From: Candidatus Cloacimonadota bacterium
Lineage (GTDB): Bacteria > Cloacimonadota > Cloacimonadia > Cloacimonadales > TCS61
Direction of reading: 5' to 3'
NCBI GenBank assembly: GCA_016935235.1
Contig: JAFGRJ010000172.1
Coordinates: 1-32,480 of the forward strand
DNA: 32,480 nt
Position 1 is the stretch's first letter. Each line of letters begins with the position of its first letter. The notes under the pieces were generated by a model. It did no database searches. It saw only the letters and a list, made by a program, of their open reading frames with translations, and was not told the DNA's origin. Shown here piece after piece: positions 1 through 32,480 of this stretch. The position numbers and the translations under genes are program-made.

Positions 1-93
1 AAAGGGAAAGTCGAGGTTGATTTCATGGGTAAAGTGGGGGGTATCCTCTTTACTCCGGAAGAAGCAAAGCAGAAAATTCTCAAGGCTCTTTAG
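1..93 (+). CDS. 2-oxoacid:ferredoxin oxidoreductase alpha subunit, C-terminal end (partial)
   Basis: Only the last 30 codons are in the window; the reading frame is open from base 1 and stops with TAG. The peptide contains VDFMGKVGGILFTPEEA, which resembles the extreme C-terminus of alpha subunits of the 2-oxoacid oxidoreductase family (VorB/KorA type). The assignment rests mainly on context: it lies 8 nt upstream of the beta subunit and is followed by the gamma subunit, the usual alpha-beta-gamma order. In this family the alpha subunit carries the substrate-binding pyrimidine-side domain of the thiamine diphosphate enzyme. Substrate specificity cannot be judged from this fragment. Confidence 0.75.
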   Translation, partial: KGKVEVDFMGKVGGILFTPEEAKQKILKAL

Positions 94-101
94 GAGGTAA
101 A

Positions 102-857
102 ATGCAAGTTATAGCAACCAGACCCAAATCTCTTACCGATCTCCAGTTTACTTACTGCCCCGGTTGTACCCACGGGATAGCCCATAGATTGATCGCCGAA
201 GCCATGGATGAACTTGACATGCGTAATCGCATGATGGGAGTTGCACCTGTTGGCTGTTCTGTATTCGCCTATAAATTCTTTAACTGCGACATGGCAGAAG
301 CTGCTCACGGCAGGGCACCAGCAGTTGCCACCGGCATGAAAAGAGCCCGTCCCGATATGTTCGTCTTTACCTATCAGGGCGATGGTGACCTTGTTGCCAT
401 CGGGACTGCAGAAATCGTGCATGCTGCTAACCGGGGAGAAAAAATATCTATCTTTTTTATCAATAACGCCATTTACGGGATGACTGGAGGCCAAATGGCT
501 CCCACCACCCTGCCCGGGATGAAAACCACCACCTCACCCTACGGCCGGGATGAAAAAGATATTGGTTACCCTATCCGTGCCTGCGAACTTCTCAATTCCC
601 TGGTTTCTCCCTATTTTATCGAACGTGTTTCCCTCCTTTCACCTCAGGAGATAATCAAGGCTAAAAAAGCTGTTCTGAAAGCCATGCAGTATAACAAAGA
701 AGGCAGAGGATTTACCTTTGTCGAATTCGTCTCGACCTGCCCCACCAACTGGGGTCTTGATCCGCTGCAAGCAAGGGAATGGGCTCGTGAGAACATGCTG
801 CCTTATTACAAGATCGGTAATTTCCGGGATAAAGGGGCAGAGGGAGGTGAAAAATGA
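102..857 (+). CDS. 2-oxoacid:ferredoxin oxidoreductase beta subunit (VorA/KorB type), thiamine diphosphate binding
   Basis: A 251-residue protein with the hallmarks of the TPP-binding subunit: CPGC at residues 19-22, GDGD at 93-96 and the paired Asn at 121-122 in FFINNAIYGMTGGQ, which together bind Mg-thiamine diphosphate. The enzyme oxidatively decarboxylates a 2-oxoacid to an acyl-CoA and reduces ferredoxin in the cytoplasm. Cys19, Cys22 and a later Cys in STCPTNWGL may ligate a [4Fe-4S] cluster, as in related OFORs. The separate alpha, beta and gamma genes and the STCPTNW region favour a branched-chain (VOR) or 2-oxoglutarate (KGOR) type over pyruvate, but the substrate is not certain. The start is fixed by a strong AGGAGGT just upstream. 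The stop overlaps the gamma-subunit start (ATGA). Confidence 0.92.
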   Translation: MQVIATRPKSLTDLQFTYCPGCTHGIAHRLIAEAMDELDMRNRMMGVAPVGCSVFAYKFFNCDMAEAAHGRAPAVATGMKRARPDMFVFTYQGDGDLVAIGTAEIVHAANRGEKISIFFINNAIYGMTGGQMAPTTLPGMKTTTSPYGRDEKDIGYPIRACELLNSLVSPYFIERVSLLSPQEIIKAKKAVLKAMQYNKEGRGFTFVEFVSTCPTNWGLDPLQAREWARENMLPYYKIGNFRDKGAEGGEK

Positions 858-1393
858 AAACTGAATTGATCTGCTCTGGTTTTGGCGGACAGGGCGCTCT
901 CACCGTTGGAAAATTCCTGGCACTGGCTGGAATGAAAGAAGGTAAAAATGTTTCCTGGCTTCCTTCCTATGGTCCGGAAATGAGAGGAGGAACTGCCAAT
1001 GTCAGCACGGTAATATCGGACGAACCGATCGCATCACCCCTGGTATCTCATCCCGATATTCTCATCGCACTCAACCAGCCCTCCGTAGATAAATTTGGAC
1101 CCAGAGTAAAAAAAGGCGGTCTAATGATCGCCAATTCCGACATGTGCCCCAATAAACTCAATCGCAGTGACATTACCGAAATCTATCTGCCCATGTCTAC
1201 CATCGCCAATAGCATCGGCTCGATAAAAGTGCTTAATATGGTGGCTATTGGTGCTCTGATCGGCAAGATCGGACTGGTCAAGCTCAATACCATCAAGGAA
1301 GATCTCACCAATTTCCTTGAGAAGAAGAATCCTGCTCTGCTTCAGGCTAACCTGAAAGCTATCCAGCAGGGTATGGAAAAGGTAAAAGATTAA
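854..1393 (+). CDS. 2-oxoacid:ferredoxin oxidoreductase gamma subunit
   Basis: A 179-residue protein of the pyruvate/ketoisovalerate oxidoreductase gamma domain family. It begins with the typical glycine-rich CSGFGGQGALTVGKFLA segment (about residues 7-23), followed by the conserved SYGPEMRGGTANVST block (about residues 36-50), where the ArgGlyGly is characteristic. In the holoenzyme this domain helps bind CoA and hold the alpha/beta dimer. The start ATG overlaps the TGA of the beta gene and has a GGAGGTG ribosome site inside that gene, so the two are translationally coupled. It is the last gene of the operon; a weak hairpin lies about 85 nt downstream. Confidence 0.92.
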   Translation: MKTELICSGFGGQGALTVGKFLALAGMKEGKNVSWLPSYGPEMRGGTANVSTVISDEPIASPLVSHPDILIALNQPSVDKFGPRVKKGGLMIANSDMCPNKLNRSDITEIYLPMSTIANSIGSIKVLNMVAIGALIGKIGLVKLNTIKEDLTNFLEKKNPALLQANLKAIQQGMEKVKD

Positions 1394-1476
1394 ATTCTCC
1401 TCATCTCTGCAGAATATTGAAAATTTGCCGCTGAGAAGAAGTAATTTCAGGATGAACAGGAGATATGGATAAACTT

Positions 1477-1498
1477 ATGACAGCGGATCTGTCATTTT
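1477..1498 (+). terminator. Possible weak rho-independent terminator of the oxidoreductase operon
   Basis: ATGACAG (1477-1483) and CTGTCAT (1489-1495) form a perfect 7-bp stem with a CGGAT loop, followed by a short TTTT run. It lies in the 189-nt gap between the oxidoreductase and lipoprotein operons. The stem is short and the T-run weak, so termination efficiency is doubtful. The rest of this gap shows no RNA gene or further ORF. Confidence 0.45.
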
Positions 1499-1525
1499 CA
1501 GACATATTTCCGGTGAAAAATTTGT

Positions 1526-1556
1526 TTGACACATATCATTTCTTTGGAACTAGATA
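1526..1556 (+). promoter_or_regulatory. Candidate sigma70-like promoter for the lipoprotein operon
   Basis: TTGACA at 1526-1531 matches a consensus -35. A possible -10, TAGATA at 1551-1556, follows at 19 nt, which is longer than ideal. It is placed 27 nt before the LpoB-like start codon and after the candidate terminator, so it makes sense as the head of the three-gene unit. The -35 match is seen directly; function is inferred. Confidence 0.4.
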
Positions 1557-1582
1557 AAAAATAATTAGTAATGGAGGTTTTA

Positions 1583-2194
1583 ATGAGAAAAGTATTAACT
1601 TGTATTACCTTATTTTTAATAATACTGCTTCTGATGGCAGGATGCGGACCCGGGACCAGGAAAGTGGAACGCATCTCTACTGACGAGGTTACCGATTTAA
1701 GCGGAAGGTGGAACGATACCGATTCCAAACTTGTGGCTGAACAGATGATCAGGGACTTGCTGTACAGACCATGGCTGGATGATTTCGTAATGAAAAACAG
1801 CAGCAAACCCGTAGTCATTGTTGGTACCATTCGCAACCTCAGTTCGGAGCATATCCAGACCGATGTTTTTATCAAGGATATCGAGCGGGAATTGATCAAT
1901 AGCGGCAAAGTAAAATTTGTGGCTACCACCGCGGAAAGGAATGAGATCAGAACCGAACGTGATGATCAGCAATCCTATTCCTCGGAAGAGACTGCTAAAT
2001 CACTGGCTCAGGAAACCGGAGCGGACTTTATGCTCAAGGGAACCATAAATTCCAATACTGATGCCATCGAAGGTAAATCAGTCGTTTTCTATCAGGTTGA
2101 CCTGGAATTGATGAATATAGAATCAAACGAAAAAGTCTGGATTGGCAGCAAGGAAATCAAAAAATTTATTACCAAGGCAAAGACAAAATGGTAA
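1583..2194 (+). CDS. LpoB-like lipoprotein, putative penicillin-binding protein activator
   Basis: A 203-residue protein with a lipoprotein signal peptide (lipobox LMAGC, Cys21) and a following domain like the LpoB/DUF4857-type periplasmic activators: KPVVIVGTIRNLSSEHI, FIKDIERELINSGKVKFV and ADFMLKGTI are typical family segments. In enterobacteria LpoB spans the periplasm from the outer membrane and stimulates the bifunctional peptidoglycan synthase PBP1B. An in-frame ATG at 1571 was rejected because a GGAGG ribosome site lies at 1573-1577, exactly spaced for the ATG at 1583. The gene overlaps the next lipoprotein gene by 7 nt, so the two are probably coupled. The target synthase is not in the window, so its partner is inferred only. 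Confidence 0.8.
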   Translation: MRKVLTCITLFLIILLLMAGCGPGTRKVERISTDEVTDLSGRWNDTDSKLVAEQMIRDLLYRPWLDDFVMKNSSKPVVIVGTIRNLSSEHIQTDVFIKDIERELINSGKVKFVATTAERNEIRTERDDQQSYSSEETAKSLAQETGADFMLKGTINSNTDAIEGKSVVFYQVDLELMNIESNEKVWIGSKEIKKFITKAKTKW

Positions 2195-3576
2195 AAAAGC
2201 TCATCCCCATTTTTGTTGTTGTCTTCCTGCTTGGGTGCGCTGCTACCAGAACATCACTGAAACAATACAGTGGACTGGATGAAAAAATTTCTGCCCGGGA
2301 TTTCAGCGGTGCAATTGCTAAGATAGAGAAAGCAAAGGATAAATATTATACTGCCAAGGACAAAGTGGTTTACTATCTTGATCTTGGCATGCTCTATCAC
2401 TATCAGGGAAACTTCGCAAAAAGCACGGAATTGCTCACCAAGGCAGAGAACGCCATAGACGAGAACTATACCAGGAGCATTTCCAAAGCAGCAGTTTCCA
2501 TGCTTTTGAATGATAACGTTCTCGATTATGCCGGGGAAGATTATGAGGATATTTATCTCAATATCTTCAAAGCTCTTAATTATCTGGAAATGGATAAATT
2601 CGACGATTCTTTCGTTGAAATCAGAAAAATAAACAACAAATTAAATCTGCTGGAGGATAAATATCGCAAGCTGGGAGAAGAATACGAGAAGACCGAGGAC
2701 AACAAGGCTAAATTCAAGCCGGCAGAAAATAAGTTTCACAATGATGCCCTGGCTAGATATCTGAGCATGCTTCTTTACCGTGCTGAGGGCAAACAGGATG
2801 ATGCCCGCATAGACCTGCAGGGTATCAAAAATGCCTGGAAAGATCAGACGCATATCTATAACTTTTCCATGCCGGCTTTGGATAATCATCTGGTTGCATC
2901 TGATAAAGCCAAAGTAAATTTTGTTTGCTATACGGGCAAATCACCGGTAAAGGAAGCGAAAACACTCTATATCCACACCGAAAAAAATATAATCATCGTA
3001 GCTACTACAGAAAGAAAACCCGACGATAAAACCACGGTTGGTTATCTGGGCGGAATCCCCTGGGAAGGTGTTGAAAAGGGTTATCATTTCAAATTTCAGC
3101 TTCCTTTTATCAAGGAACGCGATTCCTGTGTGAACCGGGTGAGTGTCACCGTGGACGATCTACCGGCATACGATCTTGAACTCATCGAAGATGTGGGGGT
3201 GGTCGCTGTGGAAACCTACAAAGTAAAAGAACCCCTGATTTATGTTAAGACCATAGCCAGGACTATTATCAAAGGTCTGTTCGCAGAAAAAAGAAAAGAG
3301 GAAATGGAAAAGAAGATAGAAAATCCGGTGCTGGGCTTTGTAGCCCGGCTTGCCACAGATGCTGCCGTGGATGCCACCGAAAATGCGGACCTGCGCATAT
3401 CAAGATTTTTCCCCGACCGGGCTTATGTTGGCGAACTGGAAATTGCAGCAGGTGTCCATAAAATTACTGTAAATTTCTATTCTGCGAATGGAGGATTGCT
3501 CTTCACAGACCAGATCGATGCTATCGATATAAAAAACGATAAATTAAACCTGATCAGATCTTATTATCTTAATTAA
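2188..3576 (+). CDS. COG3014-like lipoprotein with TPR-like N-terminal half
   Basis: A 462-residue predicted lipoprotein with signal peptide and lipobox FLLGC (Cys17). The first ~230 residues are helical and contain TPR-like units such as LDLGMLYHYQGNFAKSTELL and LYRAEGKQDDARIDL; the second half looks beta-rich, with GGIPWEGVEKGYHFKF and a C-terminal segment ending in LNLIRSYYLN. This resembles the uncharacterised COG3014 family, often found beside LpoB-type genes. The function is unknown; a role as partner of the LpoB-like protein is inferred from 7-nt overlap and shared lipidation. It is 34 nt upstream of the LPP20-like gene and probably in the same transcript. Confidence 0.7.
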   Translation: MVKKLIPIFVVVFLLGCAATRTSLKQYSGLDEKISARDFSGAIAKIEKAKDKYYTAKDKVVYYLDLGMLYHYQGNFAKSTELLTKAENAIDENYTRSISKAAVSMLLNDNVLDYAGEDYEDIYLNIFKALNYLEMDKFDDSFVEIRKINNKLNLLEDKYRKLGEEYEKTEDNKAKFKPAENKFHNDALARYLSMLLYRAEGKQDDARIDLQGIKNAWKDQTHIYNFSMPALDNHLVASDKAKVNFVCYTGKSPVKEAKTLYIHTEKNIIIVATTERKPDDKTTVGYLGGIPWEGVEKGYHFKFQLPFIKERDSCVNRVSVTVDDLPAYDLELIEDVGVVAVETYKVKEPLIYVKTIARTIIKGLFAEKRKEEMEKKIENPVLGFVARLATDAAVDATENADLRISRFFPDRAYVGELEIAAGVHKITVNFYSANGGLLFTDQIDAIDIKNDKLNLIRSYYLN

Positions 3577-3610
3577 ATAAAATGAGATATTTTATCCAGG
3601 AGTATTACCG

Positions 3611-4636
3611 ATGAAAAAAACTCTGTTCTTCATTATGGCAGTTCTGGTCCTGATATCCTGTGCGGTTCAGGCTAAAAGCAAAAAGGATAAGAAGCCCGAC
3701 TGGCTGGAAAATCCCAAATCAGTGTATTCCGAACAACTTTATCTCACAGCTATCGGGGAAGGTGACTCACGGAATGAAGCGGAAAATTATGCAGCCGGTA
3801 ATCTTGCCAAGATCTTTGAAACCAGGGTCCAGACCGATGAGACCTATTCTCAACGTTATCAGGAGCTGATGAAAGGCGGGAAAACCACCTTCGAAGAGGA
3901 GGCAGACGTCCAGAAAATGGTTAACCTGCAGGCAGAACAAACACTTTATAATGTCCAATTTTCAGACAGCTATACCGACCAGTATGGACGCGTTCATGTA
4001 TTGGCTTACCTCAACCGTTTCAAAACCGGTGAACTTTACGAAGAAAAAATAAATACCAATGCAGATAGAATCCTCTTTTTCCTCGATCTGGGAGATGCAG
4101 CCAGCGATCCCCTGATGCGTTATGCTGCCTATAATGCAGCTAAAACCATAAGTTTGAACAATGAGATTTTGCTTTCCCAGTTGGACATCATCTCTCCCGA
4201 TACTAAGGAATTTCTCGATCTTGGCTATAATCACGATGAAATAGTTAAAATGAATGCCATGGCAGCCAAGGAAGTGAAATTCGCCATGAACATCGGCAAT
4301 GATCAGGAAAACAAAATTGGCATACTCATCGAAGATATGTTCACAGATCTGGGCTTTGTCATGTCCAGCGATAACCTGCTGCTCGTGGAGGGGGAGATCA
4401 CCTTTGAACAGACTGATCTCGGCAGGGAAGATGATAATATTTTCGTCCGCTATGATCTGCAGCTCAAGGTTAAGGATCCGGAAGGAATTGTGGTTGCAGC
4501 TCTCACAGAAAAAGGACGGGAAGGGCATAAGACATATCTGGAAGCCAGGGAAAGGGCTGTACGTGCCCTGGAAAAGAAAATCAGGACCAGCTTGAAAGAC
4601 AGGATTATCAGTTACCTGGATAGCCTGGTACTGTAA
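3611..4636 (+). CDS. LPP20-family lipoprotein/exported protein
   Basis: A 341-residue exported protein. The N-terminus (17 residues up to LISC) can be read as a lipobox with Cys17; a signal peptidase I site after AVQA is an alternative. The region PDWLENPKSVYSEQLYLTAIGEGDSRNEAENYA... (about residues 29-65) is the LPP20 domain signature, in which a WxxxP segment leads to an A-rich helix. The C-terminal half has a second repeat-like segment (MFTDLGF...LLVEGEITFEQTD). It has a good GG-rich site (CCAGGAG) ahead of the ATG and ends 26 nt before a strong terminator. LPP20 proteins are surface or periplasmic lipoproteins of unknown biochemical role; here it completes a three-gene envelope unit. Confidence 0.75.
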   Translation: MKKTLFFIMAVLVLISCAVQAKSKKDKKPDWLENPKSVYSEQLYLTAIGEGDSRNEAENYAAGNLAKIFETRVQTDETYSQRYQELMKGGKTTFEEEADVQKMVNLQAEQTLYNVQFSDSYTDQYGRVHVLAYLNRFKTGELYEEKINTNADRILFFLDLGDAASDPLMRYAAYNAAKTISLNNEILLSQLDIISPDTKEFLDLGYNHDEIVKMNAMAAKEVKFAMNIGNDQENKIGILIEDMFTDLGFVMSSDNLLLVEGEITFEQTDLGREDDNIFVRYDLQLKVKDPEGIVVAALTEKGREGHKTYLEARERAVRALEKKIRTSLKDRIISYLDSLVL

Positions 4637-4662
4637 TAAATCCTGAATAATAGCAATTAAGA

Positions 4663-4693
4663 ATGTCACTTCTCGTGGAAGTGGCATTTTTTT
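4663..4693 (+). terminator. Rho-independent terminator of the three-lipoprotein operon
   Basis: A 10-bp stem, ATGTCACTTC (4663-4672) pairing with GAAGTGGCAT (4678-4687) with one G-U pair, a 5-nt TCGTG loop, and a run of seven T's (4687-4693). It lies 26 nt after the LPP20-like stop and only 11 nt before the YjbQ start codon. Confidence 0.9.
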
Positions 4694-4704
4694 ATGGAGT
4701 GTGC

Positions 4705-5121
4705 ATGATTTCCTTTCGAGAAGAATTATGGTTCAATACGGAGAAGCGCCGTCAATTGATCAACATAACCCCTCAGGTTAATGCCTGCCTTCAGAAAAGT
4801 GATATTCGCGAAGGACTGTGTCTGGTGAATGCCATGCATATAACGGCAAGTGTGTTCATAAATGATGATGAGACCGGTTTACATCAGGATTTTGAGCGCT
4901 GGCTGGAAAGACTCGCTCCCGAAAAACCCTATTCCCAGTATCAGCACAATGGTTATGAAGATAATGCTGATGCCCATCTGAAAAGGACTGTCATGGGCAG
5001 GGAAGTGGTTGTGGCGGTAACTGCGGGTAGGCTGGATTTCGGTCCCTGGGAACAGATTTTCTATGGGGAGTTTGATGGCAGGAGACGGAAAAGGGTACTG
5101 GTAAAAATAATCGGAGAATAA
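4705..5121 (+). CDS. YjbQ/UPF0047 family protein
   Basis: A 138-residue protein of the YjbQ (UPF0047, COG0432) family. Typical features are the central [17 protein letters not shown] block, the [10 protein letters not shown] segment with a conserved His, and the C-terminal [13 protein letters not shown] followed by [12 protein letters not shown]. Members are small trimeric proteins; E. coli YjbQ has been linked to weak thiamine-phosphate synthase activity, but the true role is unsettled. An upstream in-frame ATG at 4663 was rejected because it would place the terminator hairpin inside the coding region; the ATG at 4705 has a TGGAG site 5-10 nt upstream. Its own promoter is not evident: expression must come from read-through or from a start overlapping the hairpin. 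It ends 4 nt from the convergent alcohol dehydrogenase gene. Confidence 0.88.
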
Positions 5122-5125
5122 CCAG

Positions 5126-6160
5126 TTAATAGATTTTCAGCACCTTGGCACCCTCAATCTCACCACGTTTCAATTCCAGGAGTGCCTTATTAGCTTCCAG
5201 CAGATCATATTGCTGCACAAGGGGCTGCAGCTTCATTATTTCTGCCAGTCTCAGAAATTCGCTGACATCCTGGCGCGTTACATTGGCAACACTCTTGATC
5301 TCTTTTTCCAGCCACAGGTGGTTGCTGTAATCAATTTTCATCAGGTATTCACGGTCGAAGTGCTCCTTGCGGATGGCATTGATGACCAGTCTGCCCCCGG
5401 GTTTCAGGTTCTGTAATGCTTCTACCACTGGTTTCCATACAGGGGTGGTGTCTATAATAGCATCCAGTTTCCGGGGTGCAATATCTGTTGTATCACCTGT
5501 CCAAACAGCGCCCAGCTTCCCGGCAAGATCCCTTTCAGCAGCATTACGGGCGAAAACGAATATCTCAGTACCAGGATACTGCTGCCTGACAAGTTTCAGT
5601 ACCAGATGACCTGATGCGCCAAAACCAGTCAAGCCCAGGAGCTGTCCGTTCCTGATTCCTGTAAGTCGGAGTGAACGATATCCAACTGCTCCTGCGCAGA
5701 GCAAGGGAGCTGCTTCCAAATCGGACATGGAGGAAGGAATGGCATAGGCAAAATCCTGGTGTACTTTCATGAATTCAGCATAACCACCGTCAACATCTCT
5801 GCCTGTAGCCAGAAAACTGGGGCAGAGATTTTCCCTTCCGGACCGGCAATAATCACATTTGCCACAGGCAGAAAATATCCAGGCAACCCCTACCCGGTCA
5901 CCAACCGAAAATTGGTCAGCTTTTTCCCCCCTGCTTTCCACAATTCCTACCACTTCGTGACCGGGCACTACAGGGAAGGAAGGAGGGGGAGTACGACCCT
6001 CAATTTCGTCCAGTTCCGTATGACAGACACCGCAGGCAGTGACCCGCAACAGAATTTCTTCCTGTCCTGGTAATGGTATCTCCATTTCCACTTTCTGCAG
6101 AGGAACATCATTGACCGAAAGGTCCATTATCCCGGTGAGTTGCATGGCATTCATCTTCAT
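5126..6160 (-). CDS. Zinc-dependent alcohol dehydrogenase (MDR superfamily, AdhA-like)
   Basis: A 344-residue medium-chain dehydrogenase. The catalytic zinc site is visible as GVCHTELDEIEG and PGHEVVG, and the structural zinc site as CGKCDYCRSGRENLC. The nucleotide-binding motif is GLTGFGASGHLVLK, a variant glycine pattern found in the subgroup close to TIGR02822 (adh_fam_2) rather than the classical GxGxxG. It probably interconverts an alcohol and aldehyde using NAD(P)H in the cytoplasm; substrate unknown. A GAGGG site precedes the ATG at 9 nt spacing. It lies 4 nt after the M23 peptidase gene and is the last gene of the long minus-strand array, with no visible functional link to the Bat genes before it. 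Confidence 0.88.
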   Translation of the reverse strand: MKMNAMQLTGIMDLSVNDVPLQKVEMEIPLPGQEEILLRVTACGVCHTELDEIEGRTPPPSFPVVPGHEVVGIVESRGEKADQFSVGDRVGVAWIFSACGKCDYCRSGRENLCPSFLATGRDVDGGYAEFMKVHQDFAYAIPSSMSDLEAAPLLCAGAVGYRSLRLTGIRNGQLLGLTGFGASGHLVLKLVRQQYPGTEIFVFARNAAERDLAGKLGAVWTGDTTDIAPRKLDAIIDTTPVWKPVVEALQNLKPGGRLVINAIRKEHFDREYLMKIDYSNHLWLEKEIKSVANVTRQDVSEFLRLAEIMKLQPLVQQYDLLEANKALLELKRGEIEGAKVLKIY

Positions 6161-6164
6161 TATC

Positions 6165-7028
6165 TTATTCCCTCACAACTAAGAATAATTGAGAAAGTTC
6201 CAGTAGAGATTCGGGATTTATCCGCCTGCCGCACCATTCTATTCCCCAGTGGAGATGGGCACCGGTGGAGCGACCGCTGGAACCAACCTCACCTATCATT
6301 TCACCTACCTCTACCCGCATACCAACTTCAACATTGCATCTGTCCAGGTGATAATAGGATGAAGTAAGACCATGGCCATGATAGATGATGACAAAATTTC
6401 CCTGATAAAAGTATTCCCCGCAGAGCATGACAATACCATCCGCCATGGTTTTCACCGGAGTCCCCCGGGGTGCGGCAATGTCAATACCGTTGTGGGGAGC
6501 AGAGGGTACACCGTTAACTATCCGCTGGGCTCCGAAGCTCCCGGTGATTGTCTGCTGGGGAACAGGGCGAATAAAGAAGTCTGTAAACCGTTCTTCAAGA
6601 AGCAGGGCGTTCTTCTTTGATTCCTGCATTGTCTGTCTTTCCATTTCAATTCTTCTACTGGTTTCAGGATCCTGAACAGATGTACTGAATCTCTCCTCTT
6701 GCAGTGTGATTTGCTCGATTTCGTAATCAGCACAGGTGAGCTCAATTATGCTGGTGAGAATTTTCCCATTCTGCAATACTATTGTCAACCTGTGTTCCAG
6801 GGGTTCATCACGATCGAATCCAAGATAGAATTTATTCTGCGAAATTGCAATCGGTTTATAATCGAGAAATACAGATTCAACTTCCTCACTGACTTCACCT
6901 ACCATCAGGGAACCCTGGCGGGGAATGCCCCGGACCTGTAACAGGCCCCCGGCAAAAAGTGCATTCTGGCAGGGGAAAAGCAGCAGGCAGAAAATAAGAA
7001 TTCTTACTGCTGAGGAAGAAAGAATCAA
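6165..7028 (-). CDS. M23 family metallopeptidase (LytM-type endopeptidase) at the end of the Bat cluster
   Basis: A 287-residue exported protein: signal peptide (about 1-26), a beta-sandwich-like N-domain with the segment KFYLGFDRDEPLEHRL that is shared by many M23 proteins, a short helical linker (about 105-150) and a C-terminal LytM domain. The zinc ligands and catalytic His are all present: H179 and D183 in HNGID, H227 in YYHLD, and H258/H260 in GAHLHWG, so it should be an active peptidoglycan endopeptidase rather than a degenerate activator. The start is TTG, overlapping the batE stop (TTGA), with AAAGGGTG upstream; the next ATG would cut off the signal peptide. Coupling to BatE, which carries an SH3b domain, suggests that it acts with the Bat complex in the periplasm. 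Confidence 0.9.
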   Translation of the reverse strand: MILSSSAVRILIFCLLLFPCQNALFAGGLLQVRGIPRQGSLMVGEVSEEVESVFLDYKPIAISQNKFYLGFDRDEPLEHRLTIVLQNGKILTSIIELTCADYEIEQITLQEERFSTSVQDPETSRRIEMERQTMQESKKNALLLEERFTDFFIRPVPQQTITGSFGAQRIVNGVPSAPHNGIDIAAPRGTPVKTMADGIVMLCGEYFYQGNFVIIYHGHGLTSSYYHLDRCNVEVGMRVEVGEMIGEVGSSGRSTGAHLHWGIEWCGRRINPESLLELSQLFLVVRE

Positions 7029-7798
7029 GATTTCACCCTTTCCAGAGCTTCACTTCTTATCCAGCCCCCCAGACCATTGGGAAGTTGTATTAAACTCCAT
7101 TCCGCATCTTCTTTCTCAACTTCAAAAATGATACCTTCATGGATTGTGAATACCCTGGTGAACTCCTCATCAGGACCACTGTAGCCAATTGCAGTGCTGG
7201 CGATGAGAACAGCCTCCCGATCGGAATGCAGTTTATACCAGCGGCTGTAGGAAAGAATGCTTAGTATGACCAGCAGGACCAAAAGCAGGGAAAGGATGAA
7301 GACGGGAACTGTTCTGTCACGGTTACGGTATTTCAGAATAATAATATTGATTATCACTATGATGGCCAGGAAATTCACCAGCAGCAATATCGCCAGAAAA
7401 TTCAGGGGAAGTGAACTGTATATATCATGCCATGTTTTACTGATGATATCCTTCTCTTCCTGAGCCTGCTTATCTTTGGTAAAAGTCAGGATATATTCCA
7501 GATTTCGGGCAGTTGCTTTATGAGTTGGTGCCAGTTTCAGAGCCCTCTTGTAATACAGAATGGCTTTACCGAGTATATTGAGCCGGAAATAGCAGTTGCC
7601 GATATTATGGTAAAGGTCGGCATTTTTAATTCCTTCATTCTCCAGGCTGAGAAAATTCTGCAGAGCCTCATTGTAATTTCTTTTCTCATAAGCTGTAACA
7701 GCACTGGAAAATACATCCTGATACTTAATCTGCCCAGCCAACTGGGTAAATAGGAGTAATACCGTAAAAAGGATCAGTTTCTTTCTCATCACTTCCAT
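7025..7798 (-). CDS. batE: BatE: TPR, two membrane segments and SH3b domain
   Basis: A 257-residue protein with an N-terminal signal or anchor, TPR repeats at about 27-100 (for example LYHNIGNCYFRLNILGKAILYYKRALKLAP), two transmembrane helices at about 133-155 and 166-186, and a C-terminal bacterial SH3 domain (about 195-255, ending GLGGWIRSEALERV). This is the standard BatE architecture. Bat proteins were named for Bacteroides aerotolerance and form an envelope complex of unknown mechanism. It follows batD with no gap and overlaps the M23 gene. The start may be ATG 7798 or the MRK codon at 7789; neither has a strong ribosome site, so translation is probably coupled to batD. Confidence 0.88.
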   Translation of the reverse strand: MEVMRKKLILFTVLLLFTQLAGQIKYQDVFSSAVTAYEKRNYNEALQNFLSLENEGIKNADLYHNIGNCYFRLNILGKAILYYKRALKLAPTHKATARNLEYILTFTKDKQAQEEKDIISKTWHDIYSSLPLNFLAILLLVNFLAIIVIINIIILKYRNRDRTVPVFILSLLLVLLVILSILSYSRWYKLHSDREAVLIASTAIGYSGPDEEFTRVFTIHEGIIFEVEKEDAEWSLIQLPNGLGGWIRSEALERVKS

Positions 7799-9580
7799 TT
7801 ACAATCCATACTTGGTGATATCGCTTATTATTTCTTTCAAATGCTCGTAATGGGTCGTGATATTCTCTGCAGAAAATCCACCGGGCATGAAGCGAGCCTT
7901 GTTGCAGTTATCAAAAAAATTTTCGATCCTGCTGTATATCTGCTGTTCCAGCTGACTGTTGCGGAGACGCTGCAACAGGATTTCTGTCGCGCTGCCCCGG
8001 TTTAGCTTCAGTCGATCAGCCAGATAATTGGTTAAACCTGTCTGTGCAGCCCGATAGAATTCACTTTTACCTTCTCGGGCATAATAAGTGGCTTTTTTCC
8101 AATATTTCTTCAGAATGCTTCTGGCTTTTCTCTGCCTCTGATAATCTATGTTTTCGTTTAATCTGACCTGTTCTCTGGCAAGCAGGACCGTGGCGGGAAT
8201 GGTCAGGGTAAATAATATCCAGAGTAACCAGTAACCAGGCAGGGAAAAGAATAGAATCAGATCATGGAGATCGGAATCAGCGATGATGAAGCTGATATCA
8301 CGATTCTCGAGCTGCACCAGGGTCTGGGCAGTTGAAGAAGGAATGTAATTGCGATCGCCTTCTATAACAGTAAGATTGTATGACTTACTGTAAAGTGTCC
8401 TGTAACTGCCACTTTTTACATCGAAAAAGGAGAACTCCAGAGGTTCTATCGTAAAACTGCCCTGTTCCTGAGCTACCACCAGATATTTGACGATTTTCTT
8501 TCCCGAAATTTTATCTTCATTTATTTCAGTTGTTATTTCGGGATCAAAGAATCTCAGATGGCGCTGTTCTGGCAGAACAGGTAAAGTGAGATGATTGAGA
8601 TTGCCGGAACCTGCCAGTTCCAAAGTGTAGGTAAAAGAGTCTCCTACTTTAAGTTCTGTGTCACTGACAGTGGTATTTATTCTGAAATTGCCGACAGCAC
8701 CACTGAAATTACTGGGTTTACCTGCTTCCGGAAGATCCTGGACCATAACTGTAACAGGGCTGGCATCGATGGTCAGGCGCTTGGTACTGCCAAAATCAAA
8801 GAAACTGCGGGATTGGGTACGGATATCGACAATTATTTCCGGGGAAGGTATGGTAAGAATACCGGTCTGATTCGGAAATAAAGCTATGGTGCGCATCAGC
8901 ATTTGATTGTAGAGTATGCCATTTCTTGTTGTCCTGGTAAATGCTATATTGCTAGGCATGAAGACATCTTCTTTCCAGAATCCGCTGAAATTCGGTTCAG
9001 CACCGAAGGATAGATTGGCAATATCATAGCGTGTAAAAAGAAGGTAATCAACTGTAATCGGTTCATCTTTATACACCTTGTTCTTGCTGATTCTGGTTTC
9101 CAGAAAAAGGTTGTCTTCGATCTCGGTGGTGGTTTCCTGCTGTTGTCTGTTGTTTAAGCTTGGAGGAGGTAGTTTTTCTGTTGTACCCGGAACAACAATA
9201 ATGCTAATTGGCTTGGTACTATAATTTTTATTCTCGTAAGAAATAGTAAGGGGAGGGATGAGGAATTTTCCTGTCTTCAGGGGCTTCAGGGTATATGTAA
9301 AACTGATCGTTTTAGTCCTTTCAATTTTACCGTTGATGATACTCACACTTTCGGAGGTTGAACTGGAACTGCCCAGGTTGCGGAAATCGGTTATGCTTGT
9401 TATCCTGGGTGTGGCTATATCCTTAAGGTTCTCACCTGATATCTCAATGGTCAGGCGCAGGTTATCCTGGATGCCCACTCTGTTCTTATCAACATAAGCA
9501 TCTATATTAACAGCCGCATTCAGAAAACTGCCAGTTATTAATAAGGTTAGAAACAGGAAAAATTTACTCTGGTGATTCAT
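7799..9580 (-). CDS. batD: BatD (oxygen tolerance family) membrane-anchored protein
   Basis: A 593-residue protein of the BatD family: signal peptide (MNHQSKFFLFLTLLITGSFLNA), a long periplasmic part made of repeated Ig-like beta domains (for example VDKNRVGIQDNLRLTIEISG at the start and DTELKVGDSFTYTLELAGSGNL at mid-protein), one transmembrane helix at about 449-469 and a cytoplasmic tail of about 120 residues rich in Arg, Lys and Tyr. A TTG at 9592 gives four extra codons but the ATG at 9580 begins a proper signal peptide and follows the batC stop by 5 nt. The family probably presents a large periplasmic scaffold next to the von Willebrand A proteins BatA and BatB. Confidence 0.9.
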   Translation of the reverse strand: MNHQSKFFLFLTLLITGSFLNAAVNIDAYVDKNRVGIQDNLRLTIEISGENLKDIATPRITSITDFRNLGSSSSTSESVSIINGKIERTKTISFTYTLKPLKTGKFLIPPLTISYENKNYSTKPISIIVVPGTTEKLPPPSLNNRQQQETTTEIEDNLFLETRISKNKVYKDEPITVDYLLFTRYDIANLSFGAEPNFSGFWKEDVFMPSNIAFTRTTRNGILYNQMLMRTIALFPNQTGILTIPSPEIIVDIRTQSRSFFDFGSTKRLTIDASPVTVMVQDLPEAGKPSNFSGAVGNFRINTTVSDTELKVGDSFTYTLELAGSGNLNHLTLPVLPEQRHLRFFDPEITTEINEDKISGKKIVKYLVVAQEQGSFTIEPLEFSFFDVKSGSYRTLYSKSYNLTVIEGDRNYIPSSTAQTLVQLENRDISFIIADSDLHDLILFFSLPGYWLLWILFTLTIPATVLLAREQVRLNENIDYQRQRKARSILKKYWKKATYYAREGKSEFYRAAQTGLTNYLADRLKLNRGSATEILLQRLRNSQLEQQIYSRIENFFDNCNKARFMPGGFSAENITTHYEHLKEIISDITKYGL

Positions 9581-9585
9581 GAATA

Positions 9586-10308
9586 TTACCAATACCTGCC
9601 TTTCCTGGCCTTGTCAACATTCATTTTCATTCTCTCTTTTTTCATTTCTTCCTTTTCCTTAGCCAGTAAAGCCTGCAATAACTTTTCAGCCTCCTCTTTG
9701 TTTTTATCTTTGGATTCCTGTTGCTGCTGTTGCTGTGTCTCTTTCTCCTGCTCCTGCTCCTGTTCACCTTCCTGTTGCTGCTGTTGACGATCCTTTTGCT
9801 GCTCCTGTTTTTCCTGCTTTTCCTGTTTTTCTTTATTGTCCTTATTATCCTTATCCTGATCTTTCTGCTGCTGTTGCTGCTGCAGAAAACGGGATGCTAG
9901 TTCATAATTATAACGGGCATCTTCATTATTAGCATCTTCCTGCAGAGCCATACGGTAATTCTCCAGTGCTTCCTTGTATTTCTGCTGCTGAAATTTCACA
10001 TTACCCAGATTCTGCCTTATTTCGGATTTATTGTTGATACTCTCATCACGCAAAGCCAGATTGTAAGAATTTTCAGCTTCCTGTAACTTGCCATTCTTGT
10101 ACTGTGAATTTCCCAGGTTGTAGTGCAACTCACCTTCCCGTGGATATTCCAGAGAATTCTGACCGAAAGTGTTTTCCGATTCCTGATAATCTTCCCCGCT
10201 GTACTGTTTTATCCCTTTCAGGTTTTTTAAAACCTTATCATAGGTAAGAAGTTCCGCCTGTAAAAAGCTGTGCAGCAACAATACCATGGTAATCAAGACC
10301 ACTTTCAT
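9586..10308 (-). CDS. batC: BatC: exported TPR protein with Gln/Lys/Glu-rich tail
   Basis: A 240-residue exported protein with signal peptide (about 1-18), at least two TPR units (about 58-125: LHYNLGNSQYKNGKLQEAEN and IRQNLGNVKFQQQKYKEALE) and a highly charged, Gln-rich low-complexity segment at 143-205. Its place between batB and batD and its TPR content identify it as BatC. The low-complexity tail probably forms an extended or coiled-coil region. The start has AGGAG at good spacing and overlaps the batB stop (ATGA). Confidence 0.85.
   Translation of the reverse strand: MKVVLITMVLLLHSFLQAELLTYDKVLKNLKGIKQYSGEDYQESENTFGQNSLEYPREGELHYNLGNSQYKNGKLQEAENSYNLALRDESINNKSEIRQNLGNVKFQQQKYKEALENYRMALQEDANNEDARYNYELASRFLQQQQQQKDQDKDNKDNKEKQEKQEKQEQQKDRQQQQQEGEQEQEQEKETQQQQQQESKDKNKEEAEKLLQALLAKEKEEMKKERMKMNVDKARKGRYW
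9694..9882 (-). repeat. CAG-type trinucleotide low-complexity tract inside batC
   Basis: The codons for residues 143-205 are mostly CAG/CAA, AAG/AAA and GAG/GAA, including two runs of six Gln codons and one of five. On the plus strand this reads as long TGC/TTG/CTC/TTC tracts. The repeat units are imperfect, so this is an amino-acid composition feature that could still change length by slippage in steps of three bases. Confidence 0.8.
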
Positions 10309-11318
10309 ATCACTCTCCTGTATTTCACCTTCTTACTGGGAATGAGAAAAAACTCCAATAACAGCAAGAGCAGGGTGATGAGCAGAAAATAGTGATATTG
10401 TTCCCGATAGCGGAGAAATTCCCGGGAATCGAATTTCTTTTTCTCGATATTATTTATGTTTTTCATGATCTCGAAGATCTCTGACTGCTGGGGAGTGATG
10501 GGATAAAAAAGGCCGTTGGCCATACTGGCGATCTGAGAGAGAGTGTTAATATCAAGCCTGGTGAAGATAATATCCCCATTGTCATCTTTAGCGTATACAA
10601 CATCCCCGCCTTCATCAGGAAGAGGTATGGTGGAGCCTTCCGGAGAACCAATACCCAGGGTGTAAATGATTGTGCCCTCCCGTGCTGCATTTTCTGCTTT
10701 TTCCAGGGCATTTTCCTCAAGATCCTCTCCATCACTGAATATTATCATCACCTTATGTTTCTCTTTTTCACCAAATAGGGTAAGACCCTGTTCTATGGCT
10801 CCGCCAATATCAGTACCGTAACTGGGTACGGTCTCCGTATCCAGCATACTCAGGAATAATTTTGCCGCTCCATAATCATCGGTGAGTGGACACTGCACGA
10901 AACTTTCTCCAGCAAAGGCAACTATGGCAATCCGGTCACCTTTCAGCTGATCAATAAATAATGATATCTGGTCTTTGGCTCTTTCGATACGACTGGGCTT
11001 GATATCCTGGGCATCCATACTCTTGGAAACATCGATACAGACTACAATATCAATTCCTTCTTTCTTTACTATCTGTATTTCCTTATTCCATTGCGGTCTT
11101 GCTGCTGCTAGGATGATGAATAATATGGCAATGACCAGAAGGCTCGATTTCAATAACCAGTGAAAACGGGAAAAATCCTGGAAAAAGTAGGAATAGAACT
11201 TGATTTCAGCAAATCTGGCGAATTTTCTGCGCTGCCTCTGCCAGAAAGTGGTAATGACAAAGATCAATACAGGCAGCAATAACAGCATAAAGAGAATATT
11301 GGGAAATCCCCATTTCAT
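10305..11318 (-). CDS. batB: BatB: membrane protein with von Willebrand factor A domain
   Basis: A 337-residue protein: two N-terminal membrane helices (about 7-25 and 56-72), a VWA domain with a complete MIDAS motif DVSKS (96-100) plus the downstream T and SDGED positions, and a C-terminal membrane helix (YHYFLLITLLLLLLEFFLI). VWA domains bind metal and protein partners; here the domain faces away from the membrane. The start ATG at 11318 has GAGGA at 8-nt spacing; an upstream extension to 11375 would run into batA and was rejected. It lies 13 nt after batA and overlaps batC by 4 nt. Confidence 0.9.
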   Translation of the reverse strand: MKWGFPNILFMLLLLPVLIFVITTFWQRQRRKFARFAEIKFYSYFFQDFSRFHWLLKSSLLVIAILFIILAAARPQWNKEIQIVKKEGIDIVVCIDVSKSMDAQDIKPSRIERAKDQISLFIDQLKGDRIAIVAFAGESFVQCPLTDDYGAAKLFLSMLDTETVPSYGTDIGGAIEQGLTLFGEKEKHKVMIIFSDGEDLEENALEKAENAAREGTIIYTLGIGSPEGSTIPLPDEGGDVVYAKDDNGDIIFTRLDINTLSQIASMANGLFYPITPQQSEIFEIMKNINNIEKKKFDSREFLRYREQYHYFLLITLLLLLLEFFLIPSKKVKYRRVI

Positions 11319-11331
11319 TTTAATGTCCTCA

Positions 11332-12321
11332 TCAGGGCATTTCAAGCCTGAAAACAACCTGGAACAAAAATTCAAGCAGCAGGATGACCAGTGCTAGAAA
11401 AATGTATTTCCAGAAAAGTTCCCGATAAGTATAATAATTTTCAACTTTCAATTCGACCTTTTCCATCTGATCTATGTAATCAATGATCGCTTTCAATTCT
11501 GCTGTGTTCTGGGCACGTCGTGCTCTTTCAGTACCGGTTATGGCAGCTATCTGGTTCAATGTTTCCATATCGACCTCTATTCTCACTTTCTGATATCTGA
11601 TCCCGAAAGCTGTCTGTACCGGATAGTCAACTTCATTCCGGCTGCCGACTCCGATCGCGTATACTTTGATTCCGAATGTTTCCGCCAGTTTTGCCGCAGT
11701 GACTGGATCTATCTCGCCTGTGTTGTTACGACCATCGGTTATCAGGATTATTACCCGCGATTTGGCTTCAGAATCCTTCAGCCTGGCAACTGCGGTCGCC
11801 AATCCCATCCCGATAGCTGTACCACTGGCTGTTTCATTTATCTTCATGTCATCCATGATGGTCATCAGAATATTATAATCAAGGGTAAGCGGACACTGGG
11901 TGAAAGCGTATTCGGAAAAAATGACCAGACCGATCCGGTCGTTGCGCCGGTTTTCAATAAATTCAACTGCAACTTTTTTTGCCGCTTCTAACCTGTTTAC
12001 CGGCTGGAAGTCTACTGCCTTCATGCTGCCACTTACATCCAGAGCCAATATGATATCGATACCTTTGCCGGTTAACTGCTGATGTTGATTGGCAATACGA
12101 GGCCTTACTAGAGCTATGGTTATAAGAATAATTACCACCGCTCGCAGCCCGAGGGACAAAAAACGCAAGTATTTAGTGTTCCCAGAAGCGGCCCGGAGAA
12201 GATCGAGACGACTGTGGTTGAAATAATTCCTCTTTTTCCGTTTGTAGAATATGTCATATGCCGCCAGGGGAATCAGGAGCAGTAAAAGCCAGAACCATTG
12301 AGGATATACCAGCTCAAGCAT
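11332..12321 (-). CDS. batA: BatA: membrane protein with von Willebrand factor A domain
   Basis: A 329-residue paralogue of BatB with the same plan: two N-terminal membrane helices (about 8-22 and 57-72), a VWA domain with MIDAS DVSGS (95-99), a conserved TDGRNN segment, and one C-terminal membrane helix (about 303-325). The ATG is preceded by AGAGGT and overlaps the end of the upstream BatD-like gene by 8 nt. BatA and BatB are thought to work together with the MoxR ATPase, which would remodel or load the VWA proteins; that link is known for MoxR-VWA pairs in general and inferred here. Confidence 0.9.
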   Translation of the reverse strand: MLELVYPQWFWLLLLLIPLAAYDIFYKRKKRNYFNHSRLDLLRAASGNTKYLRFLSLGLRAVVIILITIALVRPRIANQHQQLTGKGIDIILALDVSGSMKAVDFQPVNRLEAAKKVAVEFIENRRNDRIGLVIFSEYAFTQCPLTLDYNILMTIMDDMKINETASGTAIGMGLATAVARLKDSEAKSRVIILITDGRNNTGEIDPVTAAKLAETFGIKVYAIGVGSRNEVDYPVQTAFGIRYQKVRIEVDMETLNQIAAITGTERARRAQNTAELKAIIDYIDQMEKVELKVENYYTYRELFWKYIFLALVILLLEFLFQVVFRLEMP

Positions 12322-13237
12322 TCTTGACCTCTGAGTCTGTTTTTAGGGCTTTATTCTGATAGCTGTAGAGATAATCCTCCAGCCAGTTCATGGCAGCGGT
12401 GGCTTCTTCCAGGGTGGGTATGAATTTTGCGAATTTGATCCTATCGGCACCGGAAAGGAATCCAAGAATGGCTGATTTCTCCTTATGATCATCGAGAAAC
12501 AGGTCCTGCCTGATCTCACTGGTTGTCATTTCAACGGCCTTAATTTTGAATTCAAGCTCCAGAAACAAACGTAGAATATAGGAAAGTGCGAAGAAGAATT
12601 CAAGAAAATCGCCTTTTGTGAGCAGATTCTTCTCGCTTAAACTTTTAAGCAGTTCCAGGGCGATAAGATAAGGCGGTCTGTCATCCCTAACCGGAGTGTC
12701 TCCGGTTATACTTTTTCTCCTGTACAGGTAGCGGCGCAGATATCTGAAGAATATTAGAATCATAACAATGACCACAATGGGGAGGAGGTAATCCCATATT
12801 CCCAGGTTCAGGATCACCGGGTCCGCTATGTCTCTGATGACCTGAGAACTGTCCGCGATAACCGACTTGATATGCAACTGAAACTCGGATGTCTTTAAAA
12901 TCTGCAAATCCTGATCGGTTTTGACAGTAAATTCCAGTACCGGAAAGGTGTGCTCGCCAGTATCGAAAGGCTGAAAGGTCATCAGGACATGACTTATCTT
13001 TTTTCCTTCTGTCAGCGTTTCAGTTTGCTGGATATCTCTGAGCACAAAAATATCAAGTGTGTCGCTGCGGGGAGCAAAAATACTATCCGTCAATGATGTG
13101 GTGATATCTATCTTAAGTTTGAATGGTGTTCCGATATACAGTTGTGATGGCTTTTCAAGTTTATAGTCCAGATTTAGCGCCAGAACGTTCAATATCATAC
13201 TGAGTAATAAAATGAGTAAAAGGATATTTTTATTCAC
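12314..13237 (-). CDS. BatD-like single-pass membrane protein between DUF58 and batA
   Basis: A 307-residue protein: signal peptide (about 1-20), a periplasmic beta domain (to about 140) in which SLTDSIFAPRSDTLDIFVL and the PFDTGEHTFPVLEFTV segment are like the Ig-like units of BatD, one membrane helix at about 147-165 and a helical cytoplasmic part (about 190-300) that includes LLTKGDFLEFFFALSYILR. This gene position, between DUF58 and batA, is commonly occupied by a protein of this plan (DUF4381-like) in Bat clusters. The start is GTG, overlapping the DUF58 stop (GTGA). Function is unknown; it may be a short counterpart of BatD. Confidence 0.72.
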   Translation of the reverse strand: MNKNILLLILLLSMILNVLALNLDYKLEKPSQLYIGTPFKLKIDITTSLTDSIFAPRSDTLDIFVLRDIQQTETLTEGKKISHVLMTFQPFDTGEHTFPVLEFTVKTDQDLQILKTSEFQLHIKSVIADSSQVIRDIADPVILNLGIWDYLLPIVVIVMILIFFRYLRRYLYRRKSITGDTPVRDDRPPYLIALELLKSLSEKNLLTKGDFLEFFFALSYILRLFLELEFKIKAVEMTTSEIRQDLFLDDHKEKSAILGFLSGADRIKFAKFIPTLEEATAAMNWLEDYLYSYQNKALKTDSEVKNA

Positions 13238-14118
13238 GCTCGACTCTTAATGCGAATTCTGAATTTGAAAAATTTCATTAATTCCGGCACATAGGGCTCA
13301 TCTGTGTATAGGGTTACCAGGTCAATGCCCATGCGCTTGAAATTTTCCTTAACCTGTTCATCATGCTTCAGGAAAAGGGACCTGTATTCTGCCCGTACTC
13401 CTGCGCTGCTGGTGTTCAAGGTGATTCTCTCTCCCGATTCCGGATCACGAAAATACATTAATCCTGCTGGTGGCAACTCTCTTTCTGCCTTGTCGAGGAT
13501 ACGCAGGGCAATTACATCATGTTTCTTTGCCAGTATTTTCAGGCTGTCTTCATAACCAGCGGTAAAGAAATCGGAAACTATAAAAACAATACTCTTCTTT
13601 TTCAAAAGATTATAAAGGTAACTCACAGCGTTCCCAATATCTGTTTCCCTACCTTCCGGTTCCAGATAGAGTATATCCCGCAGTATTCTCAGAGCTGCTT
13701 TACGCCCCTTACGGGGAGGTACATATTTTTCTATTTCGTTGGTAAAAAGGATCAGACCGACCTTATCATTATTGGAAAGAGCTGAGAAGGAAAGCACAGC
13801 AGTTATTTCGGTTATCAGTTCTGATTTCAGGTAATGCCTGGTTCCAAAAAGAGTGGAAGCACTGCTGTCTATAAGAAAAAAAACATTGAGTTCCCTGGTC
13901 TCTTCGAATTTCTTTATATACGGATGCCCCATCCGGGCAGATACATTCCAGTCAATCTGACGAAAGCTGTCTCCCTCCTGATAGGCTCTTACCTCGGAAA
14001 ATTCCAGTCCCTGACCTTTGAAAAGACTATGATATTCCCCGGTGAACAGTTCGCTGACTATATCACGGGTGGTTATTTCTATTTTTCTTATCTTTTTGAG
14101 AATTTCTGTAGTATCCAT
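13234..14118 (-). CDS. DUF58 domain protein (VWA-like) of the MoxR/Bat cluster
   Basis: A 294-residue soluble protein of the DUF58 family. Typical signatures are YHSLFKGQGLEFSEVRAYQEGD (residues about 29-50), the IDWNVSAR motif (about 55-62) and a VWA-like fold with DSSAS (84-88). No membrane segment is present, so it is cytoplasmic or peripheral. DUF58 proteins are almost always encoded just after MoxR and are thought to be its partner or substrate. The gap to moxR is 26 nt. No strong ribosome site is seen before the ATG. Confidence 0.9.
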   Translation of the reverse strand: MDTTEILKKIRKIEITTRDIVSELFTGEYHSLFKGQGLEFSEVRAYQEGDSFRQIDWNVSARMGHPYIKKFEETRELNVFFLIDSSASTLFGTRHYLKSELITEITAVLSFSALSNNDKVGLILFTNEIEKYVPPRKGRKAALRILRDILYLEPEGRETDIGNAVSYLYNLLKKKSIVFIVSDFFTAGYEDSLKILAKKHDVIALRILDKAERELPPAGLMYFRDPESGERITLNTSSAGVRAEYRSLFLKHDEQVKENFKRMGIDLVTLYTDEPYVPELMKFFKFRIRIKSRA

Positions 14119-14144
14119 AGTTATGGCTCTGGTAGAAAAGAGTA

Positions 14145-15131
14145 TTAGGGAACCTCAATCTCATCGAAGATACGGTTGACGATTTCTTCCTGGGTCATCA
14201 TTTCGGCTTCTGCTTCATAGGTAAGAATGATACGGTGACGCAGAATGTCCCTGCCAATGGCTTTTATATCATCCGGGGTGACATAGCCGCGATGTTCCAG
14301 GAAGGCATGCGCTTTGGCTGCTTGAGCCAGATAAATGGAGGCTCGCGGAGAAGCACCATTCTCAATGAGATCGGTGAGCTTCTCCAGGTTTTTGAATTGC
14401 CCCGGTTCTCGGGTGGCAAAGACCAGATCAAGAATATAATCCTTGATCTTGGCTTCCATATAGATATCTTTCACCAGCTGGCGAAGCTCAATGATCTGTT
14501 TGGGACTGATGATCGGACTTACAGGAATTTCATCGTTGTTCACCATCCTTTCCATGATTTGAGCTTCTTCCTGACGGTTGGGATAATTTATGATGAGTTT
14601 GAGCATGAACCTGTCCACCTGAGCTTCGGGAAGAGGAAAAGTTCCTTCCTGTTCAATGGGATTTTGCGTAGCCATTACCAGGAAAGGCTTGGGCAGGGGA
14701 TGGGTGGAATCCCCGATGGTTACCTGGCGCTCCTGCATCGACTCCAGAAGCGCAGATTGTACTTTGGCCGGTGCCCGGTTGATTTCATCTGCCAAAATGA
14801 AGTTGGCAAAAATTGGACCCTTTTTGGGAGTGAATTCACCCGATTTCTGATTATAGATCATGGTACCGATCAGATCTGCGGGTAACAGGTCGGGAGTAAA
14901 CTGAATACGGCGGAATGAAGCCTGAATTGTCCTCGCCAGAGTACTCACCGCTAATGTCTTGGCTAAACCCGGGACACCTTCCAGAAGAATATGACCGTCC
15001 GCAAGCAATCCCACCAGCATCCTTCTGATCATATAATCCTGTCCAACGATTACCTTGCCTATTTCCTGCAGAAGCTTTTCGATAATTTCACTTTTCTCTA
15101 TTACTTTCTTATTTATTTCCTCAATGGTCAT
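14145..15131 (-). CDS. MoxR family AAA+ ATPase
   Basis: A 328-residue AAA+ ATPase of the MoxR family. Walker A is GVPGLAKT (52-59), Walker B ILADE (112-116), followed by the family signature NRAPAKVQSALLESMQE; sensor 1 lies in MATQNP, and the C-terminal lid includes GASPRA. MoxR proteins act as chaperone-like ATPases that mature or activate VWA-domain partners, here DUF58, BatA and BatB. The start is set by GGAGGAG and overlaps the phosphoesterase stop by 4 nt, so the Bat cluster is translationally joined to the upstream argS-phosphoesterase genes. Confidence 0.95.
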   Translation of the reverse strand: MTIEEINKKVIEKSEIIEKLLQEIGKVIVGQDYMIRRMLVGLLADGHILLEGVPGLAKTLAVSTLARTIQASFRRIQFTPDLLPADLIGTMIYNQKSGEFTPKKGPIFANFILADEINRAPAKVQSALLESMQERQVTIGDSTHPLPKPFLVMATQNPIEQEGTFPLPEAQVDRFMLKLIINYPNRQEEAQIMERMVNNDEIPVSPIISPKQIIELRQLVKDIYMEAKIKDYILDLVFATREPGQFKNLEKLTDLIENGASPRASIYLAQAAKAHAFLEHRGYVTPDDIKAIGRDILRHRIILTYEAEAEMMTQEEIVNRIFDEIEVP

Positions 15132-15646
15132 TTCTCCTCCGGAATTCTCTTGATATTAATAATTTCTATATCTTCATTCTTCATATTCTTGAAAATTACT
15201 CTGATCATACTTTTCTCTACTTCCAGAAGAGCAAAGGTGGGGATCCTTCCTTTATCATCATTGCTCTTCAAATGCCCTGGATTAATATAATACTTCCCCG
15301 ATTGCTTCTTAAATTGCCAGGTATGTGTATGTCCGTATAGAATTATATCTGCCTTTACCGCAAAATTGTCCAAATCTCTGGGATCGTGTATCAGAAGAAA
15401 TTTCCAGCCAGCAATATCCGTATATAATCTGACCGGCAGACTTCCGTTTAGATACCGGGGATGAAATATTCCGGGAACTTTTAAGACCTTTTTATCTCTG
15501 GTAAGGTCAATATTGTCATCGAGATCCTCATAATTGTCTCCCAGATGGAAAATGGTGTCCGCATCGCTGGCGGCAGCAAGAGCCTGGCGCAGCAGGACCT
15601 GGTTATTGTGACTATCAGATACAATCAGGATTTTATTCATACTCAT
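15128..15646 (-). CDS. YfcE/MJ0936-family metallophosphoesterase
   Basis: A 172-residue calcineurin-like phosphoesterase. Metal-binding motifs are SDSHNN near the start, HLGDNYEDLD, LIHDPRD and GHTHTWQF; YINPGHL is the usual late motif. The family has phosphodiesterase activity on artificial substrates, with natural substrates largely unknown. The usual GDxxH...GNH pattern is shortened here: the PGIFHPRY segment stands where GN(H/C)D is common. The start is either ATG 15646 (MSMNK) or 15640 (MNK); longer frames run into argS and were rejected. It follows argS by 28 nt and overlaps moxR. Confidence 0.85.
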   Translation of the reverse strand: MSMNKILIVSDSHNNQVLLRQALAAASDADTIFHLGDNYEDLDDNIDLTRDKKVLKVPGIFHPRYLNGSLPVRLYTDIAGWKFLLIHDPRDLDNFAVKADIILYGHTHTWQFKKQSGKYYINPGHLKSNDDKGRIPTFALLEVEKSMIRVIFKNMKNEDIEIINIKRIPEEK

Positions 15647-15674
15647 TATTAGAAAACGGAAAAATTCAGCAGGG

Positions 15675-17327
15675 TTACATCTTTTTGGGTGCAGAAATTC
15701 CCATAAGATTAAGACTGGTGGCAATAATGTTCATAATGGCTGTGATCAGATAAAGCCTGGTCTGGCTTAATTCGCGATGGGCAGGATTTACCACCTGATA
15801 CTTGGCGTAATATTTATGGAACATCCCAGCCAGTTCCAGGACAAAGGTTGCCAAGCGGTGCGGTTCCCTGGTTTCAGCTATCGTGATCAGGATAGCTGGA
15901 AAATTCAACATGTGTTTGATGATCCTTAATTCATCCTCTTTATCAAGTTTCTTAAGTGATCTGATATCGAAATCTTTCAGAGTTATCTTTTCCTGTTTGG
16001 CTTTCTTGATGATGCTGTTAATACGGGCATGAGCATACTGACAGTAATAAACCGGATTGTCGCTTGACTGCTTTTTTGCCAGTTGCAAATCAAAATTCAA
16101 ATGAGCATTGGGCTTGCGGTCAATGAAAAAGTAACGGGCAGCGTCTTTACCCACATAATCTATCAACTCGTCCATGGTTATGATATTACCAGCTCTCTTG
16201 GACATCTTCACCTGCTGTCCGCTTTCGAATAAATTAATATGCTGCAGGTAGACTATTTCCAGCTTGTTGACATCATATCCCAGAGCTTGAATGGCAGCCT
16301 TCAGGCGGGGTACGTAACCATGATGATCCGGTCCCAGTACATCTATGATTATATCGAAACCCCGCTGGAATTTTGTCAGATGATAGGCGATATCCGGCAC
16401 AAAATAGGTGGGATTACCATCGGATTTTATCAGGACCCTGTCCTTTTCGTCACCAAATCTGCTGGAATAGAACCAGATAGCATCATCACTTTCATAGGTG
16501 CATTTTGCTTCAGCCAGATAACTCAGGGCTTCTTCCAGAATCCCTTCCTGGCGGAGTTTCTTTTCCGACATCCAGTTCTCGAACTGTACACCAAATCTCT
16601 CCAGACTATCCATCTGCATCTTGTTTATCTCGTCCAGAGCGAAATTCATCATCCGCTCCAGCCTGTCTTTTTCAGATACATGAAAGAGTTTGGGCCCTTC
16701 AACCAGATTCAGCTTATTGGCAAGCTCCTTTACATATTCACCGTGATAAGCCTCCAGTGGGAACTCGCCGATTCTCTCACCGTGAAGCTCTCGATAACGC
16801 AGTTCAATTGATTCCGCCAGTATCTCCACCTGATTCCCGGCGTCATTGATGTAAAACTCCCGGAAAGCATGATACCCAACAAAATTCATGATGCGGAACA
16901 GTGTATCTCCATAGGCAGCAGCACGGGCACTTACTACATTCAGGGGTCCAGTGGGATTGGCGCTGACAAATTCCAGCAATACCTTCTTGCCCTGGCCATG
17001 TGGTGACCTGCCAAAATCTTCTCCCGATTTTATAATCCTGGTAAGCATCTTATGATAAAAATTGTTGGACATCTTGAAGTTGATAAATCCCGGTCCAGCA
17101 ACTTCTGCTGATTTATAGTCCTTTTTCTTGCGGAAACTCTCGACAATTCTTTCCGCCAGGATCTGGGGTTTTTCTCTGTTTTGCTTGGCATTGAGCATTG
17201 CCACATTGGTCGAAAAATCACCATGTTCTATTACATTTGGTATTTCTACTGTGAATTTATCGTTGTATTTAAAATTCAAACTCTCCAGAATTGATAAAAT
17301 ATCTTTTCTTATTTTAGTTTTGACCAT
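15675..17327 (-). CDS. argS: Arginyl-tRNA synthetase with a non-canonical HIGH motif
   Basis: A 550-residue class I synthetase that charges tRNA-Arg. The N-terminal additional domain contains EIPNVIEHGDFSTNVAM, followed by the catalytic core and the C-terminal DALR anticodon domain with the family Tyr/Cys/Gln/Tyr/Ala/His segment (VYYCQYAHARINSI). The KMSKR loop is intact (374-378). The HIGH-type motif, normally HVGH after SANPTGPL, reads NVVS (130-133), with flanking residues fully conserved. The start ATG at 17327 has a GCGGGA site and overlaps rsfS by 14 nt; a longer frame into rsfS was rejected. Confidence 0.96.
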   Translation of the reverse strand: MVKTKIRKDILSILESLNFKYNDKFTVEIPNVIEHGDFSTNVAMLNAKQNREKPQILAERIVESFRKKKDYKSAEVAGPGFINFKMSNNFYHKMLTRIIKSGEDFGRSPHGQGKKVLLEFVSANPTGPLNVVSARAAAYGDTLFRIMNFVGYHAFREFYINDAGNQVEILAESIELRYRELHGERIGEFPLEAYHGEYVKELANKLNLVEGPKLFHVSEKDRLERMMNFALDEINKMQMDSLERFGVQFENWMSEKKLRQEGILEEALSYLAEAKCTYESDDAIWFYSSRFGDEKDRVLIKSDGNPTYFVPDIAYHLTKFQRGFDIIIDVLGPDHHGYVPRLKAAIQALGYDVNKLEIVYLQHINLFESGQQVKMSKRAGNIITMDELIDYVGKDAARYFFIDRKPNAHLNFDLQLAKKQSSDNPVYYCQYAHARINSIIKKAKQEKITLKDFDIRSLKKLDKEDELRIIKHMLNFPAILITIAETREPHRLATFVLELAGMFHKYYAKYQVVNPAHRELSQTRLYLITAIMNIIATSLNLMGISAPKKM

Positions 17328-17685
17328 TTTCCCGCTCTGCTCTCGTTTTATTTCTGGGAGTAACGTTCCAGAGATCTTCGATATGATAATATGATCTTGT
17401 TTCCCTGTTAAAGATATGAACAATTATATCAATGAAATCCAGGAGTATCCAGGTTGCATTTTCGTAACCCTCCACTGCCAGTAATTCCAGATCAATGTCC
17501 CGGGCTTTGTCCATCATATTATCTGCTATCGCCTGCAGATGCAACTGGTTCATGCCTTCACATATTATAATGGCATCAGTATATTCTGATTTGGTTTTCA
17601 CATCAATAAGAGATATCTTTTCCGCTTTTTTCTCTTCTGCCCATTCTATGATCATTTCTGCTGTTTTTTGTAAGTCTGGCTCCAT
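17314..17685 (-). CDS. rsfS: Ribosomal silencing factor RsfS
   Basis: A 123-residue protein of the RsfS/Iojap family. It contains the expected AEEKKAEKISLIDV, the EYTDAIIICEG segment, and AVEGYENATWILLDFIDIIVHIF, which is the conserved core that contacts ribosomal protein uL14. RsfS binds the 50S subunit and blocks subunit joining under starvation. AGGAGAAAT precedes the ATG. It is followed by argS (14-nt overlap) and preceded by the LytR_C protein gene with a 15-nt gap, an arrangement seen in several phyla. Confidence 0.95.
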   Translation of the reverse strand: MEPDLQKTAEMIIEWAEEKKAEKISLIDVKTKSEYTDAIIICEGMNQLHLQAIADNMMDKARDIDLELLAVEGYENATWILLDFIDIIVHIFNRETRSYYHIEDLWNVTPRNKTRAERENGQN

Positions 17686-17700
17686 ATTTCTCCTGTTGGA

Positions 17701-18150
17701 TCAATGAAAATATTTCTGATAATCCTTGCCCAGTATAATGTAAAAATCTTCAATCGTGTTTTCATCCCAGGCTACAATTCTGCGCTTGATACCAGTAATA
17801 CCCATCAGATACTTTAATTTATCCGGTTCATCCTTTTTCTCTACTATCAGGGTCTTATCATATATGAACATATCTCTGTCTACATTGCGCCAGGAAATAA
17901 TATCAAGGTTCTGATAATTCTTTTCAATAAGATATTCTTTCACTTCAGTGGCAATCTTCTCATACCCGCAACCATTCAAAAGGGCTATTTTAACCGCCCC
18001 CATATCAGTTCTGTCACTGCTGCCACTCCCTGGATTTCCCTTGCCCAGAATAAGCAAAAACAACACCCCCAGGGCTAAAACTAATGCAACTATCAAGATG
18101 ATAAATTCAATCTTCTGAGCCCGGGACAAATTATTTTTCAGCCTTCTCAT
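17701..18150 (-). CDS. LytR C-terminal domain protein, single-pass membrane
   Basis: A 149-residue protein with one N-terminal membrane helix (about 16-38) and an extracytoplasmic LytR_C domain (from AVKIALLNGCGYEKIATEVKEYL to the end), the domain often appended to LytR-CpsA-Psr proteins. No LCP catalytic domain is present in the gene. LytR_C is regarded as a cell-wall or partner-binding module; its precise function is unknown. The start is ATG 18150, overlapping the HIT gene by 20 nt; a TTG two codons upstream is less likely. Confidence 0.8.
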   Translation of the reverse strand: MRRLKNNLSRAQKIEFIILIVALVLALGVLFLLILGKGNPGSGSSDRTDMGAVKIALLNGCGYEKIATEVKEYLIEKNYQNLDIISWRNVDRDMFIYDKTLIVEKKDEPDKLKYLMGITGIKRRIVAWDENTIEDFYIILGKDYQKYFH

Positions 18151-18628
18151 TGTCAAACTGTTCTTTTAGTAGTTTATAGGTGCGTTCGAACGCTTCCGGT
18201 ATAATTCTGGTGCCCGCTACAGTGGTCATGAAGTTGACATCCCCCTGCCAGCGGGGAATTATATGTACATGCAGATGCTGATCTATCCCGGCACCGGCCG
18301 AACGACCCAGATTCATTCCTATATTGATGCCATCAGGATGATAAACCTTTTCCAGAATCTTCTCACATAAACAAACCGTGTTGAAAAGGTCCACGAATTC
18401 ATTGCCGGCCAGATCATTTAATCTGCCGACATGCCTGTAGGGAACAGCCATGATATGCCCATTATTGTAGGGAAATGTATTCATGATGACATAAGATTCC
18501 GTTCCGCGATAGAGGATTAAATGCTGATCATCCGCGCTGGAATCATGCGTGAGGCATAAGATGCATTCCTTTCCCTTTTTTGCTAATATATATTGTAACC
18601 TCCACGGAGAATATAAGATATCAGTCAT
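18131..18628 (-). CDS. HIT family nucleotide hydrolase/transferase
   Basis: A 165-residue HIT-domain protein. The histidine triad is HLHVH (118-122), within IDQHLHVHIIPRW. The N-terminal SPWRLQYI segment and the CILC pair (22-25) place it with the Ap4A phosphorylase-like/galT-related HIT group, which hydrolyses or phosphorolyses dinucleoside polyphosphates or AMP-linked compounds. The substrate cannot be told from sequence. The start overlaps the stop of the upstream nucleotidyltransferase (ATGA). Confidence 0.92.
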   Translation of the reverse strand: MTDILYSPWRLQYILAKKGKECILCLTHDSSADDQHLILYRGTESYVIMNTFPYNNGHIMAVPYRHVGRLNDLAGNEFVDLFNTVCLCEKILEKVYHPDGINIGMNLGRSAGAGIDQHLHVHIIPRWQGDVNFMTTVAGTRIIPEAFERTYKLLKEQFDNEKAEK

Positions 18629-19377
18629 ATTCTAACCTTCTTTATTATATTAAGTGATCTTTCCATTTCTAGTAATTCGGATTGCGAATTTACACCACTG
18701 GCTTCCAGATTGTCTGCAAGCAGCAGGGAAGACAATTTCCTGCCCTGCTTATGTAGTATTTCCAGAGTATCGGTCAGATAATATTCAGACTGGGCATTAT
18801 CGTTGTTTATTTCATTGAGAGAGGAAAAAAGATATTCTGCATCAAAACAGTATATGCCCGTATTTATCTCCCTTATTTTCCTTTGTTGCTCGGAAGCATC
18901 CTTATATTCCACTATTTTTATGATGCTTCCTTTATTATCGCGTTCGATGCGACCATAACGCTGAGGATCTTCCATTTTGGCTGTCAGCAGGGTCACGGCA
19001 GCCTGCTCCAGATGATGAATATATTGCATTTCCCTGAGGGTGTCTGCTTTCAGCAGGGGGACATCGCCACAGAGTATGAAGATATCTCCCCGGAAAGTAC
19101 GAAAGTAATCACGGGTTATCTGTACTGCATGTCCGGTGCCATGTTGCTCATTCTGTTCCGCAAAATGAATAATGGGATTTTCCGGGACAGCTGCCTTTAC
19201 GATCTCCTTTTTATAACCTACCACGATAACAACCGGGTCACATGCAACACTCAGCGCTGTATCAACAACCCAGTTGATCAGTTCTTTTCCCTGCAGAGTA
19301 AATATCACCTTGGGTTTATCGGAGTTCATCCGGGTACCCTTACCGGCTGCCAGAATTATTGCTGCAGTTCTTCTCAT
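18625..19377 (-). CDS. UDP-GlcNAc pyrophosphorylase, GlmU N-terminal domain only
   Basis: A 250-residue nucleotidyltransferase that matches the N-terminal half of GlmU: LAAGKGTRMNSDKPKV (9-24), AEQNEQHGTGHAVQ (73-86), GDVPLL (104-109), YGRIERD, IVEYKDASEQQRKIREINTG and SEYYLTD. It should make UDP-GlcNAc from UTP and GlcNAc-1-phosphate for peptidoglycan and LPS. The left-handed beta-helix acetyltransferase half of about 200 residues is absent: the frame stops after a short helix and the HIT gene begins at once. The start ATG at 19377 overlaps the folK stop; a longer frame into folK was rejected. A different UTP-sugar specificity remains possible. Confidence 0.85.
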   Translation of the reverse strand: MRRTAAIILAAGKGTRMNSDKPKVIFTLQGKELINWVVDTALSVACDPVVIVVGYKKEIVKAAVPENPIIHFAEQNEQHGTGHAVQITRDYFRTFRGDIFILCGDVPLLKADTLREMQYIHHLEQAAVTLLTAKMEDPQRYGRIERDNKGSIIKIVEYKDASEQQRKIREINTGIYCFDAEYLFSSLNEINNDNAQSEYYLTDTLEILHKQGRKLSSLLLADNLEASGVNSQSELLEMERSLNIIKKVRI

Positions 19378-19829
19378 TTCACCATCGCAGCGATATCCGC
19401 AATACTTTTTTTTAACACCGGATGTTGCCAGTGAGGACATAATTCGAGCAGGGAATCCAGTACGAATTTTCTGTTTTGCAGGTCAGGATGAGGTATGACC
19501 AGATCATCTGATTTTATTATTTCATCACCGTAGAATAAAATATCAATATCAATTATTCTTGGTTCCCAGTGCTGCCTTCTTCTTCGACCCATCCTGGTTT
19601 CAATCTGCAGGCATAAAGCCAGTAATTGTTGAGCAGAAATTTCAGTTTCTATTTCCGTTACTGTGTTGAGGAACATGGGTTGATTCGTATTTCCATAGGG
19701 AAGGGTTTCCCGTATTGCAGCCTGTCGCAGCACTCTTATTTCCCCACTATTGTTCAGTTCCTGAACAGCCTGCGTGATATTTTCCTCCCGTTCGCCCAGG
19801 TTGGCACCAATACCAAGATAACAGAGCAT
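19374..19829 (-). CDS. folK: 2-amino-4-hydroxy-6-hydroxymethyldihydropteridine pyrophosphokinase
   Basis: A 151-residue HPPK. Family motifs are YLGIGANLG at the start, WEPRIIDIDILFYG in the middle (Asp pair for Mg-ATP) and PHPDLQNRKFVLDSLLELCP near the end. It transfers pyrophosphate from ATP to the pterin in folate synthesis. It shares one base with folB (TAATG junction) and overlaps the next gene by 4 nt. No folP or folE is in the window. Confidence 0.95.
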   Translation of the reverse strand: MLCYLGIGANLGEREENITQAVQELNNSGEIRVLRQAAIRETLPYGNTNQPMFLNTVTEIETEISAQQLLALCLQIETRMGRRRRQHWEPRIIDIDILFYGDEIIKSDDLVIPHPDLQNRKFVLDSLLELCPHWQHPVLKKSIADIAAMVK

Positions 19830-20185
19830 TAGCGTATTCTTTCCATTTGAACTTCCACGGAATCCAGAGAACCTTTGATAGGGACGGAAGGTTTCTTTAT
19901 CCTGATTACAGCCCTGATGATCTTGGGAAAGGTGGTCATTATCGTATCGAGAATGGCATTGGTACAGCTTTCCAGAAGGTAAAACTCCCGGTTTTCGATA
20001 ACTCCTTTGATAATATCGAATACCTGAGTATAATCCACGGTATCATCGAAATGCTTGATCTCCCGGTCATGAACCGGATCAGTTTCATAACTGAAATTTA
20101 CTATGAACCTCTGCCCGAGTTTGCGTTCTTCCGGATGTACCCCGTGATGACCATAAAATACCATTTCATGCAGGTTTATTTTCAT
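19829..20185 (-). CDS. folB: Dihydroneopterin aldolase
   Basis: A 118-residue protein of the FolB family, with the signature FYGHHGVHPEERKLGQRF (about residues 10-27), DDTVDYTQVFD and the terminal KPSVPIKGSLDSVEV. It cleaves dihydroneopterin to 6-hydroxymethyl-dihydropterin and glycolaldehyde, the step before FolK. It overlaps rseC at its start (ATGA) and folK at its end. Confidence 0.95.
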   Translation of the reverse strand: MKINLHEMVFYGHHGVHPEERKLGQRFIVNFSYETDPVHDREIKHFDDTVDYTQVFDIIKGVIENREFYLLESCTNAILDTIMTTFPKIIRAVIRIKKPSVPIKGSLDSVEVQMERIR

Positions 20186-20604
20186 TCCTCCACCTTTCCT
20201 ATTATGGTGAATTCGATCTTCGCAGCATATTTCTTATCCAGAATGTAAATCAGGAGACCGCTAATGGCCAGACCGACAAGGGAAATTAAAATAGAGAGAT
20301 TTTCCTTGAACATCAGCAGAAACCGGCTGAAAAGATAAAAAATTATCATCAACAGTATCGGCATGATAAAAATGATCAGGGAAGATATTATCCTTATTCC
20401 TGCCGTAACAGATATCCTCACCTTATCACCTGCTGTCAGGGCAAGACCGGTCTTGATCCTGAACCTGCTTGGCCGGGTCCCGCCACCGCATATACTAACC
20501 AGTTTGCAGTTTGTGCAGCTTTCCCCGGGGCTGATTTCCACTACTGCTTCACCATTACCACAGGTGATCACCGTTCCTATGTCTTCTTTATATTCCATCG
20601 TCAT
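20182..20604 (-). CDS. RseC/MucC-like membrane protein
   Basis: A 140-residue protein of the SoxR-reducing/RseC family: a short N-terminal domain with Cys residues in ESCTNCKLVSICGGG (C-x2-C-x5-C), then two hydrophobic helices (about 68-92 and 102-122). In E. coli RseC is tied to the sigmaE regulator and to the Rnf-like SoxR-reducing complex; in anaerobes it often accompanies Rnf. Neither system is visible here. Possible starts are ATG 20604 or 20598; none has a clear ribosome site, and translation is probably coupled to rfaE2, which it overlaps by 17 nt. Confidence 0.8.
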   Translation of the reverse strand: MTMEYKEDIGTVITCGNGEAVVEISPGESCTNCKLVSICGGGTRPSRFRIKTGLALTAGDKVRISVTAGIRIISSLIIFIMPILLMIIFYLFSRFLLMFKENLSILISLVGLAISGLLIYILDKKYAAKIEFTIIGKVEE

Positions 20605-21070
20605 CACATCTTATCTTGGCAATAATATCTGAGGTCGAAATACTGGTTCTAATGGGAATGCTCTTGATCTGTCCTCCCCGGGATATCACCAGATCTCCTC
20701 CTATAATGTTTTCCGGGGACCAGTCTCCGCCCTTTACCAGAATATCCGGTTGGATCAGTGATATCAACTCATAGGGATTGTCCTGTTCAAAGATGACAAT
20801 ATAATCTACCATGCAGAGAGCCCCCAGAACCACCGCCCTGTCCTCCTGGTTATTTATTGGTCTGGATTTGCCTTTTATTCTTCGTACTGAGCTGTCACTG
20901 TTCAAGCCAACTATCAGCAGGTCTCCCAGACCCCGGGCCTCTTCCAGATAATGAACGTGTCCCGCATGGAGTATATCAAAACAACCATTGGTAAATACAA
21001 CCTTTTTATGGTCATTTCTGCTCTGGATTACAATGCCCCGGATTTCATCCCAGGTTTTAAGCTTATTCAT
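20588..21070 (-). CDS. rfaE2: D-glycero-beta-D-manno-heptose 1-phosphate adenylyltransferase
   Basis: A 160-residue cytidylyltransferase-like enzyme with the motif FDILHAGHVHYL (HxGH nucleotide-binding), followed by GLNSDSSVRRIKG, RPINNQEDRAVVLGAL, VKGGDW and SISTSDIIAKI. It corresponds to the C-terminal half of HldE and makes ADP-heptose for LPS core. The kinase half (RfaE1) is absent from the window, so the organism uses the split form or a distant gene. It overlaps purF by 4 nt. Confidence 0.92.
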   Translation of the reverse strand: MNKLKTWDEIRGIVIQSRNDHKKVVFTNGCFDILHAGHVHYLEEARGLGDLLIVGLNSDSSVRRIKGKSRPINNQEDRAVVLGALCMVDYIVIFEQDNPYELISLIQPDILVKGGDWSPENIIGGDLVISRGGQIKSIPIRTSISTSDIIAKIRCDDDGI

Positions 21071-22428
21071 CGTACCGGGTAATCTCCATTGAAACAGGCA
21101 TAACAGTAATCTTCGGGTTTGCTTACAGCCCTTTTCAGCTGTTCCATGCTGAGATATTTTAGACTATCAGCATTTATGTAGGAACGGATCTCGTCAATTT
21201 CCTTGCTGTTGGCGATTAATTCCTCACTTGTGGGTGTATCTATACCATAATAACAGGAATACTTCACGGGAGGTGAACCGATACGAAGATGGATCTCCCC
21301 GGCACCTGCATTTCTGATCATTTTGATTATTTTTCTGATGGTGGTTCCCCGGACTATGGAATCATCAACCAGGATAATTGACTTGCCCTGGAAGAAATTA
21401 GGCAGAGGATTGAATTTCTGATAAACGGTCTCATCTCTGATCGTCTGCTCCGGTTTGATGAAAGTTCTTCCCACATAATGATTCCGGATCAGACCCAGTT
21501 CAAAGTGCAATCCGCGTTTTTTGGCATAACCCATTGCCATGAAATTGGATGAGTCTGGAACAGGGATGACCAGATCTGCCTTTACATCGTCATCTTCTGC
21601 CAGCAAACAGCCTATTCTCTGCCGTATCAGATAAACATTCTCATCGAATATATAACTGTCGGGCCGGGAAAAATAGATATGCTCAAAAATACAATGACGG
21701 TCATTTGCCGTGGACCTGTATTCCATCGGATCATTTTTCATTGTGGTTATTCCATTTCGGGAAACAGTTATTATCTCGGCTGGAAGTACTTCTTTTTGCC
21801 ATCTGGGAAATAATATGTCCAGTGCACAGCTTTCCGAAGCAACCACTATCGATCCATTTTCCAACTCACCATAAGTTAGCGGTCTGAAACCATAGGGATC
21901 GCGGAAAATGAACATCTCCTCTTTTGTTGCCAGTACGCTTGAAAAGGCGCCTTTCACATACTTCATCATGCGACAGATCGCCTCTGGGATGCTGGTGCCC
22001 CTTTTCTCCACCTCGTATACAATATATTTTAATAAGAGTTCACCGTCATTCGTGCTGGCGAAATACACACCCTTGGATTCCAGAACTTCTCTGGCCTCAG
22101 CATAGTTCACCAGATCCCCATTGCTGGTCAGAGCATAAGATGGCCCTGATAACGTTTCTACAAGATGAGGTTGAGCATTGTATTCACTTGCACCTCCGCG
22201 GGTAGGATATCGTACATGACCAATGGCTATATCACCTTGCAGATCGATGAGTTTTTCCGGACGGAATACTTCCTTCACTAATCCCATTTTTTTCCGCAAT
22301 TTAATGGTAATACCATCATTCACAGCCATACCACAGCTCTCCTGCCCGCGATGCTGTTCGGCAAATAATCCTAATGTTGCCAGTTCAGCTGCTCTGGTAT
22401 TATTGTAAATCCCGAAAATACCACACAT
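21067..22428 (-). CDS. purF: Amidophosphoribosyltransferase
   Basis: A 453-residue PurF. The catalytic Cys is residue 2 (MCGIFGIY) in the glutaminase domain; HRGQESCGMA, IGHVRYPTRG and SNGDLVN are typical. The PRPP-binding loop is ILVDDSIVRGTT. Cysteines at HCIFEHIYFSRPDS, SCYYGIDTPT and CYACFNGDYP match the positions that hold a [4Fe-4S] cluster in the Bacillus subtilis type, so this is the iron-sulfur form. It makes phosphoribosylamine, the first step of purine synthesis. There is no propeptide before Cys2. AGGATATGG precedes the start, and the gene lies 8 nt after plsY. Confidence 0.97.
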   Translation of the reverse strand: MCGIFGIYNNTRAAELATLGLFAEQHRGQESCGMAVNDGITIKLRKKMGLVKEVFRPEKLIDLQGDIAIGHVRYPTRGGASEYNAQPHLVETLSGPSYALTSNGDLVNYAEAREVLESKGVYFASTNDGELLLKYIVYEVEKRGTSIPEAICRMMKYVKGAFSSVLATKEEMFIFRDPYGFRPLTYGELENGSIVVASESCALDILFPRWQKEVLPAEIITVSRNGITTMKNDPMEYRSTANDRHCIFEHIYFSRPDSYIFDENVYLIRQRIGCLLAEDDDVKADLVIPVPDSSNFMAMGYAKKRGLHFELGLIRNHYVGRTFIKPEQTIRDETVYQKFNPLPNFFQGKSIILVDDSIVRGTTIRKIIKMIRNAGAGEIHLRIGSPPVKYSCYYGIDTPTSEELIANSKEIDEIRSYINADSLKYLSMEQLKRAVSKPEDYCYACFNGDYPVR

Positions 22429-22436
22429 ACCATATC

Positions 22437-23060
22437 CTATCTTTTTATCTTGATCTTTCTTTCCTCACCTTGAAGGAATCTTCTTATATTCTGCCGATGC
22501 CGGATGAATATAACCAGAAAAGCCACAAATACAAAAATAAGATATTCCGCCTCCCTGAAACCATTTTGGATGTTAATGACCAGAACGCTTATCAGTAACG
22601 CTGTAATCGCACTCAGAGATCCAAGTGATATGATGCCGCTTACAGCAATGACGAGTAGAAAAGTCACCAGTGCAATCAGGGAGGGAATTGGGATCAGTAT
22701 AATGAATACTCCCGCTGCCGTGGCTACTCCTTTACCACCTTGAAATCCGAGAAAAATGGGAAAGATATGACCCAGGATAGCTGCCAAACCTGCCAGGAGC
22801 AGAATCAGGGGAGATGGCTCCAGGGTTGCCCAGATCAGTAACTTAACCGCCAGCATTCCTTTGGCAATATCTAGAATCATTGTAACAATCCCGTATCCCA
22901 TGCCCAGAACGCGGAAAGTGTTGGTTGCACCTATGTTCCCGCTGCCCTTCTGGCGAATGTCCACACCGCAGAATACTCTGCCCATGAGATAACCTGTCGG
23001 TACTGATCCCAGCAGATAAGCTGCCATTATTAAAAAAATAATTTCAATGCTTTGATTCAT
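22437..23060 (-). CDS. plsY: Acyl-phosphate:glycerol-3-phosphate acyltransferase
   Basis: A 207-residue multi-pass inner-membrane protein with PlsY motifs YLLGSVPTGYL, KGSGNIGATNTFRVLG and GFQGGKGVATAAGV. It acylates glycerol-3-phosphate with acyl-phosphate, the first step of phospholipid synthesis. The start ATG at 23060 (GGGGTAGAA upstream) overlaps the der gene by 17 nt; a frame extending to 23105 inside der was rejected. Confidence 0.94.
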   Translation of the reverse strand: MNQSIEIIFLIMAAYLLGSVPTGYLMGRVFCGVDIRQKGSGNIGATNTFRVLGMGYGIVTMILDIAKGMLAVKLLIWATLEPSPLILLLAGLAAILGHIFPIFLGFQGGKGVATAAGVFIILIPIPSLIALVTFLLVIAVSGIISLGSLSAITALLISVLVINIQNGFREAEYLIFVFVAFLVIFIRHRQNIRRFLQGEERKIKIKR

Positions 23061-24369
23061 TTCTACCCCGGAAAAAAATTTTGAATGCCGTTCCAGAAAA
23101 ACCAAATTCCTCCCTTAGTTGATTGTTTAAATACCTGCGGTAATGGGTTGTGATCAACTGTGGATTATTGCAGAAGAAAACGAAGACGGGAGGACTGGTC
23201 TTGATCTGGGTACCAAAGAATATTCTGGCATGCTTGCCACTGGAATGACTGGGAGCATACTTGATGGTTATTCTATTCAGAAATCTGTTCAGCTCCGCTG
23301 TTGTGATTCTCTTTCTGCTTTCTTCAGTTACTTCCATTATCCGTTCGAGAATCCTGTGAATCCTCTGACCTGTCAATGCGGAAACAAACATGACAGGACA
23401 ATATTGCAGAAAGGGTAGTTGTTCCCTGATCCTGACTATGAATTCCCCCGGAGTTGCATTGTCCTTGTGTATCAGATCCCACTTGTTGACCAGAATAATG
23501 GTATCCTTGAATCTTCTCCAGACATAGGAGGCTATCTTCTGATCCTGAGTCGCAATCTCCTGAGTAGCATCCAGAACCAGTAGCACCAGATGAGCCCGTT
23601 CAATTGCCTCTATCGTTCTGACCACACTGAAATATTCCACTCCGTAATCTACCTTTCCCTTTCTACGCAGACCGGCGGTATCAATTAATAGCAATGGTTT
23701 ACCATGGTATCTGATTCTGGTGTCTACTGTATCACGGGTAGTCCCCGGCTTGGGATCTATAATGCTGTCGTTTTTACCGGTCAATCTGTTCAGGACAGAG
23801 GATTTGCCGACATTAGGCTTACCAACAATAGCTATCTTCAAAATTTCTTCTGTTTCAGGTTCTTCGGAATAATGCGGTAAAAGCTCGATAAGCTTGTCAA
23901 GAAGATTACCCACGTTGCGACCCTGTATTGCTGCCACAGGAAATGCTTCCCCCAGACCCAGTTGCAGAAAGTCATAGATCTCTAATTTATCTTTGTCACT
24001 ATCCACTTTATTTGCAACCAGTATCACCTTTTCCCTTTGGGGATATAGAATCCTTGCTATATCCTTGTCCACAGCAGTTGCTCCCACCTTGGTGTCAACA
24101 AGGAAAAGAATCAGATCAGCTTCTGCTATTGCCATTTCAGCCTGCAATTTTACTGCTCTGTCGAGATTATCCCTGGACTTGGGTAAAATACCTCCCGTAT
24201 CAACAACTGTGAAATAATGCCCGTTCCATTCAGCATCCTCGTAGCGTCGATCCCTGGTGCTTCCTTCCTTGAAATCGACAATAGCACTGCGACGATGACA
24301 AATCCGGTTGAAAAGGGTTGATTTACCTACGTTGGAACTTCCTACAATAGCTACTATATTTTTCCTCAT
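23044..24369 (-). CDS. der: Ribosome-associated GTPase Der (EngA)
   Basis: A 441-residue tandem GTPase. Two G domains are seen: the first with GSSNVGKST and DTGG, the second with GKPNVGKSS, DTAGLRRKGKV and NKWD; the C-terminal KH-like domain follows from about residue 350. Der is needed for 50S subunit maturation. The first P-loop has Ser where Pro/Lys is common (GSSN), within normal variation. An upstream TTG at 24399 was rejected for the ATG at 24369. It is the first gene of the long minus-strand array, divergent from tldD. Confidence 0.96.
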   Translation of the reverse strand: MRKNIVAIVGSSNVGKSTLFNRICHRRSAIVDFKEGSTRDRRYEDAEWNGHYFTVVDTGGILPKSRDNLDRAVKLQAEMAIAEADLILFLVDTKVGATAVDKDIARILYPQREKVILVANKVDSDKDKLEIYDFLQLGLGEAFPVAAIQGRNVGNLLDKLIELLPHYSEEPETEEILKIAIVGKPNVGKSSVLNRLTGKNDSIIDPKPGTTRDTVDTRIRYHGKPLLLIDTAGLRRKGKVDYGVEYFSVVRTIEAIERAHLVLLVLDATQEIATQDQKIASYVWRRFKDTIILVNKWDLIHKDNATPGEFIVRIREQLPFLQYCPVMFVSALTGQRIHRILERIMEVTEESRKRITTAELNRFLNRITIKYAPSHSSGKHARIFFGTQIKTSPPVFVFFCNNPQLITTHYRRYLNNQLREEFGFSGTAFKIFFRGRNESKH

Positions 24370-24399
24370 ATCAGAATTAGCTTTTCCATTAATCTGCAA

Positions 24400-24529
24400 G
24401 CAAATCTTTTTTCTGAGCCTAATTTGTCAAATGAATTCCCCCATGCTCCCTGCTGAAAATTGAAAAGAATCACTTGACATAAAGCGGTCAATTCGATTTT
24501 CACATTCCCATCCTGAGTAAGGAGGTATC
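24400..24529. promoter_or_regulatory. Divergent promoter region between der and tldD
   Basis: A 130-nt intergenic region. On the plus strand, TTGACA at 24474-24479 faces tldD; on the minus strand, TTGACA at 24430-24425 faces der. Convincing -10 boxes are not evident at either. Two inverted repeats overlap these elements: TTGAC(24474-24478)/GTCAA(24487-24491) and ATTTG-T-CAAAT (24422-24432). Confidence 0.45.
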
Positions 24530-25912
24530 ATGATTTCGAAACATCTTCTGCTAAAAGTCCTCGATAAAGCTCTCAGCAATGGTGCTGACTTTGCTGACAT
24601 CTTCGTGGAAAGCACTTATAATTCTTTGATCAACTACAATGACAACAAAACCAAACAGAATATTGTGGGCAGAGATCAGGGAGCAGGAGTACGGGTTTTT
24701 TATGGACAGAGTGCCATCTATGCTTATACTAACGATCTTAGTGAAAAAGCCCTTATTGCTGCTGCTGCTGCTGTCAGTCAGGCAGCTCGGGGTAAATCTG
24801 ATGGCAAGGTAATCAATCTTACCGTTAGAAAAAACTTCGATCGTCATCCTGTTGCAATTCCATCTGATACGGTATCACGCCGGGATAAGATAGATTTTAT
24901 CAAACAGATCAACGATTCTTCCCGTAACTATAGTGATTTGATTTCCCAGGTTGATATTACCCTTATTGAAAAGATACAGAAGGTGCTCATCGTTAACAGT
25001 GAAGGTTTATTAACTGAAGATATGAGAAATTATGCACGTGTGAACGTTATTTCTATTGCTTCCCGGGGAACAGAAAAACAGACAGGATGGGAAGGACCAG
25101 GAGGTCTGGCAGGCTATGAATTTTTCAAGTCACTTGATCCTGCTGCTCTGGGCAGAAACACAGCCAGCCGGGCAGTAACCATGCTCCAGGCAGATTACGC
25201 TCCCGGCGGGAAAATGCCCGTTATCATTGACAACGGCTTCGGGGGTGTGATATTCCATGAAGCCTGTGGTCATTCCCTGGAGACTACTTCGGTGGCTAAG
25301 GGAGCATCGATTTTTGCAGGTAAAATGGGAGAACAGATCGCCAGCCCCCTGGTAACAGCTATTGACGATGGCACAATACCTAATGCCTGGGGTAGTGAGA
25401 ATATCGATGATGAAGGTTTACCTACCCGGAAGACAGTGCTGATCGAAAATGGTATCCTGAAGTCCTATATGGTAGACAGAATGGGTAGCGTCAAAACTGG
25501 TTATGAAACCACCGGAAGCGGTAGAAAGCAGTCATATAAATTTGCTCCCGCCTCCCGGATGCGCAATACATATATCGCAGCCGGAAAGAGTAAACTGGAA
25601 GATCTTATCGCTTCCACCGAATTGGGTATCTATGCTAAAAAAATGGGAGGTGGCTCCGTCATGCCTGGGACCGGAAATTTCAACTTCGCTGTCAGTGAAG
25701 CCTACCTCATAAAAAAAGGAAAAATTCAGGAGCCTGTTCGGGGAGTGACCCTGATTGGGAACGGTGGGGATATCCTGAAAAAAATCAGCATGATAGCTGA
25801 TAATCTGGCACTGTCCCAGGGAATGTGCGGGTCGGTGAGTGGTAGTGTTCCGGCCAATGTCGGGCAACCTGCCATAAAAGTTGATGAGATAACCATCGGC
25901 GGCAGAAAATAG
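24530..25912 (+). CDS. tldD: TldD metalloprotease subunit
   Basis: A 460-residue TldD/PmbA-family protein. The metal-binding motif is HEACGH (residues 243-248) within VIFHEACGHSLE, the HExxxH signature of the catalytic TldD subunit. TldD forms a heterodimer with TldE/PmbA and digests unfolded peptides through a channel; it also processes leader peptides such as microcin B17 and modified peptides. A strong AAGGAGGT lies 6 nt before the ATG. It is followed by its partner gene after 9 nt. Confidence 0.96.
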   Translation: MISKHLLLKVLDKALSNGADFADIFVESTYNSLINYNDNKTKQNIVGRDQGAGVRVFYGQSAIYAYTNDLSEKALIAAAAAVSQAARGKSDGKVINLTVRKNFDRHPVAIPSDTVSRRDKIDFIKQINDSSRNYSDLISQVDITLIEKIQKVLIVNSEGLLTEDMRNYARVNVISIASRGTEKQTGWEGPGGLAGYEFFKSLDPAALGRNTASRAVTMLQADYAPGGKMPVIIDNGFGGVIFHEACGHSLETTSVAKGASIFAGKMGEQIASPLVTAIDDGTIPNAWGSENIDDEGLPTRKTVLIENGILKSYMVDRMGSVKTGYETTGSGRKQSYKFAPASRMRNTYIAAGKSKLEDLIASTELGIYAKKMGGGSVMPGTGNFNFAVSEAYLIKKGKIQEPVRGVTLIGNGGDILKKISMIADNLALSQGMCGSVSGSVPANVGQPAIKVDEITIGGRK

Positions 25913-25921
25913 GAGTAGAAA

Positions 25922-27256
25922 ATGTACGAGAAGGAATTTCAATTCATCTTTAACTATGCATCCAGTAAGGCTGATGACATCGAAATATTGCTTTCTTCCA
26001 ATAAATCTTTTTCTGTTAAGATACATAATCAGGAAATAGAATCTTTTAATTACGCAGATGCCAAAGGAATAGGAGTAAGGGTTATTAAGGATGATAAAGT
26101 CGGTTATGCCTATACAGAGGAGTTTAATGAGAAAACACTGCGGGTAATAGTCGATCAGGCTGTGGAAAACAGCAGTTTCTCTGAAGATGCCGATAAGATA
26201 GAATTCTCCAGCTACCCTGATATACCCCGGAGACCCAGGGTATACTCCAGGAAACTGGATGCGGTAGATGTAGCCAGTAAAATTGATTTTACCAAAAAAG
26301 TCGAGAGAATAGCCAGAGAAGCAGATAAAAGGATAATCAATGTGCCTTTTGCTACCTTCGGCGATGGCAGAAGCTTTATTAAAATAGCTAACAGCAGAGG
26401 ATTGCATAAAGAAGACAGGCAGAATTATGCCTATGCTGTCGTAGGCGTACTGGCCGCGGAAAAGGATGATAAAAGAGCGGGATTCGATTTTATCATCAGC
26501 CGGAATTTCAGTGATTTCGATCCCCATAAACTCGCTGTAAAAAGCGTTGAGAAAGCTATAGGGCTCCTGGGTGGAAGAGAAATCGCATCAGGAGGTTATC
26601 CGATAATATTCAACAATGAGATGATGGCTACCATGCTCGCTACTTTCTCCAGTATCTTCAGCGCTCAGTCGGTTCAGGAAGGTAAATCACTCTTGAAAGG
26701 CAGGCTAAATAAGATCATTGCCAGTAACAAGGTTACAATTATCGATGACGCCCTGCATAAAAAGGGGTTTTCCACCCGAAGTTTTGATAGTGAAGGTTAT
26801 CCTTCCCAGAAAACTGTCCTTATTGATAAGGGAAAATTAATAGGTTATCTCCATAATACCATTACAGCCCGGAAAGATAGGGTCAGTTCCACTGGCAATG
26901 CTGCCCGTGATTATAAAGGGATCCTGTCTGTTTCCCCCACGAATTTTTTCTTGAAACCTGGAAATGTCACCAGTAATGAACTCTATTCACGTCACGCCAG
27001 GCTTATTGAGATTGTCTCACTGCAGGGTATGCACGCCGGGGCTAATACCATTTCGGGTGATTTTTCTCTTTCTGCCGAAGGTTTTCTTTATGAACAGGGA
27101 GAAAGGAAAGATTCCCTGAAACAGTTTACCGTATCGGGAAATATACTCCAGATGCTGAAGGATGTTGAAGACATTGCCGATGATTTCATTTTTGATACCT
27201 CCGCCTGTGGCTCAGCATCGGTCTTGATCAAAAAACTGGCAGTCAGCAGCAGGTAA
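25922..27256 (+). CDS. pmbA: TldE/PmbA subunit, partner of TldD
   Basis: A 444-residue TldD/PmbA-family protein without the HExxxH motif, as expected for the non-catalytic TldE/PmbA subunit. Family segments include GIGVRVIKDDKVGYAYTE, GYPIIFNN, FDSEGYPSQKTVLIDKGKL and the C-terminal DFSLSAEGFLYEQGE. It is in the same operon as tldD (9-nt gap, AGGAG at its start). The pair is complete and no obvious peptide substrate gene lies beside it. Confidence 0.95.
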   Translation: MYEKEFQFIFNYASSKADDIEILLSSNKSFSVKIHNQEIESFNYADAKGIGVRVIKDDKVGYAYTEEFNEKTLRVIVDQAVENSSFSEDADKIEFSSYPDIPRRPRVYSRKLDAVDVASKIDFTKKVERIAREADKRIINVPFATFGDGRSFIKIANSRGLHKEDRQNYAYAVVGVLAAEKDDKRAGFDFIISRNFSDFDPHKLAVKSVEKAIGLLGGREIASGGYPIIFNNEMMATMLATFSSIFSAQSVQEGKSLLKGRLNKIIASNKVTIIDDALHKKGFSTRSFDSEGYPSQKTVLIDKGKLIGYLHNTITARKDRVSSTGNAARDYKGILSVSPTNFFLKPGNVTSNELYSRHARLIEIVSLQGMHAGANTISGDFSLSAEGFLYEQGERKDSLKQFTVSGNILQMLKDVEDIADDFIFDTSACGSASVLIKKLAVSSR

Positions 27257-27310
27257 CTATCCTGAAACCCTCACGGGATATTCATGCCTTGACCTGCTGA
27301 ATTTTAGTTT

Positions 27311-27341
27311 TTGACAATTAGGGTACCATATAAATTATTAT
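27311..27341 (+). promoter_or_regulatory. Candidate promoter for the LolA-like gene
   Basis: TTGACA at 27311-27316 and TATTAT at 27336-27341, spaced 19 nt, end 18 nt before the start codon. A second -10 reading, TTATTA at 27335, gives an 18-nt spacer. The short distance to the ATG leaves a very short leader. The 103-nt gap to pmbA holds no gene. Confidence 0.45.
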
Positions 27342-27359
27342 TCCTCTAAGAGTACGACA

Positions 27360-28061
27360 ATGAAATATTTATTTGTTTTTATCCTTTTTTTCCCCTTTAT
27401 AATCTTACAATCCTCTGAAGATCACAACGAAATTGATGCTGATTCCACTGCCATCATTATGGAAAAGATGATCAGGGCTGTAGGCAGAGTTGATTTTGTG
27501 GAAAAAATCGCCACTTATGGCATGAACTGGCAACCCATCGAAGAGGGAGCCCTGAGCTTTGCCATATTTGTTGAAGTTGAATTTCCTGATAAATTGCATC
27601 TCAATTTTCAGGGTATGGACCTGATCGTGGAGGGAGACAGGGGATGGAGGAAATATTATGAAGGATATTATGAGAATCTCAATGAAAACATGATCCGTGT
27701 CCTGCAGGGTAATTTAAAAAGGAATGTCATCTTTATATGCAAATATCCCGCGTCTTTTCGTCCAGTTTACCAGAAAAAGGAGATCATTCAGGATAAGGAT
27801 TGTTATATCCTTTTCCTGGATGATGGACAGATGAGTTTTCAACTTGCCATAGACTGCGTTTCTCATCTGCCGTGGTGTCTTCGCTATCACGAGATCGTGC
27901 AGGATCGCGAGCATGAAATATCCAGATATTTCCTGGAATATACAACTTTTAGCGGGATAACTTATCCCACTCATATCGAGGTTTTTGACCAGAATAAGAA
28001 CAAGATCAGTGCAATAAGGATCAATCAGGTAATTTTCAATGATCTGGAAGCTGAAAATTGA
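27360..28061 (+). CDS. Exported protein, LolA/outer-membrane-lipoprotein-sorting-like
   Basis: A 233-residue protein with signal peptide (MKYLFVFILFFPFIILQSSE) and a mature part with alternating beta strands: VEFPDKLHLNFQGMDLIVEGDRGWRKYYEG is typical of the LolA/LolB-like fold used by lipoprotein-sorting proteins, and DKDCYILFLDDG plus ISRYFLEYTTFSGITYPTHIEVFD continue it. This family assignment is based on general pattern only. The start has little ribosome-site signal (CTAAGAG). The stop TGA abuts the stop of the convergent gene with no base between. Confidence 0.6.
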   Translation: MKYLFVFILFFPFIILQSSEDHNEIDADSTAIIMEKMIRAVGRVDFVEKIATYGMNWQPIEEGALSFAIFVEVEFPDKLHLNFQGMDLIVEGDRGWRKYYEGYYENLNENMIRVLQGNLKRNVIFICKYPASFRPVYQKKEIIQDKDCYILFLDDGQMSFQLAIDCVSHLPWCLRYHEIVQDREHEISRYFLEYTTFSGITYPTHIEVFDQNKNKISAIRINQVIFNDLEAEN

Positions 28062-28976
28062 TCAGTTCTTTAATAATCCTATCATCAGCGTAAGAGCACT
28101 GTCGTCATAATCATTAAAAGTTACCGCATATTCACAATTCACTCTCAACTGGAAATTGTAGGTCCGGAATGCCACCAGACCAGCATTGGCAGCAAGCATG
28201 AAGCCGTCTTCATGTTTGTCAGGTTCATTGTCGTGAGCTACCCAGTGGAATCCTGCTGCCAGACCTAGAAAGGGGCTGAAATCGCTTCTACTGAACAGGT
28301 AATCACAGAACACAGAAGCAGTAACTCCATAACGAGCTCCTCCTTGAACTCCCGCCATGAGACTGCCTGTGTCATAACCCAAAATAAGGTTCAGGGAAAA
28401 AACTCTATCTTTATCTTCGTATCCTTCTAGCGGATAAGTGTAACCGAAGGTCAGACCCAGATATTTGGCAGCCTTGCGCCGAATAAAAGCTTTTTCATCT
28501 TCCTTCAATACCTGACCGACTTCCGCTGTTTGATCAATTAATTTACCACTGCTGATGCTGTTCGCAATCCTCCTGGCCATAACATCGAGTTCGTCTACAC
28601 CCGGTACCGAGGAATTGTCCGCAAGCTGGGTCTCGCGTCTATGCACATCGGTCAGAATGAAGTGAACTATGATTTTCTCACCCAGACGATTCAGACTCAC
28701 CGCCAGAACCAGGTCGGCCTGTACATTCTCACCTATGTCAGCAGCACAATCCGAATCCATACAGTATTCACCGTACTGGTCCATTTGCTTGCCGGACAGC
28801 AGACTGAATTTATCATGCTTGCTTAATTCATTTCTTAACAGTTCACTGAAGGTCTGAACCGTACTTTGGTCCACGCCATTGGCATGCAGCGGTAATACAG
28901 CCAATCTCTGCCCAGCGAACACTAATGTTCCCGTTAAAATTAAAAATAAAGTGCAAATCAGCTGGCTTTTTCCCAT
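28062..28976 (-). CDS. TolB/FlgO-like N-domain fused to a C-terminal beta-barrel
   Basis: A 304-residue exported protein. After a signal peptide (to about residue 22) comes a domain with RLAVLPLHANGVDQSTVQTF, FSLLSGKQMDQ and a Cys pair in CMDSDCAADIGE, a pattern seen in small TolB/CsgG-like N-domains that sense or bind in the periplasm. The C-terminal ~140 residues (from KYLGLTFGYTYPLEGY) alternate polar and apolar residues like an outer-membrane barrel: FSLNLILGYDTGSLMAGV, SPFLGLAAGFHW, LTLMIGLLKN. The start ATG at 28976 has GGAGTAAG upstream. Function is not recognised; related fusions occur in FCB genomes. No terminator separates it from the convergent neighbour. Confidence 0.65.
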   Translation of the reverse strand: MGKSQLICTLFLILTGTLVFAGQRLAVLPLHANGVDQSTVQTFSELLRNELSKHDKFSLLSGKQMDQYGEYCMDSDCAADIGENVQADLVLAVSLNRLGEKIIVHFILTDVHRRETQLADNSSVPGVDELDVMARRIANSISSGKLIDQTAEVGQVLKEDEKAFIRRKAAKYLGLTFGYTYPLEGYEDKDRVFSLNLILGYDTGSLMAGVQGGARYGVTASVFCDYLFSRSDFSPFLGLAAGFHWVAHDNEPDKHEDGFMLAANAGLVAFRTYNFQLRVNCEYAVTFNDYDDSALTLMIGLLKN

Positions 28977-29005
28977 TTTCTTACTCCACTTTTGTTTATA
29001 CATTT

Positions 29006-29033
29006 AAATTATGTCTACAGGATTTCCAGTCAA
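29006..29033 (-). promoter_or_regulatory. Candidate promoter for the TolB/barrel gene
   Basis: On the minus strand TTGACT (29033-29028) is followed after 16 nt by TAATTT (29011-29006). It lies in the 60-nt gap behind the YitT gene and 30 nt before the start codon. Confidence 0.4.
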
Positions 29034-29036
29034 ATT

Positions 29037-29978
29037 TTATTTTTCACCCAGAGTGATATTTCTACTCCGGAAACCGTATCCCATGACATCAGAAACATCA
29101 GTAAGCAGAACAAAAGCCCGGGGATCAATATCGCGGACAATATCTCGTACAATTGCCACTTGTCTTCTGTTCATGGCACAAAAGAGCATATCATAGCGAT
29201 CTCCGGTGTAACCACCTTCAGCCTTGATAAATGTTACACCTCTGTTTATCTTATCATATATTTCTTCCCGGATCGCTGCACTGTGATGAGATATGATATA
29301 AACACCCTTTACATAGGGCAGACCTTCACTGGCAAGGTCTGTTATCTTGGCAGTAATGAAAAGGTTGATATATCCCCAGATGATAATTCTAAGATCTTTG
29401 AAAATAAAACCCACTGTAAAAATGATAAGTGTCTCTACAATCCAGTAACCGGTACCTATGGATATCCCCAATCTATCCTTGAGAAATGCAGCAGGTATAT
29501 CGGAACCCCCTGTGGAACCACGAAACCGGAATATTATCCCCAATCCCAGTCCCAGCAGTACTGAACCAGCTATTGCAGCCAGATATATATCATCAGGTCC
29601 CAACATGGCAATTATTCTCTGACCTTTGAAATAATAAGTGTAGGGAGTAAGATCCTTGATAATGCCTATACTGTAAAGGTTCTGCAGACTGAGAAGATCG
29701 GAAAGCAGAGACACTGACAGGAGTCCGTAAATTGACCTGAATCCGAAACGGTTGCCCCAAAAAATGAAACTGAATATAAACAGTGGCAAATTCAAAATGA
29801 TCATGGAGATACCAATGGGAATCCCTAAAAAATGAAACAATATCTGGGATAAACCGCCTACTCCACCCGGGACTATCTTGTAGGGGACCAGAAACCAGGA
29901 ATAAGCCATGGAAAAAAAAACCGCACCTACGATTATACCTGCATACTGGATTAAATCCCTTCTTACATGCTTCCTCAT
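29037..29978 (-). CDS. YitT family integral membrane protein
   Basis: A 313-residue protein with an N-terminal membrane region of about five to six helices (for example IIVGAVFFSMAYSWFLVP and the conserved RFRGSTGGSDIPAAFL) and a cytoplasmic C-terminal DUF2179 domain (YIISHHSAAIREEI, RGVTFIKAEGGYTGD, DMLFCAMNRRQ). YitT proteins have no firmly established function; transport or signalling is suspected. GGAGGAATAAA precedes the ATG. It is divergent from the nucleoside kinase. Confidence 0.92.
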   Translation of the reverse strand: MRKHVRRDLIQYAGIIVGAVFFSMAYSWFLVPYKIVPGGVGGLSQILFHFLGIPIGISMIILNLPLFIFSFIFWGNRFGFRSIYGLLSVSLLSDLLSLQNLYSIGIIKDLTPYTYYFKGQRIIAMLGPDDIYLAAIAGSVLLGLGLGIIFRFRGSTGGSDIPAAFLKDRLGISIGTGYWIVETLIIFTVGFIFKDLRIIIWGYINLFITAKITDLASEGLPYVKGVYIISHHSAAIREEIYDKINRGVTFIKAEGGYTGDRYDMLFCAMNRRQVAIVRDIVRDIDPRAFVLLTDVSDVMGYGFRSRNITLGEK

Positions 29979-29996
29979 TTTATTCCTCCGCTGCGT

Positions 29997-30023
29997 AAAT
30001 TAAATTATGCTTTTTAATGTCAA
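29997..30023 (-). promoter_or_regulatory. Candidate promoter for the YitT gene
   Basis: On the minus strand TTGACA (30023-30018) is followed after 15 nt by TAATTT (30002-29997). The -35 matches consensus; the spacer is short. It lies 18 nt before the start codon. Confidence 0.4.
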
Positions 30024-30044
30024 AGAAAAAAGCAGGGAAATTTC

Positions 30045-30073
30045 TTGACTTAAAATAAATGTAAAAATATTAA
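30045..30073 (+). promoter_or_regulatory. Promoter for the nucleoside kinase
   Basis: TTGACT (30045-30050), a 17-nt spacer and TATTAA (30068-30073), in an AT-rich setting, followed by AAGGAGG at 30086-30092. It is the best sigma70-like match in the window. Confidence 0.6.
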
Positions 30074-30097
30074 AATTATTACTTTAAGGAGGAATAT

Positions 30098-31753
30098 TTG
30101 TTCCAAGTCGAATTAACACTGGATTCCGAACACTGGAAGACACTTTCTGTGGCTCAACCTGTTACAATCAGAGAACTTATTGGTACAAGCGATATAACTG
30201 CTTATCGAATAATTGCTTACCAGAAAGATTCCGCCTATATCTGCTCTGATTATTTGCTAAGTGAAAATTGCCGTTTAAATTGCATCAGCGTTCTGTCTGC
30301 GGCAGGTCATCTTGTCTATCAGGATACTGGAATATTTATTCTCATGAAGGCTTTCTTCAATATCCTGCCACACCATAAGAAGCTGGTGGTCGAACACTCA
30401 GTGGGTGATGGTGTTTTCTGTGAGGTTTTTAATGATTATGTGTTAACTTCGGAAGATGTAAAAAACCTCAGGAAAGAAATAAACAGCATCATCCAGAGAA
30501 AAATGCCCATTACCCGGATGCAGCTGTCCCCAGAAAAAGCCAGAGAGATTTTCTCTCATTTCAAAAGGGATGACATAGTCAAGAACATAGGTTTCGATAT
30601 TGAAATGAACGTTTACCAGTGTGGCAAATATTTTGATTATTTCATCCGTCAGCTAGCTGAAAATACCGAGATGCTGACAAGTTTCGAACTCATCTATCAA
30701 TCTCCCGGTCTGATTATCAGATTTCCCCGCATGGGGAATCTAGAGATAATAGATAAGTTCATTCTTCCCAAGAAATTGTTCTTAACTCATCAGGAACATG
30801 ATAAATGGCTCAGTATATTGAATATTCATAATACCAGCGCCCTCAACAAAGCCATCAAGGATTACAAGATTCAGGAACTCATACAGATTGAGGAAGCTCT
30901 CCATGAAAACAAGATTGTTGATATAGCAAACAAGATTTCATGGAACAAGAAAGTTCGGATTGTATTAATTGCGGGGCCGACTTCCTCCGGTAAAACCACT
31001 TTTGCCAAACGGCTTTTTATCCAGTTGCGTGTGAATGGCATTTATCCTCATGTTATCAATATGGATGATTACTTCCATCCCCGGCAGACCACCCCCCGCA
31101 AGGATAACGGTGTTTTGGATTTCGAGAGCATCGATGCTGTCAATACAGAAATGCTCAATAATCACCTGCAAAGGCTTCTGGCAGGACAGGAGATAGAACT
31201 CCCCAAGTATAACTTTCTTACCGGTCAGACCGAGAACAGCCATTTTAAACTTAAATTACGCGAAAATGATATCCTTATCATGGAAGGAATACACGGACTG
31301 AACGATAAATTAACCGAATCTATTCCATTTAACCAGAAATTGAAAATCTACGTCAGTGCACTCAACAACCTTAATATTGACGCTCACAACCGTATCCGTA
31401 CATCCGATTCCAGAAAAATAAGAAGAATCGTCCGGGATCATAAATTCCGGGGAAACAGGGCAGAACAAACTCTCATTCTCTGGGAATCCATCCGAGAAGG
31501 TGAAGATAAAAATATTTTTCCCTTCCAGGAAAATGCAGATTTCATGTTCAACAGCATCCTGAATTATGAATTGGCCGTTCTGAAAAAATACATTGAACCT
31601 CTGCTCCAGGATATTTCTCCCTATTCGGTAGTTTATCTGGAGGCAAAAAGCCTGCTGGAACACATCAAGCATATAAAAAGCATAGAAGATGACCTGGTCC
31701 CTTCCAATTCAATCATCAGAGAATTCATTGGGAGCAGTGCCTTTAAATATTAA
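30098..31753 (+). CDS. Nucleoside kinase, uridine kinase-like with long N-terminal region
   Basis: A 551-residue protein. The N-terminal ~80 residues resemble a TGS-like regulatory domain and the next ~180 an additional domain like that of threonyl-tRNA synthetase, as in the nucleoside kinase family found in Bacteroidota and Thermotogota. The C-terminal kinase has P-loop GPTSSGKTT (293-301), NMDDYFHPRQ, ILIMEGIHGLND and the RIRTSDSRKIRRIVRD segment, as in the phosphoribulokinase/uridine kinase superfamily. It probably phosphorylates a nucleoside; substrate not certain. The start is TTG, fixed by AAGGAGG 5 nt upstream. It is a single-gene unit with its own promoter and terminator. Confidence 0.88.
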   Translation: MFQVELTLDSEHWKTLSVAQPVTIRELIGTSDITAYRIIAYQKDSAYICSDYLLSENCRLNCISVLSAAGHLVYQDTGIFILMKAFFNILPHHKKLVVEHSVGDGVFCEVFNDYVLTSEDVKNLRKEINSIIQRKMPITRMQLSPEKAREIFSHFKRDDIVKNIGFDIEMNVYQCGKYFDYFIRQLAENTEMLTSFELIYQSPGLIIRFPRMGNLEIIDKFILPKKLFLTHQEHDKWLSILNIHNTSALNKAIKDYKIQELIQIEEALHENKIVDIANKISWNKKVRIVLIAGPTSSGKTTFAKRLFIQLRVNGIYPHVINMDDYFHPRQTTPRKDNGVLDFESIDAVNTEMLNNHLQRLLAGQEIELPKYNFLTGQTENSHFKLKLRENDILIMEGIHGLNDKLTESIPFNQKLKIYVSALNNLNIDAHNRIRTSDSRKIRRIVRDHKFRGNRAEQTLILWESIREGEDKNIFPFQENADFMFNSILNYELAVLKKYIEPLLQDISPYSVVYLEAKSLLEHIKHIKSIEDDLVPSNSIIREFIGSSAFKY

Positions 31754-31786
31754 AAAAAAGAGCCGGAAAATCCGGCTCTTTTTTTT
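31752..31786. terminator. Bidirectional rho-independent terminator
   Basis: GAGCCGG (31760-31766) pairs with CCGGCTC (31772-31778) around an AAAAT loop, flanked by eight A's on the left and eight T's on the right. It can stop the kinase on the plus strand and the FadL-like gene on the minus strand. Confidence 0.95.
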
Positions 31787-31799
31787 AAGATCGATTTTA

Positions 31800-32480
31800 T
31801 CAGAACTTGTATCCTACCCCCAGACTGTAAGCCAATACATCCATATGATGCAGACCAGGCATATTATGTTCTGATGCCAGAGCACTCCTTTCGATTGCAA
31901 ACAGGTATTCAATACCGAAATCTATATCGATTTTACCCTTGCAATATCCCAGACCTGCTGTGATAACGGAATTGGTCATGGAAGGGAACAGAATATTCAG
32001 AGTCTCATTGGGAGCAGGAGCAGGATCATAATAATAACCACCTCTAACTGCAAAACAGGGAGAAGCCTGGTATTCCCAGCCCAATCGTATTTGAGTAGCA
32101 TCTTCCCAGTCAAGTACGAATTCATCATCACCACTGGCACCAGTGACCAGTGCCCAGGTTGAATCTTTGTATTCGGTCTTAAGAATATCGAGTTCGGACC
32201 AGCGGCTGTATTGAGCATCCAGGGATAATGTGAATTTTTCATGTAGTTTCAGCGCTATACCTCCACCAATCCACAAAGGCCAGGTCACATCACGATCGAA
32301 ATCGCTCTCGGCAGGAGCAGCAAAAGCAGCAGCCATCAAATCGTTGTCAGCGCTGCCTTCCATCGTGACCTCGGTGGGTGTGCGCAGAGTGAAGCCCAAT
32401 TTCACCATTTCGCTTGCCTGGTATAATATTCCGAAAGTTGCACCGTAACCCATACCGGTCGATTCCTCGGAATACTGGAA
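31800..32480 (-). CDS. FadL/OmpP1-family outer membrane protein, C-terminal part (partial)
   Basis: The frame is open from the window end to a stop at 31800, giving the last 226 residues. It shows amphipathic beta strands ending in a terminal Phe (YSLGVGYKF), as expected for BAM-dependent barrels. Segments YGATFGILYQASEMVKLGFTLRTPTEVTMEG, TWPLWIGGGIALKLHEKFTLSLDAQYSRWSELD and QIRLGWEYQ are typical of the FadL hydrophobic-compound porin family. Its N-terminus and plug domain are outside the window. It ends just before the shared terminator. Confidence 0.85.
   Translation of the reverse strand, partial: FQYSEESTGMGYGATFGILYQASEMVKLGFTLRTPTEVTMEGSADNDLMAAAFAAPAESDFDRDVTWPLWIGGGIALKLHEKFTLSLDAQYSRWSELDILKTEYKDSTWALVTGASGDDEFVLDWEDATQIRLGWEYQASPCFAVRGGYYYDPAPAPNETLNILFPSMTNSVITAGLGYCKGKIDIDFGIEYLFAIERSALASEHNMPGLHHMDVLAYSLGVGYKF

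Follow-up and report, generated by a model that had tools for sequence, protein, structure and literature searches.

A 32,480-nt stretch of a Cloacimonadota MAG (hereafter the window) carries three consecutive genes, A, B, and C, which a first-pass annotation interpreted as encoding an outer-membrane complex that controls peptidoglycan synthesis, by implication in the manner of the penicillin-binding protein (PBP) activator LpoB. Do the three proteins belong together, and does their function follow the mechanism of Escherichia coli LpoB?

The gene trio and its conservation

The layout of the unit is given in Table 1. Each of the three proteins starts with a signal peptide that has a lipobox-like cysteine at its end, genes A and B share 7 nt (including the stop codon of A), and a strong terminator follows gene C, all as the first-pass annotation had described. 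The terminator hairpin was equalled by none of 200 shuffles; it was missing from the list of a simple terminator scan. Among the relatives compared, an overlap of 7 nt was found only in G001 and G009 in addition to the window. The unit had also been credited with a −35 element of its own. The hexamer is indeed present, but it lacks a good −10, and a promoter scan listed nothing at its position, finding 5 sites in the region versus 8.1 expected by chance; as a −35 element, it is unproven. Judging from their lipoboxes, all three proteins would be located at the outer membrane.

Table 1. Features of the A-B-C unit, in window coordinates
Feature	Position	Strand	Remarks
Gene A, LpoB-family (PF13036) lipoprotein	1583..2194	+	203 aa; lipobox Cys21 (MAGC); short Cys-to-core spacer
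Gene B, TPR-plus-beta lipoprotein	2188..3576	+	462 aa; lipobox Cys17 (LLGC); homologue in Aeromonas caviae
Gene C, LPP20-family (PF02169) protein	3611..4636	+	341 aa; Cys17 (LISC); HP1454-like overall
GGAGG, ribosome-binding site of gene A	1573..1577	+	from sequence; 5 nt before ATG at 1583
TTGACA, −35-like hexamer	1526..1531	+	from sequence; convincing −10 missing downstream
Intrinsic terminator hairpin with U-run	4659..4691	+	−16.8 kcal/mol, z −4.84

We found all three genes in 42 of 59 Cloacimonadota genomes (the window's own included). Both adjacencies were preserved in 39 of the 42, among them G049 with the arrangement B-A...C, and hence the order A-B-C on one strand was observed in 38. 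The linkage extended over at least four phyla: the best 80 of 317 named B loci comprised 69 with A-B-C, 7 with A-B, and 4 with B-C, and 9 of the 11 incomplete ones end at a contig end. Furthermore, in those 59 of the best 80 loci where A, B, and C are all complete, the distances of the three proteins co-varied (r 0.76 to 0.83), as compared to a permutation maximum of 0.26. Thus, the proposed linkage of the three families proved to be conserved.

Across phyla, the flanks of the trio contained no further conserved gene family. In Cloacimonadota, the trio is flanked by 2-oxoacid oxidoreductase subunits and UPF0047, while one upstream gene is common to 11 loci of Kiritimatiellota. Because these flanks are only lineage-specific, shared neighbors were rejected as a functional clue. 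A search for defence or phage genes gave no matches, and such an origin of the trio was likewise discarded. In the literature searched, we found no description of the A-B-C trio, nor of COG3014, alone or with LpoB.

Families and predicted folds of the three proteins

The assignment of A to LpoB held at the family level, as the protein scored 150.2 bits against PF13036 (cut-off 22.3). Against the NCBI equivalog for LpoB, TIGR02722, it reached 104.9 bits, just below the cut-off of 110.55. The 8 other A proteins scored from trios yielded 75.4 to 109.3 bits, so that all 9 remained under the cut-off, while LpoB of E. coli and Aeromonas scored 218 bits. The window protein shares the PF13036 core and the lipobox with E. 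coli LpoB at 18% identity, and the lipobox cysteine column is kept in 76/76 A proteins (window and named relatives, from the best 80 of 317 loci). The long, disordered, periplasm-spanning linker expected of LpoB was not found in these 76 proteins, whose cysteine-to-core spacer measures 22 to 27 residues (median 24; about 25 in the window), as compared to about 58 residues, Pro-rich, in E. coli LpoB, as counted in the alignment. Because the spacer of Aeromonas LpoB is also short (about 23 residues), its length discriminates poorly. Searches of solved structures with the single sequences of A, B, and C returned no useful match. The A2 profile retrieved LpoB weakly (0.0036), while the A4 profile, which itself includes E. 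coli LpoB, retrieved it strongly and also matched PelC (5t11; 5.3e-5). In Pfam, A gave an additional weak match to FlgT_M.

The A and B families are also linked in Aeromonas caviae, where the locus hinT-B-ycfL-lpoB-thiK corresponds to E. coli hinT-ycfL-lpoB-thiK with B added. The window A is homologous to Aeromonas LpoB, and the protein encoded beside ycfL-lpoB scored 56.5 bits against the B profile. We take this B homologue to be COG3014. The window B had nothing above cut-off in Pfam, and the B profile found nothing useful among solved structures. Comparison of its fold with the PDB gave generic TPR matches on the N-terminal half only, none at E <= 0.001. The C-terminal half is of beta/helix type; that no named fold was assigned to it should not be read as a sign of novelty. 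The lipobox cysteine column is kept in 80/80 B proteins (window and named relatives, from the same best 80 loci).

For C, the LPP20-like assignment was confirmed by PF02169 (35.4 bits, cut-off 25.9), which also detected the C proteins of Pontiella (41.1 bits) and a spirochaete (29.6 bits). The cysteine column is kept in 57/65 C proteins of the same origin, and thus C is not a lipoprotein everywhere. Its predicted structure consists of an LPP20/SHS2-like first part followed by an LptE/PelC/CsgG-like domain. The best Foldseek match was Helicobacter pylori HP1454 (4kzs; 5.9e-7), with which VIA aligned 223 residues (Z 9.8, rmsd 5.5), the two-domain fold being shared. At the sequence level, the C profile retrieved neither HP1454 nor Lpp20 from the PDB set, nor anything else of use. 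According to the literature, HP1454 is an operon mate of HP1456/Lpp20 (PMC11756786), and lpp20 is flanked by HP1457 (PMC12029599), a homologue of LpoB (PMC11394524). In H. pylori, members of the LPP20 and LpoB families are encoded close to the protein whose fold C shares. Residues 222 to 341 of C aligned with HpaA, LptE, CsgG, PelC, and TraT in VIA-align with Z of about 8 to 10.5. Although this second domain is LptE-like, many other proteins reached a similar Z, and the identification of C as LptE was rejected.

Because the fold of the A core and of the second domain of C also serves export and LPS insertion, a role away from the wall has to be considered. The two proteins might form an outer-membrane ring or an export or insertion accessory, with B as a TPR partner and no direct role at the wall. 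This would agree with the sharing of the fold with PelC, CsgG, TraT, and LptE, many of which are oligomeric in the outer membrane, and with the structural alignments of C and the match of the A4 profile to PelC. However, this fold serves many unrelated roles, and the Aeromonas lpoB locus ties A and B to an unambiguous LpoB. Moreover, the A core and the second domain of C have the fold of PelC, a dodecameric outer-membrane lipoprotein, but across phyla the trio is accompanied by no other conserved gene that would point to export of the Pel type. We consider such a ring or accessory possible but rather unlikely.

Class A PBPs in genomes with the trio

A missing class A PBP or a lack of conserved linkage would have spoken against the first-pass annotation, but the linkage is conserved and the window genome encodes a class A PBP, split over two contigs. 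A PF00912 protein was found in all 37 Cloacimonadota relatives whose completeness is 90% or more and whose contamination is 5% or less, so that a class A PBP may have a role in the window's own lineage. A PBP1-type synthase with a UB2H-like domain, which the LpoB mechanism implies, was not found: UB2H (PF14814) gave nothing above cut-off in 59 genomes (the window's own and 58 relatives). The weak UB2H matches lay away from the places of PBPs and had the sizes of UvrB and Mfd, and five complete Cloacimonadota class A PBPs contained only Transgly and Transpeptidase above cut-off. Typas et al. 2010 (PMC3060616), who used a 100-bit cut-off, describe LpoB and the UB2H domain to which it docks as confined to enterobacteria and as having co-evolved recently.

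PF00912 (glycosyltransferase-51) was found in 0/21 Kiritimatiellota-type genomes carrying the cassette, as compared to 17/17 other named genomes. Class B PBPs were kept, with PF00905 in 14/14 Kiritimatiellota-type genomes tested. Pontiella sulfatireligans has MreB, MreC, PBP2, RodA, and FtsI, and PF01098 (RodA/FtsW) was seen in this species and in L310. The 21 genomes, 16 of which are in the tree, are essentially one clade and therefore count as one evolutionary observation; within it, the function of the cassette may have shifted. Spring et al. are said to have perhaps reported the missing class A PBPs of Kiritimatiellota already in 2016. Because the cassette occurs in genomes without class A PBPs, the mechanism of E. 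coli LpoB cannot be the trio's only one. Together with the lack of UB2H and the TIGR02722 scores of A, this argues against the implied LpoB mechanism. As for the proposed complex controlling peptidoglycan synthesis, the complex itself is plausible, but a route through class A PBPs is not general.

In Cloacimonadota, A or the complex could instead activate the class A PBP through a dock other than UB2H, such as the long C-terminal tail with its motif DSLVxDLGG. This motif is present in the PBP of the window genome and in 20/27 complete PBPs of trio genomes, versus 2/10 from genomes with no gene A or only a weak one; the sequences came from 39 of the 59 genomes, and the counts leave out the window genome's own PBP and G036 (contig-end cut) and the second PBP of G042. 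The association is, however, confounded by family membership (phylogeny). In addition, the motif is missing in 7 of the 27 trio genomes and present in 2 genomes that have no strong gene A, and the cassette is kept where class A PBPs are absent. Thus, we regard activation through a new dock as doubtful.

A tentative model for the trio

The explanation that we favor, with caution, is that A, B, and C form one outer-membrane lipoprotein assembly on the peptidoglycan side, which would act without UB2H and would not depend solely on a class A PBP. Its core would consist of A (LpoB/PelC/TolB-N-like) and C (the LPP20-type part plus the LptE/PelC-like domain), with B as a TPR scaffold holding partners. 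Such an assembly might help to coordinate the growth of the outer membrane and the cell wall; on the wall side, it may have the RodA/class B PBP machinery as its partner, or else act on the wall directly. In this view, LpoB of E. coli is a later specialisation that acquired a long linker and a partner with UB2H and lost B and C. Our data show the families, the lipoboxes, the linkage, the predicted folds, PBPs that lack UB2H, and genomes with the cassette but no class A PBP, whereas the outer-membrane location, the physical complex, its role at the wall, and its partner are what we infer.

Because the linkage extends across phyla and includes a group without the known target enzyme of LpoB, the job of the trio at the outer membrane is probably different from, and older than, that of E. 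coli LpoB. We propose, more guardedly still, that the LpoB family began not as an enterobacterial activator of PBP1B but in an ancient three-protein complex (LpoB-like, TPR lipoprotein, LPP20/HP1454-like) independent of class A PBPs, the partnership with UB2H in E. coli being a late recruitment of the one subunit that survived. This complex may support the RodA/class B PBP machinery or help to attach the outer membrane to the wall.

Neighbors in an operon need not interact, and A, B, and C might be envelope genes that are transcribed together but functionally unrelated; this is improbable, given that an identical trio recurs in the same order in several phyla between unrelated flanks. Even less credible is a true LpoB orthologue that uses UB2H just as its E. 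coli counterpart does. The strong PF13036 score and the homology to Aeromonas LpoB would fit it, but in contrast to E. coli LpoB, the window A falls below the TIGR02722 cut-off, has no UB2H partner, and has B and C alongside. Last, flagellar accessory genes of the FlgO/FlgP/FlgT or basal-disk type can be dismissed for the window lineage, barring a flagellum built without flagellin: PMC12222027 describes an SHS2 fold common to LPP20, FlgP, and FlgT, the disk and ring proteins Vibrio FlgT and Campylobacter FlgP combine SHS2-type and TolB-N-like domains as the trio does, C matches FlgT (3w1e) by fold, and A has its weak FlgT_M match, yet a search for flagellin came up empty in the window genome and in the 34 others of its family (11/59 relatives have one).

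Our analysis places an LpoB-family protein inside a conserved three-gene unit of several phyla, as compared to the enterobacteria-only picture of Typas et al. 2010 (PMC3060616). In one clade, this protein is present while the enzyme class that it should activate is missing, which calls for caution when proteins are automatically labelled "penicillin-binding protein activator LpoB". For families B and C, so far uncharacterised, a partner is now at hand that can be tested, and in Kiritimatiellota such as Pontiella, nature itself provides an experiment on the complex in the absence of class A PBPs.

Locus architecture and protein families

Contig C182 of a 2.23-Mb assembly (93.5% complete) makes up the window, whose closest named relatives among the matches listed are Candidatus Cloacimonadota. 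Two 2-oxoacid oxidoreductase subunits lie 5' of the A-B-C trio; 3' of it come a UPF0047 gene and, encoded on the opposite strand, a protein with an ADH_N domain and an M23 peptidase. The peptidase, a possible cell-wall hydrolase ~1.5 kb downstream, was not kept next to the trio in the neighbor clusters of other loci. In agreement with the first-pass annotation, the first two genes share 7 nt and the unit ends in a good terminator; for the -35 element named there, a TTGACA is present but no convincing -10 follows.

Coordinates of the trio and neighboring features in the window
Feature	Position	Strand	Basis
TTGACA	1526-1531	+	sequence; -10 downstream not convincing
GGAGG site of gene A	1573-1577	+	sequence
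Gene A	1583-2194	+	ORF
Gene B	2188-3576	+	ORF
Gene C	3611-4636	+	ORF
Hairpin, good terminator	4659-4691	+	hairpin computation
M23 peptidase	6165-7028	-	

Pfam searches bore out the LpoB-like and LPP20-like assignments of A (PF13036, 150.2 bits) and C (PF02169), while B matched no Pfam family. Gene A falls below the cut-off of the LpoB equivalog model TIGR02722 (104.9 versus 110.55 bits), as do eight further trio A proteins (75.4 to 109.3) from Cloacimonadota, Kiritimatiellota, a spirochaete endosymbiont, a Spirochaetales MAG, Ignavibacteriales, Calditrichaeota, and Marinimicrobia; the LpoB proteins of E. coli and Aeromonas reach 218. The lipobox cysteine claimed for all three proteins is invariant in A (76/76) and B (80/80) but found in only 57 of 65 C proteins from the window and the best 80 of 317 named relatives.

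Conservation of the cassette

Among 59 Cloacimonadota relatives, including the window's own genome, A occurs in 47, B in 47, C in 49, and all three in 42. The A-B-C order on a single strand is found in 38 of these 42 (in G041, B itself is divided between two contigs); the exceptions are G049, with B-A...C, and G006, G020, and G056, with one gene on a separate contig. Both A and B were present in 44 of the 59 genomes, A only in 3, B only in 3, and neither in 9 (Fisher p 3e-6, ignoring relatedness).

A B-profile scan of named genomes yielded 317 confirmed relatives, the best 80 of which were retained. They came from Cloacimonadota, Kiritimatiellota and other PVC labels, Spirochaetota, Marinimicrobia/Neomarinimicrobiota, Calditrichaeota, Ignavibacteriales, and a few others. 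Their order was A-B-C in 69, A-B in 7, B-C in 4, and never any other; a contig edge ends 9 of the 11 incomplete loci, while L246 and L256 genuinely lack C beside B. These two Cloacimonadota loci and L175 (genome G055) have A-B with no C adjoining, and a genome search of G055 did not find C. Distances of the A, B, and C proteins co-vary, and neighbor clusters of the named loci revealed no further adjoining gene conserved across phyla. The module proved real and well conserved, including its three-gene linkage.

The B tree forms mostly phylum-wise groups, with PVC rows together (support 93/92) and Cloacimonadota and spirochaetes partly mixed. Two MAGs labeled Armatimonadota (L203 and L208) carry trios within its Cloacimonadota part and flanking genes of Cloacimonadota type; their label is probably wrong.

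LpoB-UB2H mechanism and class A PBPs

In E. coli, a long disordered stretch of LpoB serves binding to the UB2H domain of PBP1B, according to excerpts of PMC6220978. The spacer between cysteine and core is ~58 residues in E. coli LpoB but 22 to 27 in 76 A proteins (the window and the best 80 of 317 relatives); because Aeromonas LpoB has a similarly short spacer (~23), its length is weak evidence. The window genome does encode the expected class A PBP, a single one divided between contigs C194 and C42, and PF00912 is present in 52 of the 59 relatives (37/37 at ≥90% completeness and ≤5% contamination). The UB2H-like domain sought alongside it did not appear: none exceeded the cut-off in the 59 relatives, whose weak matches lie away from PBP places and are mostly UvrB/Mfd-sized (names read from size). 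A search of 20 named trio genomes gave a single weak match flagged, with its neighbors, as over the cut-off; it falls in an Mfd-sized frame of 1128 aa that is not at a PF00912 place. Five complete Cloacimonadota PBPs contain only Transgly and Transpeptidase over the cut-off. The LpoB-UB2H-PBP1B route is therefore not available here.

The window genome's PBP bears a long C-terminal tail with DSLVFDLGG (C194 end/C42 start, outside the window; L271). Tails with DSLVxDLGG also occur in most family members; in relatives, they extend up to ~335 residues past the KTG motif. The tail motif was found in 20 of 27 complete PBPs from trio genomes versus 2 of 10 from genomes with no gene A or only a weak one. 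It mirrors family membership and amounts to no more than a lead.

Among the best 80 of 317 loci, PF00912 was absent from all 21 PVC-labeled genomes (searched as 7 and 14) but present in 17 of 17 other named genomes (13 and 4). A-B-C is found in 18 of the 21 PVC loci, the other three (L226, L244, and L264) being broken off by contig ends. PF00905 occurs in all 14 of these genomes tested, plus two others; Pontiella sulfatireligans clusters MreB, MreC, a class B PBP, and RodA, and has FtsI alongside MraY and a Mur ligase. Thus, in these bacteria the trio persists with no GT51 enzyme at all, alongside a SEDS/class B PBP wall machinery in those inspected for it, and retention of the module does not depend on class A PBPs. 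Since the 21 genomes amount in essence to one clade (16 are rows of the B tree), this counts as one evolutionary observation, and the function of the trio possibly changed within it. Control of peptidoglycan synthesis, as originally suggested, is still a reasonable idea, although neither the UB2H route nor a need for class A PBPs goes with it.

Related loci and proposed origin of LpoB

A tblastn search of a plasmid collection with B matched a single record, from Aeromonas caviae, in the order hinT, B homologue (473 aa, scoring 56.5 bits with the B profile), DUF1425 ycfL, LpoB (176.7 bits with PF13036), and thiK; hinT was named by reading the ORF and thiK from its position only. The E. coli K-12 locus reads hinT-ycfL-lpoB-thiK-nagZ. 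The Aeromonas locus thus places A and B together in a second, distant lineage, next to a clear LpoB. The 4.9-Mb Aeromonas record (NZ_AP026896.1), labeled a plasmid, has housekeeping loci such as hinT-ycfL-lpoB and looks like a misfiled chromosome.

The top Foldseek relative of the C model (mean pLDDT 87.9) was H. pylori HP1454, which ranks eleventh by VIA Z and has the longest two-domain overlap at low rmsd. Excerpts of three papers place HP1454, with an Lpp20-like first domain, and HP1456/Lpp20 in one operon (PMC11756786), flank lpp20 with HP1455 and HP1457 (PMC12029599), and name HP1457 as an LpoB homologue (PMC11394524). In the B model (mean pLDDT 89.5), TPR helices run to ~residue 220 and are followed by a beta domain, a long helical hairpin, and a beta element at the C terminus; its structure search returned nothing beyond generic TPR matches.

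We favor a reading in which the trio proteins would form an outer-membrane lipoprotein complex facing the cell wall, from which E. coli LpoB may have specialized later. Typas et al. (2010; excerpts of PMC3060616) confined LpoB to enterobacteria using a 100-bit cut-off. Although PF13036 matches beyond enterobacteria, e.g., in Bacteroides, were already visible in public models, the wider family alters that enterobacteria-only picture.
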